This document shows, one piece after another, positions 1 to 64,000 of a stretch of DNA of 64,000 bases; positions within the stretch are counted from its first letter, which is position 1; the number at the start of each line of letters is the position of its first letter. Position numbers and translations under genes: made by a program. This DNA comes from Gallaecimonas sp. GXIMD4217 (lineage in GTDB: Bacteria > Pseudomonadota > Gammaproteobacteria > Enterobacterales > Gallaecimonadaceae): NCBI RefSeq assembly GCF_038087665.1, contig NZ_CP149925.1:957455-1021454 (forward strand). Direction: 5' to 3'. The notes beneath the pieces were generated by a model that saw only the letters and a program-made list of their open reading frames with translations, searched no databases and was not told the DNA's origin.

Positions 1-595
1 CCTGCCGGTGCTGCTGGGGGGCTTCTGGTGGGTGCTGGCGGCGCTGCTGGCCTATCAATATCCGGAGCCGGTGCGCTTTTGGCAGAACCACCGCAGCTGG
101 CGGCTCATCTTCGGCGTGCTGACCCTGATCCCGGCCTGGGCCGGGCTGCAGATCCTGCGCAGCTGGCATTACGACGTGGCGCCCCTGCATGGCGCCCTGG
201 CCATCCTCTACGTGCTGCTGCTGGTGTGGGCCGCCGACACCGGCGCCTACTTCGTCGGCCGCCGCTTCGGCAAGCACAAGCTGGCCCCCAGGGTCAGCCC
301 GGGCAAGACCCTGGAAGGCGCCCTGGGCGGCATCGGCCTGGCCCTGCTGGTGGCCGCCATCGCCATCAGTCAGGCGCCGGCCGCCCTGTCCCCCAGTGCC
401 CTGGTGAGCGCCAGCCTGTTTGCGGTGCTGGCCTCCATCCTCGGCGACCTGTCCGAGTCCATGCTCAAGCGTGAGGCCGGCATCAAGGACTCCGGCTCCA
501 TCCTGCCCGGCCACGGCGGCATCCTTGACCGTATCGATTCCATTACCGCGGCGGTACCGGTGTTCGTGCTGGTGATGCTGGCCATGGGGGTCTGA
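1..595 (+). CDS. cdsA: Phosphatidate cytidylyltransferase, C-terminal part
   Basis: CdsA makes CDP-diacylglycerol from phosphatidic acid and CTP at the inner membrane, the branch point of phospholipid synthesis. The gene is cut by the window edge; the reading frame is open from base 2 and ends at TGA 593-595. Several hydrophobic helices are visible. The C-terminus carries the family signature: SMLKREAGIKDSGS, then LPGHGGILDRIDS, holding the acidic metal/CTP-binding residues. The stop overlaps the ATG of dxr by one base, so the two are probably translationally coupled, as in the usual cdsA-dxr-rseP-bamA order. Identification is firm; only the 5' end is missing. Confidence 0.96.
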   Translation, partial: LPVLLGGFWWVLAALLAYQYPEPVRFWQNHRSWRLIFGVLTLIPAWAGLQILRSWHYDVAPLHGALAILYVLLLVWAADTGAYFVGRRFGKHKLAPRVSPGKTLEGALGGIGLALLVAAIAISQAPAALSPSALVSASLFAVLASILGDLSESMLKREAGIKDSGSILPGHGGILDRIDSITAAVPVFVLVMLAMGV

Positions 596-1776
596 TGCAG
601 GGTGTGGTGATCCTTGGAGCCACCGGCTCCATCGGCGAGTCCACCCTGGACGTCATTCGCCGCAACCCGGCCCGCTTCAAGGTGGTGGCGCTGTCGGCCC
701 ATTCCAGTGCCGACAAGCTGTGGGCGCAGATCCAGGAGTTCCGACCCCAGGTGGCGGTGCTGGTGGACGACGGCAAGGCAAGCTGGCTGGCCGGGCAGAT
801 CAAGGCCGCCGGCCTGGCCACGGAGCTGCTGACCGGTGCCCAGGCCCTGGAGGACATCGCCCGGCACCCGGATGCGAGCCAGGTGATGGCGGCCATCGTC
901 GGCGCCGCCGGCCTGCTGCCGACCCTGGCCGCGGTTCGTGCCGGCAAGCGGGTGCTGCTGGCCAACAAGGAGGCGCTGGTGATGTCCGGGGCCCTGTTCA
1001 TGGACGAAGTCAGGCGCCATGGCGCCGAGCTGCTGCCCATCGACTCCGAGCACAACGCCATCTTCCAGTCCCTGCCGCACCTTTGCCAGCAGGGCGAACC
1101 CCTGGCCAAGGGCGGGGTCACCCAGATCCTGCTGACCGGCTCGGGCGGCCCCTTCCGCACCCGAGAGCTGGCCAGCTTCGAGGCCATCACCCCCGCCGAG
1201 GCGGTGGCCCACCCCAACTGGTCCATGGGCCAGAAGATCTCCGTGGACTCCGCCACCATGATGAACAAGGGCCTGGAGTTCATCGAGGCCAAGTGGCTGT
1301 TTGGCTGCCGGGCCGAGGATATCCAGGTGGTGCTGCACCCCCAGAGCGTGATCCATTCCATGGTCCGTTACGCCGACGGCTCGGTGCTGGCCCAGATGGG
1401 CAGCCCGGACATGCGCACCCCCATCGCCCATGCCATGGCCTACCCGGAGCGCATCGCCGCCGGCGTGGCCGAGCTCGACTTCTTCAGCGTCGGCCAGTTC
1501 ACCTTCGACAAGCCCTGTGCCGAGCGCTATCCCTGCCTGGCGCTGGCCATTGACGCCTGCAAGGCGGGGCAGGGCGCCACCACGGTGCTGAACGCCGCCA
1601 ACGAGGTGGCGGTGGCCGCCTTCCTGGACGGCAGGCTGGCCTTCACCGGCATCGCCACCCTGGTGGCCCGATGCCTGGAACAGCTGGGCCATTTCTCGGT
1701 GAACGACCTGGATGGTATCCTGGCCCTGGATCAACAAAGCCGCACCCTGGCGGCAGGTCTGGTGTCGTCATGCTGA
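595..1776 (+). CDS. dxr: 1-deoxy-D-xylulose 5-phosphate reductoisomerase
   Basis: Dxr (IspC) catalyses the first committed step of the MEP isoprenoid pathway, converting DXP to MEP with NADPH. The 393-residue length is typical. The N-terminus has the dinucleotide-binding loop LGATGSIGEST (residues 7-17). Mid-protein motifs include LLANKEALVMSG, the metal-binding PIDSEHNAIFQ and the substrate loop GSGGPFRT. The ATG at 595 overlaps the cdsA stop, and the 3' end overlaps the rseP start by 7 bases, indicating one transcription unit. Nothing is truncated. Confidence 0.98.
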   Translation: MQGVVILGATGSIGESTLDVIRRNPARFKVVALSAHSSADKLWAQIQEFRPQVAVLVDDGKASWLAGQIKAAGLATELLTGAQALEDIARHPDASQVMAAIVGAAGLLPTLAAVRAGKRVLLANKEALVMSGALFMDEVRRHGAELLPIDSEHNAIFQSLPHLCQQGEPLAKGGVTQILLTGSGGPFRTRELASFEAITPAEAVAHPNWSMGQKISVDSATMMNKGLEFIEAKWLFGCRAEDIQVVLHPQSVIHSMVRYADGSVLAQMGSPDMRTPIAHAMAYPERIAAGVAELDFFSVGQFTFDKPCAERYPCLALAIDACKAGQGATTVLNAANEVAVAAFLDGRLAFTGIATLVARCLEQLGHFSVNDLDGILALDQQSRTLAAGLVSSC

Positions 1777-3116
1777 GTGTTATCTGGACGCTGTTTTTCT
1801 TCCTGGTGGCCCTGGGGCTGCTGGTGACCATCCATGAATATGGCCACTTCTGGGTGGCCAGGAAGGCCGGGGTCAGGGTGGAGCGTTTCTCCATCGGCTT
1901 CGGCAAGCCGCTGTGGCAACGCCAGGGCAAGGACGGCACCCAGTACGTGGTAGCCGCCATTCCCCTGGGCGGCTATGTGAAGATGCTCGACGAGCGGGTC
2001 GAGCCGGTGCCGGCCGAATACCGTCACCAGGCCTTCAACAGCCAGTCGCTGCCGGTGCGCAGCGCCATCGTCGCTGCCGGCCCTGCCGCCAATTTCCTCT
2101 TTGCCATCGCCGCCTACTGGCTGGTGGGCATGCTGGGCCTGCAGACGGTCAAACCCGTGGTGGGTGAGATCCAGCCTCAATCCATCGCCGCCGAGGCCGC
2201 TGTACCGGTCGGCGCCGAGATCCTGGCCGTGGATGGCCAGAAGGTGCGCACCTGGCAGGACATCAACCTGGCCCTGGTGGATGCCATCGGCGAGGACAGC
2301 CTGACCCTGTCCGTTCGGGATGATGCCGGCTACCAGCGCCGGCTGGCCCTGGATATCCGCACCTGGACCCTGCCTGAAGATGGCTCGGCGCTGCGTTCTT
2401 TGGGGCTGGTGCCCTTTACCCCCAAGGCCAAGCCCATCATTGCCCAGGTTGTTAAGGAACTTGCCGGCGACAGGGCGGGTCTGAAGCCAGGCGACGAGTT
2501 GCTGGCCCTGGACGGCGAAGCCATCCAGGACTGGCAACTCTTCGTCGAGAAGATACAGCAGAGCCCGGGCCAGGCGCTGTCGCTGCGGGTGCGGCGGGAT
2601 GACAGGGAGCTGGCGTTGAACCTGGTGCCCCAGGCCCGAGAGATCGATGGCCGCATTCAGGGTTACCTGGGGGTGGTGCCCCAGTTCGAACCCTGGCCAG
2701 AAGGCATGGTCATAGAGGTGCAGTACGGCCCCCTGGAAGCCCTGTGGCAGGGCAGCGTCAAGACCTGGCAGATGACCACCCTGACCCTGGGTACCCTGTG
2801 GAAGTTTCTGACCGGCGATATCGACCTGGCCCACCTGTCCGGTCCCATAGGTATCGCGCAGGGCGCCGGGGCCACGGCCAGCTTCGGGTTGGTGTATTTT
2901 CTTGGTTTTTTGGGGCTTATCAGTGTTAATCTGGGCATCATCAATCTGCTGCCCTTGCCCGTGCTGGACGGTGGTCACCTGCTGTTCTTCCTGATGGAAG
3001 GGGTGCGTGGCAAGCCGCTGTCCGAAAAGGCCCAGGAGATGGCCTTTCGCCTGGGAGCCGTGTTGCTCCTGCTACTGATGGGCATTGCCTTATTCAATGA
3101 CTTCGCCAGGCTATAG
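1770..3116 (+). CDS. rseP: Site-2 (intramembrane) metalloprotease RseP
   Basis: RseP cleaves anti-sigma-E factor RseA after DegS, and remnant signal peptides, in the inner membrane. I chose the ATG at 1770 ([13 protein letters not shown]), giving 448 residues. A longer frame upstream to 1671 only reads through dxr. The zinc motif HEYGH is at residues 22-26, in the first membrane segment. Two PDZ-like regions follow in the periplasmic part, and the second active-site motif VLDGGH places Asp at residue 400 near the C-terminal membrane helices. It overlaps dxr by 7 bases and precedes bamA, the conserved arrangement. Confidence 0.97.
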
Positions 3117-3145
3117 GCGAAGCAAGAACGGAAAAGAATCACAAC

Positions 3146-5617
3146 ATGAGAGCCGTGCAATCTCTGCTTTGCGCGTCTGTGCTGGCCGCGTTGGCCGGGC
3201 AGGCGCAAGCGATGGAAAGCTTCAAGGTCCAGGACATCCGTGTCGAAGGCCTGCAGCGGGTAGCCCTGGGAGCAGCCCTGACCTATGTGCCGGTCAAGGC
3301 CGGTGATTTCGTCGACGACGCCAGGGTGGCACAGCTGATCCGTGCCCTCTATTCCTCCACCCATTTCGAAAACATCGAAGTGCTGCGTGACGGCAACGAC
3401 CTGGTGATCCGCGTCAAGGAGAGACCGACCATCAGCTCGGTCACCTTTGTGGGCAACAAGGACATCAAGGAAGAGCAGCTCAACCAGAGCCTGGAAGAGC
3501 AGGGGATCCGGGTCGGCGAGCCCCTGGACAGGACCATCATCTCCGGCATCGAGAAGGGCCTGGAAGACTTCTATTACTCGGTGGGCAAGTACGACGCCGA
3601 CGTCAATGCCATCGTCACGCCGCTGCCCCGCAACAGGGTCTCCATCAAGCTGGACTTCAAGGAAGGCAAGGCCGCCGAGATCCAGCAGATCAACATAGTG
3701 GGCAACAGCATCTTTTCCGATGCCGAGCTGCTGAACCAGCTGGAGCTCAAGGACAAGCTGGCCTGGTGGCAGGTGCTCAGCGAGAAGCGCTACCAGAAGC
3801 AGACCCTGGAGTCCGATCTGGAAACGCTGCGCTCCTACTACCTGGACCGGGGCTACCTGCGCTTCAACGTGGACTCCACCCAGGTCTCCATGAGCCCGGG
3901 CCGCGAGGGCGTCTATATCACCCTCAATGTCAGCGAAGGTGAGGTGTACAAGGTCAAGGGCGTGAAGCTGGCCGGTAACCTGCTGGGCAAGGAAGAGGTG
4001 ATGGAAAAGCTCATCCCCATCAAGGAAGGGGATGTCTACAACGGCGCCGAGGTCACCTTCACCGAGGAAATGCTGGCCAAGTTCCTGGGCCGCTTCGGTT
4101 ATGCCTACCCCAAGGTGGTGACCATCCCGGAAGTGGATGACGAAAGCAAGGAAGTGACCCTGACCATCAGCGTGGATCCGGGCCAGCGGGTCTATGTGCG
4201 CCGCATCAACTTCAAGGGCAACGAAACCACGGCCGACGAAGTGCTGCGTCGTGAGGCCCGCCAGATGGAAGGGGCCTGGTTGTCCAACAACCTGGTGGAT
4301 TTCTCCAAGGAGCGCATGAACCGCCTGGGCTACTTCGAAAAGGTGGACGTGGAAACCACTCGCCTGCCCGAAGACGACAGCCAGGTGGACCTGACCTACA
4401 CCGTCAAGGAGCAGCCCTCGGGCTCCCTGCAGGCCGGCATCGGCTACGGCTCCTACGGCGGCCTGTCCCTCAATGCCGGCATCCAGCAGCGAAACTTCCT
4501 GGGTACCGGTAAGCAGGTGGGGATCTCGTTGAACTCCAACCGTTACCAGAAGTCCGTCAACCTCAGCTATACGGATCCCTATTTCACCGTCGACGCCATC
4601 AGCCTGGGCGGCAGCATCTATTTCTCCGAAATAGACTACGGCGATGCCTACCTGGAAGCCTATGGCCAGGAAACCTTTGGTGTGGGTGCCCGTCTTGGCT
4701 TCCCCATCAACGAGTACAACCGCCTTGGCCTGGGCGTCAACTACAAGGACTCCAGGCTGAACTCCATCTCCGCCCACGAGAAGGCCCTGGAGTTCTTCGA
4801 TATCTACAGTGGCCAGGACATCCTGGACGGCAAGATTGAGTTCGACGAAGTGGTACTGGCCGCGGACTGGAGCCGCTCTACCCTGAACCGGGGCACCTTC
4901 CCGTCCTCAGGTTCCAGCCAGAGTATCGGTATCTCCGGTTCCATTCCCAGCTCCACCATCACCTATGCCAAGTTCAAGGCCAGCACCCGTCATTACTGGC
5001 CCATCGACCGTAACCACGACTGGGTGCTGTCCGCCAACATGAGCCTGGGTTATGCCAACGGCTATGGCACCGTCAACGGCCAGGACGCGATCCTGCCGTT
5101 CTGGGAGCACTTCTATGCCGGTGGCGCCCAAACCTTGAGGGGCTTCGAGTCCAATACCGTCGGCCCCAAGGCCATCTTCCGCCAGGCCCAGACCGTCGGC
5201 GCCGGCGAGGACGGTTCGTCCATACTGCTGCCGCCTTCCGAGGACCAGCTGGCCCTGGGTGGTGCCATCGGCGGTAACGCCATGGCCACGGCGACCCTGG
5301 AAATGATCGTGCCGACGCCCTTCCTGGACGAGGCCTACAAGAACTCGGTGCGCACCTCCTTCTTTGTGGACGTGGGCAACGTCTGGGACACCGAGTTTGA
5401 TTTCGACAAGTACCGCAATCTGGAGGTGGTGTCCTCCAACAACGGCGGTGCCCTCTACGATTATGCCGATGCCGGCGCCTACCGGGCGTCCTACGGTCTG
5501 AGCCTGCAGTGGCTGTCTCCCATGGGGCCCATGGTGTTCAGCTTTGCCCGCCCGCTGAAGAAGCAGGACGGCGATCAGACCGAATTCTTCTCTTTCAACA
5601 TCGGCACCACATTCTAA
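3146..5617 (+). CDS. bamA: Outer-membrane protein assembly factor BamA
   Basis: BamA is the Omp85 core of the BAM complex, which inserts beta-barrel proteins into the outer membrane. The 823-residue product begins with a signal peptide ending around QAQA/MES. Five POTRA-type repeats follow (roughly residues 24-425), then a C-terminal beta-barrel. The conserved RGF motif of the lid loop is at about residues 665-667 (TLRGFES), and the protein ends in aromatic Phe (NIGTTF), the usual OMP C-terminal signal. It lies 29 bp after rseP. A uridine phosphorylase gene, rather than skp, follows immediately. Confidence 0.98.
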
Positions 5618-5626
5618 GGAGCGACT

Positions 5627-6379
5627 ATGGGCAAGTTTCACCTGGGTGTAAGTGAAGCCGATCTGGCCGGCGCCACCCTGGCCATAGTGCCGGGCGATCC
5701 GGCCCGGGTCGAACGCATCGCCAAACACCTGGACAACCCGGTGTTCCTGGCCAGCCAGCGTGAATACACGCTGTGGCGCGGCGAGCTCAAGGGCAAGCCG
5801 GTGGTGGTCTGTTCCACCGGTATCGGCGGACCCTCCACCTCCATCGCCGTGGAAGAGCTGGCCCAGCTGGGCGTGCGTACCTTCCTGCGGGTCGGCACCA
5901 CGGGCGCCATCCAGCCCCATGTACAGGTGGGCGACGTCATCGTCACCAACGCCTCGGTGCGCCTGGACGGCGCCAGCCTGCATTTCGCGCCCATGGAATT
6001 CCCGGCGGTGTCCGATTTCCAGTGCACCACCGCCATGGTGGAAGCGGCCCGTGAGCTGGGCACCCAGCCCCATATCGGCGTGACCGCCTCCAGCGATACC
6101 TTCTACCCCGGTCAGGAGCGTTACGACACCTTCTCCGGCCGGGTCGTGCAGCGCTTTCGCGGCTCCCTCGAAGAGTGGCAGTCCATGGGCGTGCTCAACT
6201 ACGAAATGGAGTCGGCAACCTTGCTGACCATGTGCGCCAGCTCCGGCCTCAAGGCCGGCTGCGTTGCTGGTGTACTTGTTAACCGGACTCAGCAGGAGAT
6301 CCCGGATGAAGCCAAGGTGGCAGCCGTGGAAGCCCATGCCATCGAGATCGTCGTCGCGGCCGCCGCCAGGCTGCTGTAA
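5627..6379 (+). CDS. udp: Uridine phosphorylase
   Basis: The product (250 aa) belongs to the PNP/UDP phosphorylase family and most resembles Udp, which splits uridine with phosphate into uracil and ribose-1-phosphate in the cytoplasm. The family signature is visible as [16 protein letters not shown] (about residues 64-79). Phosphate-binding residues are in [11 protein letters not shown], and the substrate-side region [11 protein letters not shown] precedes the conserved MESATLL. It starts 9 bp after the bamA stop with RBS AAGGAG, so it is co-transcribed with the envelope genes. This position between bamA and skp is unusual: in most relatives these two are adjacent and udp lies elsewhere. Codon use looks like its neighbours, so there is no sign of recent transfer. 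Confidence 0.93.
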
Positions 6380-6406
6380 GGCGCAAATACAATAAGGAGA
6401 ACCACA

Positions 6407-6922
6407 TTGAAAAAGCTGATTAATGCCGCCGGTCTGGGACTGGCTCTGTCCGCCGCCACCCTGGCCATGCCGGCCGCCGCCGAAGGCAAGATCGCCGTGG
6501 TCGACATGGGGCGTATCTTCCAGGCCCTGCCCCAGCGCGAAATGGTGGAAAGCAAGCTCAAGGCCGAATTTGCCGACCGCATCGAAGCCGTGCGCAAGCT
6601 CGAGGAAGAGATGCAGGGCCTGGCCGAAAAGGCCCGTCGTGATGGCGCCATCATGACCGACGACCAGAAGAAAGAGCTGAGCCGCAAGATGGAATCCCTG
6701 CAGGCCGACTACCAGCTCAAGCGCAAGGCCATGGACGAAGACATGCGCAAGCGCCAGGGTGACGAGCGCAACATGCTGCTGGAGAAGATCCAGACCGCCA
6801 TCAACGAAGTGGCCGCTTCCGGCAACTACGACGTGGTACTGCAGCGCAACGCCGTGGCCTACATCAAGAGCGACGTGGACATCTCCGCCAAGGTCATCGA
6901 CAAGGTTTCCAAGGGCAACTAA
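6407..6922 (+). CDS. skp: Periplasmic chaperone Skp (OmpH family)
   Basis: Skp is a trimeric periplasmic chaperone that holds unfolded outer-membrane proteins on their way to BAM. The gene starts with TTG at 6407, preceded by a clear RBS (AAGGAGA, 6394-6400). This gives a signal peptide MKKLINAAGLGLALSAATLA and cleavage after AAA. The mature part begins GKIAVVDMGRIFQALPQ, the typical start of OmpH/Skp, followed by a long charged helical region (residues 50-135) that forms the tentacles. Length 171 aa is in range. It is 3 bp upstream of lpxD, as in other Gammaproteobacteria. Confidence 0.95.
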   Translation: MKKLINAAGLGLALSAATLAMPAAAEGKIAVVDMGRIFQALPQREMVESKLKAEFADRIEAVRKLEEEMQGLAEKARRDGAIMTDDQKKELSRKMESLQADYQLKRKAMDEDMRKRQGDERNMLLEKIQTAINEVAASGNYDVVLQRNAVAYIKSDVDISAKVIDKVSKGN

Positions 6923-6925
6923 GCA

Positions 6926-7963
6926 ATGGCCGTGATTTCGCTCGCTGAGCTGGCCAAGACCCTGGACGCCAAGCTGGTCGGGGATGGCGACATCCCCATC
7001 AGCAGGGTCAACACCCTGGAGTCGGCCGGCCCTGGCCAGCTGGCCTTCCTGGCCAACAGCAAGTACCGCAAGCAGCTTCAGTCCACCAAGGCCGAGGCGG
7101 TGATCCTCACCGAGAAGGATCTGGAGTACCGCCAGGGCGCCGCCCTGGTGATGGCCAACCCCTACCTGGGTTTTGCCAGGGTGGCCCAGTTGCTGGACAG
7201 CACGCCGCCGGCCGCCGTGGGCATCCATCCCACCGCCGTCATCGACCCCAGTGTCCAGCTAGGCAAGGACGTGGCCATAGGTGCCCATGCCGTCCTGGAG
7301 GCCGGTGTGGTCATCGGCGACCATTGCCAGGTCGGTGCCAACTGCTTCATCGGCAGGGACAGCGTACTGGGTGCCGGTACCAAGCTCTGGGCCAACGTCA
7401 GCCTCTACCACGACGTGCAGCTGGGCGAGCGCTGCCTGGTCCAGTCCGGCGTGGTGATAGGCTCCGACGGTTTTGGCTATGCCAACGACAAGGGTACCTG
7501 GGTACATATTCCCCAGACCGGTGGCGTGCGCATCGGCAACGATGTGGAGGTCGGCGCCGGCACCACCATAGACCGCGGCGCCCTGGAGCACACCGTCATT
7601 GGTGACGGCACCATACTGGATAACCAGGTACAGGTGGCACACAATGTGCGCCTGGGCAAGGGCTGCGCCGTGGCGGGCAACACCGTCTTTGCCGGCAGTT
7701 GCAGCCTGGGAGACCACTGCATCGTCGGCGGCTCCGCCGGTGTTGCCGGGCATCTGGAAGTGACCAGTGGCGTGACCATCACCGGCATGACCATGGTCAC
7801 CAAGGCCATTACCGAGCCGGGCGTCTACAGTTCGGGTACGGCGGCCCAGCCCAACAGGGAATGGCGCAAGAGCGCGGCCCGGTTCCGCCAGCTGGACGAG
7901 ATGTACAAGCGTCTCAAGGCCCTGGAAGCGGAACTGGCGGCCCTGAAGGCTCCAAACGACTAA
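6926..7963 (+). CDS. lpxD: UDP-3-O-(3-hydroxyacyl)glucosamine N-acyltransferase
   Basis: LpxD adds the second 3-hydroxyacyl chain, from acyl-ACP, in lipid A synthesis. The 345-residue product has an N-terminal uridine-binding domain (about 1-100). A left-handed beta-helix of hexapeptide repeats follows (about 105-300), for example [16 protein letters not shown] and [18 protein letters not shown]-terminal helix contains [16 protein letters not shown]. The catalytic His region is [15 protein letters not shown]. It sits between skp and fabZ in the standard lipid A cluster. Confidence 0.97.
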
Positions 7964-7988
7964 AAGCATAACAAGTAAGCGGAAGATC

Positions 7989-8441
7989 ATGAGCGAAATG
8001 AATACCATGGACGTGGTTGAGGTACTGGAGCATCTGCCTCACCGTTACCCTTTCCTGCTGGTCGACAAGGTGGTGGACTACACCGTCGGCGAGTCCCTGG
8101 TGGCGGTGAAGAACGTCACCTATAATGAGCCCTTTTTCCAAGGCCACTTCCCCGGCAAGCCCATCATGCCGGGTGTCCTGATCCTCGAAGCCATGGCCCA
8201 GGCCACCGGCATCCTGGCCTTCAAGACCGCCAACCAAAAGCCATCGGACGGTGTTCTGTATTACTTCGCCGGCATCGACAACGCGCGCTTCAAGCAGCCG
8301 GTCGTGCCCGGTGATACCCTGGTAATGGAAGTGGAAATCGTCAAAATCAAAGCGGGCATCGGCAAGTTCCGTGGCGTTGCCAAGGTGGACGGCAACGTGG
8401 TCTGTGAAGCGGACCTGATGTGCGCCAAACGCGAGATCTGA
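7989..8441 (+). CDS. fabZ: 3-hydroxyacyl-ACP dehydratase FabZ
   Basis: FabZ dehydrates 3-hydroxyacyl-ACP in fatty acid elongation and competes with the lipid A enzymes for the same substrate. The 150-residue product has the hot-dog fold core with [11 protein letters not shown], and the active-site motif [15 protein letters not shown] gives catalytic His53 and Glu67, spaced as in characterised FabZ. Translation starts at ATG 7989 ([12 protein letters not shown]); a second in-frame Met lies six codons in. It is followed after 5 bp by lpxA, so lipid A and membrane fatty acid synthesis are co-expressed. Confidence 0.97.
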
Positions 8442-8446
8442 ACACC

Positions 8447-9217
8447 GTGATTCATCCCCAGGCAATTGTTGATCCCAAGGCCAGGCTGGGCGCCAATGTC
8501 AGCGTTGGCCCCTGGTCCTATATCGGCCCCGACGTGGAAATCGGCGACGACACCGTGATCCACTCCCATGTGGTGATCAAGGGCCCCACCACCATTGGCA
8601 AGGGCAACCAGATCTTCCAGTTTGCCTCCGTGGGCGAAGAGTGCCAGGACAAGAAGTACGCCGGCGAGCCGACCCGGCTGGAGATAGGTGACAACAACGT
8701 CATTCGCGAGAGCGTCACCATCCACAGGGGCACAGTGCAGGATCAGAGCCTGACCAGGATCGGCTCCAACAACCTGCTGATGGCCTATGTGCACGTGGCC
8801 CACGACTGCATCGTTGGCGACAACTGCATCCTGGCCAACAACGCCTCCATCGCCGGCCACGTCAAGGTGGGCGACTGGGCCATCCTTGGCGGCATGACCG
8901 GGGTGCATCAGTTCTGCCACATCGGCGAGCACGCCTTCATCGGCGCCAGCTCCCTGGTGGTCCAGGACGTGCCGCCCTATGTGATGGCGTCCGGCATGCG
9001 TGCCGCGCCCCACGGCCTGAACCTGGAAGGCCTCAAGCGCCGCGGCTTCGACAAGGACGCCATCAAGGCCCTGCGCCAGGCCTACAAGGTCCTGTACCGG
9101 GAAGGCCTGACCCTGGCCGAGGCCAGGGAGCAGATCGCCGTCCTGGCGGCGGAGCAGCCCCTGGTCAGCGACTTCCTGACCTTCATCGACAATTCCGAAC
9201 GCGGCCTGATCCGCTAA
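8447..9217 (+). CDS. lpxA: UDP-N-acetylglucosamine acyltransferase LpxA
   Basis: LpxA transfers the first 3-hydroxyacyl chain to UDP-GlcNAc. I prefer the GTG at 8447 ([15 protein letters not shown]), just after the fabZ stop. It gives 256 residues, aligns with the usual start of the beta-helix, and avoids the extra nine residues of an upstream GTG at 8420 that lies inside fabZ. Hexapeptide repeats run from residue 2 to about 190, and the catalytic His lies in [17 protein letters not shown]-terminal helical domain ([19 protein letters not shown]) is present. The start codon has only a weak RBS, which suggests coupling to fabZ translation. Confidence 0.95.
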
Positions 9218-9225
9218 GGTAACCC

Positions 9226-10356
9226 ATGTCCAAGCCGCTGCGTGTGGGCATGGTGGCAGGCGAGGCCTCCGGCGACGTGCTGGGGGCCAGTCTGATCCAG
9301 GCCCTGAAGAAATCCCATCCCGACCTTATCCTCGAAGGCATTGGCGGCCCGCTGATGCAGGCCGAAGGTTTCGACAGCCTCTATCCCATGGAGGAGCTGT
9401 CGGTCATGGGCCTGGTGGAGGTGCTGGGACGCCTGCCCAGGCTGCTCGGTATCCGCCGGGGCCTGGTCCGCCATTTCATCGACAACCCGCCGGATGTCTT
9501 CATCGGTATCGATGCTCCCGACTTCAACCTGGGGGTGGAGAAGCGCCTCAAGGACAAGGGCATCAAGACGGTGCATTACGTCAGCCCCTCGGTCTGGGCC
9601 TGGCGCGAAAAGCGGGTGCACAAGGTCAAGGCCGCCACCGATCTGGTGTTGGCGCTGCTGCCCTTCGAAAAGGCCTTCTACGACAAGCACCATCATCCCT
9701 GCGTCTTCGTGGGTCATCCTTTGGCCGACGAGGTGCCTCAGGAAAGCGACCAGGCAGCGGCCCGTGATGCCCTGGAGCTGCACGGCGACGGCCACTACCT
9801 GGCCATGCTGCCGGGCTCCCGGGGCGGCGAGGTGGCCCGCATGGGACCGCTCTTTGCCGAGGCCCTGCCGCTCATCCGTGCCCAGCGCCCGGAGCTGGAG
9901 ATCCTGATCCCGGCCGCCAACGACAAGCGCCGCGAGCAGATCGATGCCCTCTTTGCCGGCCAGGACGGGGTTCATGTCTTCGACGGCCAGGCCCGCACCC
10001 TGATGGCGGCCTCGGACGCCATACTGCTGGCCTCCGGCACCGCCACCCTGGAAGCCATGCTGGTGAAAAGGCCCATGGTGGTGGCCTACAAGGTCCATCC
10101 CTGGACCTACCGCCTGGCCAAGCGCCTGGTGCGGGTGACCCGTTTCAGCCTGCCCAACCTGCTGGCCGATGCCGATCTGGTGCCGGAGCTGATCCAGGAC
10201 GACGCCACCCCACAAAACGTGGCCGAGCAGGTGCTCAAGGCCCTGGACGATCGGGAGCAGGTGGGCCGCTTCGGCGAGCTGCACCAGCTGCTGCGCCGGG
10301 ACGCCTCCGCCAAGGCCGCCGAGGCGGTGCTGAAGCTGGTGGAGGGCACATGCTGA
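9226..10356 (+). CDS. lpxB: Lipid-A-disaccharide synthase
   Basis: LpxB joins UDP-diacylglucosamine and lipid X into the lipid A disaccharide at the inner face of the inner membrane. The 376-residue protein opens with [16 protein letters not shown], the family's conserved N-terminal motif. It contains [13 protein letters not shown], the catalytic-region [16 protein letters not shown] and the nucleotide-binding [13 protein letters not shown]. The gene overlaps rnhB by 7 bases, consistent with the lpxA-lpxB-rnhB-dnaE order. Confidence 0.97.
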
Positions 10357-10918
10357 TCGCCGGTGTCGACGAAGTGGGCCGCGGGCCCCTGGTGGGTGAC
10401 GTGGTGACGGCGGCGGTGATCCTCGATCCCGCCAGGCCCATCGAAGGCCTGACCGATTCCAAGAAGCTCAGCGAGAAGCGCCGCGAGGCCCTGGCGGTGG
10501 AGATCCGCGACAAGGCCCTGGCCTTTGCCATAGGCCGGGCCAGTCCCACGGAGATCGACGAGCTGAACATACTCCATGCCACCCTGCTGGCCATGCAGCG
10601 GGCCGTGGCCGGATTGGCAGTGCTGCCCGACAAGGTGCTGATCGACGGCAACCGCGTGCCGGCCCTGCCCATGGCCGCCGAGGCCGTGGTCAAGGGCGAT
10701 GCCAAGGTGGCCGAGATCGGCGCCGCTTCCATCCTGGCCAAGGTGGTCCGGGATCAGGAGATGCTGACCCTGCACCGGCAGCATCCCCACTACGGCTTCG
10801 ACCGCCACAAGGGCTATCCCACGGTCGAGCACTTGCGTCTGCTGGCCGAGCATGGTCCCCTTGAGCAATACCGCAAGAGTTTCAAACCGGTGCGCCGGGC
10901 ACTGGGACTGGAGAGCTG

Positions 10919-10919
<1 letters not shown>
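10350..10919 (+). CDS. rnhB: Ribonuclease HII
   Basis: RNase HII removes ribonucleotides misincorporated in DNA and RNA from RNA:DNA hybrids. The short N-terminus [14 protein letters not shown] has the first two catalytic acidic residues at Asp7 and Glu8. Further conserved stretches are [23 protein letters not shown] and [14 protein letters not shown], each supplying or flanking active-site acids. The protein ends with [16 protein letters not shown], typical of type 2 enzymes. The start overlaps lpxB and the stop overlaps the dnaE ATG by one base, so all three are coupled. Confidence 0.97.
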
Positions 10920-14428
<3,509 letters not shown>

Positions 14429-14469
14429 GCACAGGGTGGGAGCCTCCGGCCCTGAAGAATGGAAGAATC

Positions 14470-15426
14470 ATGAGCCTGAATTTTCTCGACTTCGAACAGC
14501 CCATCGCCGAGCTGTTGGCCCAGATCGACGAACTGAAAGCGGTCAGCCAGAACAACGAACTGGATCTGAACATCAACGAGCAGATCAGCCAGCTCCAGGA
14601 CAAGAGCGACGAGCTCACCAAGAAGATCTTCAGCGATCTCAACCCCTGGCAGGTGGCCCAGATGGCGCGCCATCCCAACAGGCCCTATACCCAGGACTAC
14701 ATCGAGCACATCTTCACCGAGTTCGACGAGCTGGCCGGCGACCGTGCCTATGCCGACGACAAGGCCATCGTTGGCGGCGTCGCCCGGCTGGACGAACAGC
14801 CGGTGATGGTCATAGGTCACCAGAAGGGCCGAGACGTGCGCGAGCGCACCAAGCGCAACTTCGGCATGCCGCGTCCGGAAGGCTACCGCAAGGCCCTGCG
14901 CCTGATGGAAATGGCCGAGCGTTTCAAGATGCCCATCATCACCTTCATCGACACCCCTGGTGCCTATCCCGGCGTGGGTGCCGAGGAGCGCGGCCAGTCC
15001 GAGGCCATCGCCCGCAACCTCAAGGTGATGTCCGCCCTCAAGGTGCCGATCATCTGTACCGTCATAGGTGAAGGCGGCTCCGGCGGCGCCCTGGCCATCG
15101 GCGTCGGCGATCGCGTCAACATGCTGCAGTACTCCACCTACTCGGTGATCTCCCCGGAAGGCTGCGCCTCCATCCTGTGGAAGAGCGCCGACAAGGCCTC
15201 CGTGGCCGCCGAGGCCATGGGCATCACCGCCCAGCGCCTCAAGGAGCTGGATCTCATCGACAGCATCGTCACCGAGCCCCTGGGCGGCGCCCACCGCAAC
15301 CCGGCCTCCATGGCCCGCAGCCTCAAGGCCCAGCTGCTGGACGATCTGACCGCCCTGCAGGCCCTGGACACCGAGACCCTGCTGGACAAGCGCTACCAGC
15401 GCCTGATGGGGCACGGTTACGCCTGA
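14470..15426 (+). CDS. accA: Acetyl-CoA carboxylase carboxyltransferase alpha subunit
   Basis: AccA with AccD transfers carboxyl from biotin to acetyl-CoA, making malonyl-CoA for fatty acid synthesis. The 318-residue protein starts [15 protein letters not shown], a typical opening. It has the crotonase-like core with [18 protein letters not shown], the oxyanion-hole glycines [15 protein letters not shown], and [15 protein letters not shown]. The C-terminal [13 protein letters not shown] closes the family alignment. The stop TGA overlaps the tilS ATG (TGATG). Confidence 0.98.
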
Positions 15427-16724
15427 TGACCCTCTGTCTCGACGACAGCCTAGGCCCCCGGCTGCCCGCAGCCGGGGGCCTTGTCGTTCTGGCCCTGTCC
15501 GGCGGCCTGGACTCCATGGTGCTGCTGCGCGCCCTGGCCGACTTTGCCCGCGCCCATCCCCGGCACCGCTATCTTGGCGTCCATGTCCACCACGGCCTGA
15601 GTCCCCATGCCGATGCCTGGGCCGAGCATTGCCGCCGGGCCTGCGCGGCCCTGGGGCTGCCCTTTGCCCTTGAGCGGGTCAGCCTCGACAAGGGCCCCCG
15701 CCAGAGCCTGGAGGCCCTGGCCAGGGAGGCCCGCTACCGGGCCCTGGCCAAGTACCTGGAACCCGGCGCCCTGCTGCTGACCGGCCACCATGTCGACGAC
15801 CAGGCCGAAACCTTCCTGCTGGCGGCCCGGCGCGGCTCCGGCGGCCTGGGCCTGAGCGCCATGGCACCGGCCCAGCAGCTGGACGGCGGCGCCTGGCTGC
15901 TCAGGCCCTTGCTGGCCCATGGCCGCAAGCAGCTGCAAGCCCTGGCCGAGCGGTGGCGGCTGGACTGGGTGGAGGACGAGTCCAACCTCGACACCGGCTT
16001 CGACCGCAACTTCCTGCGCCACCAGGTGCTGCCGCTCCTGGAGGGGCGCTGGCCCGGCACCGGCCAGGCCCTGGCCCGCAGTGCCCGCCACCTGCAGGCC
16101 GAGCGCCAGGCCCAGGACTGGTTGCTGGGCCAATGCCTGGACAGCCTGCTGGACGGCCATGGCAGCCTGTCCCTGGCCCACTGGCAGTCCCGGCCCGAGC
16201 CGGTGCGGCTGCTGCTGCTGAAAGGCTGGCTGGCCCGCTTCGCTGACCGTGCCAGCGAGGCCAGGCTCAGGGCCCTGGACGGGCAGGCGCTGGCGTCGGC
16301 GGACGCCAGCCCAATGGTCACCACCGAGCGGGGCCAGGTGCGCCGCTTCCAGGGTCGTTACCATTGGCTGGCGGCCTTGCCCCAGGTGCCGGCAGTGCTG
16401 CCGGCCTGGCAGGGCGACAGCATTGCCCTGGAAGGCCTGGGAAGGCTGGAGGCCGAAGGCGAGCTGGTCGGGGCGGCGGTCCGCTTCGGCCTGCCCGGCA
16501 GCCGCAAGGCCTGGCCGGCGGGACGTGACAAGGCCCGTGAGCTCAAGAAGCTGTGGCAGGAATACGGGGTGCCGCCCTGGCTGCGCGGCGCCTGGCCGGT
16601 GCTGGTAGAGGGGGATGTCGTCAAGGCCGTGCCCGGCCTGTTCCTGGCCAGGGAGGTGGTGGGTGAAGTGCGTTGGCTGGAGGCGCCGGCGGTTTTTGCC
16701 CCCTTCCTTGGGGCATCGGACTAG
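15426..16724 (+). CDS. tilS: tRNA(Ile)-lysidine synthase
   Basis: TilS converts C34 of the CAU-anticodon tRNA-Ile to lysidine, so that it reads AUA. The chosen start is ATG 15426, overlapping the accA stop, giving 432 residues. The ATP-binding PP-loop SGGLDS is at residues 25-30, followed by VHHGLSPHADAWAEHC and LLTGHHVDDQAETFLL, standard N-terminal motifs. The C-terminal substrate-binding domain includes RKAWPAGRDKARELKKLWQE. The accA-tilS order is common in this group. The stop codon overlaps the stop of the opposite-strand GGDEF gene in a shared CTAG. Confidence 0.95.
   Translation: MTLCLDDSLGPRLPAAGGLVVLALSGGLDSMVLLRALADFARAHPRHRYLGVHVHHGLSPHADAWAEHCRRACAALGLPFALERVSLDKGPRQSLEALAREARYRALAKYLEPGALLLTGHHVDDQAETFLLAARRGSGGLGLSAMAPAQQLDGGAWLLRPLLAHGRKQLQALAERWRLDWVEDESNLDTGFDRNFLRHQVLPLLEGRWPGTGQALARSARHLQAERQAQDWLLGQCLDSLLDGHGSLSLAHWQSRPEPVRLLLLKGWLARFADRASEARLRALDGQALASADASPMVTTERGQVRRFQGRYHWLAALPQVPAVLPAWQGDSIALEGLGRLEAEGELVGAAVRFGLPGSRKAWPAGRDKARELKKLWQEYGVPPWLRGAWPVLVEGDVVKAVPGLFLAREVVGEVRWLEAPAVFAPFLGASD
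15452..15484 (+). terminator. 14-bp perfect hairpin inside the start of tilS, terminator-like
   Basis: Bases 15452-15465 pair perfectly with 15468-15481 (AGGCCCCCGGCTGC against its complement), followed by TTGTCGTTCT. The hairpin starts 25 bp after the accA stop but lies within codons 9-19 of tilS. It looks like a terminator or attenuator that would cut tilS expression relative to accA. The T tract is imperfect, so termination may be partial. Pairing is seen directly; function is inferred. Confidence 0.5.
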
Positions 16725-17539
16725 GCCTTCTTCAGGCAGCCGCGACCGGCATCCTTGGCCTCATAGAGGGCGACGTCCGCCCTGTGGTGCCAGTCCCCGT
16801 CACTTTCCTTCTCATTGCACTGGGCCAGGCCCAGGCTGATGCCGACGCCAAATCGGCGCAGGGTCGGCTCGTCGGCCACCTGGCGCAGCAGGCGCTGGCC
16901 GAAGATCTCGGCCCCGGCCAGATTGGTCTGGGGCAGCAGCAGGGCGAACTCGTCGCCGCCGATGCGGTACACGGCATCCGAGCCCCGGCTGGCGGCCTTC
17001 AGGGTCTGCGCCAGGGCCGCCAGTACCCTGTCACCCTGCTGGTGGCCGTGGCGGTCGTTGACCGGCTTGAAGTTGTCCAGATCCACCAGGGCCAGGCTGA
17101 TGGCACCACAGGTACGCTCGCACAGGGCCCTCAGCCTGGCCCTGTCTTCCTCGAAGGCGCTGCGGTTGCCCAGGCCGGTGAGGGCATCGGTGCGGGCCTG
17201 GCGAACCATGGCCTGGTACTGCAGGGCATTGCCGAGCGCCGGCAGCAGCAGGGCGTGCCAGTGCGCCAGCTGTTGTCTTTCCCGGTGCGACAGCGGCCGG
17301 CAGAAGCCGTAGCGGATGGGCTGGTCCCCGGCGGCAAGCTCCAGCCACTGGCGGGCCGGGCTGGCCTGCAGGGCGATGCCGCCCTGGGTGCAAATGGCTG
17401 CCAGGGGCAGGCAAGGGCTTGCCGCCTCCAGAAAGGTTCGCAGCACCGTCAGTGGCTCCAGGCTCTGGTGCAGTTTCAGGCCCAGGGCCGGATCCGGTCT
17501 TTCGTGGGAGAGCGTCTGTTCGACTCTCAGCATGTCCAT
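16721..17539 (-). CDS. GGDEF-domain diguanylate cyclase
   Basis: A 272-residue protein with an N-terminal region of about 110 residues of unknown type and a C-terminal GGDEF domain that should make cyclic di-GMP. The signature YRIGGDEFALLLP is intact. RGSD lies five residues before it and matches the inhibitory I-site RxxD, so both activity and product feedback are expected. Start ATG 17539 is preferred because AGAGG precedes it at good spacing; the frame extends upstream to 17617. No signal peptide or membrane helix is obvious. The N-terminal part has C, H and W residues but no domain I recognise. It diverges from the antiporter gene by 91 bp. Confidence 0.9.
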   Translation of the reverse strand: MDMLRVEQTLSHERPDPALGLKLHQSLEPLTVLRTFLEAASPCLPLAAICTQGGIALQASPARQWLELAAGDQPIRYGFCRPLSHRERQQLAHWHALLLPALGNALQYQAMVRQARTDALTGLGNRSAFEEDRARLRALCERTCGAISLALVDLDNFKPVNDRHGHQQGDRVLAALAQTLKAASRGSDAVYRIGGDEFALLLPQTNLAGAEIFGQRLLRQVADEPTLRRFGVGISLGLAQCNEKESDGDWHHRADVALYEAKDAGRGCLKKA

Positions 17540-17630
17540 AGCGTCAACCTCTTGGCATCTGGCTAGTATCAGGCAAAAAGCGTGCCTATCTGTTGAGCTA
17601 CCCTGAACAGGTGACATTAGGGGCTTTGCG

Positions 17631-19505
17631 ATGCTGTCTCTGTTGGCGGGTTTACTGCTGCTTATCCTGGTGCTGGCACTGCTGCTGAGGCTGGTGCGGC
17701 TGCCGCTGATCCTGGCCTACCTGCTGGCGGGCATGCTGGCGGGCAGCCAGGGCCTGGGCTGGCTGCAGGAAGGGCAGCAGCTTTCCGAGCTGGCGGAGCT
17801 GGGCATAGTGCTGCTGCTGTTCTCGTTGGGCCTGGATTTCTCGGTGGCGCGTATCCGCGCCCTGGGACGTCGGGTCTGGCTGGGGGGCGCCGCCCAGGTC
17901 AGCCTGGTGGTGGTGATGGTGCTGGGTCTCATCGCCCTGGGTGGAGGCGAGCCGGGGGCGCTGTTTTTCGTGGCCCTGGCGGCGGCCATGAGCTCCACCG
18001 CCGTGGTCATGCGCGAGCTGAGCCGGCGCAAGGCCCTGAAGGGCCGGCGGGCCCAGTCGGCCCTGGCCATTTTGCTGTTCCAGGACTTGCTGGCGGTGCC
18101 GGTGCTGGCCTGGCTCAGTGCCAGCGGCCAGCAGGGCCCCTGGTACGAGCTGCTGGGCCTGGTGCTGGCCCAGGTGCTGGCCTTCCTGGTACTGGCGCTG
18201 ACCATCGGCTGGTGGCTGCTGCCCAGGGTGCTGGCGCCGTTGTTTCGGCTGGAAAGCACCGAGCTGCTGCTGATCGCCGCCCTGGGGGTGGTGATGGGCG
18301 CCGCCGCCCTGGCCCACGGCCTGGGGATCTCCTCGGCCCTGGGCGCCTTCGTGGCCGGCCTGGTGCTGGCCGGCACGCCTTTCAAACACCAGTTCGATGC
18401 CGACATCAGGCCCTTTCGGGATCTGCTGATGGGGCTGTTCCTGGTGGTGGTGGGCAGCCAGCTGGATCCCGCCTGGCTGTGGAGCCACCTCTCCTGGGTG
18501 CTGATGGCCCTGGCGGCGCTGATCGCCGTCAAGTTGCTGGCGGGTTTCCTGGCGCTGCGGCTGGTGGGCGAGGCGCCCAGGGATGCCAGGGACGTGGCCC
18601 TGGCCTTGTGCCAGCTGGGTGAGCTGGGGCTGGTGATCCTGGCCGTGGCCGAGCTGCCGGCCCAATGGCAGCAACTGGGGGTCTCCCTGGCGGTGCTGAC
18701 CATGGCCATGACCCCGGCGCTGGTGAAGATCCCCTACCGCCATCCCAGGGTGGAGGCCGAGGCCGGTGTCGGCCACGACGCCCAGGTGCTGATCCTGGGT
18801 TTTGGCCGGGTCGGCCAGGTGCTGGCGCAACTGCTTGGCGAGGCCAAGATCCCCTTCCTGGTGGTGGATCTGGAGCCGGTGCGGGTGGCGGCCGCCGCCC
18901 GCAAGCAGATCCCCATCCTGCTGGGGGATGCCCGCAGTGCCGATCTGCTCAAGCAGATCGGCATCCGCAACATGAAGCTGGTGGTGGTGACTTTCGGCAG
19001 TGCCGGCGAGGTCAACGGTCTGGTGCCGCGGCTGCGCTCCCTGGCCCCCACCGCCGAGGTGCTGGTGCGGGTGCCGGGCCAGGCCCAGCTCAAGGATCCC
19101 CGTCTGGGCGGTGCCCAGCTGGTCTGTGACGAGCTGGAAGGCCTCCATGCCATGGCCAAGCTGATGCTCAACCAGTTGCCCCTGGAAGGCGACAAGCGCG
19201 CCATACTGATGACCCACCTCAGGGACAAGACCAGGGGCCGGGCCGGTGCCCGGCTATGGCGCGCCTGGCTGCTGGCCCCCCGCCATGGTGGCTGTGGCCA
19301 CAGCCTGGCCGAACTGGGGCTGTGGCACGGCGAGGTGCGGGTACAGCGCCTGGAGCGCCAGGGGGGGGAGCTGGCCCGCAGCCCCGGCCTGGTGCTGGAA
19401 AGTGGCGATCTGCTGATCATGGAAGGGCCGGCGGCGGCGGTGAACCGGGCCTGCGAGCGGCTCAGGGCCGGCCCCGAGCTGGCGTCCCAGTCTCAGGAAG
19501 AGTAA
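17631..19505 (+). CDS. CPA2-family cation:proton antiporter with RCK (TrkA-N) domain
   Basis: The 624-residue product has about a dozen hydrophobic segments (residues 1-375) of the Kef/YbaL-type sodium/proton exchanger fold. A cytoplasmic Rossmann domain starts near residue 383, with nucleotide-binding LGFGRVGQVLAQLL and the acidic residue in VVDLEPVRV. A TrkA-C-like segment ends the protein (GDLLIMEGPAAAVNRA). Such proteins exchange K+ or Na+ for protons under nucleotide or glutathione-adduct control. The membrane part contains LGISSALGAFVAGLVLAGTP, typical of the family. Whether it is KefB, KefC or YbaL-like cannot be settled by eye, so no symbol is given. Confidence 0.9.
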   Translation: MLSLLAGLLLLILVLALLLRLVRLPLILAYLLAGMLAGSQGLGWLQEGQQLSELAELGIVLLLFSLGLDFSVARIRALGRRVWLGGAAQVSLVVVMVLGLIALGGGEPGALFFVALAAAMSSTAVVMRELSRRKALKGRRAQSALAILLFQDLLAVPVLAWLSASGQQGPWYELLGLVLAQVLAFLVLALTIGWWLLPRVLAPLFRLESTELLLIAALGVVMGAAALAHGLGISSALGAFVAGLVLAGTPFKHQFDADIRPFRDLLMGLFLVVVGSQLDPAWLWSHLSWVLMALAALIAVKLLAGFLALRLVGEAPRDARDVALALCQLGELGLVILAVAELPAQWQQLGVSLAVLTMAMTPALVKIPYRHPRVEAEAGVGHDAQVLILGFGRVGQVLAQLLGEAKIPFLVVDLEPVRVAAAARKQIPILLGDARSADLLKQIGIRNMKLVVVTFGSAGEVNGLVPRLRSLAPTAEVLVRVPGQAQLKDPRLGGAQLVCDELEGLHAMAKLMLNQLPLEGDKRAILMTHLRDKTRGRAGARLWRAWLLAPRHGGCGHSLAELGLWHGEVRVQRLERQGGELARSPGLVLESGDLLIMEGPAAAVNRACERLRAGPELASQSQEE

Positions 19506-19519
19506 TAACGCGACCGCCT

Positions 19520-20659
19520 TCAGCGCCTGGGCAAGTCCAGGAAGCTCAGCAGCGATTCTTTATGGGCCTGGGCATCCTGGTAACCCAGCGCCATCAACTC
19601 CTGGCAGTAAGGGCCTTCGAACAGCAGGTAGGACAGCAGGCTGGACTCGGATCCTTCGTCTACCCCCAGCAGCCGCAACAGGCCACGAATGGCCCTGGGC
19701 AGGCGCTGGTAGTGGCGCTGGGCGATCATGTCCAGGTTCTGGCTGGGGTTGATCATCAGGGTCTGGATGGGCTTGAGGGACAAGTCTTCCCGCTTGTCGG
19801 GCGGGATCAGCTTCAGGGTCTGGTTGATGCGGGTCAGGCGTTCCAGATCGGCGTTCAGGGAATCCGTGAAGATGGTGTCCAGCAGGTGGCCGGCGATGGT
19901 GCCCACCGTGGGGTGGTGGGGGGTCCTGTTGGTCTTCAGGGGCGTGCCCTTGGGCTCCTCCATGCCGAAGATCAACATCCTGTCGGCCCCCAGGTGGATG
20001 GCCGGGCTAAGCGGCGACAGCTGGTGGATGGTGCCGTCGCCAAAGTACTGATCCTTGATGCGCACCGAGGGAAACACCAGCGGCAGCGCCGCCGAGGCCA
20101 GCAGGTGGTATTCGTTGATATGGGTGCGCAGGCCCTCCCGCTTGGCCCTTTGCCAGGGGCCGTGGGCGTCGTCGGCGGCGAAGAAGGTGACCGAGCGCTG
20201 GCTGCTGTAGGAGGAGGCGGTGACCGCCAGGGCCCTGAGCTTGCCCCTGTTGATATGGCCCTGGATGCGGGGGAAGTCCATGACCTCGGACAGCAGCTTG
20301 CGAAGGGGCGCCGGATTGAGCAGGGACGGGGGAACCGGGTTGGCGTAATCGGCCTGGAACAGGGTGGCCAGCCTGGCCAGCAGGTGCTTGCTGACCCTGG
20401 CCAGGTCGGCATGGTAGACCTGGCCGGTTTCGAACTGGCTCCAGACCTGCTCCAGCTTCTTGACCCCAAGCGCAAAGCAGGACGCGAAGCAGGCCAGGGT
20501 GGTGCCGTTGATGGCGCCGGCCGAGGTGCCGGTAATGATGCCGAAGGGCAGTGGCGCGTTACGGGGCTGCCACTGGCTGATCGCCTTGAGCAGTCCTACC
20601 TGGTAGGCCGCCCTTGAGCCGCCGCCGGTCAGGACCAGTGCCGTGTTCTCTCTTTCCAT
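19520..20659 (-). CDS. Patatin-like phospholipase family protein
   Basis: A 379-residue patatin-family serine hydrolase, probably acting on phospholipid acyl chains. The oxyanion-hole motif TGGGSRAAYQVG is at residues 11-22, the nucleophile elbow GTSAG at 44-48 puts Ser at 46, and the dyad Asp is likely Asp208 in FGDGT. No signal peptide is seen, so it is probably cytoplasmic or peripheral. It lies 61 bp downstream of a small lipoprotein gene on the same strand and ends 14 bp from the convergent antiporter stop. Substrate unknown. Confidence 0.9.
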   Translation of the reverse strand: MERENTALVLTGGGSRAAYQVGLLKAISQWQPRNAPLPFGIITGTSAGAINGTTLACFASCFALGVKKLEQVWSQFETGQVYHADLARVSKHLLARLATLFQADYANPVPPSLLNPAPLRKLLSEVMDFPRIQGHINRGKLRALAVTASSYSSQRSVTFFAADDAHGPWQRAKREGLRTHINEYHLLASAALPLVFPSVRIKDQYFGDGTIHQLSPLSPAIHLGADRMLIFGMEEPKGTPLKTNRTPHHPTVGTIAGHLLDTIFTDSLNADLERLTRINQTLKLIPPDKREDLSLKPIQTLMINPSQNLDMIAQRHYQRLPRAIRGLLRLLGVDEGSESSLLSYLLFEGPYCQELMALGYQDAQAHKESLLSFLDLPRR

Positions 20660-20720
20660 ATGGCCTTGTTGTCTCCCCTTTACCTAAGAAGATGACACAG
20701 GGCCGGGCATTTTTGAATGC

Positions 20721-21086
20721 TCAGGCCTTTTCCCGGCACTGGCCCCGGTAGCGGACCTGGCGCTCGTTCACTTCGCTGTAGCTGAGTTCATAGCCGGTCA
20801 GGCAAAAACCGCTTTGCTCTAGCCTGCTTTCCAGCAGTTGCAGGAAGCGCGCATCGCCGGCGGCCGGCGCCCCGGTTCGGTCACCCCTGGTGCGGTTGCC
20901 TTTGCCGCGGCCAGCGCCCTTGCTCCGGCGCTGGCCCTGCTGTTGCCGTACCAGGGTGTAGGAGAACAGCTTGCTGCCGTCGTCCAGGATGCGGGTGGCA
21001 AAATAGATCTCCGGCTGCCTGGGCTCGGGCGCCGATTGGCAGCCCAGCAGCGCCAGCGGCAGCAACAAAAGCGGTGTTCTGAACAT
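20721..21086 (-). CDS. Small predicted lipoprotein of unknown function
   Basis: A 121-residue product starting at ATG 21086, chosen because a strong RBS (GGAGGAAACC) precedes it and it opens with a lipoprotein signal: MFRTPLLLLPLALLGC with lipidated Cys at residue 16. The mature part has a short basic segment rich in R, G and K (about residues 51-68, GQRRSKGAGRGKGNRTRG) and two further cysteines (FCLTGYE, RGQCREK) that could form a disulfide. I do not recognise the family. It precedes the patatin gene and may share its transcript. Confidence 0.7.
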   Translation of the reverse strand: MFRTPLLLLPLALLGCQSAPEPRQPEIYFATRILDDGSKLFSYTLVRQQQGQRRSKGAGRGKGNRTRGDRTGAPAAGDARFLQLLESRLEQSGFCLTGYELSYSEVNERQVRYRGQCREKA

Positions 21087-21204
21087 GTCGGTTTCCTCCA
21101 TCTGGGCCCAGCATAACCAGGGCCGGCGTTGCTGCCGGTAAAGGCGGGGTAAAGAAAAGCAAAGGGCGATATCGTCCTGGCGCAAGGCCAATAAAAGGCC
21201 TGAT

Positions 21205-21230
21205 CCGGGCTGGCATCGGCGCCAGCCCGG
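21205..21230. repeat. Perfect 10-bp inverted repeat in the leader of 21321
   Basis: CCGGGCTGGC (21205-21214) pairs with GCCAGCCCGG (21221-21230) around a 6-base loop. There is no T tract on either side, so it is not a standard terminator. It lies in the 234-bp gap between the divergent genes at 21086 and 21321 and could be an operator or mRNA structure. Confidence 0.4.
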
Positions 21231-21320
21231 GACCATGCTGTATAGATGACAAAGAGGGGAGGTTGACCAAGGCATGAAACACCGCTGCCCGGCCTAACAG
21301 GGCAGCTGGGAGGTAACGGC

Positions 21321-22088
21321 ATGAAACCCATCCTACTGGCGGCGCCCATCCTGCTGGCCGCCCCGCTCCTGGCCCAGGAGCCCTTCTCCGAACTCAAGGT
21401 GCTTATCGAGATCAACGCCACCGACGGCGACGCCGGTTTCCACGTGCTGCTGGATGCCGACGCCTGGAAGGAGGTGCGCATCGACGACCCCGATGGCCGG
21501 AAGATCTTCAAGGAGCAGGCCACCGCCAGCCTGCGCGAACAGGGCCTGACCGAAAACTTCTTCGAGAGTGCCGAGCCCAGGTGCCAACCGGATCCGGAGG
21601 ATCCGGAAGAAGAAGTGGTGCCCCTGGCCGAGTTCCTGGAACGCTTCCCGGCCGGTGACTACGGCTTCAGCGGCAAGACCCTGGAGGACGGCATGCTGGC
21701 GGGCAGCGCCACCCTGACCTATGCCCTGCCGGCGGCGCCGGCCGCCATCGCCTTCGACGGCGCCACCATCAGCTGGCAGGCCGGCATCGACCTCGGCAAT
21801 TGCCACGATCCCGAGCTGGTCGCAGGCGGCGTCATCGCCGATCCTGCCACGGTGCCGGTGGTGGCCTGGGAGGTAGCCATGGAGCCCGCCGACGATGCCG
21901 TGGTGCTGCGCAAGTTCAGCGTCCAGGTGCCGGCCGGGGTCATGGCGGTATCGGTGCCAGGCCAGTACCTGCAGGCCTACCTGGACATGGGGGTGTCCGA
22001 GTTCAAGGTGGAGGTGGGCGCCATCGAGGCCAGTGGCAACCAGACCTTCAGCGAGGCGGAGTTCGAGCTGGGCAATGGTGACGACTAG
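21321..22088 (+). CDS. Exported acidic protein of unknown function
   Basis: A 255-residue product with a Sec-type signal peptide, MKPILLAAPILLAAPLLAQ, and probable cleavage after LAQ. The mature protein is very acidic, with an EDPEEE run near residues 95-101 and only two cysteines (around residues 90 and 159) that could pair. Alternating hydrophobic/polar stretches suggest mainly beta structure. RBS GGGAGG precedes the ATG. I do not recognise the family and found no catalytic motif. It stands alone, convergent to proS across a bidirectional terminator. Confidence 0.75.
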   Translation: MKPILLAAPILLAAPLLAQEPFSELKVLIEINATDGDAGFHVLLDADAWKEVRIDDPDGRKIFKEQATASLREQGLTENFFESAEPRCQPDPEDPEEEVVPLAEFLERFPAGDYGFSGKTLEDGMLAGSATLTYALPAAPAAIAFDGATISWQAGIDLGNCHDPELVAGGVIADPATVPVVAWEVAMEPADDAVVLRKFSVQVPAGVMAVSVPGQYLQAYLDMGVSEFKVEVGAIEASGNQTFSEAEFELGNGDD

Positions 22089-22093
22089 CCAAT

Positions 22094-22120
22094 AAAAAAC
22101 CCGCCATCGGGCGGGCTTTT
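22094..22120. terminator. Bidirectional intrinsic terminator
   Basis: A-run 22094-22099, stem CCCGCC (22100-22105), loop ATCG, stem GGCGGG (22110-22115), then CTTTT. It lies between the convergent ends of the gene at 21321 and proS, and would work for both strands. Confidence 0.8.
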
Positions 22121-22134
22121 CACTAAGGCCGCTA

Positions 22135-23850
22135 TCAGTTGGCCAGGCGCTTGTTGATCTCGGCCACCACGGTGTCCAGGGGCAGGGCCTCCTTGTCGCC
22201 GCCACGGCGGTGCTTGTACTCCACCTCGCCGTTGTCCAGGCCGCGCTCGCCGATGACGATGCTGTGGGGGATGCCCACCAGCTCCATGTCGGCGAACATC
22301 ACGCCGGGACGTTCCTTGCGGTCGTCGAACAGCACGTCGACACCGGCGGCCTTGAGTTCCTCATAGAGCTTCTCGGCGGTTTCCTTGACCCGGTGGGACT
22401 TGTGCATGTTCATGGGGATGATCACCACCTCGAAGGGGGCGATGGCGTCGGGCCAGATGATGCCGCGGTCGTCGAAATTCTGCTCGATGGCGGCGGCAAC
22501 GATGCGGGACACGCCCACGCCGTAGCAGCCCATGGTCATGATCTGGTGCTTGCCGTCTTCACCCAGCACGCCGGCCTTCATGGCCTCGGCGTAGTTCTTG
22601 CCGAGCTGGAAGATGTGGCCAACCTCGATGCCGCGCTTGATGCCCAGCACGCCCTTGCCGTCCGGGCTGGGGTCGCCTTCGACCACGTTGCGCAGGTCGG
22701 CCACCTCGGCCAGGGGCAGATCCCGCTCCCAGTTGATGCCGAAATAGTGCTTGCCGTCGACGTTGGCGCCGGCGCCGAAGTCGCTCATCAGCGCCACGGA
22801 GCGGTCGATGACCATGGGCAGCGGCAGCTTGACCGGGCCCAGGGAGCCGGGGCCGGCACCGACGGCGGCGCGGATCTCCTCCTCGGTGGCGAAGGTCAGG
22901 GGGCTGGCCACCTGGGGCAGCTTCTCGGCCTTGATCTCGTTGAGCTCGTGGTCGCCGCGCACCAGCAGGGCCACCAGCTCGGCGTCGACATCCTCGGCGG
23001 CCTTGACGATCAGGGTCTTGACGGTCTTCTCGATGGCCAGGCCGTATTTCTCCACCAGCTCGTCTATGGTCCTGGCGTCCGGAGTGTCCACCAGGCGCAG
23101 CGCCTCGCCGGGGGCGGCGCGCTCGCCGACGGCCACGGCCTCGGCCATCTCGATGTTGGCGGCGTAGTCGGACTCGCTGGAGAAGGCGATGGCGTCCTCA
23201 CCGCTTTCGGCCAGCACGTGGAATTCGTGGGAGGTGGAGCCGCCGATGGCGCCGGTGTCGGCCAGTACCGGGCGGTATTCCAGGCCCATGCGCTCGAAGA
23301 TGGCGCAGTAGGCCTGGTACATCACCTCATAGGTGTTCTGCAGGCATTGTTCGCTGAGGTGGAAGGAGTAGGCGTCCTTCATCAGGAACTCGCGGGAACG
23401 CATCACGCCGAAGCGGGGGCGCACCTCGTCGCGGAACTTGGTCTGGATCTGGTACAGGCTCAGGGGCAGCTGCTTGTAGCTGGCCAGCTCGTTGCGGACC
23501 AGGGCGGTGATCACTTCCTCGTGGGTGGGGCCCAGCACGAAGTCGCGGCCGTGGCGGTCCTTGAGGCGCAACAGCTCGGGGCCGAACTTGTCCCAGCGGC
23601 CGGTCTCCTGCCAGAGCTCGGCGGGCTGCACCATGGGCATCAGGGTTTCGACGGCACCAGCGCGGTTCATCTCTTCCCGCACGATGTTCTCGACCTTCTT
23701 GAGCACCCGCAGGCCGGACGGCAGCCAGGTGTAGAGGCCAGAGGCCAGCTTGCGGATCATGCCGGCGCGCAGCATCAGCTGGTGGCTCTTGATCTCGGCG
23801 TCGCTGGGCGTTTCCTTGAGGGTGGACAGCAAATATTGGCTGGTACGCAT
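22135..23850 (-). CDS. proS: Prolyl-tRNA synthetase (bacterial type)
   Basis: ProS charges tRNA-Pro. The 571-residue length and the presence of an editing (INS) domain between class II motifs 2 and 3 mark the long bacterial form. Motif 1 region: [20 protein letters not shown]; motif 2 region: [21 protein letters not shown]; motif 3: [17 protein letters not shown] (about residues 443-459). The C-terminal anticodon-binding domain follows. No strong RBS is visible before ATG 23850. The neighbours trmO and rcsF, on the same strand upstream, repeat the proS/trmO/rcsF neighbourhood of enterics, here with a sensor gene inserted. Confidence 0.98.
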
Positions 23851-23885
23851 CTTCGCTAATTCGGCTTATTCAAATGGGGAAAGGA

Positions 23886-25415
23886 CTAGTTTATCAGGGC
23901 TTGTTCGCCCCTTGAAGCGGTCCGGAGGCGTTCTTCCTCGGCCAGGGCCAGCAGCTTCTCCAGGGGCTGGCCCGGTTGCAGGGCCATGACCCCGGCCGAC
24001 AGGCGCAACCTGGGGGTGAGCCGCTTGCCCAGCTGCTCGCATACCGCCTGGGCGAAGCTGTCCGGGTGGGGGTGGTTGCTCCTGGGCAGGTACAGCAGCA
24101 GCCGGGCGCCGTCGCCCCTGGCCATGATGTCCTCGGCCAGCAGCTCCTTGTTCAGCTCCTGGGCCAGGGCCTGCAGCATCTGGTCGCCCTGGCCGTAGCC
24201 GAAGTCCAGGTTCAGCTCGCGCAGGTTATCCAGGTGCAGCACCACCAGGCTGGCCTCGGGGGGCTGGGGCTGGCTCTGGCGCATGGCCAGCTCGGTGAAC
24301 AGCCTGGAGCGGGTCCACAGGCCGGTGATGACGTCGTTGCCGAGCTTCTCCTGGGCATGTTCCAGGCGGCGCCTGGTCACCTGCAGGGCGCCGTGCTGGC
24401 GGCTCAGCAGCCACAGCAGCAGGCCGCCAAGCAGCGCCAGCACGGCGCTGCTCAGCCAGGGCAGCCAGGGGCGCTCGTTCAGGTGGCCGGGCCTGTGCAG
24501 GAAGGCGGACACGTCGGCGATGGGCGGCAGCTGCCCGGTCTGGGTGAGGATGTCGGCGATACGGCGCCAGCGGCGCTCGCTCACGTGCCCCAGACTGACC
24601 AGCTCGGGCATGATCAGCTGGCGGGCCATGTTCAGTTCGAAGCGCATGTGCTCCCGGGTCTTGGTGACGCCGTAGTACTCGCTGATGATGTCCAGGGTCT
24701 CTTCCGGGTGGTCGACGGCATACTCCCAGCCCCTGAGGCTGGCCTGGAGAAAGCGCTGGGCCCGCAGCGGGTGGCGCTCCAGCTCCCGCTCGGTGGTGAA
24801 CAGGATGTCGGAATAGAAGTCCAGGTCCTGGGCCCGTGGATCCAGTATGGTCACCGGGATGCCCAGCTCCTGGAGGTAGAAGGGCTCATTGGTCAGGTAG
24901 GCGTTGAAGGCGTCGACCCGGCCCTCGATGAGATCGCGTACGTCCGTGCTGGTGCCCAGGTGCTGGAAGCTGTCCGGCTCTATGCCGCTTTTTCTGAGCA
25001 TGGCGATGAGCTCGGGGTCGAGATCGCCGGGGAAGAACATCACCTTCTTGCCGGGCAGATCGGACAGGGTCTTGATGCCGCTGTCGGCCCGGGCCAGCAG
25101 CACAGAGGGGGAATGCTGGTAGAGGGCCGCCAGGGCCTTGAGGGGGGCACCGCTTGCCCAGCGTACGAACACCTCGGTGTTGCCGACCCCGTAATGGGCC
25201 CGGCCCTCGGTGACCTCGTCCACCGGGAAGCGGGACGGGCCGCCGGCGCGGATCTCCACGTCCAGGCCGGCTTCCTGGTAGTAACCGAGGTGCTTGGCCA
25301 TGTAGTAACCGGCGAACTGGGGTTGGTGCAGCCAGCGAAGCTGGAGTACCAGGTGATCCTGGGCCCGGGCGGGCAGGGCCGCCAGGACGGCGAGGCAAAG
25401 TAGCAGGAGGCGCAT
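23886..25415 (-). CDS. THI5/NMT1-like periplasmic sensor with degenerate GGDEF domain
   Basis: A 509-residue membrane signalling protein. A signal peptide (to about residue 18) leads into a solute-binding domain of the NMT1/THI5 type (residues 20-305). Recognisable stretches include LRWLHQPQFAGYYMAKHLGY, GVGNTEVFVRWASG and EYYGVT. One membrane helix follows (about 313-335), then a short coiled segment and a GGDEF-like domain. The active-site motif is RGDGA (about residue 433) instead of GGDEF, so cyclase activity is unlikely. It may bind a pyrimidine-like or other small ligand and signal by protein contact. It is 35 bp upstream of proS on the same strand. Confidence 0.85.
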   Translation of the reverse strand: MRLLLLCLAVLAALPARAQDHLVLQLRWLHQPQFAGYYMAKHLGYYQEAGLDVEIRAGGPSRFPVDEVTEGRAHYGVGNTEVFVRWASGAPLKALAALYQHSPSVLLARADSGIKTLSDLPGKKVMFFPGDLDPELIAMLRKSGIEPDSFQHLGTSTDVRDLIEGRVDAFNAYLTNEPFYLQELGIPVTILDPRAQDLDFYSDILFTTERELERHPLRAQRFLQASLRGWEYAVDHPEETLDIISEYYGVTKTREHMRFELNMARQLIMPELVSLGHVSERRWRRIADILTQTGQLPPIADVSAFLHRPGHLNERPWLPWLSSAVLALLGGLLLWLLSRQHGALQVTRRRLEHAQEKLGNDVITGLWTRSRLFTELAMRQSQPQPPEASLVVLHLDNLRELNLDFGYGQGDQMLQALAQELNKELLAEDIMARGDGARLLLYLPRSNHPHPDSFAQAVCEQLGKRLTPRLRLSAGVMALQPGQPLEKLLALAEEERLRTASRGEQALIN

Positions 25416-25475
25416 GGCAACGTGTTCTAGTTTTCCCTGAAGTACTATGGGCCAGGGCCCTGTGCGAGTAAAGCC

Positions 25476-26168
25476 CTAAGGGCGCTCAAGTGCCACCACC
25501 AGGCACTGGTCGCCGGCCACCCGAAAGCGCACGTTGTGGCCGCACAGGCCGACACCGTAGACCCGTTCGGGGTCGCTCTGGTAGGCGGGCCTGGGATCCT
25601 GGGCCAGCACTTCCTCCACCAGCAGCGGGAAATCCGCCGCCAGCCCCTTGAGGGCCCTGAGCTGCTGCCTGGCCTCGGCCGACCAGGCCACCGCCAGGGG
25701 CGCCGGCGGCGCCTCGCTGGCGTAACCGGCCCTGGCGTGTGGCAGGGCGTCGGCATAGGGGATGTAGGGCTTGATGTCCAGGATGGGGGTGCCGTCGACC
25801 AGATCCACGGCGCCCAGCTCCAGCCAGGCGCCCTTGGGATCGGCGTGCACCGCCTTGAGCTCCACCAGCGACAGGCCGATGGGGTTGGGCCTGAAGGTGG
25901 AGCGGCTGGCGAAGACCCCGACCTTGGCATTGCCGCCCAGGCGCGGCGGGCGCACCAGGGGCTTCCAGCCCTTGTCCAGGTGCTCGTGGAAGCAGAACAG
26001 CAGCCACAGGTGGGAGAAGGCCTCCAGGCCGCGAACGGTGTCGGGATGGCCGGCCTCGCCGGTCAGCCTGAGGACGGCGGTGCCGTGTTTGATCAGCCTG
26101 GGCTGGCGGGGGACGGCAAACTTTTCATCGAAGGGACTCTGGACCACGCCTATGGGCTGCAGCTGCAT
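25476..26168 (-). CDS. trmO: tRNA (N6-threonylcarbamoyladenosine37) methyltransferase TrmO
   Basis: TrmO methylates t6A37 in tRNA-Thr using SAM. Start ATG 26168 is supported by RBS AGGAGA and gives MQLQPIGVVQSPFDEKFAVP, the family's typical opening. The frame extends further upstream without RBS support. Conserved stretches are PRQPRL, GLEAFSHLWLLFCFH, VGVFASRSTFRPNPIGLSLV and DIKPYIPYADA. The C-terminal part (residues 160-230) matches the longer enterobacterial form. It lies 39 bp downstream of rcsF. Confidence 0.93.
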   Translation of the reverse strand: MQLQPIGVVQSPFDEKFAVPRQPRLIKHGTAVLRLTGEAGHPDTVRGLEAFSHLWLLFCFHEHLDKGWKPLVRPPRLGGNAKVGVFASRSTFRPNPIGLSLVELKAVHADPKGAWLELGAVDLVDGTPILDIKPYIPYADALPHARAGYASEAPPAPLAVAWSAEARQQLRALKGLAADFPLLVEEVLAQDPRPAYQSDPERVYGVGLCGHNVRFRVAGDQCLVVALERP

Positions 26169-26207
26169 GGGGCTTCTCCTGGTTGGGGCGGCCCAGAGTC
26201 TACGCAT

Positions 26208-26588
26208 TCAGGGCGATTCGCGCCAGATGGCCTCGCCCTGGCAGAGGGCCTGGCTGAGGCAGCCGGGGGCGGCGTCCTCGCTCAGCAGCAGGCACTGGCG
26301 GAAGACGATGCCGTTGCCGCCCAGCTGGTAGGCCTGGCGGCGGGCATCCGTCCTGGCCTCGGCCAGGCTGGCCGGGGGCGCATTGGCGGCCTGCTGGCAG
26401 TGCTGTCCCTGGACCAGGCCCAGGCTCCGATACGGCTTGCCGGCCAGGGCATCGGGGCTGTACACGGCCACCCTGGAGGGCACGAAGTAATCCTGGATGG
26501 CGGCGCCATCCAGGTTGCTGTCGACCTGGTAGCTGCCGGCGCAGCCGGCCAACGCCAGCGCCGCGGCGCTCAGGAGCCAGTACTTCAT
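26208..26588 (-). CDS. rcsF: Rcs stress-sensing outer-membrane lipoprotein RcsF
   Basis: RcsF reports envelope damage to the IgaA/RcsC/RcsD phosphorelay. The 126-residue product has lipobox LALAGC with lipidated Cys16. A globular domain contains VAVYSPDALAGKPYRSLG and the four conserved cysteines C64, C99, C110 and C116, which by analogy with the E. coli protein should form two crossed disulfides (64-110 and 99-116). The linker between Cys16 and the domain is short (about 24 residues) and lacks the proline-rich stretch of the E. coli protein. Its ATG overlaps the upstream amidohydrolase stop (ATGA). Assignment rests on motif and synteny with trmO/proS. Confidence 0.88.
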   Translation of the reverse strand: MKYWLLSAAALALAGCAGSYQVDSNLDGAAIQDYFVPSRVAVYSPDALAGKPYRSLGLVQGQHCQQAANAPPASLAEARTDARRQAYQLGGNGIVFRQCLLLSEDAAPGCLSQALCQGEAIWRESP

Positions 26589-27820
26589 TCGCCTTGCCCC
26601 TTCTGCCGGTACTTGCGGTAGAGGCGCTTCTGGCGGTTGTCCAGGTTGACCTTGCGGCCGTCGATGAACATGGCCTCGACCCCGAAGTCCGGGTAGTCGA
26701 ACAGGGGGGCGGCGGTGAGGATCAGGGTCGCCGACTTGCCCAGGGCCAGGCTGCCGTATTGCTGATCTATGCCCAGCAGCTTGGCGGCGTTGAGGGTCAC
26801 CGACCGCAGGGCGGCCTCCTCGGGCAGGCCCCAGGCCATGGCCTGGGCCACGGCGAAGGGCAGATCCCGGGCCGACCAGCCGGCGGGCAGGGCGATCACC
26901 GGGGCCAGGCCGGCCTGATGGAGCCTGGCCGGCAGGGTGAAGGCCTGATCGTAGGGGGCGTCCTCATGGTCGGGCAGCCCCTGGGGATCCGTGGCCACCA
27001 CGGCGACGCCCCGGGCCTTGAGCTCGGCCAGGGCGGTCAGGGCCACGGGGCCGGCCACCAGGGACCAGGCCAGATCCTGCTCGGCGGTGAAGTCCAGGGC
27101 CTGGGTCAGCTGGCCCTGGCGGGACAGGTGGATGAACAGCGGCAGCTGCCTGCTGAACAGGCCGCGCATCGGCTCCAGGCGGGCGTCGACGGGTTGATCT
27201 TCGCGCTGGCGGCGGCGTTCGTCATAGGCGCGGGCCTTGCCGAACAGGGCCTTGAGGCCGTCCAGGGCCTGGCTGTCGGCGCTGTCCGGCCAATAGAGGT
27301 GCAGGCCGGTGTCGGCCTTGACCAGCATGTCGCGGCGGTTCCAGCCGTCCAGGCGCATGGCGGCGCTGCGGCCGGCCACCAGGTTGCCATTGGGGGCCAC
27401 TTCCGCCAGGGCGATGCCGTTGGCGCGCACCGTGGGGATAATCTCGGAGTCGGCGTTGAAGGCGGCCTCGGCGGCCACCTCGGGGGTCAGATCGCCCACC
27501 TCGCTGAAGTCGCGGGTGGCGCGCACCGCGTCCACCTCGCTCAGGCCCAGGCGGGTGGACAGGGCGATCAGGCCGGGATAGACGTGCTTGCCGCTGGCCT
27601 CGATGACCACGGCCTTGTCGGGAACCGGCAGATCCGGCCCCAGGGCGGTGATCAGGCCGTTCTCGAACAGGATGTCGCTGCCGGCCAGCACACCCTGGTC
27701 GGCGGTGTGCAGGGTGGCGTTGGTGATCAGCACCGGGCGTTTCTGGATCTCGCCGGGGGCCATGTCATGGGCCAGGGTGGGAACGGCCAGCAGGCCAAGT
27801 ATGCAGAGCCAGTTTTTCAT
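26585..27820 (-). CDS. Exported amidohydrolase-like protein, metal site lost
   Basis: A 411-residue protein with a signal peptide (MKNWLCILGLLAVPTLAHD) and an amidohydrolase/imidazolonepropionase-type sequence: VLITNATLHTADQGVLAGSD at the start and a C-terminal LGIDQQYGSLALGKSATLIL beta-sandwich. The HxH metal motif normally found after the first beta-sandwich (PGxIDxHxH) reads YPGLIALSTRLG, so the usual binuclear metal centre is absent. It overlaps the preceding gene by one base and rcsF by four. A non-catalytic partner of the larger neighbour is a reasonable guess. Confidence 0.8.
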   Translation of the reverse strand: MKNWLCILGLLAVPTLAHDMAPGEIQKRPVLITNATLHTADQGVLAGSDILFENGLITALGPDLPVPDKAVVIEASGKHVYPGLIALSTRLGLSEVDAVRATRDFSEVGDLTPEVAAEAAFNADSEIIPTVRANGIALAEVAPNGNLVAGRSAAMRLDGWNRRDMLVKADTGLHLYWPDSADSQALDGLKALFGKARAYDERRRQREDQPVDARLEPMRGLFSRQLPLFIHLSRQGQLTQALDFTAEQDLAWSLVAGPVALTALAELKARGVAVVATDPQGLPDHEDAPYDQAFTLPARLHQAGLAPVIALPAGWSARDLPFAVAQAMAWGLPEEAALRSVTLNAAKLLGIDQQYGSLALGKSATLILTAAPLFDYPDFGVEAMFIDGRKVNLDNRQKRLYRKYRQKGQGE

Positions 27821-30792
27821 TACAGTGCCTCCCTGTGCAGATCGTCGCAGTGCCAGTGAACCAGGGGCGGGCGGTAGCCCTCCTGGTCTTGGTCCGGCTG
27901 TTCGCCGCTGGCCAGGACCTTGTTGATCAGGGCCTGCTTCTCGTCCATGACCCGCTCCCGCTGCTGCAGGTCACGGCCGCGGTCGAAGTAGCGGCGGCCG
28001 TCCACCCAGGTGGCCTGGACCTTGGCCCGGGCGGTCAGGGGGTTGGCGTCCCAGAGCACCAGATCGGCGTGCTTGCCTTCCTTGATGGAGCCCACGTACT
28101 GGTCCACGCCCAGCTGCTTGGCCGGGTTGAGGGTGACCATCTTCCAGGCGTCGGCCGGCGCCATGTTGCAGTAGGCCATGGACTTGGCCGCTTCCAGGTT
28201 GAGGCGGCGCACCAGATCCGGGGAATCGGAGTTGATGGAGGTAAGCACCCCCTTGTCGTGCATCAGGCAGGCGTTCTGCACTATGGCGTCGTAGACCTCG
28301 AACTTGTAGGCCCACCAGTCGGCGAAGGTGGAGGCGCCGGCACCGTGCTCACGCAGCTCGTCGGCCACCTTGTAGCCTTCCAGCACGTGGGTGAAGGTGC
28401 TGATGCTGAAGTCGAACCGCTCGGCCACTTCCATCAGCGCCAGGATCTCCGAGGCCACGTAGGAATGGGCGTGGACCAGGCGCTCCTTGTCCATGATCTC
28501 CACCAGGGCGTCGAGGCGGTAGTCCCGGCGCGGCGGCAGCTGCCGGCCCTGCTTGCGGCGGCTGAGCAGATCGTAGGCCAGGCGGCTTTCCCGGTATTCG
28601 CGGGCGGACTGGAAGGCGTCCGCCACCAGGGCCGGCACCCCCATGCGGGTCTGGGGATAGCGGCGGTCGAAGTCATCGCCCCAGTTGGCCTGCTTGACGT
28701 TTTCACCCAGGGCGAACTTGATGGAGGGCGGTGCCTGCTTGAACTTGAGGCCGTTGCCGTCCTTGCCCCAGCGCAGCTTGATCAGCTGGGCCTGGCCGCC
28801 GATGGGGTTGGCGCTGCCGTGCAGCAGGTGGGCCGTGGTGGTGCCGCCGGCCAGGGCCCGGTAGATGCCGATGTCGTTGGGGTTGAGCACGTCGCCGATG
28901 CGCACCTCGGAGGTGACGGCGTCGGAGAATTCGTTGACGCCGCCGCTGATGGCCAGGTGGGAATGCTCGTCGATGATGCCGGCACTCAGGTGCAGGCCGG
29001 TGCCGTCGATCTTCTGGTAGCCCCTGGGGGTCTCCAGGCCCTGGCCCACTTCCTCTATCTTGCCGCGGCTGACCAGCACGTCGGCGTTCTTGACGATGCC
29101 GTCGTCCTCGGAGGTCCAGAGGGTGACGTTGGCGATGTGCAGCTTCTCGCGCTCGGGCAGGGCAGGGACGCCGTAGGCCAGGTTGGGGTAGCTGAGCTGG
29201 CCGACCAGGGCTTCTGAGGCCTGCGGTTCTTCCTCCTGTTGCGGCTGGACCGGCGTCAGGCTCAGGGGCTGGGGGCCGGAGCTCAGGCGCAGTTCGTCAT
29301 TGTGCCAGGACAGCACCCAGTGCTGGGGCTTGTCGTCGGCCACGAAGGACAGGTTCAGGCGGCCGTCCACATAGGCGCTCTGCACCTTGAGGGCGTCATC
29401 GCCCTTTTTCAGGGTCACCTCCGGCTTGGCGTCGCCGCCGATGCTCAAGCGGTAGCCGCCGGCCACATCGAAGTCGCCCCACATGCGGGCCAGGCGCAGG
29501 GGGATGCGGGCATGGGGCTGGCCCTGGGTCCAGACCGAGAGGATCTTGCCGTCGTCGAACAGGTTGTCGTTGGCGATGACCAGATCGGCCATCATGCCCG
29601 GGGCCAGCCTGCCGGCCTGGTCCTGGATACCGGCGATGGCCGCGGGCACCGTGGTCAGGGCGGCCAGGGCCTGCTGCTCGCTGAGGCCGCGCTTGACCGC
29701 CTTCTTCAGGTTCGGCCAGATGGAGCCCTCGCTGTCATGGCGGGTAAAGGCCAGCTTCAGGCCCTGCTCGGCCAGGATGGCCGGATTGGAGGGGGCCCGC
29801 TCCCAGTGGCGCAGGTCGGCCAGGGTGACCTGGCGGCGCAGCTCGGCGCTGGCCAGGGCCGGCGGCTTGGGAAAGTTGAGCGGCAGGATCAGGGTGTCGG
29901 CGGCCTTGGCCACGGCCTCGGCGCGCTGGTATTCGAACTGGCTGCCGAGATAAACGGGCTTGAGCTCGAAACCGGCGAACAGCCTGGCGGCGCTGAGCAG
30001 GTTGTTTTCGTCCGTCGGCGCCACCACCAGGCCGTGCTGCTTGAGCGGGCCCAGGGCCTTGAGGTCGGCGTTGTATTCCAGTTCGGTGGCGGCCAGGCTG
30101 CGGCCTTCGGCCTCCCGGTACCAGGCGGCGTCGGACAGGGTCTGGCGCACCAGGGCCATGGCCCCCATCAGCGAGCTGGGGTATTCCTGGGGCGAGCTGC
30201 CCTTGTCGAAGGACAGGAACTGGCGGCCCTGATCCTTGTAGATGAGCTGGTTGCTGTCCTTGTCGGCCAGGGACAGGGTCACGGCATAGCCCTGGAAGAT
30301 GCCGTCCAGGCGGGCGCTGCTGAGGGCGGTGAAGCCGTCGTCGAGCCAGGCCTTGGCCTGCTCGGGATCGTGCTTGACGCTGTCGCGCCAGTGTCGGCTG
30401 GCATGGATGGCGGCGTTATAGGCCTGGCCGCCGGGGCGTTGCCAGCGGTAGTGGGGGCCGTCGTCGGTTTCCGGGTAGGCGGGCTCGGCCAGGCCGTAGT
30501 TGGAATAGGGATCGATGAAGCCGGGGTAGATCCAGGCGCCCTTGAGGTCTATCTCCCGGCTGCCGGGAGGGGCCTGGTCGGTGATGTCGAGGATGCGGCC
30601 GTCGCGGATCACCAAAGTGGCGTCGTCGCGGCGTTCGCCCGGGGCGGTCACCAGGGTTGCGTGGGTCAATGCCAGGGTCTGTCCCGGCTTTGCATAGAAT
30701 CCCTGGGGGGCCTGGGTCTGGGCGCCTATCGCCAGGGCGCCGGCGGGAATGGCCGCCAGGCTCCACAAGGGCATTTTCCAAGTCCGTGCCAT
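27820..30792 (-). CDS. Exported tandem amidohydrolase-family protein
   Basis: A 990-residue protein with an N-terminal export signal and two amidohydrolase-type halves. The first (about 30-450) has YPGFIDPYSNYGL where HxH is expected, so it looks non-catalytic. The second (about 560-980) has an intact SAGIIDEHSHLAISGG near residue 610, later His residues (RLVHAHSY, STFTHVLEGY) and the Asp in INSDSPDL, a plausible complete metal site. The fold ends LGVDQYVGSIKEGKHADLVL. A linker with Q/E runs (QPQQEEEPQ) separates the halves. The substrate is probably a cyclic amide or dipeptide, but this is unknown. The downstream 411-residue gene overlaps by one base. Confidence 0.85.
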   Translation of the reverse strand: MARTWKMPLWSLAAIPAGALAIGAQTQAPQGFYAKPGQTLALTHATLVTAPGERRDDATLVIRDGRILDITDQAPPGSREIDLKGAWIYPGFIDPYSNYGLAEPAYPETDDGPHYRWQRPGGQAYNAAIHASRHWRDSVKHDPEQAKAWLDDGFTALSSARLDGIFQGYAVTLSLADKDSNQLIYKDQGRQFLSFDKGSSPQEYPSSLMGAMALVRQTLSDAAWYREAEGRSLAATELEYNADLKALGPLKQHGLVVAPTDENNLLSAARLFAGFELKPVYLGSQFEYQRAEAVAKAADTLILPLNFPKPPALASAELRRQVTLADLRHWERAPSNPAILAEQGLKLAFTRHDSEGSIWPNLKKAVKRGLSEQQALAALTTVPAAIAGIQDQAGRLAPGMMADLVIANDNLFDDGKILSVWTQGQPHARIPLRLARMWGDFDVAGGYRLSIGGDAKPEVTLKKGDDALKVQSAYVDGRLNLSFVADDKPQHWVLSWHNDELRLSSGPQPLSLTPVQPQQEEEPQASEALVGQLSYPNLAYGVPALPEREKLHIANVTLWTSEDDGIVKNADVLVSRGKIEEVGQGLETPRGYQKIDGTGLHLSAGIIDEHSHLAISGGVNEFSDAVTSEVRIGDVLNPNDIGIYRALAGGTTTAHLLHGSANPIGGQAQLIKLRWGKDGNGLKFKQAPPSIKFALGENVKQANWGDDFDRRYPQTRMGVPALVADAFQSAREYRESRLAYDLLSRRKQGRQLPPRRDYRLDALVEIMDKERLVHAHSYVASEILALMEVAERFDFSISTFTHVLEGYKVADELREHGAGASTFADWWAYKFEVYDAIVQNACLMHDKGVLTSINSDSPDLVRRLNLEAAKSMAYCNMAPADAWKMVTLNPAKQLGVDQYVGSIKEGKHADLVLWDANPLTARAKVQATWVDGRRYFDRGRDLQQRERVMDEKQALINKVLASGEQPDQDQEGYRPPLVHWHCDDLHREAL

Positions 30793-30903
30793 GCCTTGCC
30801 TTCCTTATCTTTTTTAGTGCGGCAATGACACCACAGGGGAAACGCCAAGGCAATGGCTGGCCGATCAATGGCCTACCAGACAGGAGCAATGCCTAAAAAG
30901 CCA

Positions 30904-31335
30904 TCAGCCGGCGTGGATATGGTGGCGCAGGAAGTCTTCCAGGGCCTCCCGCTCGCTGTCGTTGGCGGCCTCGTAATAGGCCTGGAAGGCCAGGTGCTCG
31001 CCGCTGCGGCAGATGATCTCCAGCTCCAGCAGCTCGTCGCGGCTGGCCGGGCGCACGTCGGCCAGGTCGGCCAGGGCCAGCGACTGGGGCAGGTGCTCCC
31101 GGACCGGCAGGTAGTAGAGCTTGCCTTCCTTGATGGCCAGGAACTCCTCCACCGGGTTGTTGAGCACCCAGTAGATGAGGGTGGTGGCCAGCAGTATGCC
31201 GGTCACCAGCGACCACAGCGGCAGCCCGAACAGGGGCGCCATGAAGGCGGCCACGGCCATGGCGGCGGCCAGCAGCATGAGTTTGATACTGAAGGGTTTG
31301 GCTCTGTGGAGACTGGCTTGGGCCTTCCTGGCCAT
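30904..31335 (-). CDS. Small membrane protein of unknown function
   Basis: A 143-residue product with a basic N-terminus (MARKAQASLHRAKP). Two closely spaced hydrophobic helices follow (about residues 18-36 and 40-58), then a cytoplasmic-looking domain with LAIKEGKLYYLPVREHLPQS and a His-rich end (LEDFLRHHIHAG). The two-helix hairpin followed by a small beta-rich domain is reminiscent of PH-like or YcxB-type proteins, but I cannot confirm a family. It lies 38 bp downstream of the LysR regulator and may share its transcript. A competing frame over 30893-31366 has poor protein character. Confidence 0.65.
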   Translation of the reverse strand: MARKAQASLHRAKPFSIKLMLLAAAMAVAAFMAPLFGLPLWSLVTGILLATTLIYWVLNNPVEEFLAIKEGKLYYLPVREHLPQSLALADLADVRPASRDELLELEIICRSGEHLAFQAYYEAANDSEREALEDFLRHHIHAG

Positions 31336-31373
31336 AATGGGGTCCTCGCATCCGTGCGTGTTTCAAGGGTGAG

Positions 31374-32315
31374 TCAGTCCGGCGCCTTTGGCAAGTCCGG
31401 GGCCGGCGCTTCGGCAGTGGTCAGGCCATGGGCCCGGCGGATCAGTTCGGCCAGCATTCTGGTGCCGGGGCCGCAGCGGTCCGGCTCGGGGATCACCAGG
31501 TGCAGGGGGATGAGCCTGGCGCCGCCCTGCTGCAGCGCCAGGGTGACCAGCTCGCCGGCAGCCAGCTCCTCCCTGATCAGATCCAGCGGCAGCCAGGCGA
31601 AGCCCAGGCCGGCCTTGAGGGTCTGGATGGCGTCCATGAAATGGGTGAAGGTCCAGCGGTTCTCGGCCTTGAGCCAGCCCCTGTCCTCCCTGGGTTTCTG
31701 GCCGGTATCGCGGATCACCAGCTGCAGGGTCTGGGCCAGCTCGTCCTGGCTGATCGGCCGGCCCAGTTGGGCCAGGGGATGGTCCCGGTGCACCACCGGC
31801 TGCATTTCCACCGTCAGCAGCGACTCGCTGAGAAAGCCCCTGGGCACATGGCCGGTGATGGCGATGTCCACGGCCTTGGCGTTGATCAGCTCCTCGGAGC
31901 CGGTGATCACCGAGTCGATGATCTGCAGCCGGCTACCCCGGCTTTGGGGGTGGAAGGCCTTGAGCACCTCCAGCAGCTGGGCCTTGGGGTAGAGGATCTC
32001 GACACTGATGCGGATCTCCGGCTCCCAGCCACAGTCGATGTGCTGGGCCAGCTCCTCCAGGGTCTGGGCCACCTCGGTAAGCTGGCGGGAGCGGCGCAGC
32101 AGCACCTCGCCGGTATGGGTCAGATGGGCCTTGCGGCCCTTGACCTCCAGCAGCTGCACCCCGAGCTGGTGCTGCAGCTTGGCCACGGCGTGGTTGAGGG
32201 ACGACTGGCTCTTATTCAGCTTGGCGGCGGCCTGGGCATAGCCGCCATAGTCCACCACGGCCTGGAGCATGCGCCATTGTTCCAGGGTCGTTTTGGATCG
32301 GTAGAGCTCGGTCAT
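31374..32315 (-). CDS. LysR-family transcriptional regulator
   Basis: A 313-residue LysR-type regulator. The N-terminal winged helix-turn-helix spans about residues 10-68 (QAAAKLNKSQSSLNHAVAKL in the recognition region), followed by a linker helix and a periplasmic-binding-like effector domain (ISVEILYPKAQLLEVLKAFH onwards). RBS AAGGAG precedes the ATG. No divergent metabolic gene lies next to it. The 228-bp region upstream contains a candidate small RNA on the opposite strand. The effector and targets are unknown. Confidence 0.92.
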   Translation of the reverse strand: MTELYRSKTTLEQWRMLQAVVDYGGYAQAAAKLNKSQSSLNHAVAKLQHQLGVQLLEVKGRKAHLTHTGEVLLRRSRQLTEVAQTLEELAQHIDCGWEPEIRISVEILYPKAQLLEVLKAFHPQSRGSRLQIIDSVITGSEELINAKAVDIAITGHVPRGFLSESLLTVEMQPVVHRDHPLAQLGRPISQDELAQTLQLVIRDTGQKPREDRGWLKAENRWTFTHFMDAIQTLKAGLGFAWLPLDLIREELAAGELVTLALQQGGARLIPLHLVIPEPDRCGPGTRMLAELIRRAHGLTTAEAPAPDLPKAPD

Positions 32316-32389
32316 GACATCTCCTTGGTGCGTTTGACGAACGGCTGCTCAGCTGCGATGAAGGCCTTTAAAAACGGCGACGAAAACGT

Positions 32390-32417
32390 TTGCTTTTTTT
32401 CTTTGCTATGGCATAGT
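32390..32417 (+). promoter_or_regulatory. Candidate sigma-70 promoter for a + strand small RNA
   Basis: TTGCTT (32390-32395) and CATAGT (32412-32417), 16 bp apart, are modest matches to -35 and -10 boxes. They sit just before a structured stretch that ends in an intrinsic terminator, with no + strand gene downstream. Confidence 0.3.
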
Positions 32418-32420
32418 GTC

Positions 32421-32538
32421 ACCGCCTGCCGCAAGGCAGCCGGTGTTTCGAAAGGGACACCATTCCTCAAAAGCATGTTTGTTATCAATCATCCTGTGAA
32501 GCCAAACCCCCGTGCAGTTTTTGCATGGGGTTTTTTTT
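32421..32538 (+). ncRNA. Candidate intergenic small RNA
   Basis: No protein gene on this strand explains this stretch. It opens with a hairpin of ACCGCCTGCC against GGCAGCCGGT (32421-32430 and 32435-32444, one C-C mismatch) closed by a GCAA tetraloop, a GNRA type. It ends in a terminator hairpin with eight Ts (32504-32538). A second possible stem, GGTGT with ACACC (32442-32446 and 32457-32461), would compete with the first. A weak promoter lies upstream. Together this fits a transcript of about 115 nt. I could not match it to a known family; the opposite-strand LysR gene starts 105 bp away. Confidence 0.35.
32504..32538 (+). terminator. Intrinsic terminator with eight-T tract
   Basis: AAACCCCCGTGCA (32504-32516) pairs imperfectly with TGCATGGGGTTT (32522-32533) and runs into eight Ts (32531-32538). 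Strong on the + strand. In the reverse direction it could also stop the six-gene operon ending at 32544, with a weaker T tract. Confidence 0.7.
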
Positions 32539-32543
32539 GCCTG

Positions 32544-33584
32544 TCATTTGGCGACCAGGCCGTAGGGCAGTTTGGCGCGTCTGCCCAGGTCCGGCCCCTG
32601 GAAGCGCTGTTCGGGCCAGTTCAGCAGCGCCATGGCCAGCACGTTGCGGTGCTCGCCGCTGCTGAGTTCGAGCTTGCCGGATACCGACGGGATCAGCCCG
32701 GCCTCGGGGTGGATGCTGGCCTTGAGCCGCTGTTTCACTTCGCCTATCAGCGGATGGCCTTGCTGGCCGGTCAGCAGCAGGCACAGCGCCACTTCCGCCA
32801 TCACGTCTTCCGAGGTGCGCGCCAGGATGTCATTCCGGTGCGCCTCGAAGTAATCGAGGATCCACCTGTGGCGCTCGGCGGGGACCTGGCGCTGGTAGTA
32901 GCCGGAGTCGGCCAGGATGATGTGGGTCAGGCCGTAGATCTTGTTCTTGAACTGCTGCCTGGACAGCGCCTCGTCCCTGGCGTCCGGGTAGGCGCGTTGC
33001 ATGGCCAGATCGAAGTCGGCGCGCAGGTCGGCGACGCCCAATTGATACAGCCAGTACACGTAGTTGGCGGCCTGGGCGGCATAGGCGCGGATGAACCCGG
33101 GCTCCAGCAGCTTGGCCTGCAGCGCCTCATGGCCCTTGAGGTAGGCCAGCAGCCGCTCCTGGTGCCGGTGCTTCAGGCCCAGGTCGTCCACCTTGGCCAG
33201 CAGGTAGCTGAGGTACATGGCGTAACGGAGATCGCCCGTGTCCTTGAGCACCGCCCGGCGCTTCTTGCCCCTGGGGCCCTTGGAGATGTTGCCGATGAGC
33301 CGCTTGGACTCGGCCAGGCGGGCCTGGTCGTCGCCGAGCATGTCCACATAGTGGTTGAGGCGGCTGGCGGTGTCATAGGCGTCGTTGATGATGTCCACCA
33401 GGTAGCGCTTCTCGCCGCTGAGGCGGTACAGGCGCAGGGAATAGTGCTGGCGGGCCGCACCGGACAGCTCCAGGTAGCGGCTCTCGAAGGTGTGCTGCAG
33501 GGTGGCGGCGGCCTGGTGGTCGCTGATCGGGGCGGCGCCGAGCAGCAGCGGCAGGGCCGTGAGGGCAATGGCGAACAGGCGCAT
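32544..33584 (-). CDS. Exported protein, tandem paralogue 2, unknown function
   Basis: A 346-residue product with a signal peptide (MRLFAIALTALPLLLGA, cleavage near residue 18). It is mainly alpha-helical by composition. Motifs shared with the upstream neighbour are YSLRLYRLSGEKRYL, FKNKIYGLTHIILADSGYYQ, LTGQQGHPLIG and GEHRNVLAMALLNWPE. It may belong to a family of unknown function such as DUF3541, recalled from memory and not checked. No catalytic signature stands out, though conserved His, Tyr and Asp (GLTHI, SGYYQ) could be functional. RBS AAAGGA. It is last in the six-gene operon, 10 bp after its paralogue. Confidence 0.8.
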   Translation of the reverse strand: MRLFAIALTALPLLLGAAPISDHQAAATLQHTFESRYLELSGAARQHYSLRLYRLSGEKRYLVDIINDAYDTASRLNHYVDMLGDDQARLAESKRLIGNISKGPRGKKRRAVLKDTGDLRYAMYLSYLLAKVDDLGLKHRHQERLLAYLKGHEALQAKLLEPGFIRAYAAQAANYVYWLYQLGVADLRADFDLAMQRAYPDARDEALSRQQFKNKIYGLTHIILADSGYYQRQVPAERHRWILDYFEAHRNDILARTSEDVMAEVALCLLLTGQQGHPLIGEVKQRLKASIHPEAGLIPSVSGKLELSSGEHRNVLAMALLNWPEQRFQGPDLGRRAKLPYGLVAK

Positions 33585-33594
33585 GGCTTTTCCT

Positions 33595-34635
33595 TTATTT
33601 GGCGGAAACCGACCTGGGCAGGTCGTCCCTGATTTTCTTGTGGGCGGCCAGCCTCGGGCCCGGATGCAGTGTATCCGGCCAGTTCAGCAGCATCCAGGCC
33701 AGCACGTTGCGGTGCTCGCCGAGGGCCAGATCGGCGCTGCCCCTTTGTGACAGGATGAGCTGCTGCTCGGGATCCACCGCGGCCAGGATGGCGGCCCTGG
33801 TCTTGGCCACCACCGGGTGGCGTTCCTTGCCCAGCAGCAGGAAGACGATGCCCACCTCGGCGATGACGTCCGGCTTGGCCCTGGCCAGGATGGCGTCGAT
33901 GTTGTCCGCCAGATAGTCGGCTACCCAGCCGAACTCCTTGCTGGACACCGGCTGCTGGTAGTAGCGGGAGGCGGCGAACACCATGTGGGTGAGACCGTAG
34001 ATCTTGTTGTTGAGCTGCTGCTCGCTCAGCTTGCCGTCCCGATCGTCCGGGTAGGTGGCCCTGAAGGCGTCGATGAAGGCCTGGCGGTGGTCCTTGAGGC
34101 CCAGCTGTTTGAGCCACCAGGCATGGTTGGCGAGCTGGGCGGCCCAGGCGCGGATCATCTTGGGATCGGTGAGGGTCTTCTCGAAGTCGTAGCCCCTCAG
34201 CAGGTTGCGGAAATAGGGCTCGGCCGGGTGCTCGAAGCCCAGGGCGTCCAGGCGGCTCAGGTAGCGCAGCAGCTCGTCGGCATAGAAGAGGTATTCCTCC
34301 CGGCCCTGGATGGCGGCCTTGCGCAGCCGGCCACGCTGGGTCCTGGGCAGCGCCTTGACCAGCTGCTGGCTGTAGCCGCGTACATAGCCCGGGCGGATCA
34401 GGCCATGGCCTATGGCCTCCAGGCGGTCGGCCACCACATAGAGGTCGTAGAGGGCGGCGTTGAGGTAGCGCGGATCGCCGGTCATCCGGTAGAGGCGGAT
34501 GCCGTAATGGCCCTGGGTACGGGGCGGCAGCTGGAAGAGCTGGGCTTCCAGCTTCTCGCGGATGGCCTGGCCCTGTTCGGCCAGGGCGGGCTGCAGCAGG
34601 GCCAGCAGCAGGGCGGCCAGCAGCAATCTTCTCAT
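33595..34635 (-). CDS. Exported protein, tandem paralogue 1, unknown function
   Basis: A 346-residue product starting at ATG 34635 (MRRLLLAALLLALLQPALAE, a clear signal peptide), with RBS GGGAG. The frame extends to 34704 without support. It shares length and most motifs with the downstream gene: YGIRLYRMTGDPRYL, LNNKIYGLTHMVFAASRYYQ, LLGKERHPVV and GEHRNVLAWMLLNWPD. The ATG overlaps the stop of the M3-like peptidase gene (ATGA), so translation is coupled. The pair presumably arose by duplication and has diverged considerably in the middle region. Confidence 0.8.
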   Translation of the reverse strand: MRRLLLAALLLALLQPALAEQGQAIREKLEAQLFQLPPRTQGHYGIRLYRMTGDPRYLNAALYDLYVVADRLEAIGHGLIRPGYVRGYSQQLVKALPRTQRGRLRKAAIQGREEYLFYADELLRYLSRLDALGFEHPAEPYFRNLLRGYDFEKTLTDPKMIRAWAAQLANHAWWLKQLGLKDHRQAFIDAFRATYPDDRDGKLSEQQLNNKIYGLTHMVFAASRYYQQPVSSKEFGWVADYLADNIDAILARAKPDVIAEVGIVFLLLGKERHPVVAKTRAAILAAVDPEQQLILSQRGSADLALGEHRNVLAWMLLNWPDTLHPGPRLAAHKKIRDDLPRSVSAK

Positions 34636-36344
34636 GGTGTCTCTCCCAGGGCGCAGGCCAGCTGGTCCCGTCCGGGACGGCTGCCGCCGGCGCTCAGCAG
34701 GCAATGGCTGAAACCACGCAGGCTCAGGCTGTTGTTCGCCAGCCGCGCGCCAAGGCGCTCGGCCAGGTGGTCGGCATGGAGGTAGCTGACGTAGTTGGGG
34801 CCGTAGCTGGCCAGGTGGCGGAAGCTGTACTGGGGCGCCATGCCGTCCAGCAGGGGGCGGCGCAGGTAGGCCCGGTACAGGCGGCGGTTGATGGTATCCA
34901 TGGCGGACCGATCCGGCGCGCCTTCATGGTAGGCCAGGGCCAGGGCCGCCTTGAGGATGCGCTCATCCAGGGCGACGCCGTACTGGCGGGGATCAGGCTC
35001 TGGGGTGCGGCGCTGGCCGGTGATGCGGTGGTGAGCGGCCGGATCCCAGGCCAGGCGCTCCAGCACCTTGGCCGGCACTTCCACCAGCTCCGAGGGCAGG
35101 CGGATCCCGGCCAGGATCTGGTAGGGCTGGCTGGCCAGCAGGTTGTTGAGGGCGTGGCCGGACTCGTGGAGCAGGCTCTTGAGGTGTTTGACGCCCCAGC
35201 GCTTCCTCGGCAGGCTCAGCGCCAGCACCGAGGCCGGCGTCTGGACGCCGGTGACGCCCCGGCGCAGCTCGCGGTGGCGGTTATGGCCATACTTGCCGTC
35301 CCGCCGGTAGAGATCCAGGTACAGCTCGCCCAGCAGCCGCCCGTCCCGGAACACCTCGTAATGGAGCACGTCCGGGTGCCAGGCGGCCTTGGCCGTGGCC
35401 ACGAAGCGCAGCCCCAGCTCGTCGCTCAGGTGATCCAGCCAGCCGTCGATGACCCGCTCGGGCCGATAGCGAAAGCGGTGCTGGAAGGTGACCCTGGGCG
35501 GGGCCCAGAGCGGCGGCTGGCCGGCGGCCTGCCACTGGGTCTCGGCCCGTTCGCGGTTATCGGCGCTGAGCCTGTCCAGGAAGGCCCAGACCGCATCGGG
35601 CGAATTCAGCTGGCCGCCGGCCAGGCGCAATTCGGCGTAGTTGCTCTTTCCCTTGAGCTCGGCCATCTGCTGGCGCTGGGCCAGCAGCTGCGTCAGCACC
35701 GGGCCGTTTTCCTTTTCCAGCCGGGATTCCGAGGCCACGAACAGGCTCTGGCGGCAATGGTCGGAGGCGAGCCTGTGGTAAGTGGCGGTCGGCGCTGGCA
35801 GGGGGATGTGCCAGCCGTCCTGCCGGCGCCAGTTGTCCTTGAGGTTGCCGGCACAGGCCAGCGGCAGCACCGCCTTGGGCTCGGCCTTGTCTATGGTGTG
35901 GCGAAACTGCCGGCTGAGCCGGCGGGCCTCGGCCTTGGCCTGGCGGTAGGCGGGGCCGTCCGGTGTGCCCGTGCCGCCGGCCCAGAGGCTCAGGGCCCTT
36001 TTCTCCAGGCCCCGGGCGCCGGCCAGGCGCTGCCGGGCCTCGCGGCGGATGCGCGGGCGCACCGTATCGAAGGCCTGGCCCAGCCGCTGGATGCACTGGC
36101 GGGCGGCCCGGCGCTCGGCGGCATCGGGGGACAGATCGGCCAGCACATAGGCCTCATTGAGGGTATTGCGGGCCGGCAGCCGCCAGGCGTCAAGGCCCTT
36201 GAGCCAGGCCCTGGGCGCCTGGGGCAGCGCGGGAAATTCGGCCAGGGCGCTGGCGGCCGCCTCGCATTTGTCCTGGATGCCGGCCTCAGCCGGCCAGGGA
36301 TTCAGGCTCAGTGCCAGCAGCCATGCCAAAGACGTCCATCGCAT
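34632..36344 (-). CDS. Exported M3-like zinc metallopeptidase
   Basis: A 570-residue protein with signal peptide MRWTSLAWLLALSLNPWPA, putting it in the periplasm or outside. The zinc motif LLHESGHAL (HExxH near residues 390-394) is followed about 20 residues later by LPSELVEVPAKVLERLAW, the second M3 signature with the third zinc ligand Glu. GVALDERILKAALALAY and the Tyr-rich region ASYGPNYVSYLHADHLA match the substrate-binding helices of thimet-type oligopeptidases. It is shorter than cytoplasmic OpdA/PrlC enzymes. Its start lies 59 bp inside the upstream ATP-grasp gene, but a good RBS (AGGAAAGGG) and the signal peptide support it. Expected substrate: short peptides. Confidence 0.85.
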   Translation of the reverse strand: MRWTSLAWLLALSLNPWPAEAGIQDKCEAAASALAEFPALPQAPRAWLKGLDAWRLPARNTLNEAYVLADLSPDAAERRAARQCIQRLGQAFDTVRPRIRREARQRLAGARGLEKRALSLWAGGTGTPDGPAYRQAKAEARRLSRQFRHTIDKAEPKAVLPLACAGNLKDNWRRQDGWHIPLPAPTATYHRLASDHCRQSLFVASESRLEKENGPVLTQLLAQRQQMAELKGKSNYAELRLAGGQLNSPDAVWAFLDRLSADNRERAETQWQAAGQPPLWAPPRVTFQHRFRYRPERVIDGWLDHLSDELGLRFVATAKAAWHPDVLHYEVFRDGRLLGELYLDLYRRDGKYGHNRHRELRRGVTGVQTPASVLALSLPRKRWGVKHLKSLLHESGHALNNLLASQPYQILAGIRLPSELVEVPAKVLERLAWDPAAHHRITGQRRTPEPDPRQYGVALDERILKAALALAYHEGAPDRSAMDTINRRLYRAYLRRPLLDGMAPQYSFRHLASYGPNYVSYLHADHLAERLGARLANNSLSLRGFSHCLLSAGGSRPGRDQLACALGETP

Positions 36345-37260
36345 GGGACACCCTTTCCTCCGCGCTGTCGTGGCGCTTCTTCAACTTCTCGATATGGCGC
36401 AGCCTGGGCAGCAGGCCGCAGCCGTTGGCCACCTGGATGGACAGGCCGGGGCGGGCGTTGAGCTCCAGCAGCAGCGGCCCCTTCTGCTTGTCCAGCACCA
36501 GATCGGTGCCGATATAACCCAGGCCGGTCATTTCAAAGCAGCGGGAGGCCAGCACCAGCATCTCTTGCCAATGGGGGATCTCGATGTCCTTGAGCTGCTT
36601 GCCGGTGTCCGGGTGGTGGCTGATGGGGGTGGAGAACTGCACCGCGTTCAGGCAACGGCCGGTGGCGATGTCCAGGCCCACGCCCACGGCGCCCTGGTGC
36701 AGGTTGGCCTTGCCGTCGGACTCGTGGGTGGCGCAGCGCAGCATGGCCATCACAGGGTAGCCCTGGAAGATGATGATGCGGATGTCCGGCACCCCCTGGT
36801 GGGAGTAGCCCTCGAAGCGGTCGTCGAACTCGATGAGCTCTTCCATGATCGCCACGTCCGGCTTGCCGCCCAGGGAATAGAGGCCGGCCAGGATGTTGGA
36901 CAGGTGCCGCTTGATGTCCTCGAGGGTGATGACATCACCGGAGGCCTTGATGAAGTCGTCGCCGCTGCGGCCGGTGATCACCAGTATGCCCTTGCCGCCG
37001 GAGCCCTTGGCGGGCTTGATGGCGAAGCCATGGAAGGACTGCACCAGATCCAGCACGTGCTCTATCTCGTGCTGCTGCTGCACCATGCCCAGCAGCTTGG
37101 GCACGGTCAGCTGGTACTTCTGGCAGATCAGCTTGGTCCTGAGCTTGTTGTCCACCAGCGGGTAGAGGCTGCGGTCGTTGTAGCGGCCGATATAGGCCAC
37201 GTTGCGCCTGTTCATGCCGAGGATGCCGGCCCGGCTGAGGCTAAAGGGGCTGGCCCACAT
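36286..37260 (-). CDS. RimK-like ATP-grasp alpha-L-glutamate ligase-related protein
   Basis: A 324-residue ATP-grasp protein of the RimK-related group that forms amide or peptide bonds with amino acids such as glutamate. The nucleotide-binding lysine region is FAIKPAKGSGGKGILVI. Later motifs are MEELIEFDD and DIRIIIFQGYPVMAMLRCA, and LLLELNARPGLSIQVANG gives the metal-binding Glu and Asn. It is cytoplasmic, with no signal. The ATG follows the stop of the 7TM gene with no gap, and the 3' end overlaps the M3-like peptidase by 59 bp. This ligase, a 7TM inactive transglutaminase and a retropepsin form a known conserved trio; its substrate is not known to me. Confidence 0.9.
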   Translation of the reverse strand: MWASPFSLSRAGILGMNRRNVAYIGRYNDRSLYPLVDNKLRTKLICQKYQLTVPKLLGMVQQQHEIEHVLDLVQSFHGFAIKPAKGSGGKGILVITGRSGDDFIKASGDVITLEDIKRHLSNILAGLYSLGGKPDVAIMEELIEFDDRFEGYSHQGVPDIRIIIFQGYPVMAMLRCATHESDGKANLHQGAVGVGLDIATGRCLNAVQFSTPISHHPDTGKQLKDIEIPHWQEMLVLASRCFEMTGLGYIGTDLVLDKQKGPLLLELNARPGLSIQVANGCGLLPRLRHIEKLKKRHDSAEERVSHAMDVFGMAAGTEPESLAG

Positions 37261-38772
37261 CTAGTCGTTCTCCACCATGGCCCTGAAGCGCTTGAGCTCG
37301 CTGAGCTTGTAGCCGGTGTATTGGCCAATGAGCAGGATGAAGGCCAGCAGCACCAGGTGCAGCTCCGGGAAGTTGAAGGTCAGGTGGCTCATCAGCTTGG
37401 ACTGCATGGCCAGGTAGGCCAGCACCGCCACCAGCAGCGAGCCGGAGCCCTGGATCAGCACCTCCCGGGGGCCGTCTTCCTCCCAGAGGATGGACATCCG
37501 CTCTATGGTCCAGGCCATGATGATCATCGGGAAGAAGGTGATGGTCATGCCGGTGTTGAAGCCCAGCTGGTAGCCCACCAGGCTCATGATGGCGATGATG
37601 AACACCACCAGGATCACCAGGGTGGCGATGCGCGCCACCAGCAGCAGGTTGAGCCGCGACAGGTAGCCCCTGAGCAGCAGCCCGAAGGCCACCACGGCGA
37701 TGAAGCTGACCATGCCCGGCACCAGGGAGGTCTGCAGGAAGGCCACGGCGATCAGCACCGGCATGAAGGTACCTGAGGTCTTGATGCCGACCACGATGCG
37801 CATCAGCACCACCACGAAGGCGCCCAGGGGCAGCAGCAGCAGCATCTTGAACATGGACTGCTCTTCGATGGGCAGGCGGTAGAGGCTGAACGGGCTGAAG
37901 CCGCTCTCCTCGGCCTGGGCCCGGGCCAGCTGCAGGGCCGGCACCGTCTGCTTGATGATGGCGAAGGAAACGCTGGAGCCGGAGCCGCCGGTCACGTCCA
38001 GCAGCGATTCGCCGCCACGGTGCCAGAGCAGCAGGTTTTCCGGCAGGCCCTGCTGGCCGCTCTTGGGATCGAACACCAGCCAGCGCTGGTCGGCGTAGAT
38101 CTCCACCATGGGGGTCAGGCTCTGGCGACGGCGGGCGTCCTCCAGGTACAGGCCCAGGGACACCCGGGCCGGAATGCCGGCCTGGTTCACCAGCTTGTTG
38201 AGCAGCTCCGCCGGGCTGTGGTTGGCCAGCAGCAGGGCGGCGTTCTGGCCTGGCTCCGGCTGGTTGATCAGCTTCATCAGCTCCCGGGCCAGGGACTGGG
38301 GGCTGCTGGAGCGGGTCGAGGCCTGGCTGAGCAGCTGGGCGGCGGCGGTGGCCTGGGGCTCGTCCCAGTCCACCAGGGCCGGCTCGGGCGCCTCGGCTTC
38401 CGGGGCGTCCTCGATGTCGGGGTCGGCGATGAACTGGGCCTTGTAGTAGAGGGTCTGGGGGCCCAGGGCGCGGCGGATGGACCATTCACCACGGCGGTTG
38501 CCGTCGTGCTCGATCACCGAAAAGCCGTAGCCGGGGCTGGCGGCCTGCTCGGTGAACAGGCGAAAGCCCGGCGGGTTGTCGGGCAGATCCAGGCTGGCCA
38601 GCACCGCCCTGTCGCGGGCGTTGAAATCGACCCTGGCTTCCACCAGCCATACCGGCCGTTCCTCGCCCGGGGTGAAGGGCAGCTCCATCTGGCTGTGGCG
38701 CAGCCAGGCCAGGCTGAGGCCGCCGACGATCAGCAGCAGGACAATGACGTAGAAGGAGGCTCTGTTGATCAT
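37261..38772 (-). CDS. Inactive-transglutaminase/7TM membrane protein
   Basis: A 503-residue membrane protein: one N-terminal helix (about 7-25), a periplasmic region of about 275 residues of the inactive transglutaminase type (LTPMVEIYADQRWLVFDPKS), and a C-terminal block of about seven helices (residues 305-490, for example MLLLLPLGAFVVVLMRIVVG). In this family the transglutaminase-like domain lacks catalytic residues and probably binds peptide. The start overlaps the retropepsin stop (ATGA). With its neighbours it should form an envelope complex linking periplasmic peptide sensing to the cytoplasmic ligase; this is inferred from family context. Confidence 0.9.
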   Translation of the reverse strand: MINRASFYVIVLLLIVGGLSLAWLRHSQMELPFTPGEERPVWLVEARVDFNARDRAVLASLDLPDNPPGFRLFTEQAASPGYGFSVIEHDGNRRGEWSIRRALGPQTLYYKAQFIADPDIEDAPEAEAPEPALVDWDEPQATAAAQLLSQASTRSSSPQSLARELMKLINQPEPGQNAALLLANHSPAELLNKLVNQAGIPARVSLGLYLEDARRRQSLTPMVEIYADQRWLVFDPKSGQQGLPENLLLWHRGGESLLDVTGGSGSSVSFAIIKQTVPALQLARAQAEESGFSPFSLYRLPIEEQSMFKMLLLLPLGAFVVVLMRIVVGIKTSGTFMPVLIAVAFLQTSLVPGMVSFIAVVAFGLLLRGYLSRLNLLLVARIATLVILVVFIIAIMSLVGYQLGFNTGMTITFFPMIIMAWTIERMSILWEEDGPREVLIQGSGSLLVAVLAYLAMQSKLMSHLTFNFPELHLVLLAFILLIGQYTGYKLSELKRFRAMVEND

Positions 38773-39527
38773 TCCTTACCCTTGGCCGGCAGCTTGAGAC
38801 TGAATTCCCTGCTCACGTCCACCACCATCAGATCCTTGAGGATGTTGCGGCCGATCAGCAGGGGATACTCCAGGTGGGAGCGGTCGGTGAGGGTGAACTC
38901 CGCCTTCTGGGACACGGGCCCCAGCTGGTAGCGCAGCTCGACTATGGGGCGACGCTCCCCTTCCTCGGTATTGGACTGGAGGATACGCACCCAGCGCACC
39001 ACCTTCTTCTCGATGGGGGTGATGTCGGTGCCGTCGGGCAGCACCACGTGGAAACGGACCCAGTCGTCGCCGTCGCGCTCGAAGGTCTCGATATCGCGGG
39101 CATCCAGGGAGGCATAGGTGGCGCCGGTGTCGATGCGGGCTTCCAGCACGAAGTCCGGCGGCGACAGCCGCACCCGCTCCACGGCGCCCACCACCACCTT
39201 GTCGTCCTTGACCGGCATGGCCTTGACTTCGGGGCACTTGGGCTGGATGGCGGGAGGGCAGACCACCGCCTTCTTGGCGGTTTTCTCCAGGTTGGCCTTC
39301 AATTCGCTGAGGGTGGCCAGATGTTCTTCCTGGGTCTTCATGGCGGCCAGCAGGTTGTCTTCCCGCTGGGCCTGGTAGGCAGTCAGCTGCTGCTGGGTCT
39401 GTTGGTGCTGGCTCTGGACCTGTTCCAATTGGCCCTGGAGCTGCTGCATGTCGGCTTCCTTCAGCCAGACGCCCGGGGCACAACCCTGGAGCAACAGCAG
39501 CCCGCTGGCCAGTAGCGCTTTGCGCAT
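38769..39527 (-). CDS. Lipoprotein retropepsin-like protease (ATP-dependent zinc protease family)
   Basis: A 252-residue lipoprotein with lipobox LLLLQGC and lipidated Cys16. A Gln-rich coiled coil runs over about residues 25-85. A C-terminal single-lobe aspartic protease domain has the catalytic DTGA at residues 133-136 (EARIDTGATYASLD), followed by RPIVELRYQLGP and LIGRNILKDLMVVD. The Pfam name of this family mentions zinc and ATP, but the fold is retropepsin-like. It is the first gene of the operon, diverging from glsA over 126 bp. The RBS (AGAGGA) is about ten bases from the ATG. It would face the periplasm from a membrane anchor. Confidence 0.9.
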   Translation of the reverse strand: MRKALLASGLLLLQGCAPGVWLKEADMQQLQGQLEQVQSQHQQTQQQLTAYQAQREDNLLAAMKTQEEHLATLSELKANLEKTAKKAVVCPPAIQPKCPEVKAMPVKDDKVVVGAVERVRLSPPDFVLEARIDTGATYASLDARDIETFERDGDDWVRFHVVLPDGTDITPIEKKVVRWVRILQSNTEEGERRPIVELRYQLGPVSQKAEFTLTDRSHLEYPLLIGRNILKDLMVVDVSREFSLKLPAKGKE

Positions 39528-39653
39528 GAGTTCGACATCCTCTTGAGACTTCGGCAGTTATCCAAGCATAACGCGTTTCAACTAAAGCTGAACTGGTTGC
39601 TTTTGACCACCATTTATCGACAATGACGGCCCCCCGTACACTAGGTTTTCGTT

Positions 39654-40571
39654 ATGGCCGATTACCAGAGCATTCTTGACCGCATCGCCGACCAGGCCGC
39701 CGGCCATTTTGGCCAGGGCGCCGTGGCCGACTATATCCCGGCACTGGCACAGGTTCCGGGGGACCAGTTCGGTATCGCCTTATATACGACGGATGGCGAA
39801 CTTTTTAAAGCGGGACAGGCAGATAGGCGTTTTTCCATCCAGTCCATCTCCAAGGTGTTCTCCCTGGCCATGGCCCTGACCCGCTACGGCGACAACCTCT
39901 GGCTGCGGGTCGGCAAGGAGCCGTCCGGCACCGCCTTCAATTCCCTGGTGCAGCTGGAGTACGAGAAGGGGGTACCCCGCAACCCCTTCATCAACGCCGG
40001 TGCCCTGGTGGTGGCCGACGCCCTGGTGTCGCGGCTGTCGGCGCCCATCCACGCCATGCTGGAAACGGTGCGCAAGCGCGCCGGCGAGCCCAGCATCGTC
40101 ATCGACAAGACGGTGGCCGACTCCGAATACGAACATCGCTTTCGCAACGCCGCCATGGCCAACCTGATGAAGAGCTTCGGCAACTTCGACAACGAGGTGG
40201 AGCAGGTACTCAGGGCCTATTTCAACTACTGCGCCCTGTCCATGAGCGCCGTGGAGCTGGCCAGGGCCTTCAGCTTCCTGGCCACCGGCGGCCAGTGCCT
40301 GCAAAGCGGCGAGCAGTGGCTGTCGAAGCGCATGACCCAGCAGCTCAACGCCCTGCTGTTCACCTCCGGCCTCTATGACGCCGCCGGCGACTTTGCCTTC
40401 CGGGTTGGCATGCCCGGCAAGTCCGGGGTGGGCGGCGGTATCGTCGCCGTGGTGCCGGGCCGCTTCACCGCCTGCGTCTGGTCCCCCAGGCTCAATGCCT
40501 ACGGCAACTCGGCGGCCGGGATCTGGGCCCTGGAGCAGCTCTCCGAGGCCCTGGATACCACCATGTTCTGA
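39654..40571 (+). CDS. glsA: Glutaminase
   Basis: The 305-residue product is a glutaminase of the serine-dependent beta-lactamase-like fold, hydrolysing glutamine to glutamate and ammonia in the cytoplasm. The catalytic SxxK is in [16 protein letters not shown] (about residues 61-76). Other conserved parts are [46 protein letters not shown] and [15 protein letters not shown]. It is a stand-alone form without STAS or ankyrin domains. It diverges from the retropepsin/7TM/ATP-grasp operon. Confidence 0.96.
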
Positions 40572-40658
40572 GCGCTGACACCTGCGTCATGGCCCGGGCC
40601 GCTACCAGCGGCTATGCTGGTTCACCATGGCATTGCGCCGGCACGGGAGAGGGACAGC

Positions 40659-40844
40659 ATGGGCAAGGAACGGATGGCAAAGGAAAACGCCGGCATCGCC
40701 GTTGGCGTTGTCATGGGCATGGCCTTCGGCGCCGTGTTTGGCGCCGCCTTCGGCAGCGTCGGGGTGGGGATCGCCCTTGGCATCTGCCTTGGCGCCGCCC
40801 TGGGCTCGCTGCCCAGGGTGCTGAAGATGGCCAGGCAGAAGTAA
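40659..40844 (+). CDS. Small glycine-zipper membrane protein
   Basis: A 61-residue product starting at ATG 40659 (MGKERMAKENAGIAVG), with RBS GAGAGGG. After a charged N-terminus the protein is one long hydrophobic stretch with regularly spaced glycines (GMAFGAVFGAAFGSVGVG), a glycine-zipper pattern favouring helix packing or membrane insertion. It ends in a basic tail (RVLKMARQK). Function unknown. The gene lies after glsA (87 bp) and ends 11 bp before the convergent DUF1835 gene. Confidence 0.65.
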   Translation: MGKERMAKENAGIAVGVVMGMAFGAVFGAAFGSVGVGIALGICLGAALGSLPRVLKMARQK

Positions 40845-40855
40845 ACCACGGGACC

Positions 40856-41614
40856 CTAAGCGGCCCATTTGCCAAGGCGGACCTGCATCAGGCGCAGGGA
40901 GTGGGACGGGCCCTGCAGCTCAACGGCCCCCTGTTCGGCCAGCCTGAGCAGGCGCTGGTGCAGGAAGGCCTCGCCCAGCTTTACCTGACACAGGCCCAGC
41001 AGCACCCCCACCACCCGGGTGGCGTTGATGAAATTGCCGCTGCAGGTGGCCAGCAGCAAGGGGTCGAAATGATCCTCGGGCACCTCTTCCACGGCGCCGT
41101 TTCGGTACAGGCGCAGCTTCCCCTTTGTGTGCAGCAGCCGCTGCCAGTCCCGGCGAAGGTGCCGGTATTCCTGCTCGCTCAGCGCCTGGCCCAAAGGCTG
41201 CATCGCTGCCAGCTGCTCGGGAGAGCAGTCGGCCACGGCGCGGGGACGGTGCGGCGCCAGCTCGCTGACGTTCACCACCCTCAGGCGTTCCTGGGCCAGG
41301 TACTGGCAGGCGGCCCTCAGCAGCAGCTGCTCGTTGCCGTCGTCGCTGCACCAGAGCACTACCTGCTCCTTTGTCCCGGCGATCTCCTCCAGGGCCTGCA
41401 ACCCGCAGTGGGTCTGCGGCCGGTCGGTTTCGCCATGGAGGGCGGCGAAGTAGGCCCGCCTGGCCGCAAGGCCCTGCGCCGTGTCCAGCCCCTTTAGGGG
41501 CCCCAGGGTCAGGAAATCGTCCAGGGCCACGACCTCGGCCTGTTCGTCACCGGCCACCATGGCCAGCACACAGCCGGCCGCCGCGCCGCCGGATACCAGG
41601 TGCAGTGTTGTCAT
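40856..41614 (-). CDS. DUF1835 domain-containing protein
   Basis: A 252-residue cytoplasmic protein of unknown biochemical function. The DUF1835-type N-terminus begins LHLVSGGAAAGCVLAMV and contains VALDDFLTLGPLKGL; VVLWCSDDGNEQLLLRAAC and RLRVVNVSELAP follow. The C-terminal third (HFDPLLLATCSGNFINATRV) fits the DUF3658-like partner domain, ending in a winged-helix-like segment. No neighbour suggests a role. The assignment rests on family motifs recalled from memory. Confidence 0.75.
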   Translation of the reverse strand: MTTLHLVSGGAAAGCVLAMVAGDEQAEVVALDDFLTLGPLKGLDTAQGLAARRAYFAALHGETDRPQTHCGLQALEEIAGTKEQVVLWCSDDGNEQLLLRAACQYLAQERLRVVNVSELAPHRPRAVADCSPEQLAAMQPLGQALSEQEYRHLRRDWQRLLHTKGKLRLYRNGAVEEVPEDHFDPLLLATCSGNFINATRVVGVLLGLCQVKLGEAFLHQRLLRLAEQGAVELQGPSHSLRLMQVRLGKWAA

Positions 41615-41764
41615 CGTCTTTCCCCATTGCCATTGGTTAATGCCCTGTCAGGTTAGGAAGACGCGCCTGAATGGATGGCCAATGGCGGATGGTAGGGCCG
41701 GCTCCGGTGATGGCCCGTTCAGCTTGGTACGGGTTTGCTGGCCCTGGCTTTTGGCGCCTGGTTT

Positions 41765-41793
41765 TTGCTTGGGCATAATAGGCTGAATGTAAT
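41765..41793 (+). promoter_or_regulatory. Candidate sigma-70 promoter for the acetyltransferase gene
   Basis: TTGCTT (41765-41770), 17-bp spacer, TGTAAT (41788-41793, five of six matches to TATAAT). Transcription would start near 41800, giving a leader of about 43 nt before the ATG at 41843. Confidence 0.45.
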
Positions 41794-41842
41794 GAAGATA
41801 TCGGCAGGCGCCGTGGCTGCCGTTTGCTGAAAGGACGCCCCA

Positions 41843-42376
41843 ATGCCCATCGACTTCCAACCCAGCCTGGCCGGCACCAGGGTCAGGCTCAGGCCGCTGC
41901 AACGGGCCGACTGGCAGCCGCTCCAGGCCATCGCCGCCGATCCGCAGCTCTGGGAGCAGCACCCCAACCCGAGCCTGTACCAGCAAGACGAGTTCAGGAA
42001 ATACTTCGACAAGGCCATGGCCTCGGGCTGCGCCCTGGCCATCCTCGACGCCGAGACCGGCCAGCTTATCGGCACCAGCCGTTATTACGGTTTCGACTAC
42101 GACCGGGCCGAAGTCTGCATCGGCTACACCTTCTTTGCCCGCAGCCACTGGGGCGGCGGCTACAACGGTGAGGCCAAGCGGCTGATGATCGACCACGCTC
42201 TCAGCAAACTGGACGCCGTCTGGTTCCATATCGCCAAGAGCAACATCCGCTCCGGCAAGGCCATTGAAAAGGTAGGCGCCGTGCTTGACCACGAAGGCAG
42301 CAAGCACAGCTACGGCAAGGAGATGGCATACGGCTTTTACAAGATCAGCCGGGCCCGCTGGGCTGAAGTTGGCTGA
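41843..42376 (+). CDS. GNAT-family N-acetyltransferase
   Basis: A 177-residue acetyltransferase of the RimJ/RimL-like GNAT group. The N-terminus LAGTRVRLRPLQRADWQPLQAI is typical. The core has GTSRYYGFDYDRAEVCIGYTF and the acetyl-CoA region HWGGGYNGEAKRLMIDHAL, then VWFHIAKSNIRSGKAIEKVG near the C-terminus. Many such proteins acetylate protein N-termini or small amines; the substrate here is unknown. It has its own likely promoter and a terminator directly after the stop, so it is a single-gene unit. Confidence 0.9.
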   Translation: MPIDFQPSLAGTRVRLRPLQRADWQPLQAIAADPQLWEQHPNPSLYQQDEFRKYFDKAMASGCALAILDAETGQLIGTSRYYGFDYDRAEVCIGYTFFARSHWGGGYNGEAKRLMIDHALSKLDAVWFHIAKSNIRSGKAIEKVGAVLDHEGSKHSYGKEMAYGFYKISRARWAEVG

Positions 42377-42384
42377 GATCTGGA

Positions 42385-42407
42385 GGCTCCAGTTTGGGGC
42401 CTTTTTT
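42385..42407 (+). terminator. Intrinsic terminator after the acetyltransferase gene
   Basis: Stem GGCTCC (42385-42390) with GGGGCC (42396-42401, one G-T wobble), loop AGTTT, followed by six Ts (42402-42407). Confidence 0.75.
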
Positions 42408-42472
42408 GTGGCTGTGTTGTGGGTTTGAACTGTTCTTCGAGGTTCAAAGCCACCAAAACAGCCTGAAAAAAG

Positions 42473-42496
42473 AAATGCCCCTGCAATGGGGCATTT
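42473..42496. terminator. Hairpin terminator, mainly for the cmoAB transcript
   Basis: AAATGCCCC (42473-42481) pairs perfectly with GGGGCATTT (42488-42496) around TGCAAT. On the - strand it runs into a T-rich tract (complement of GAAAAAAG just upstream), which fits termination of cmoAB. On the + strand it has TTTT. Confidence 0.7.
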
Positions 42497-42577
42497 TCAA
42501 TTCAAGGATCTGAGCAGTGGTCCCTACATCGAACCGGCAGCCGGGCCAAGGTGAGCCCGGTTTCGTGGGGTTCGGAC

Positions 42578-43561
42578 CTACACCGCCCTGGCGATGATCA
42601 CGGCCCGCTTCGGTGCCGGATAGCCTTCCACCGTCTTGCTCTGATCTTCAGGGTCCAGGAAGTCCACCAGCGACTCGTTGGTCATCCAGTCGGTGGCGCG
42701 CTGCTCGTCCAGGGAGGTGACGCATTCGTCCACCACCCTGATGTCGGCGAAGCCGCAGCGGGACAGCCACAGGCACAGGGCGGCGCTGGAGGGGATGAAC
42801 CAGACGTTGCGCATCTTGCCGTAACGGCCTGTGGGCATCAGCACCTTCTGCTCGTCGCCGTCCACCACCAGGGTTTCCAGCACCAGCTCGCCGCCGTCCA
42901 CCAGTTGGCTGCGCAGCTGCTCCAGGTGCTCAAGCGGCGACTTGCGGTGGTAGAGCACGCCCATGGAGAACACGGTGTCGAAGGCACGCAACTCGGGCAG
43001 CTCCTGAATGCCCAGCGGCAGCAGATCCACCGGCAGCGGCCGGTCGCTGGCCCGGGCCGCGAAGTGCTTGATGGCCTGGAACTGGATCAGGAACAGCTGG
43101 GAGGGGTCGATGCCCACCACCCGCTGGGCGCCGGCGCCCAGCATCCGCCACAGGTGGTAGCCGCTGCCGCAGCCCACGTCCAGCACGGTGCGGTACTTGA
43201 GCGGGCTGATGTGGGGCAGCAGCCGCTGCCATTTCCAGTCCGAGCGCCATTCGGTGTCGATATGGACGCCATGCACCTGGAAGGGGCCCTTGCGCCAGGG
43301 GTGGAACTTGCGCAGCAGGCCCTCCACCGCCTTCCGGGTGCCGGGTGCGATGTCGCCTTCCTCACCAATGGTGACGCCGTTGGTGAGCTCCAGGTGCCGG
43401 CTTTGGATGTCCGGCAGCTGTTCCAGGATGCGCAGCCAGTGACGGAATTCGCCGTGCTGGGCTTCCTGCTCCCACTGCTTGAGCTGGGCGGGCAGGGTTT
43501 CCAGCCAGTGGCCCAGGCGGGTTTCGGCGATGTCGGCGTAGAAGCGGCTGAACCAGTTCAT
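42578..43561 (-). CDS. cmoB: tRNA U34 carboxymethyltransferase
   Basis: CmoB uses carboxy-SAM, made by CmoA, to carboxymethylate 5-hydroxyuridine 34, forming cmo5U in wobble tRNAs. Start ATG 43561 ([19 protein letters not shown]) overlaps the cmoA stop (ATGA) and gives 327 residues, close to the usual length; an upstream extension is unsupported. The SAM-binding motif is [52 protein letters not shown] and [10 protein letters not shown] are characteristic of the family. Confidence 0.97.
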
Positions 43562-44283
43562 TTGATGGCCACCATGGAGGCGAAGTTGTAGCACTGGAAC
43601 CAGAGACTGTGGTGGCTGAAGCCGCAGGCCTCGAAGCGTCGTTCATGGGTGGCCAGGGTGTCCGGGCGCATGACGTTCTCAATGGCGTTGCGCTTTTGGC
43701 TTATCTCCAGGTCCGAATAGCCGTTGTCGCGCTTGAAGTCGTGGTGCAGGTCGATGAGCAGCTCGTTGATGGGAGCGTCTTCGAACACCAGCTTCTCCGA
43801 CAGCACCAGCAGGCCGCCCGGGTTCAGGCCGTCATGAATGCGCTGGATCAGCGCGTCCCTGTCCTTGGGATCGAGGAACTGCAGGGTGAAGTTGAGCACC
43901 ACCAGCGAGGCGTTTTCTATCTTGACGTCGCGGATGTCGGCGCAGCGCACCTCCACGGCGGCCTTGCCCTTGTAGGCGCTGAGGTGGCGCCGGGCCCGTT
44001 CGACCATGGCCTGGGCGTTGTCCACGGCAACGATATTGACGTCGTCCAGGTCCAGGCTCTGCTTGATGGCCAGGCTGGCGGCGCCCAGGGAGCAGCCCAG
44101 ATCGTAGACGCTGCTGCCGGGCCGCACGAAGCGCGGCGCCATCCGGCCCAGGGCCTTGATGATGGTGCCGTAGCCCGGTACGGATCGGTTGATCATGTCG
44201 TTGAAGACCTCGGCCACCTGCTCGTCGAAGGTGAAGTCCTTCAACTGGGCCAGGGGCTGGGCATAGATCTTGTCTTCGGCCAT
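43558..44283 (-). CDS. cmoA: Carboxy-S-adenosyl-L-methionine synthase
   Basis: CmoA converts SAM plus prephenate to carboxy-SAM for wobble uridine modification. Start ATG 44283 ([20 protein letters not shown]) gives 241 residues; AGGCGAG upstream serves as RBS. Motifs: [32 protein letters not shown] (cofactor-binding glycines) and [17 protein letters not shown]. It is coupled to cmoB by a four-base overlap. Confidence 0.97.
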
Positions 44284-44337
44284 GGGTGCTCGCCTGAGTG
44301 TGGAAAACAAAGCCCATTATTTTACCCCAATTGGCCC

Positions 44338-44403
44338 CTGAGTGAACGTGGCCGGTGTTATCCACCTTGGACGGGGCCGCCGCCCGGGGTGGAGGTCGCT
44401 CAG
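44338..44403. repeat. Nested imperfect inverted repeat upstream of the ECF sigma gene
   Basis: CTGAGTGAAC (44338-44347) and GGTCGCTCAG (44394-44403) are complementary at eight of ten positions and enclose CCACC (44362-44366) with GGTGG (44388-44392). It lies in the 212-bp gap between cmoA and the sigma factor, about 90 bp before the sigma start. It could be an operator or leader structure; nothing else is recognisable in the gap. Confidence 0.35.
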
Positions 44404-44495
44404 GAATGGCGATTATGGACGATACTGAGAAGACTGCCTGCCCCGTCAACAGGCGACCAGTGCGGCCCCGGGCAAAGGCAGGCTAGGAGTTCACC

Positions 44496-45062
44496 TTGAG
44501 TACAGACGGACCCGTAACAGCCCTTCTGCACCAGTGGCGCGCCGGCGATGACCGGGCCCTGGAGCAGCTGACCCCCATCGTCTACGCCGAGCTGCGCCGC
44601 CGCGCCCAGCGGATATTCAACCACGAGCAGCCAGGCCACACCCTGCAACCCACGGCCCTGGTTCACGAAGCCTACGACCGATTGGCCTCGGCCCAGGTCG
44701 ACTGGCAGGACAGAGCCCACTTCTACGCCCTCTGCTCGCGGATGATGCGGCGCATCCTGGTCGACCACGCCAAGGCCAAGGGCAGCCACAAGCGGGACGG
44801 CGGCCAGCGCCTGCTCACCGTGGACATGAACGCCCTGGGAGAGGGGGAGGGCCAGGAAGGGCTGCTGGATCTGGACCAGGCCATGGAGCGCCTGGCCAGG
44901 CGCGACAACCGCTTGGCCGAGCTCATCGATCTGCAACTGTTCGGAGGGCTCTCCTACAAGGAGCTGGAGGCGGTGACCGGCCTGTCCAGCTCGACCCTGG
45001 ACAGGCAGCTGCGCTTTGCCAAAGCCTGGCTGAAATCCCACCTGGAAGCCTACGCCACCTGA
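44496..45062 (+). CDS. ECF-type sigma factor (sigma-70 family, kinase-associated group)
   Basis: A 188-residue extracytoplasmic-function sigma factor. The start is TTG 44496, with RBS TAGGAG. Region 2 includes LTPIVYAELRRRAQRIF and HTLQPTALVHEAYDRL, and region 4 ends the protein with LQLFGGLSYKELEAVTGLS and a recognition helix SSTLDRQLRFAKAWLK. This sequence type (TIGR02999-like) is often encoded beside a Ser/Thr kinase with TPRs, exactly as here, and no anti-sigma factor gene is visible. The kinase gene starts 16 bp later. Control by the kinase is inferred. Confidence 0.9.
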   Translation: MSTDGPVTALLHQWRAGDDRALEQLTPIVYAELRRRAQRIFNHEQPGHTLQPTALVHEAYDRLASAQVDWQDRAHFYALCSRMMRRILVDHAKAKGSHKRDGGQRLLTVDMNALGEGEGQEGLLDLDQAMERLARRDNRLAELIDLQLFGGLSYKELEAVTGLSSSTLDRQLRFAKAWLKSHLEAYAT

Positions 45063-45078
45063 GCCGGGGGCCCAGATC

Positions 45079-47751
45079 ATGGATGATCAATCCCGCTGGC
45101 AACACCTGCAGCAACTGTTTCACCAGGCCAGGGTTCTGCCGACAGCGGCCAGGGCCGTCTTTCTCGACAGCCATTGTCGTGACCACCCCGAGCTGCTGGC
45201 CGAGCTGCGGCAACTGCTGGCCGGCGACGAGGCCACGGGGCCCCTGGATGCCATCGTCGGTGAGGCCCTGCGGGAACTGGCCAGCCAGGGCCAGGATCTG
45301 TCCGGCGCCCTGGTCGGCCCCTACCGACTGGTCAGGCTGCTGGCCCATGGCGGCATGGGCATGGTGTACCTGGCCGAGCGGGCCGACGGCCAATTTGAAA
45401 AGCAGGTGGCCATCAAGCTGGTCAGCAACCACCTGGCCACGGCGGATCTGCGCCATTGGTTCGACCGGGAGCGGCGCATCCTGGCCCAGCTGGAGCACGC
45501 CCACATCGCCCGGCTGCTGGACGGCGGCACCACTGACGATGGCCTGCCTTATCTCATCATGGAGAACGTAGAAGGCCAGCCCCTGGATCAGTACTGTAAC
45601 GACCATCGCCTGGGGCTTCGGGCCCGGCTCAGGCTGTTTTCCCGCATCGCCCGGGCAGTACTGTATGCCCACCAGCACCTGGTAGTGCATTGCGATCTCA
45701 AGATGTCGAACATCCTGGTGACCGAGACCGGCGAACCCCGGCTGCTGGATTTCGGCATCGCCCGTCTGATGGCCAGGGACGAAGGCCGGCACCCGGCAAG
45801 CCTGGGCCGGCACTTGACCCTGAACTATTGCAGCCCGGAGCAGGTGCTGGGCAAGCCGCTCAACCTGGCCACCGACATCTATACCCTGGGGGTGATCCTC
45901 TACGAGCTGCTCACCGGCCAGTCCCCCTATCGGGGCCAGGAGCAGGATCCCCGGCAGCTGGCCCGGGCCGTTGCCGAACGGCAGCCGTTGCCGCCCAGCG
46001 AAGCTGTGGGCTACTGCTGCCCGGACGGGCTCTACCGCAGCCCCGGCCAGGCCAGGCGCGCCCTCAAGGGCGATCTGGATTGCCTGGTGTGCAAGGCCCT
46101 GGACAAGGATCCCGCCGACCGCTATTCCTCTATTGCCGTCCTGCTGGACGATCTGGGTCGCTACTTCGACGGCCAGCCGTTGCTGGCCCATCCCCAGCAC
46201 TGGCAATACCGGGCCGGCAAGTGGCTGGGCCGCAACCCCTTGGGGGCCGCCCTGGCCATGGTCATCGTGCTGGCGGCGGTCACCACCACCGGGGTGCTGG
46301 CCTACAAGAATCGCCAGGTGATGGCCCAGCGGGATCTGGCCAACCAGGAGCGGGCCAGGGCGGAAGCGGTCAGCGGTTTCTTGACCGGCATGTTCGAACA
46401 CGCCTCACCGGAAAAGGCCCAGGGCCGGGAGATCAGCGCCCGGGACGTGCTCAACAGGGCCAGTACCAGCCTGGACGACGGTTCGGCCAGGCAACTGATG
46501 GATCAGCCCCAGGTGGCCGCCACCCTGAGACGGGTCATGGGCAGCGTCTACCTGGATCTGGGCCTGCTGGACGAGGCTGGCAAGCAGCTGGACCAAGCCC
46601 TGGCCACTCTGGCAGAGCAGGGCATGGCGGAGGACCCGGAATACCTGCAGGCCCTGTTGGCCAAGAGCCGGCACCTGGGGCTGGCGTTTCGCCACGACCA
46701 GGCCCTGGCACTGGACCGGCAGGCCCTGGTACTGAGCCGGCGCCTCTACGGGGAGGACAGCCCGCACACCCTCAATGCCCTGAGTAGCCTGGCGGTGGGC
46801 CTGCACATGACCGGCAACCTGGAAGAGGCAGCGGCCCTGTTCGAGGAGGTTTGGCAAAAACGCCGAACGATTCAGGGCGAGCGTCACCCCCAGACCCTCC
46901 ACTCCCTGGCCCAACTGGGGGTGATTTTTCACTGGCTGGGCCGTTACGAGCAGTCCGAACACTACTACCGGGCCTGCCTGGAAGGCTCCCTGGCGGTGCT
47001 GGGGGAAACCCATCCCAGGACCTTGCGCTGCATGAGCAACCTGGGTTCGCTGCTGGAAACCGTGGGCCGGTTCGAGGAAGCCGCCCCCTTGATCCACCGC
47101 CACCTGGTCCTGGCCAGCAAGGTGCTGGGCAAGGATCACCTGGAAACCCTGAGGTCCATGCACAACCTGGCCGATACCCAGCGGGGCCTGGGCCATCTCG
47201 AACAGGCGGAGCAGGGCTTCCTGGCGGTGCTGGCGCGGCGCCGCCAGGTACTGGGAGACGGCCATATCGAGACCCTGCAGACCCAGATGAAGCTGGCCCG
47301 GCTGTACCGGCAACTGGACCGCTTCGACGAGGCCCAGCCCCTGGTGACCGATACCCTGGCCAGGCAGGAGCGCAAATTGGGCTTTGTGCATCCCACCACC
47401 CTGATCGCGGCCCAGGAACAGGCGGATCTTTACTACGATTGGGGCCGTTATCGGGACGCCGACGTTCTCTACCAGAGGGTGCTGGCCGCCCGGGAAACGG
47501 CCCTGGGACAGGCTCATCCGGACCTGATCAATACCCTGGCGGGCCTGGCCCGGACCCGGCTGAGGCTCGGCGAGGGGGAGCAGGCCGAAGCCCTGGTTGC
47601 TAGGGCCTGTGCGCTGCGCGCCCACCATCCGGGGCTGAAGATCCATGGCTTCAACGAGGCCATGGCCGACTATGCCCGCCTCAATGGCCAGGGCGGGATG
47701 CCGGGGCAAAAAAACGGGCCCGATGGCGGGCCCGTGATCTGTGACTTCTAG
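45079..47751 (+). CDS. Membrane Ser/Thr protein kinase with TPR repeats
   Basis: An 890-residue protein. A helical N-terminal segment (1-72) leads to a Hanks-type kinase (about 74-350). Its glycine loop is LLAHGGMGMVYLAER, the ATP lysine is in VAIKLVSNH, the catalytic loop is VVHCDLKMSNILV (HCD in place of HRD) and the Mg-binding motif is LLDFGIARLM. One membrane helix (about 390-411) separates it from an extracytoplasmic-side region with about ten TPR-like repeats (430-850), for example EDSPHTLNALSSLAVGLHMT. Such kinases can phosphorylate the adjacent ECF sigma factor; that is inference here. The last codons contain a terminator for the opposite-strand gene. Confidence 0.9.
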   Translation: MDDQSRWQHLQQLFHQARVLPTAARAVFLDSHCRDHPELLAELRQLLAGDEATGPLDAIVGEALRELASQGQDLSGALVGPYRLVRLLAHGGMGMVYLAERADGQFEKQVAIKLVSNHLATADLRHWFDRERRILAQLEHAHIARLLDGGTTDDGLPYLIMENVEGQPLDQYCNDHRLGLRARLRLFSRIARAVLYAHQHLVVHCDLKMSNILVTETGEPRLLDFGIARLMARDEGRHPASLGRHLTLNYCSPEQVLGKPLNLATDIYTLGVILYELLTGQSPYRGQEQDPRQLARAVAERQPLPPSEAVGYCCPDGLYRSPGQARRALKGDLDCLVCKALDKDPADRYSSIAVLLDDLGRYFDGQPLLAHPQHWQYRAGKWLGRNPLGAALAMVIVLAAVTTTGVLAYKNRQVMAQRDLANQERARAEAVSGFLTGMFEHASPEKAQGREISARDVLNRASTSLDDGSARQLMDQPQVAATLRRVMGSVYLDLGLLDEAGKQLDQALATLAEQGMAEDPEYLQALLAKSRHLGLAFRHDQALALDRQALVLSRRLYGEDSPHTLNALSSLAVGLHMTGNLEEAAALFEEVWQKRRTIQGERHPQTLHSLAQLGVIFHWLGRYEQSEHYYRACLEGSLAVLGETHPRTLRCMSNLGSLLETVGRFEEAAPLIHRHLVLASKVLGKDHLETLRSMHNLADTQRGLGHLEQAEQGFLAVLARRRQVLGDGHIETLQTQMKLARLYRQLDRFDEAQPLVTDTLARQERKLGFVHPTTLIAAQEQADLYYDWGRYRDADVLYQRVLAARETALGQAHPDLINTLAGLARTRLRLGEGEQAEALVARACALRAHHPGLKIHGFNEAMADYARLNGQGGMPGQKNGPDGGPVICDF
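47708..47735 (-). terminator. Intrinsic terminator for the TSP3-repeat gene, inside the kinase 3' end
   Basis: ACGGGCCCG (47714-47722) pairs perfectly with CGGGCCCGT (47727-47735) around ATGG. On the - strand it is followed by seven Ts (complement of 47708-47714). It lies 20 bp past the stop of the - strand gene at 47755 and encodes the kinase's C-terminal residues KNGPDGGPV. On the + strand there is no T tract. Confidence 0.8.
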
Positions 47752-47754
47752 GTG

Positions 47755-49833
47755 TTAACGCTGGCCGCAGCTGCCTTGGGCGGCCTGGCTCTGTAGCCCG
47801 GCCTGGTCGCCTTCTGCGAGCTGGCCTTGTTGCACCAGCTTGGCCAGGGCGCGGTTGTGGCAGGCCAGGTAGGCGCCCTTGTTACGCCAGGGTGAGCTGA
47901 AGCCCCGGGGCGAGCTGCAGGGGCACAGCTGGGCCAGGGAGCAGCCGTTAGCCTGGTCCACGGCTTCGCCGAGCGGCGTCAGGGGGCACTGGTCGGCACC
48001 GGCCAGGATGCCGTCTTCGTCGGCATCCGGATCGCAGGCGTCGCCCTGGCCATCACCGTCGAAGTCGGCCTGATTGGGGTTGGCGATGGCGGGGCAGTTG
48101 TCCCCGTCGTTGGCCAGGCCGTCACCATCAAGGTCGCCGTCACAAGGGTCGCCCTGGCCGTCGTCATCGCTGTCGGTCTGGTCGTCGTTGGCCAGTAATG
48201 GGCAGTTGTCCTGGCCGTCGGCCACACCGTCGTTGTCGTCATCACCGTCGCAGGCGTCGCCCTGATTGTCGCCGTCGGCATTGTCCTGGCCGGGGTTGGC
48301 GGTGACGGGGCAGTTATCGGCGCTGTTGGCCACGCCGTCGTTGTTGTTGTCGGCGTCGCAGGCATCACCGATGCCGTCAGCGTCCATGTCGGCCTGGTCG
48401 GGGTTGGCGGTGATGGGGCAGTTGTCGGCACTGTCTTCCCGGTCGTCGTTGTCGTCATCGTTGTCGCAGGCATCGCCCAGGCTGTCGCCATCGGTGTTGT
48501 GTTGTTCCGGGTTGGGGGTGACAGGGCAGTTGTCCTGGGTGTTTTCCAGGCCGTCGCCGTCGGCATCGCCGTCGCAGAGGTCCCCTTCGCCGTCACCGTC
48601 CTGGTCGGCCTGGTCCGGGTTGGCGGTGTTGGGGCAGTTGTCCTGGCCGTCGTCCACGTCGTCATTGTCCTGGTCGGTATCACAGGCGTCGCCGATGCCG
48701 TCGCCGTCGGCATCCAGCTGGTCGTAGTTGGCCACCAGGGGACAGTTGTCGTCCCGCCAGTTGTTGAAGCCGTCGCCGTCCAGATCCTGGTCGCAGGCAT
48801 CGCCGGTCTTGTAGCTGACGCCGTTCACCTGGACGGTGTCGCCGTCGCTGTCGGCCTGGTCGGTGTTAGGGATCAGCTCGCAATTGTCCTGGTCGTCGGC
48901 AATGCCGTCCTGGTCGTAGTCGTAGTCATGGCTGTTGTCGCAGTCATCGCCGGTGCCGTCCTGGTCCGCGTCCCGTTGCCAGGGGTTGGCCTGGTCCGGG
49001 CAGTTGTCGTGGCTGTCGGGCAAGCCGTCGCCGTCGGCATCGGTGAGGCTGCGGATCACGTTGCCGCCACCGCTGCCATCACCGCCGCCGTCGCCGCTGC
49101 CGTCTTCGGGCAGGCGATAGACGGCGTTCAGCACGGCATTGTAGGCGCAGGGCTCGGGCGGGTCGTAGTCCGGCCCGGCCTGGGGGCTGCGGTAATGGAG
49201 GGTGACCGAATGGCCCCGGACGTCCACCTCCGGAGTGCAGTTGTCCTTGATGTCCAACTGAGGCTGTGACACCTGGTCCAGCACCAGGCGCTGGCCCTGG
49301 GCGTTGTAGGCGGCGCCGGAATAGATGAAGGTGATATGGAAACGGCCCCGGGCGCCATTGGCGGTGGTCCAGCTGATCTGCTGGGCGTAGCAGACGCCGG
49401 GCAGGCTGGGATCCACCTGCCAGGCGTTGTTGTTGTAGAGAATGGGCAGGTCGTAGCGGCCCGGTCCCTGGGTATCGTTGGTGACCGGCGGCGCCGTGCC
49501 GGGCTCGGCATCGCCCAGGGCGCAGCTGCTGGTGTCCTGGATCAGCCAGCCCAGCCAGCCGGTGGCGCCCCAGTAATTGCTCTGATCGTAAACCCTGGTG
49601 GCAGAGCGGATATAGTTCACGCCGTCCAGGTTCTGGAGCTGGCGACCGACAAAGCTGTTTTTGGTGTAGATCTGGGCCACCACGGGGTTGCCGAGAGGGT
49701 CATGGGCCTGTACGTCCACTCTCATAGCCTGGTTTTGGCCCTCTCCCCAATAGGCCAGGACCGGGTTGGCCAGCAGGGACAGGGCGAGCAGGGTCAGCCG
49801 GCGGCGGCCCCGGGCTTGGTTTGGCGTTGGCAT
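47755..49833 (-). CDS. Exported protein with thrombospondin type-3 repeats
   Basis: A 692-residue secreted or surface protein. The signal peptide has a basic start (MPTPNQARGRRR) and cleaves near VLA/YWG. Residues 30-255 form a domain I do not recognise, with several cysteines (SSCALGD, GVCYAQQ, DNCTPE, EPCAYN). After a glycine/aspartate linker, ten or so TSP3-type calcium-binding repeats follow (about 265-630), each of the form DxDxDG with DNCP (DADGDGIGDACD, GQDNCPNTANPDQ). The last 60 residues carry a Cys module, CSLAQLCPCSSPRG, also found in the next gene. RBS AAGGAG precedes the ATG. It probably binds many Ca2+ ions as a rigid stalk. Confidence 0.88.
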   Translation of the reverse strand: MPTPNQARGRRRLTLLALSLLANPVLAYWGEGQNQAMRVDVQAHDPLGNPVVAQIYTKNSFVGRQLQNLDGVNYIRSATRVYDQSNYWGATGWLGWLIQDTSSCALGDAEPGTAPPVTNDTQGPGRYDLPILYNNNAWQVDPSLPGVCYAQQISWTTANGARGRFHITFIYSGAAYNAQGQRLVLDQVSQPQLDIKDNCTPEVDVRGHSVTLHYRSPQAGPDYDPPEPCAYNAVLNAVYRLPEDGSGDGGGDGSGGGNVIRSLTDADGDGLPDSHDNCPDQANPWQRDADQDGTGDDCDNSHDYDYDQDGIADDQDNCELIPNTDQADSDGDTVQVNGVSYKTGDACDQDLDGDGFNNWRDDNCPLVANYDQLDADGDGIGDACDTDQDNDDVDDGQDNCPNTANPDQADQDGDGEGDLCDGDADGDGLENTQDNCPVTPNPEQHNTDGDSLGDACDNDDDNDDREDSADNCPITANPDQADMDADGIGDACDADNNNDGVANSADNCPVTANPGQDNADGDNQGDACDGDDDNDGVADGQDNCPLLANDDQTDSDDDGQGDPCDGDLDGDGLANDGDNCPAIANPNQADFDGDGQGDACDPDADEDGILAGADQCPLTPLGEAVDQANGCSLAQLCPCSSPRGFSSPWRNKGAYLACHNRALAKLVQQGQLAEGDQAGLQSQAAQGSCGQR
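47985..49050. repeat. Degenerate tandem DNA repeats encoding TSP3 units
   Basis: About 1 kb of GTCGTCGCCG-type periodic sequence with a unit of roughly 70-110 bases, matching the calcium-binding protein repeats. Units are diverged, with no constant direct repeat or spacer pattern. It could still be prone to slippage and copy-number change. Confidence 0.75.
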
Positions 49834-49858
49834 GGTGCGTCTCCTTGATAAGGCCAGG

Positions 49859-49884
49859 GGCGCCTGGGGTTATTCCCAGGCGCC
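49859..49884. repeat. Perfect 10-bp hairpin between the two TSP3 genes
   Basis: GGCGCCTGGG (49859-49868) pairs with CCCAGGCGCC (49875-49884), six-base loop. It lies in the 66-bp gap between the 158-residue protein gene and the 692-residue gene on the - strand. No T tract follows, so it may stabilise, process or partly attenuate the transcript rather than terminate it. Confidence 0.5.
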
Positions 49885-49899
49885 GTCAGGGTTTCCTCG

Positions 49900-50376
49900 T
49901 CAGTGGTTCTTGGCGAGGTTGCAGCTCAGCTCCGAAACCTTGGCGACATGGGCCGGCATCGGGTCAGCCAGGGTTCGGCCAGCGAGCCGGTCCGACTGGG
50001 TGAACATGCCTGCGGTGCGGCTCAGGCAGGCCCGGTAGCTGGCGTCGTCAGGCCATAACAGGTTGCTGTCTCTGGGGCCTTCACAGGGGCAGAGCTGGGC
50101 CTGGGAGCAACCGCTGGCCGGGTCCACCGGTACATCGGCGGGGGTGAAGGGGCACTGGTCTAGCGCTGTCGGCACGCCGTCGTTGTCTTTGTCATGGCAG
50201 GCCGGGGCGTCCCGGGTGCAGTCCCGGGCCTGGTGGCGGGCGCCGGTGTAGAGGGTGGGCAGGTAGAGGTCGCCCACGAAGACGCTGCTGGCGGCGCCGG
50301 GCAGGGCCAGGAGAAGCAGGGCGGTCGCCAGGATGGGACGACTCCGGTGAAACAGCTTGAAGGAACAGGAACGCAT
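49900..50376 (-). CDS. Small exported TSP3-repeat protein with shared Cys module
   Basis: A 158-residue protein with a signal peptide (MRSCSFKLFHRSRPILATAL, cleavage around residue 30) and one TSP3-like unit (CHDKDNDGVPTALDQCP). The C-terminal module GCSQAQLCPCEGPRD with WPDDASYRACLSR corresponds to the end of the 692-residue protein (GCSLAQLCPCSSPRG, WRNKGAYLACHNR). It resembles a miniature of its neighbour. It lies 66 bp upstream of that gene on the same strand, so the two are probably co-transcribed. The shared cysteines suggest a disulfide-stabilised domain for export, anchoring or partner binding; function unknown. Confidence 0.8.
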   Translation of the reverse strand: MRSCSFKLFHRSRPILATALLLLALPGAASSVFVGDLYLPTLYTGARHQARDCTRDAPACHDKDNDGVPTALDQCPFTPADVPVDPASGCSQAQLCPCEGPRDSNLLWPDDASYRACLSRTAGMFTQSDRLAGRTLADPMPAHVAKVSELSCNLAKNH

Positions 50377-50395
50377 GGCATGGCTCTCCGGGTTG

Positions 50396-50432
50396 GGGCG
50401 GCGTGCCGCCCGGTGGTCCCGAAAACCGGGAC
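50396..50432 (-). promoter_or_regulatory. Structured leader of the small TSP3-repeat gene
   Basis: Two perfect stems lie in the leader: GGGCGGC (50396-50402) with GCCGCCC (50405-50411), and GTCCCG (50416-50421) with CGGGAC (50427-50432). They are 20-55 bases upstream of the ATG at 50376 and may affect translation or mRNA life. I could not assign a promoter in this 125-bp gap. Confidence 0.35.
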
Positions 50433-50501
50433 TGTTATTAGGAGAAGCGACGATGGGGGCCAGTCATGCCCAGCTTTTTTCCTGGTAGGAGGAGTTCAGC
50501 G

Positions 50502-51347
50502 TCAGAATAGGCTGCCCTGAGCGAACTGGGGTTCCGGCAGCGCCTCCAGCCCGGGTTGCCTTGCCCTGATCCTGTCATAGAAAAGCCGGGCCAGCTCAGG
50601 GGCGCGGTCGTTATCGGCGCTGTGCACAAACAACATGGGGCTGAGCCCCTCCTCCAGCCACTGCGAGAGTTTCTCTATCCAGGGGGTCATAAAGGCGTCG
50701 TTGGCTTTTGGGTCCGGCAGACCCACGAAGCGCACCACAGGCTGTTTGGCGGTGGCCACGGCATGTACCGGCACCCGGGGTTTCTTCTGCTGGGCGTCCA
50801 GCAGCACGGCGTCGCTGGCCGGCACCGAGAACACCGGCCGGGCATCCATGATGATACGGTCGGCGCCACAATCCGCCAGCAGCCGGTTCAGGGCCAGCTC
50901 CGCCTCGCCCTTGGCGAAGAAGGCCAGGTGGCGCACCTCCACCGCCACCGGCAGGCCCGGCGGCAGGGCATCCAGGAAGGCGGCCAGGGCCGGCAGCTGC
51001 TCGGGGCCGAAACGGCTTGGCAGCTGCAGCAGGTAGCGGGCAGTCTTGGCGTGCAGCGGCGCCATCGCCTCCAGGAATTCGGCCAGTTCCTCGTCGACCT
51101 GATGCAGGCCCTTATGGTGGCTGATGGCCTGGGGGAACTTGAAGGTGAAGCGAAAGTGTTCCGGCACGCTGTCCGCCCAGCGCCGGGCGCTGTCCGGCGA
51201 GGGCAGGGCATAGAAGCTGGTATTGCCCTCCACGGCGCTGAACACCTGGGCATAATGGCTGAGGTGGTCACGCTGGCTGGCCCCGGGCGGGAACAGCTGG
51301 CCTTTCCAGGCCGGGTGGGACCACATGGGGCATCCGAGATAAAGCAT
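50502..51347 (-). CDS. yecE: DUF72 family protein (YecE-like)
   Basis: A 281-residue protein of the DUF72 family, a TIM-barrel-like fold of unknown activity. Characteristic stretches are YLGCPMWSHPAWKGQLFP near the N-terminus, FSAVEGNTSFYALPSPDS, HFRFTFKFPQAISHHKGL and AVEVRHLAFF. Its location next to aspS and near cmoAB matches the enterobacterial yecE neighbourhood, which supports orthology. It diverges from aspS over 137 bp. Confidence 0.9.
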   Translation of the reverse strand: MLYLGCPMWSHPAWKGQLFPPGASQRDHLSHYAQVFSAVEGNTSFYALPSPDSARRWADSVPEHFRFTFKFPQAISHHKGLHQVDEELAEFLEAMAPLHAKTARYLLQLPSRFGPEQLPALAAFLDALPPGLPVAVEVRHLAFFAKGEAELALNRLLADCGADRIIMDARPVFSVPASDAVLLDAQQKKPRVPVHAVATAKQPVVRFVGLPDPKANDAFMTPWIEKLSQWLEEGLSPMLFVHSADNDRAPELARLFYDRIRARQPGLEALPEPQFAQGSLF

Positions 51348-51377
51348 GGCGGCAGTCTACCCCATGTCGGCGCCACG

Positions 51378-51407
51378 TTGGATCCCCGCCCCCGGGGTCG
51401 TTATAAT
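51378..51407 (+). promoter_or_regulatory. Sigma-70 promoter for aspS
   Basis: A perfect -10 box TATAAT (51402-51407) lies 18 bp after TTGGAT (51378-51383), a weak -35. The spacer is GC-rich. The start would be near 51414, about 70 nt before the aspS ATG, and may drive aspS-ruvCAB. Confidence 0.6.
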
Positions 51408-51484
51408 CGGGCGCCATTAATATGACGTAAACGCTGGCGGGGTCCATGCCCTCGCACCGGTTCCATTAAAGGAAAGACAGATTC

Positions 51485-53260
51485 ATGCGCAGCAACTATT
51501 GCGGAGAAATTCGGGAAGCCCACATCGGCCACACGGTCAAGCTGGTGGGCTGGGTCAACCGTCGCCGTGACCTGGGGGGCGTGATCTTCGTCCAGCTCAG
51601 GGACCGCGAGGGCATCGTGCAGGTGGTGTTCGACCCGGATCTGCCGGAAGTCTTCGAGGTGGCCAACAGCCTGCGGGCCGAGTTCTGCGTACAGATCGAA
51701 GGTGTGGTGCGGGCCCGTCCCGAATCCCAGGTCAACGCCGACATGGCCACCGGTGCCGTCGAGATCCTCGGCAAGCAGCTGACCATCCTCAACAAGGCCG
51801 CGCCCCTGCCCATCGCCCTGGACGACCACCAGAAGAACAGCGAAGAGGCCCGCCTCAAGTACCGCTACCTGGATCTGCGCCGTCCGGAAATGAGCAACCG
51901 CATCATCTTCCGCGCCAAGGTCACCGGTGCCGTGCGCCGCTATCTGGAAGACCAGGGTTTCCTGGACATCGAGACCCCCATCCTCACCAAGGCCACCCCG
52001 GAGGGTGCCCGCGACTACCTGGTGCCGAGCCGCACCCACAAGGGCAGCTTCTTCGCCCTGCCGCAGTCGCCGCAGCTGTTCAAGCAGCTGCTGATGGTGT
52101 CCGGTTTCGACCGTTACTACCAGATAGTCAAGTGTTTCCGTGACGAGGACCTGCGCGCCGACCGCCAGCCGGAATTCACCCAGATCGATATCGAGACCAC
52201 CTTCCTGAGCTCCGACGAGGTGCGCGCCATCACCGAGGGCCTGGTCCGGGATCTGTTCAGCAAGCTGATGAAGGTGGAGCTGCCCCAGTTCCCCACCATG
52301 AGCTACCAGGAAGCCATGACCCGCTTCGGCTCCGACAAGCCGGACCTGCGCAACCCCCTGGAAATCGTCGACGTGGCCGATCTGCTGGCCCACGTGGAGT
52401 TCAAGGTGTTCTCCGGTCCCGCCAATGATGCCAAGGGCCGGGTGGCCGTGATCAAGGTGCCGGGCGGCGCCAAGCTGTCCCGCAAGCAGCTGGACGACTA
52501 CCAGAACTTCGTCGGCATCTATGGTGCCAAGGGCCTGGCCTGGCTGAAGGTCAACGACAAAGACAAGGGCCTGGAAGGCCTGCAGTCCCCCATCCTCAAG
52601 TTCCTGGACCAGGCGGCCGTCAGCGGCCTGCTGGACCGCACCCAGGCCGAGGACGGCGACATCCTGCTGTTCGGTGCCGACAGCTACCGCGTGGTCACAG
52701 ACGCCCTGGGCGCCCTGCGCCTGAAGCTGGGCGAGGACCTGGGCCTGACCCGCCATGACCAGTGGGCGCCGCTGTGGGTGGTGGACTTCCCCATGTTCGA
52801 GGAAATCGACGGCCAGCTGCACCCGCTGCACCACCCCTTCACCAGCCCGGTGGGCGTGACCCCGGCCGAGCTGGAAGCCAACCCGGCTGCGGCCCTGTCC
52901 GACGCCTACGACATGGTGCTCAACGGCTGCGAGCTGGGCGGTGGTTCCGTGCGTATCCACGACAACGAGATGCAGAAGGCGGTATTCCGCATCCTCGGCA
53001 TCGGCGACGACGAGGCCCAGGAGAAGTTCGGCTTCCTGCTCGAGGCCCTGCAGTTCGGTGCGCCGCCCCACGCCGGCCTGGCCTTCGGCCTGGACCGCCT
53101 GGTGATGCTGATGACAGGCGCCAGCTCCATCCGCGACGTGATGGCCTTCCCCAAGACCACCACCGCCGCCTGTCCGCTCACCGACGCCCCCAGCCCCGCC
53201 AACCCCCAGGCCCTGGACGAGCTGAACCTGGTGGTCAACAAGGTCGAACAAGAGCAGTAA
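51485..53260 (+). CDS. aspS: Aspartyl-tRNA synthetase
   Basis: AspRS of the bacterial class IIb type, 591 residues. The N-terminal OB-fold anticodon domain contains [20 protein letters not shown]. The catalytic core includes class II motif 2 in [20 protein letters not shown] and motif 3 in [13 protein letters not shown]. The GAD insertion domain (about residues 290-410), typical of bacterial AspRS, is present. RBS AAAGGA precedes the ATG. It probably heads an operon with ruvCAB. Confidence 0.98.
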
Positions 53261-53274
53261 GCCAAGGAGATCTT

Positions 53275-53361
53275 ATGGCGGGGCACAGCAGCAGGGCCAA
53301 TATCCGGCCCCGCTTTATCGCCACCGGGCCGGGCGCCGGCAACCTGGAAGGGCGCTGTTGA
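53275..53361 (+). pseudogene. Probable yebC remnant (28-codon stump) leading into ruvC
   Basis: An ORF of 28 codons with an excellent RBS (AAGGAG) starts at ATG 53275. Its first residues [13 protein letters not shown] closely resemble the N-terminus of YebC/TACO1 proteins (typically MAGHSKWANIxHRK). In enterics yebC lies between aspS and ruvC. After about 14 residues the resemblance ends, and the frame stops at TGA 53359-53361, overlapping the TTG start of ruvC (TTGA). It looks like a deleted yebC whose start region has been kept as a leader that couples translation to ruvC. It could instead be a small functional leader peptide. Confidence 0.6.
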
Positions 53362-53882
53362 GCCGGCTCATCCTCGGCATCGACCCCGGCTCGCGCATTA
53401 CCGGCTACGGCCTGGTGCGCCAGACCGGGGTTCGTTTTGCCTACGTGGGCAGTGGTTGCATCCGGGTCAGCGCCGACAACCTGCCGGACCGCCTCAAGCA
53501 GGTCCACGACGGCGTCACCGAGATCATCCGCCAGTTCCAGCCCCAGGAGATGGCCATAGAGCAGGTGTTCATGGCCAAGAACGCCGACTCGGCCCTGAAG
53601 CTGGGCCAGGCCAGGGGCGTGGCCATACTGGCCGGGCGCCAGGCGGAGCTGCCCGTGGCCGAGTATTCGGCCCGCCAGGTCAAGCAGGCGGTGGTGGGCA
53701 CCGGCGGCGCCGACAAGAGCCAGGTGGCGCACATGGTCACCCAGATGCTGAAGCTGCCGGGCACGCCCCAGGCGGATGCCGCCGACGCCCTGGCCATCGC
53801 CCTGTGCCATGGACACACCAGCACCAGCCTGAATAAGATGGCGTTAACCAACCTCAAGCAGGTCCGCGGCCGACTGCGCTGA
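53358..53882 (+). CDS. ruvC: Holliday junction endodeoxyribonuclease RuvC
   Basis: RuvC cuts Holliday junctions resolved by RuvAB. Start TTG 53358 gives [20 protein letters not shown] with the first catalytic Asp in [34 protein letters not shown] supplies the catalytic Glu, in two conserved runs. [14 protein letters not shown] provides the last acidic residues. Length 174 is normal. It has no good RBS of its own; the start overlaps the stop of the preceding 28-codon ORF, implying coupled translation. Confidence 0.96.
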
Positions 53883-53899
53883 GCGACCCAAGGACAATC

Positions 53900-54520
53900 A
53901 TGATAGGACGACTGACCGGGATCCTGGCCCTCAAGCAGCCCCCCGAAGCCCTGATCGACGTGGCCGGTGTCGGCTACGAAGTGCAATGCTCCATGCAATC
54001 CTTCTACGCCATGCCGGCCGTGGGCAGCGAGGTCTGCCTGTGGACCCACCAGGTGGTGCGCGAGGACGCCCACCTGCTGTTCGGCTTCGTCAAGCCCGAG
54101 GAGCGGGCCCTGTTCCGCATCCTGATCAAGGCCAACGGCGTCGGTCCCAAGCTGGCCCTGGCCATCCTCTCCAACCTGTCGGTGCAGCAGTTCGTCACCA
54201 TCGTCTCCCACGGCGACGTCTCCACCCTAGTCAAGCTGCCCGGCGTCGGCAAGAAGACCGCCGAGCGGCTGCTGGTGGAGCTGGCCGACAAGCTCAAGGA
54301 TTTCGGCGAGCTGGCCACCCCCTATACCGACGCCGCGCCCCTGGACATGGAGGCCCACAACGGCTTCGAGAGCGCGCCCGCGCCGGAGGACGACGCCATC
54401 GCCGCCCTGGTGGCCCTGGGCTACAAGGGCGCCCAGGCGGAGAAATCCGTCAAGAAGGTGGCCAAGGCCGGCATGAGCTCGGAAGATCTCATCCGCGACG
54501 CCCTCAAGGCCATGATGTGA
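53900..54520 (+). CDS. ruvA: Holliday junction DNA helicase subunit RuvA
   Basis: RuvA binds the four-way junction and loads the RuvB motor. The 206-residue protein has an N-terminal OB fold ([20 protein letters not shown]) and two helix-hairpin-helix motifs ([34 protein letters not shown]). A C-terminal helical domain touches RuvB ([18 protein letters not shown]). It lies 17 bp after ruvC and 7 bp before ruvB. Confidence 0.97.
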
Positions 54521-54527
54521 GGCAGCC

Positions 54528-55532
54528 ATGATCGAAGCAGACCGCCTGATCGCCCCCGACGCCAAGCTCGACGACGAGGTCATCGACCGCGCCATCAGAC
54601 CCAAGTCCCTGGCCGACTACCAGGGCCAGGACCATGTGCGCGACCAGATGCAGATCTTCATCGAGGCGGCCCGGCGCCGTGAAGAGGCCCTGGATCACCT
54701 GCTGATCTTCGGCCCGCCCGGCCTCGGCAAGACCACCCTGGCCAACATCGTCGCCAACGAGATGGGGGTCGGCATCAAGACCACCTCGGGCCCTGTGCTG
54801 GAGAAGGCCGGCGATCTGGCGGCCATGCTCACCAACCTGGAGCCCAACGACGTCCTCTTCATCGACGAGATCCATCGCCTCAGCCCGGTGGTGGAGGAGG
54901 TGCTCTATCCGGCCATGGAAGACTACCAGCTGGACATTGTCATCGGCGAAGGCCCGGCGGCCCGCTCCATCAAGATAGACTTGCCCCCCTTCACCCTGGT
55001 CGGCGCCACCACCCGCGCTGGCTCCCTGACCTCGCCGCTGCGCGACCGCTTCGGCATAGTGCAGCGCCTGGAGTTCTACAAGGTCGAGGATCTGGCCCAC
55101 ATCGTGTCCCGCTCCGCCTCCTACCTGAACCTGGAGCTGGACGACAGCGGCGCCCATGAGGTGGCCAGGCGCAGCCGCGGCACCCCCCGTATCGCCAACC
55201 GCCTGCTGCGTAGGGTGCGCGACTTCGCCGAGGTCAAGGGCGACGGCACCGTCAGCCGCGAGGTGGCGGCCCAGGCCCTGGACATGCTGGACGTGGACCG
55301 CGAGGGCTTCGACTACATGGACCGCAAGCTGCTGACGGCCATCATCGACAAGTTCCTTGGCGGCCCGGTGGGCCTGGACAACCTGGCCGCGGCCATCGGC
55401 GAGGAGAAGGACACCATCGAGGACGTGCTGGAGCCCTACCTCATCCAGCAGGGCTTTTTGCAGCGCACCCCCAGGGGCCGTATCGCCACCGACAGGGCCT
55501 ATCGTCACTTCGGATTAAGCCGACCCGAGTAA
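54528..55532 (+). CDS. ruvB: Holliday junction branch migration ATPase RuvB
   Basis: RuvB is the AAA+ motor of branch migration. The 334-residue protein has [19 protein letters not shown] start ([20 protein letters not shown]), Walker [14 protein letters not shown], Walker [12 protein letters not shown], sensor 1 GATTRAG and the arginine-finger region [11 protein letters not shown]-terminal winged helix ends [15 protein letters not shown]. Confidence 0.98.
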
Positions 55533-55555
55533 TACTGAGAGGAAAGGGAACTTCC

Positions 55556-57277
55556 TTGAGGCCTGCCTTGCTAACACGCCTTATGGTGGCGCTGGCGCTG
55601 GTTTTCAGCCTGGGCGCCGCCGCCGAGCCGGTCCGTTTCACCGTCGAGGGCCTCGACGGCGAGCTTGCACGCAATGTCGAGCTGTACCTGAAACAACTGC
55701 CGGATCTGGAGCCGGCCCAGGTGCGCGGCTACCGGGACGGCATCCGCCTCAAGGTGGAGCAGGCCCTGCAGGCCCTGGGTCACTACAACCCCCATGTCGA
55801 CATCATCCACCGCGCCGATGCCCCCGGCGAGGTGCGTGTCGCGGTCCAGGCCGGCGAGCCGGTGCGCTATCGCAGCGTCGATATCCAATTGCTTGGCGAG
55901 GCCGGCGACGACGACGCCTTCCAGGCGCTGCTGGCCCAGTCCCAAGTCCGCCTCGGCGCCGTGCTCAACCACCCCCACTACGACGACCTCAAGGCCGGCC
56001 TGACCACCTTGGCGCTGCACCGCGGCTACTTCGACGGCACCTGGCAGCTAAGCGAGGTGCGGGTCCACCCCAGGGAAAACGCCGCCGATGTGACGCTGCA
56101 TTACCAGGGCGGCCGCCGCTACCGTTTCGGCGAGCTGAACATCGACAGCGACCGGCCGGTGGCATCGATACTGGCCAGCATCCAGGTGCTCGAACCGGGC
56201 CAGCCTTACCTGGCCGCCAAGCTGGCCGAGCTGAGTCGGGCCCTGTCCGCCACCGGCTACTTCCAGCAGGTACTGGTAAGGCCCCAGCTGGATGAGGCCA
56301 GGGACGGCACAGTGCCGCTCAAGGTCAGCCTCAAGGCCAAGGCCGACAACCAGGTGGAAGTGGGCATAGGGGTGTCCACCGACGAGGGCCCCAGGACCTC
56401 GCTGAAATGGCGCAAGCCCTGGATCAACGACGCCGGCCACAGCCTGGGCTCGGAGTTCAAGGTGTCGGCACCGCGCCAGGAGCTGAGCCTGGATTACCGT
56501 ATTCCCCGTGGCGATCCACGCCTGCAGTTCTACTCGCTGCAGGGTGGCTTCCAGCGCCTGCACCTGGAAGACACCGACAGCCGCCGCAGCACCGCCGCCA
56601 TCCACCGCTTCGACAAGCAGGAAGAAGGCTGGAACCGGGATCTGTTCATCCGCGCCGAATACGAGACCTACACCCAGGCCGACCAGGAAGACCGCAGCTT
56701 CTTGCTGATCCCCGGCATTTCCTTCGAACGCATCCGCCTGCGCGGCGGCATCGATCCCCACTGGGGCGACAGCCAGATCCTGACCTTGGAGTTCTCGGAG
56801 CGAAAGTGGGGCTCGGATGCGCGCTTTGTCCGCGCCTGGGGCCGCAGCAAGTGGCTGCGCTCCCTTGGCGACAGGCACCGCGTCATCGCCCGCATCGAAC
56901 AGGGCGCGGTCTGGGTCGATGAGGTCACGGAGCTGCCGCCTTCCCTGCGCTTTTTCACCGGTGGCGACAACACGGTGCGGGGCTTCGGCTACCGCACCAT
57001 AGGCCCCAGGGATGCCGACGGCGAGCTGGTGGGCGGCAAGTACAGCACCGCCCTTGGCCTGGAATACGACTACCGCTTCGCCGACCGCTGGCGCGTCGCC
57101 GCCTTCGTGGACGGCGGCACCGCCACCAACGACTACCAGGACGACTGGAAGCTGGGCACCGGCCTGGGCCTGCGCTGGCTGACCCCCATAGGGCCCATCC
57201 GCTTCGATCTCGCCTTTGGCGTCTCCGAGGTCCATGTGCCCTGGCGTCTCCATTTCGCCATGGGGGCCGTGCTGTGA
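55556..57277 (+). CDS. tamA: Translocation and assembly module outer-membrane protein TamA
   Basis: TamA is an Omp85-family barrel that works with TamB in outer-membrane biogenesis. I chose TTG 55556, which is well spaced from RBS AGGAAAGGG and gives a normal signal peptide (MRPALLTRLMVALALVFSLG); the next ATG (55583) would remove its basic start. Three POTRA-type regions (about 24-265) precede the barrel. The RGF-like motif is in GGDNTVRGFGYRTIGP and the C-terminus ends HFAMGAVL. The stop overlaps the tamB GTG (GTGA). Confidence 0.94.
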   Translation: MRPALLTRLMVALALVFSLGAAAEPVRFTVEGLDGELARNVELYLKQLPDLEPAQVRGYRDGIRLKVEQALQALGHYNPHVDIIHRADAPGEVRVAVQAGEPVRYRSVDIQLLGEAGDDDAFQALLAQSQVRLGAVLNHPHYDDLKAGLTTLALHRGYFDGTWQLSEVRVHPRENAADVTLHYQGGRRYRFGELNIDSDRPVASILASIQVLEPGQPYLAAKLAELSRALSATGYFQQVLVRPQLDEARDGTVPLKVSLKAKADNQVEVGIGVSTDEGPRTSLKWRKPWINDAGHSLGSEFKVSAPRQELSLDYRIPRGDPRLQFYSLQGGFQRLHLEDTDSRRSTAAIHRFDKQEEGWNRDLFIRAEYETYTQADQEDRSFLLIPGISFERIRLRGGIDPHWGDSQILTLEFSERKWGSDARFVRAWGRSKWLRSLGDRHRVIARIEQGAVWVDEVTELPPSLRFFTGGDNTVRGFGYRTIGPRDADGELVGGKYSTALGLEYDYRFADRWRVAAFVDGGTATNDYQDDWKLGTGLGLRWLTPIGPIRFDLAFGVSEVHVPWRLHFAMGAVL

Positions 57278-60200
57278 AGGCCTTGAAATGGCTGCTGATC
57301 ACCCTGGCCAGCCTGGTGCTGGTGCTGGGCGCCCTGCTGTGGGGACTGCTGCTCACCGAGGGCGGCAACCGCCTGTTGTGGCGCCAGGCCCAACAGGTAC
57401 TGCCGCAGCTGAGCGGCGAGCTGGTGTCCGGCAGCCTTGGCCAGGGCTGGCGGCTGAGCGGCCTGGGCTGGCAGGACGACGGCTTCAGCCTGGAAGTGGA
57501 CCAGCTGCGCCTGGCCTGGTCCCCCTGGGCGCTGCTGAGGGGCGAGCTGCCGGTGCAGGCGTTGGACATGCAGAACGTCAGGATCCGGCTGGCAAACCAG
57601 GCCGGGACTGAGCCAGGCGAGGCAAAGGGGCCAGGCAGGCTCAGCCTGCCCATCAGGTTGGAGCTGGAAAAGGTCAGGGTCGAGGACCTTCGGCTGGAGT
57701 CCGAGGCGGTGAACCTGGCCCTGGACAGCCTCAGCCTCAGCGGCCACTGGTACCGGGACCGGCTGGCCCTCAAGGGCCCCGAGATACAGGGCCTGGTGAT
57801 CACCACCAGGGCGGGCGACAGCCCGCCCGAGGCCGATGGCGAGCAGCCACCGACGCTGCCCGCCCTGGCATTCCCCCTGGCCGTGCAGGTGCGCGAGCTG
57901 ACCCTGAAGGACGGCCGCTGGCGCCAGGGCGAGCAGTACCAGGCCCTCGAGCACCTGGCCCTGGACGCCAGGGCCGAAGGCCACCGGCTGACGGTGGAGC
58001 GGCTGGTTCTCAGCCAACAACTGGCCGAAGCCAGCCTTAGCGGCCAGGTCGCCCTCCGCGACGGCTATCCCCTGGAGTTGCAGCTGGCGCTGTCGCCGAC
58101 CGCGGCCCTGCTGGACGGGCAGCTCAAGGGCCAGACCCTGGCCCTGACGGCATCGGGGGAGCTGGCGGCGCTCGATGCCCGCCTGGTGCTCGACGGTCCC
58201 TTGCCGGCCCAGGCCCGCCTCCAGGCAAACCTGCTCGGCAGCGAACTGCCGTTCAGCCTGGAGCTGGACTGGCAGCCCTTCACCCTGGCGCTGCCGGGGC
58301 AGGGCGAGCTTGCCCTGGCAGCAGGCCGCCTGCAGGCCCAGGGCAGCCTGGCGCAATACCAACTGCGCCTCAATGGCGAGCTGGCCTCCTCGCCCTGGCT
58401 GAGCCAGCCACTGGGCCTGGCCCTGGCCGCCAGGGGCGACCTGGCCGGCCTGACCATCGACAGCCTGGGCGCCAACACCGCAAAGGGCAGCCTGGTGGCG
58501 ACCGGCCGGCTGGACTGGCAACAGGGCCTGGACTGGCAGGGACAGCTGCGCCTGGAGAAGCTGGATCCGGCCCTGCTGACACCCCAGTTCAGCGGCGCCG
58601 TCTCCGGCACCATTGACGGCACCTTCTCCCTGCAAGGCACGGCCTGGCGCCTGGCCGCAGAGCCGGTTCTTCAGGGCGAGCTGCTGGGCTATCCCCTGGC
58701 GGCCAAGGGTGCCTTGAGCCTCAACGACAAGATGCAGGGCCGGGTTGAGCAGCTGCTGCTGCGCCAGGGCCCCAACCGCCTGAGCCTGGACGGCGTGCTG
58801 GCCGAGCAGTGGCGGCTGCAGGGCAGGCTGGAAGCGCCGAACCTGAGCGCCCTGGGGCCCGGCTTCTACGGGAGCCTGTTGGGGCGATTGGAACTGAGCG
58901 GGCCCGCCGCCGAGCCGGTGCTGGCCCTGGCCCTTGAGGGCGATGTCCTGGGCCATGACGAGCTTGAGCTTCGCGGCCTGAAGCTGGAAGGGCGCCAGGC
59001 CCTGCTGGGCAAGCTCGGCGGCGACTGGCGCTTGCGGCTGGCCGAGGTGGCGCATCCGGCCTTCAGCGCCCGTGAGCTGCGCCTAGAAGCCGAGGGCGAT
59101 CGCACGTCGCAGCGGCTGAGCCTGGCCTTTGCCGGTGAGCCGCTGGCCGCAGAGCTGGCCCTGAGCGGACGCCTGGACGGCGGGCACTGGCAGGGCCGCT
59201 TCGACACCCTGACCCTCGACACCCCGCTCAGCCGCTGGCAGCCGGACCGCCAGGTAGAGCTGGACTGGCGGCAGGCCGGGCGGCGCCTGGGGATAAACAA
59301 CCACTGCTGGCGCTCCAAGGGGGCGGCCCTGTGCCTGGACGAGACCCGCCTTGGCGCCGAGACGGGGCAGGGAGGCTTCCAGATCCGGGATCTGGATCTG
59401 GCCAGGCTGGCCCCCTTCCTGCCCGAAGGCTTCGGGTGGCAGGCGGTGCTGGCCGGCCAGGGACGTTTCGCCTGGCAAGGCGGGGAGCCCGAGCTTGCCC
59501 TGGCGCTGACCACGTCGCCCGGGCAGATCCACAGCGGCGAGCTGGTGGCCGACTACCGGTCGCTGTCCCTGCGGGCCGGCATCGACAACCAACAGCTGGA
59601 TGTGGAGCTGGCCTTTGCCTCGGCGCAACTGGGCCGCCTGGAACTGCAGGCCAGGGTCGGCGAGCTGGACGGGGACAGGTCCCTGGCCGGGCGCTTCCGG
59701 CTCGATGAGCTGACCCTGGACTGGCTGGCGCCGCTGCTGCCGGAGCTGCGCCGCCTCAGCGGCCGGATCCAGGGCCAGGGGCGCCTGGACGGCACCCTCA
59801 AGGCGCCGCTGCTCTATGGCGAGCTGGCCCTGGGTGACGGACGGGTGGAGACGGCCTTGGATGTGGTGACCCTGAGCGAACTGCACAGCACCCTGACCAT
59901 CACGGGAGACAGGGCCAGCCTCAGTGGCGAGACCCAGGTCGGCGAGGGGCGGCTCGGCCTGGACGGCGAGCTGGACTGGCGACAATGGCCCATGACCGGC
60001 CAGCTCAGGCTGCGTGGCGAGAACCTGGCAGCCGGCTACCCCGGCCTCGGCAGGCTCAGGATCAGCCCGGATCTGCACGTGACCCTTGGCGAGGTGCTGG
60101 CGGTGAGCGGGGACCTGCATATCCCTTGGGCGCGGATGCTGGTGGAAGCCCTGCCGGAGAGCGCCGCCGGGTTGTCGCCGGACGTGGTGATCGTCGACGG

Positions 60201-60951
60201 CGGCGAACCCCGGCGCCAGGACAAGGGGCTGCCGCTGCGCCTGGCGGTGACCACCCACCTGGGCGACGACGTGCGCCTGGAGGCCTTTGGCCTGAAGACG
60301 GCCCTGACCGGCAGCCTGACGGTCAGGCAGCGGCCGGGCAAGGCCATGGTCGGGGAAGGGGAGGTGCGGCTGAACAACGGCACCTTCAAGGCCTATGGCC
60401 AGAACCTGGTGATCCGCCGCGGCTCCATCCTCTTTACCGGTCCCCTGGCCCACCCGGATCTGGAGGTGGAAGCCATCCGCAATCCCAAGGCCATGGCCGA
60501 CAGCAACATAGTGGTGGGGGTGCGGGTCAGCGGCTCGGCCCAGAAGCCCGAGGTGGCGATCTTCTCCGAGCCGGCCATGGAGCAGGCCTTGCAGCTGTCC
60601 TACCTGCTGCGCGGCAAGGGCCTGGAGGACGAGGACGAAAGCGACAGCAACGTGCTGATGCAGTCGCTGCTGGTCAGTGCCGGGATCAGCCAGCTGGGCG
60701 GCGTGGTCAGCCAGCTGGCCGAGGGCCTGGGCATGCAGGACGTGATGCTCGACACCAGCGGCGCCGGCGATCAGACCCAGGTCAACATCAGCGGCTACCT
60801 GCTGCCCGGGCTGCAGCTGGAATACGGGGTCGGCGTGTTCTCCTCCGTGGGCGAACTCAGGCTGCGCTACGAGCTGCTGCCGCGGCTCTACCTGCAGGCC
60901 GTCAACGGCGTCGATCAGGCCGTGGATCTTTTCTATCGGTTTGAATTTTGA
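57274..60951 (+). CDS. tamB: Translocation and assembly module inner-membrane protein TamB
   Basis: TamB is an AsmA-like bridge protein spanning the periplasm, implicated in phospholipid transport and OMP assembly. The 1225-residue product starts at GTG 57274, has one N-terminal membrane anchor (ALKWLLITLASLVLVLGALL) and a long beta-rich repetitive body typical of a hydrophobic groove. The conserved C-terminal DUF490 domain includes IVVGVRVSGSAQKPEVAIFS and LRLRYELLPRLYLQAVNG. Leu/Gly/Glu-rich repeats dominate residues 100-900. Confidence 0.95.
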   Translation: MKALKWLLITLASLVLVLGALLWGLLLTEGGNRLLWRQAQQVLPQLSGELVSGSLGQGWRLSGLGWQDDGFSLEVDQLRLAWSPWALLRGELPVQALDMQNVRIRLANQAGTEPGEAKGPGRLSLPIRLELEKVRVEDLRLESEAVNLALDSLSLSGHWYRDRLALKGPEIQGLVITTRAGDSPPEADGEQPPTLPALAFPLAVQVRELTLKDGRWRQGEQYQALEHLALDARAEGHRLTVERLVLSQQLAEASLSGQVALRDGYPLELQLALSPTAALLDGQLKGQTLALTASGELAALDARLVLDGPLPAQARLQANLLGSELPFSLELDWQPFTLALPGQGELALAAGRLQAQGSLAQYQLRLNGELASSPWLSQPLGLALAARGDLAGLTIDSLGANTAKGSLVATGRLDWQQGLDWQGQLRLEKLDPALLTPQFSGAVSGTIDGTFSLQGTAWRLAAEPVLQGELLGYPLAAKGALSLNDKMQGRVEQLLLRQGPNRLSLDGVLAEQWRLQGRLEAPNLSALGPGFYGSLLGRLELSGPAAEPVLALALEGDVLGHDELELRGLKLEGRQALLGKLGGDWRLRLAEVAHPAFSARELRLEAEGDRTSQRLSLAFAGEPLAAELALSGRLDGGHWQGRFDTLTLDTPLSRWQPDRQVELDWRQAGRRLGINNHCWRSKGAALCLDETRLGAETGQGGFQIRDLDLARLAPFLPEGFGWQAVLAGQGRFAWQGGEPELALALTTSPGQIHSGELVADYRSLSLRAGIDNQQLDVELAFASAQLGRLELQARVGELDGDRSLAGRFRLDELTLDWLAPLLPELRRLSGRIQGQGRLDGTLKAPLLYGELALGDGRVETALDVVTLSELHSTLTITGDRASLSGETQVGEGRLGLDGELDWRQWPMTGQLRLRGENLAAGYPGLGRLRISPDLHVTLGEVLAVSGDLHIPWARMLVEALPESAAGLSPDVVIVDGGEPRRQDKGLPLRLAVTTHLGDDVRLEAFGLKTALTGSLTVRQRPGKAMVGEGEVRLNNGTFKAYGQNLVIRRGSILFTGPLAHPDLEVEAIRNPKAMADSNIVVGVRVSGSAQKPEVAIFSEPAMEQALQLSYLLRGKGLEDEDESDSNVLMQSLLVSAGISQLGGVVSQLAEGLGMQDVMLDTSGAGDQTQVNISGYLLPGLQLEYGVGVFSSVGELRLRYELLPRLYLQAVNGVDQAVDLFYRFEF

Positions 60952-60993
60952 AGGTAAAATGCTTCTGTTAGCATTCGCCGTCATACTGCATTA

Positions 60994-61024
60994 AGCCTAT
61001 CAAGGTAGGCTCTGTCGTTTTTTG
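60994..61024 (+). terminator. Weak hairpin after tamB
   Basis: AGCCTA (60994-60999) pairs with TAGGCT (61006-61011); a T run (61018-61024) follows after six bases. It may partly end the tamAB transcript before the DUF748 gene. Confidence 0.4.
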
Positions 61025-61046
61025 CCGTCGGCTCCAAGGAGAGACT

Positions 61047-63767
61047 ATGAAGCGCCGAGAGAAGTGGCTGCTGTCCCTGGCTGTGATCCTGTTGCTCTAT
61101 GTGGGGGCCACCGCCTGGTTGCTGCCCTGGTTTCTGAAGAACAGGGTGCCGGCCCTGGTGGCCGAGCAGCTGCCGGTACGGCTCACCCTTGGCGACGTCC
61201 GCTTCCGTCCCTTTGCCTGGCGCCTGGAGTTGGGGCCGGGGGCCCTGACCGACGCCAAGGGGCAGCCGCTGGCGTCCTGGCAGGCCCTGGTGGTGGACGC
61301 CAACTGGCGCAGCGCCGTTCATCTTGGGCCCTGGCTGGACGAGGTGCAGGGCCAGGGCGTGCAGCTCTGGGCCAGCCGCGATGGGGACGGCCGGCTCAAC
61401 TGGCTGGAACTGCTGCCGCCTTCCGATGCACGGGCCCAGAGCTCAGAGCCGGCCAAGCCCTTCTATTATTCGCTGGCCGCCTTGAACCTGCGCCATGGCC
61501 GTATCCACTGGCTGGATGGCGATTTTCCCCAGCGCACCCTGAGCCTGGCCTACCTGGATCTGGACAATGTCACCAATATCCCCGAGCGGGGCGCCACGGC
61601 GCTGGCGCTGCTGGCCGGGCTGGCCGACGGCGGCATTGCCCTGCGCGGCGAGCTGGACTTGGCCAGGGAGAAGCTGGATCTCAACATCCTGGTGGGCGAG
61701 CTGGCACCAGAGGCGTTCTGGCACTATGTGAAGCCCCAGCTGCCCATGGACCTGCAGGGAGGCCGGCTGGCCCTGCGCGGCCGGCTGAGCGGGCCTTTCG
61801 GTGCTCCCAGCCTGAGCCTGGAGCAGCTGCACCTGGGCCAGGGCCGCCTGGACGGCGATGGCAACGAGGCCAGCCTGGCCTGGCAGGGCCTGGATGTCGC
61901 CGATCTGAGGCTGGATACGGCGCCGCTGTCCCTGGCGGTGGCCGGGATCACCCTGAACGGCCCTGAGCTCATTGCCAGCCGCAACATTGAGGGCCAACTG
62001 GACTGGCTGGCCCTGCTGCCGCCGGCAACCGAGACCGATCAGGCCAGTGCCGAGCCGGTGCCGATCAGCCTGGGGGCGCTGCGTATCGAACGGGGCCTGG
62101 TTGCCTTCCGCGACCAGGGCCTGCAGGGCGACTGGCAGCTGGGCATGGAGCTGCTGGCCAGGGAAGTGGCGCTGCCGGCACTGCCGGCCTTCCCGGTGGA
62201 GCTGGCGCTGACCCTGGGCGAGGGCAGGGTTGAATTGGCCGGCGAGCTGGAAGCGGCCAGGGGCGCCAGCCTGACCACCCACATCCGGGCACTGCCGTTG
62301 GCGGCCGCCGATGCCCTGGTGCGTCACGTCAGCCATGCCAGCCTGACCCAGGGCAGCCTGGATGGCGATTTCAAGCTGGATCTGAACTGGCAGGGCGAGC
62401 CGTCCGGCACCGTCCTGGGCGACACCACCATCAACAACCTGCTGCTGACCCGGGCCGGCTCCGACACGGCGCTGCTGAGCCTGCCAAAAGGTGAGATCAG
62501 CGCCATCGATCTGCAGCTGGCGCCGAAGATGCTCAGCATCGGCCGGGTCCACCTGGCCGGCCTGGATACCGGCCTCACCATCGAAAAAGACGGTGGCATT
62601 TCCTGGGCCAGCCTGCTTAAGGCGCAGCCGCAGGCCGATGGCGAAGAGAAAACGGACGATGCGGGCAAGGCCTTCGACTACCAGGTAAAGGCGATCCTGC
62701 TCGAAGACGGCCGCCTGGCCTTCGCCGACAAGAGCCTCAAGCCGGCTTTCGCCAGCCAGATCCACGGCCTGGGAGGCACCGTCAAGGGCCTGGCCAGCCA
62801 CCCGGAAGCGGGCATGACCATCGACCTTAAGGGCCTGGTGGAAAGCCACGGCAGGGTGGCGGTCAGTGGCGGCCTGGCCCCGGCCGAACCCCTGCGTAAG
62901 ACGGAAGTGGTCGCCAACTTCAGCAACCTGGAGCTGACCACTCTCACCCCCTACGCCCGGCGCTTTGCCGGCTACTACATCGATAAGGGCAAGCTGGATC
63001 TGATGCTGGACTACAAGATCCAGGAGGCCAGGCTCAAGGGCCAGAACAGGGCGGTGTTCGATCAGCTGGAGCTGGGCCAGAAAGATCAGGAGTCCGACGC
63101 GCCCAGCCTGCCCCTGGGACTGGCCCTGGCCCTGCTCAAGGACGGCAACGGCAGGATAGAGCTGTCGTTGCCGGTGGAAGGGGATGTGGATTCGCCCGAG
63201 TTTTCCATCGGCGGCCTGATCGGCAAGGCCTTCTTCAACGCCATCACCAAGGTGGTGACGGCGCCCTTCAGCCTGCTGGCTTCCCTGGTGGACTTCGATC
63301 CCGACAAGCTGTCCCAGGTGAACTTTGCGCCCGGAGAGGCCGGGCTGGATGACGAGCAGCAACAGGCCATGCACAAGGTGGCCGAGGCCCTGCACAAGCG
63401 GCCGGTGCTGGCGCTGGAGCTGCGTGGCCAGGTCACCGATCAGGACAGGCAGCAGCTGGCAAGCCTGGCCCTGGAGCAGGCCCTGGCCGCCGGCAGCAGC
63501 CTGGCGGCCCTCTATGACAGCCGCCATGGTCAAGGCAGCTGGCAGCAGCTGCCGGAGCCGGCGCGGGAGCAGCTCGCCCGCCAGCAGCTGCTGGCCAACT
63601 GGCCTGTCGGCGAGCTGGGGCTGCGGCAGCTGGCCCTGGACAGGGCCAAGGCCATAGGCGAGCTGCTGGTGGCGGATGGTATCGCCGCCGAGCGCATCTT
63701 CTACCTGGAGCCCGCGCCCATGGGGCGGGGAACCCCGACCCTGGCGCTCAATCTCACGGCAAAGTGA
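61047..63767 (+). CDS. DUF748 (AsmA-like) envelope protein
   Basis: A 906-residue protein with one N-terminal membrane helix (WLLSLAVILLLYVGATAWLL) and a large periplasmic body in the DUF748/AsmA-like style, rich in repeating beta segments (LTLGDVRFRPFAWRLELGPG at the start). The C-terminal part includes LDLMLDYKIQEARLKGQNRA, PLGLALALLKDGNGRIELSL and a segment FDPDKLSQVNFAPGEAGLDDE that resembles an OmpA-like or peptidoglycan-interaction region. RBS AAGGAG. It probably belongs to the bridge-like lipid transporters and stands directly after TamB, 95 bp away. Exact role unknown. Confidence 0.85.
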   Translation: MKRREKWLLSLAVILLLYVGATAWLLPWFLKNRVPALVAEQLPVRLTLGDVRFRPFAWRLELGPGALTDAKGQPLASWQALVVDANWRSAVHLGPWLDEVQGQGVQLWASRDGDGRLNWLELLPPSDARAQSSEPAKPFYYSLAALNLRHGRIHWLDGDFPQRTLSLAYLDLDNVTNIPERGATALALLAGLADGGIALRGELDLAREKLDLNILVGELAPEAFWHYVKPQLPMDLQGGRLALRGRLSGPFGAPSLSLEQLHLGQGRLDGDGNEASLAWQGLDVADLRLDTAPLSLAVAGITLNGPELIASRNIEGQLDWLALLPPATETDQASAEPVPISLGALRIERGLVAFRDQGLQGDWQLGMELLAREVALPALPAFPVELALTLGEGRVELAGELEAARGASLTTHIRALPLAAADALVRHVSHASLTQGSLDGDFKLDLNWQGEPSGTVLGDTTINNLLLTRAGSDTALLSLPKGEISAIDLQLAPKMLSIGRVHLAGLDTGLTIEKDGGISWASLLKAQPQADGEEKTDDAGKAFDYQVKAILLEDGRLAFADKSLKPAFASQIHGLGGTVKGLASHPEAGMTIDLKGLVESHGRVAVSGGLAPAEPLRKTEVVANFSNLELTTLTPYARRFAGYYIDKGKLDLMLDYKIQEARLKGQNRAVFDQLELGQKDQESDAPSLPLGLALALLKDGNGRIELSLPVEGDVDSPEFSIGGLIGKAFFNAITKVVTAPFSLLASLVDFDPDKLSQVNFAPGEAGLDDEQQQAMHKVAEALHKRPVLALELRGQVTDQDRQQLASLALEQALAAGSSLAALYDSRHGQGSWQQLPEPAREQLARQQLLANWPVGELGLRQLALDRAKAIGELLVADGIAAERIFYLEPAPMGRGTPTLALNLTAK

Positions 63768-63771
63768 CATC

Positions 63772-63795
63772 AAGGCGGCCCCTGTGGGCCGCCTT
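63772..63795 (+). terminator. Strong hairpin after the DUF748 gene
   Basis: AAGGCGGCCC (63772-63781) pairs with GGGCCGCCTT (63786-63795), loop CTGT. The following GTTGTTGC-like tract is poor in T, so efficiency is uncertain. Confidence 0.6.
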
Positions 63796-63863
63796 GTTGC
63801 AGGGGCCGGCGCCTATACTGCTAGGTATTCGTCAGGCACAAGGTAAGGGAGTGCTGGCCGCCA

Positions 63864-64000
63864 ATGAGGGAGGCTAAGGAGCTTCGGAAGCTAAGCCAAA
63901 GCGGTGAACAGGCGCCTCAAGGCTGGCTGTGGCGCCGGATCCTGGCGCTGCTCAGCCGCCAGCCGCTGGATTTCGAGGAGGAGCAGCGGCGCCTGCTCTT
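63864..64000 (+). CDS. Unknown gene, 5' part only
   Basis: A reading frame opens at ATG 63864 and continues to the window edge, with about 45 codons visible: MREAKELRKLSQSGEQAPQG, then WLWRRILALLSRQ and an acidic stretch DFEEEQRRLL. It has neither a signal peptide nor a recognisable motif. AAGGGA (63844-63849) is a distant RBS. It could be a cytoplasmic or membrane protein; there is too little sequence to name it. Confidence 0.5.
   Translation, partial: MREAKELRKLSQSGEQAPQGWLWRRILALLSRQPLDFEEEQRRLL

Follow-up and report, generated by a model that had tools for sequence, protein, structure and literature searches.

An rlo operon of Gallaecimonas sp. GXIMD4217 extended by genes for an exported M3 peptidase and two DUF3541 proteins

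A neighbourhood of ATP-grasp, inactive transglutaminase and retropepsin genes, corresponding to the first three genes of the locus described here, was reportedly predicted by Iyer et al. in 2009. This trio was characterised in Pseudomonas aeruginosa in 2025 as the rlo operon, and RloA of that species cuts polyglutamate of at least 8 residues in vitro (Lormand et al. 2025, PMC12239564). According to the same study, relatives of the trio govern the Pseudomonas response to osmotic and cell-wall stress, and deletion of either rloB or rloC fully suppresses the hypo-osmotic growth phenotype of a triple protease deletion and partly suppresses its biofilm, antibiotic and shape phenotypes (PMC12239564). 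Its discussion leaves open which substrate the rlo operon acts on in the cell (PMC12239564), and our literature search found no other paper on an rlo operon.

Here we describe a locus within a window of 64,000 nucleotides from Gallaecimonas sp. GXIMD4217 (NZ_CP149925.1, positions 957,455 to 1,021,454), in which the rloA, rloB and rloC families are co-directional neighbours. Beyond the known rloABC trio, the locus carries an extension of three exported genes, M3L, D1 and D2. The features are:

39528-39653, divergent intergenic region of 126 bases that separates rloA from a glutaminase gene and presumably holds the promoter
38769-39527, minus strand, rloA, 252 aa, retropepsin-like, exported
37261-38772, minus strand, rloB, 503 aa, inactive-transglutaminase/7TM protein
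36286-37260, minus strand, rloC, 324 aa, ATP-grasp protein, cytoplasmic
34632-36344, minus strand, M3L, 570 aa, M3 metallopeptidase, exported
33595-34635, minus strand, D1, 346 aa counted from ATG, DUF3541 protein, exported
32544-33584, minus strand, D2, 346 aa, DUF3541 protein, exported
32508-32530, hairpin of 10 pairs just past the end of D2, with a T run on the plus-strand side

An open reading frame check of the window reproduced the six-gene minus-strand run at 32544-39527 as first described, with all coordinates, overlaps and gaps. The rloA/rloB and M3L/D1 junctions are ATGA overlaps (38769-38772 and 34632-34635, respectively), a TAG abuts an ATG between rloB and rloC (37260/37261), rloC and M3L overlap by 59 bases (36286-36344), and D1 and D2 are separated by 10 bases (33585-33594); in the list of reading frames D1 begins at a TTG upstream of its ATG. 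A scan of both strands of 32200-40000 gave no sigma-70-like promoter, where 0.8 would be expected by chance; as a weak test this agrees with a single transcription unit, and falls short of proving one because nothing was detected before rloA either, the 39528-39653 region included. Terminator-like sites numbered three, against 4.2 expected by chance, and since the T run of the hairpin past D2 lies on the plus-strand side, the hairpin may mark where the operon ends but does not make a clear terminator for the minus strand. By eye, a similar hairpin also follows a D2 remnant in a relative (G004).

The first three genes are an rlo operon. The initial annotation had recognised their families correctly, although its view of the trio as an only proposed system is outdated (PMC12239564). 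RloA matches PF05618 (E 1.8e-37), keeps the DTGA active site, can be aligned to PDB entries 9g58 and 9g59, and has a lipobox-like LLQGC export signal, judged by eye, and an N-terminal coiled-coil-like stalk. Among 99 RloA-like reading frames, some of which share a genome, D[ST]GA is present in all 99, and 90 fit a broad lipobox pattern. RloB matches PF14400 and PF14402, while RloC matches PF14397 (ATPgrasp_ST, E 1e-98) and TIGR02291 (E 8.6e-139, 461.9 bits against a cut-off of 314.2), and reaches only 17.6 bits of the 331 set for the RimK S6-ligase model NF007764. RloA falls below the NCBIfam cut-offs for the RloA1-3 models (best RloA3, 109.8 bits against 210), as does RloB for NF052267 (E 2.2e-97, 326.9 bits against 900), which is expected because these models are narrow and the proteins distant orthologues; these scores weaken orthologue-level naming and leave the Pfam family assignment intact. 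The published work on the trio also bears on a reading in which RloB moves or senses a short peptide made by the ligase, RloA and M3L mature it, and D1 and D2 serve as its carrier or target. The in vitro substrate of RloA is polyglutamate, and relief of the loss of the RloA proteases by removal of RloB or RloC suggests product removal and not maturation of a signal (PMC12239564), which makes such a peptide signal or modification pathway quite improbable.

The fourth gene, taken from the outset for an exported M3-like peptidase, does encode a Peptidase_M3 protein (PF01432, E 1.2e-39, 137.4 bits against a gathering score of 27), with a zinc site formed by HESGH (393-397) and E422, and with H510, Y518 and Y521 retained. 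Its profile matches the sequences of the solved neurolysin, thimet oligopeptidase, OpdA and Dcp structures over most of the length. Across ten zinc-intact M3L proteins H393, E394, H397, E422, H510, Y518 and Y521 are invariant, as is NRHR (355-358), an Arg-rich motif that precedes the zinc site, together with the RG that follows it, where neurolysin has AACFGLQPG. M3L also has four conserved Cys. The pI of M3L is 10.0 in the window and 9.0-10.0 in all ten intact proteins, compared with 5.1-5.7 for all ten other M3 peptidases examined from four of these genomes, and neither the basic charge nor NRHR is common to the latter. Charge and motif together point to an acidic substrate for intact M3L.

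The two paralogous proteins that had been noticed at the end of the run both belong to DUF3541 (PF12060, gathering score 28.2), with E 1.1e-124 and 416 bits for D1 and E 6.1e-88 and 295.2 bits for D2. They fall into separate D1 and D2 clades (D2 clade support 99/95), which points to an old duplication, with D2 as a second, anciently split subfamily. The D2 proteins of the window's genus, of Thalassotalea/G361 and of Zooshikella share one clade, and we rejected a recent local duplication on this ground; in G361 itself D1 and D2 are fused into one protein. The predicted structure of D1 is an (alpha/alpha) toroid that carries conserved charged residues, and in the model most of the helix-borne invariant residues fall on six helices. 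Polysaccharide lyase, GH88 and GH105 proteins are among the best structural matches (Foldseek) of this toroid, with no toroid family standing out among the matches listed. By sequence, no PDB relative of DUF3541 was found at E up to 10 and a Pfam comparison of 52 members gave no useful link to another family. The most common weak match was GH127 (10/52 members, best E 0.015; D1 itself E 0.14, below its cut-off), which alone of GH88, GH105 and GH127 appeared, without reaching the curated cut-off, and D2 alone reached DUF6895 (E 1.2e-4), just below cut-off. Neither twin family is consistently basic (pI 5.5-9.6), and the idea that DUF3541 is basic like M3L was dropped. Likewise, we set aside the twins as peptidase substrates, as the same invariant charged residues, read as a pocket, occur in each of them; they seem closer to (alpha/alpha) toroids that bind a ligand or act as enzymes. 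No paper on DUF3541 was found in the literature search.

We assessed whether the added genes belong with the trio using 80 named DUF3541 loci, the best of 265 by likeness to the D1 of the window and dominated by Shewanella, together with genome sets in which three of these loci also occur (L104 as G844, L101 as G373 and L121 as G053). Each locus reached at most 10 kb either side, 'alone' meaning without the neighbour inside that stretch, and counts of gaps omit gene pairs at least 400 bases apart. The arrangement RloA-RloB-RloC-M3L-DUF3541 was found in 60 of the 80 loci, 58 of these from Shewanella, in 3/5 genomes of the window's genus and in 6/7 of the genus g326, and it goes beyond chance because it recurs in other genera. 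Zinc-intact M3L sits within the rlo operon in all ten genomes where it was found; six were located through the DUF3541 neighbourhood and cannot count as independent evidence of linkage, and the four unbiased cases, all in the operon, came from a linkage-blind search of 394 genomes of the order (at most three candidates scored per genome; a few misses are possible). D2 is linked to rlo in 11/13 genomes, or 11/15 with the inclusion of two single-copy f34 proteins that fall towards D2 in the tree, with D2 labels in six g326 genomes taken from the best BLAST hit and not from the tree. RloB is present in every one of the 62 DUF3541-positive genomes of the order, against 198/394 overall and 136/332 of those without DUF3541 (at most six candidates scored per genome; a few misses are possible), and the chance of this co-occurrence at genus level is 1.9e-4 with genera taken as independent. 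In further, overlapping sets all DUF3541 genomes again had RloB (3/3, 8/8 and 7/7, with one genome of the first set holding only a partial DUF3541 match). DUF3541 adjoins RloB in 26 of the 62 order genomes and is not its neighbour in 36. Conversely, DUF3541 is absent from 136 of the 198 RloB genomes, which means that the core system can do without the added arm. One genome, G822, has rloABC-D1-D2 with no M3L gene in between. In G004, RloB, intact M3L and DUF3541 are missing genome-wide, and the site is without rloC and retains a tail similar to the last part of D2.

The synteny, the co-occurrence and this block-deleted relative support the proposal that M3L and the twins form one system with the trio, and M3L-D1-D2 is a real extension of the rlo operon. 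Whether the last three genes mostly occur apart from it has a split answer, since M3L and D2 are largely linked and DUF3541 as a whole often is not. By eye, the flanks of solo DUF3541 genes have nothing in common between two Vibrio-type and three f34 loci; two of the f34 solo loci, from one genus, have neighbours in common.

The separation of DUF3541 from RloB in 36/62 genomes is what might be expected of co-regulated envelope-stress genes, with M3L a general periplasmic oligopeptidase and D1 and D2 toroids that act on glycans or peptidoglycan, required during the hypo-osmotic or cell-wall stress in which rloABC is also needed and sharing no substrate with it. The polysaccharide lyase, GH88 and GH105 matches and the weak GH127 matches fit such genes, as do the rlo phenotypes in cell shape and cell-wall antibiotic sensitivity (PMC12239564). 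However, RloB occurs in every DUF3541 genome checked, all four M3L found blind to linkage lie in the operon, and the charge and motif of M3L are unlike those of the other M3 peptidases compared, and we regard this explanation as somewhat unlikely.

Shewanella M3L orthologues lack HExxH, and D2 is absent from this lineage; the motif is lost in 59 of the 60 named operon loci (of the best 80 of 265). These proteins are still M3 homologues, with PF01432 hits in 13/17 at an E-value of 0.1 or lower, the best at 4e-8, and an hhalign probability of 99.9 over 550 columns, and their pI has a median of 7.3 (range 5.3-9.5, n=57), so that some are basic too. In a tree of 14 dead, nine of the ten intact and six of the ten control M3 proteins, including four long rows, loss of the zinc site is a single event, and intact M3L is not resolved as one group (18% of bootstrap trees). 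Because the tree shows one loss, its match with D2 absence counts in effect as a single case. The M3L proteins of Shewanella have diverged rapidly (mean pairwise identity 0.37, compared with 0.81 for RloC), which, together with the many RloB genomes without DUF3541, would suit M3L and the twins being passengers kept by chance or reading-frame overlap with no role in rlo. Yet the median dN/dS of dead M3L is 0.17 (maximum 0.38) over 39 close pairs, not mutually independent, from 57 loci, with D1 giving 36/39; L093 and L130 (broken frames), L104 (intact M3L), and L119, L129 and L131 (no operon) were excluded. On this value we rejected neutral decay, and dead M3L evolves under purifying selection. 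Gene order is also kept across genera, DUF3541 tracks RloB even where not adjacent, and passengers are thus highly improbable.

We favour a reading in which this rlo operon carries an extra periplasmic arm acting on an acidic product, and in which M3L shortens the oligoglutamate left by RloA, and we consider the case for it evenly balanced. In this scheme RloC would add or polymerise glutamate in the cytoplasm, as its ATP-grasp family and the published RloA substrate suggest, and RloB would export, present or control the product at the membrane. RloA, as a putative lipoprotein, would cleave glutamate chains of at least 8 residues in the periplasm, an activity known from the P. aeruginosa enzyme in vitro, and M3L, as a basic oligopeptidase, may then trim residual oligoglutamate or other acidic peptides beyond the reach of RloA. 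At the weakest step, the same acidic product might be bound or modified by D1 and D2 acting together as a heteromeric toroid. Loss of M3L catalysis and of D2 would leave Shewanella with a pseudopeptidase and one DUF3541 protein, which probably keep a binding or scaffold role. A complete periplasmic acidic-polymer system, in which RloA as endopeptidase, M3L as a charge-adapted oligopeptidase and a D1-D2 heteromeric toroid pass the product along, is unlikely; there, the M3 pseudopeptidase of one large D2-less lineage would mean that the lasting role of the M3 fold is to hold or gate oligoglutamate for DUF3541.

The extra exported genes suggest a longer periplasmic pathway than so far described and, as they are found only in genomes with rloB, are a pointer to what leaves the cytoplasm. 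M3L, a basic M3 peptidase seen only in the rlo operon, would give a candidate step after RloA, and the pseudopeptidase maintained in the same operon slot offers a natural control for catalytic versus structural roles.

Compared with known systems, the predicted fold of DUF3541 may place it near (alpha/alpha) toroids such as GH88/GH105, LanC-like proteins and terpene cyclases, to which identity is ~10%, and a common fold would not show function. M3L has the HExxH, Glu and catalytic His/Tyr region of the M3 family (neurolysin, thimet oligopeptidase, OpdA and Dcp), but is exported, shorter and basic, with four conserved Cys and NRHR, and one M3L clade has lost the catalytic site. RimK-RimB polyglutamylation of S6 likewise pairs an ATP-grasp ligase with a polyglutamate-acting retropepsin; RimB and RimK, as described in PMC11957791 and PMC12239564, are cytoplasmic and without RloB, whereas the window's peptidases are exported. 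A cytoplasmic retropepsin beside RimK is not what the window holds, as its retropepsin carries an export signal (by eye) and its ligase is of the TIGR02291 type. The rlo operon of P. aeruginosa, as described in PMC12239564, has the same three families in the same order, namely an exported DTG retropepsin, an inactive-transglutaminase/7TM protein and a cytoplasmic ATP-grasp enzyme; the window differs in the lipobox-like signal and coiled-coil-like stalk of its RloA and in its three extra exported genes.

The six same-direction genes reported in the initial annotation were found, exactly at the coordinates proposed for them, in a genome of 3.35 Mb, and Pfam and NCBIfam searches placed their products in the following families:

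38769-39527, minus strand: rloA, RloA-like retropepsin
37261-38772, minus strand: rloB, inactive transglutaminase/7TM protein
36286-37260, minus strand: rloC, ATP-grasp protein (TIGR02291)
34632-36344, minus strand: M3L, Peptidase M3
33595-34635, minus strand: D1, DUF3541 (PF12060)
32544-33584, minus strand: D2, DUF3541 (PF12060)

The first three genes are the rlo operon, a core that is already known; the literature searched contained no second paper on it besides PMC12239564, and none naming DUF3541 or PF12060, though Iyer et al. 2009 may list such neighbours. Inspection by eye revealed export signals at the N-termini of RloA, M3L, D1 and D2, with a lipobox-like LLQGC in RloA. Among 99 RloA-like ORFs, some of which represent the same genome twice, 90 matched a broad lipobox pattern and all kept D[ST]GA.

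M3L and DUF3541 form a real extension of rlo, tied to RloB and exported as judged by sequence. RloA, RloB, RloC, M3L and DUF3541 occur together in 60 of the best 80 of 265 DUF3541 loci, ranked by likeness to D1 (58 from Shewanella and one each from Paraferrimonas and Thalassotalea); the RloB or M3L frame is broken in two of these 60. Within the stretch examined, 17 of the 80 loci, which come exclusively from Vibrio, Photobacterium and Psychromonas, show DUF3541 on its own, and a further three contain a pair of DUF3541 genes and no rlo genes. For every junction type, ≥97% of gaps are ≤30 bases by longest ORF, which errs on the generous side since the real starts could be further downstream. In a sample of 394 genomes of the order, RloB was detected in 198 and DUF3541 in 62, with RloB present in all 62 DUF3541 genomes compared with 136 of the remaining 332, an overlap with a genus-level chance of 1.9e-4, assuming independent genera. 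The two genes adjoin in 26 of the 62 and are on separate contigs or >100 kb apart in 36 (families f21, which is Vibrio-like, f12 and f13). Likewise, RloB accompanies DUF3541 in 3/3 further genomes (the DUF3541 match of G104 being only partial), in 8/8 genomes reached via loci, some shared with the other sets, and in 7/7 genomes of genus g326. We regard a functional link between the extension and rlo as very probable.

Neither M3L nor DUF3541 was found beside rloABC in 16 other chosen RloB neighbourhoods of the same order that extend past rloC, taken from 20 regions after leaving out one placeholder, L169 (which has an M3L lacking HExxH) and two ended by contig ends. Upstream of most of these rloABC-only neighbourhoods are genes that, by eye, presumably correspond to cmoA or cmoB, and two of the 16 contain a second retropepsin gene. 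Tandem retropepsin genes precede rloB in two genus g2 genomes (L158 3308-5228; L166 6598-8596). Separately, a MAG record labelled Candidatus Anammoxibacter, with RloB in its genome, has two DUF3541 genes (L119 8381-11020); this DNA is possibly mis-binned gammaproteobacterial sequence.

With at most three candidates scored per genome, strong M3L matches (E < 1e-65) were obtained in four of the 394 genomes, all four inside this operon. M3L with HExxH is also present in six of the seven g326 genomes, where linkage is no independent test because they were found via their DUF3541 genes. Among the best 80 of 265 loci, the 58 from Shewanella and the one from Paraferrimonas have the M3L gene in place but without HExxH, and only two of 62 M3-like ORFs have the motif (L104 and the unlinked L119 peptidase). 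Homology of this dead M3L to family M3 is firm, and four Cys positions are common to the dead and intact forms. Its mean identity is 0.37 compared with 0.81 for RloC (57 loci), its dN/dS has a median of 0.17 and maximum of 0.38 compared with 0.013 for RloC (39 close pairs), and its median pI is 7.3 (5.3-9.5). Dead M3L is a kept pseudopeptidase. The 14 placed on a tree form one group (support 98/96), and thus a single zinc-loss event as far as the data show. D2 is present in all ten intact-M3L genomes and in no dead-M3L locus, a hint, from one event only, that intact M3L goes with D2. A single DUF3541 is the rule among Shewanella-type genomes of the order sample; the one exception, G484 (Shewanella family f6), has an additional Vibrio-type copy on another contig (L209 8391-9581). 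Other combinations were also observed: in G822, D1-D2 occur with no M3L gene separating them from rloC, and dead M3L without DUF3541 is seen in G404 and in the g28 genome that carries L169. In G046, a lone, degenerate M3-like protein (L054 6998-8893) has an export-like start and, in the alignment, a changed HExxH position; the 16 kb examined around it contain no rlo gene.

Within the window's genus, all six genes are present in three of five genomes, and no RloB, DUF3541 or zinc-intact-type M3L match was found in the other two. One of these two, G004, retains a remnant of the block:

L222 7986-11445: operon scar, still bordered by the glutaminase and LysR genes

This scar contains only the protease part of rloA, in whose frame no export signal can be read, and a short tail that, by eye, looks like the end of D2; RloC is absent from the 17 kb examined. 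From these remnants, the added genes were lost together with rloB. The glutaminase gene (39654-40571), whose product yields glutamate, adjoins rloA divergently and is likewise placed in G002 and G003, with no glutaminase found in the 60 other operon loci (best 80 of 265) and no match in G001. A LysR-type regulator (31374-32315) follows the operon, and apparent close homologues, by eye, follow the DUF3541-less dead-M3L operons of G404 (L203) and L169.

P. aeruginosa RloA is reported to cleave polyglutamate in vitro, cutting reporters that carry 8 or 10 Glu and leaving those with ≤6 uncut, and cells without all three RloA proteases stop growing under hypo-osmotic stress, a defect fully cured by rloB or rloC deletion, with partial cure of biofilm, antibiotic and shape defects, which places RloB and RloC upstream of the harm (PMC12239564). 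A word search of the main text of that paper returned neither 'oligopeptidase' nor 'lipoprotein'. In Shewanella vesiculosa, an inactive-transglutaminase mutant is described as a vesicle overproducer, and the same screen gave a dipeptidyl carboxypeptidase gene, identity with M3L not being implied (PMC12096838).

M3L is charge-adapted, with a pI of 9.0-10.0 in ten intact proteins compared with 5.1-5.7 in ten other M3 peptidases from four of these genomes. Such a charge would suit an acidic substrate, for example short Glu chains left by RloA, whose degradation M3L may complete; we give oligoglutamate about even chances of being the substrate. D1-D2 might bind or alter the same product, a role as binder or modifier that we propose only tentatively, and the pseudopeptidase could retain a binding function. 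H393, E394, H397, E422, H510, Y518 and Y521 are kept in all ten intact M3L. In ACE/Dcp, we take the strand binding the substrate backbone to lie ~28 residues ahead of the zinc motif, adjoining the position of N355-R-H-R, a motif also kept in all ten, whereas neurolysin and thimet oligopeptidase have AACFGLQPG in its place.
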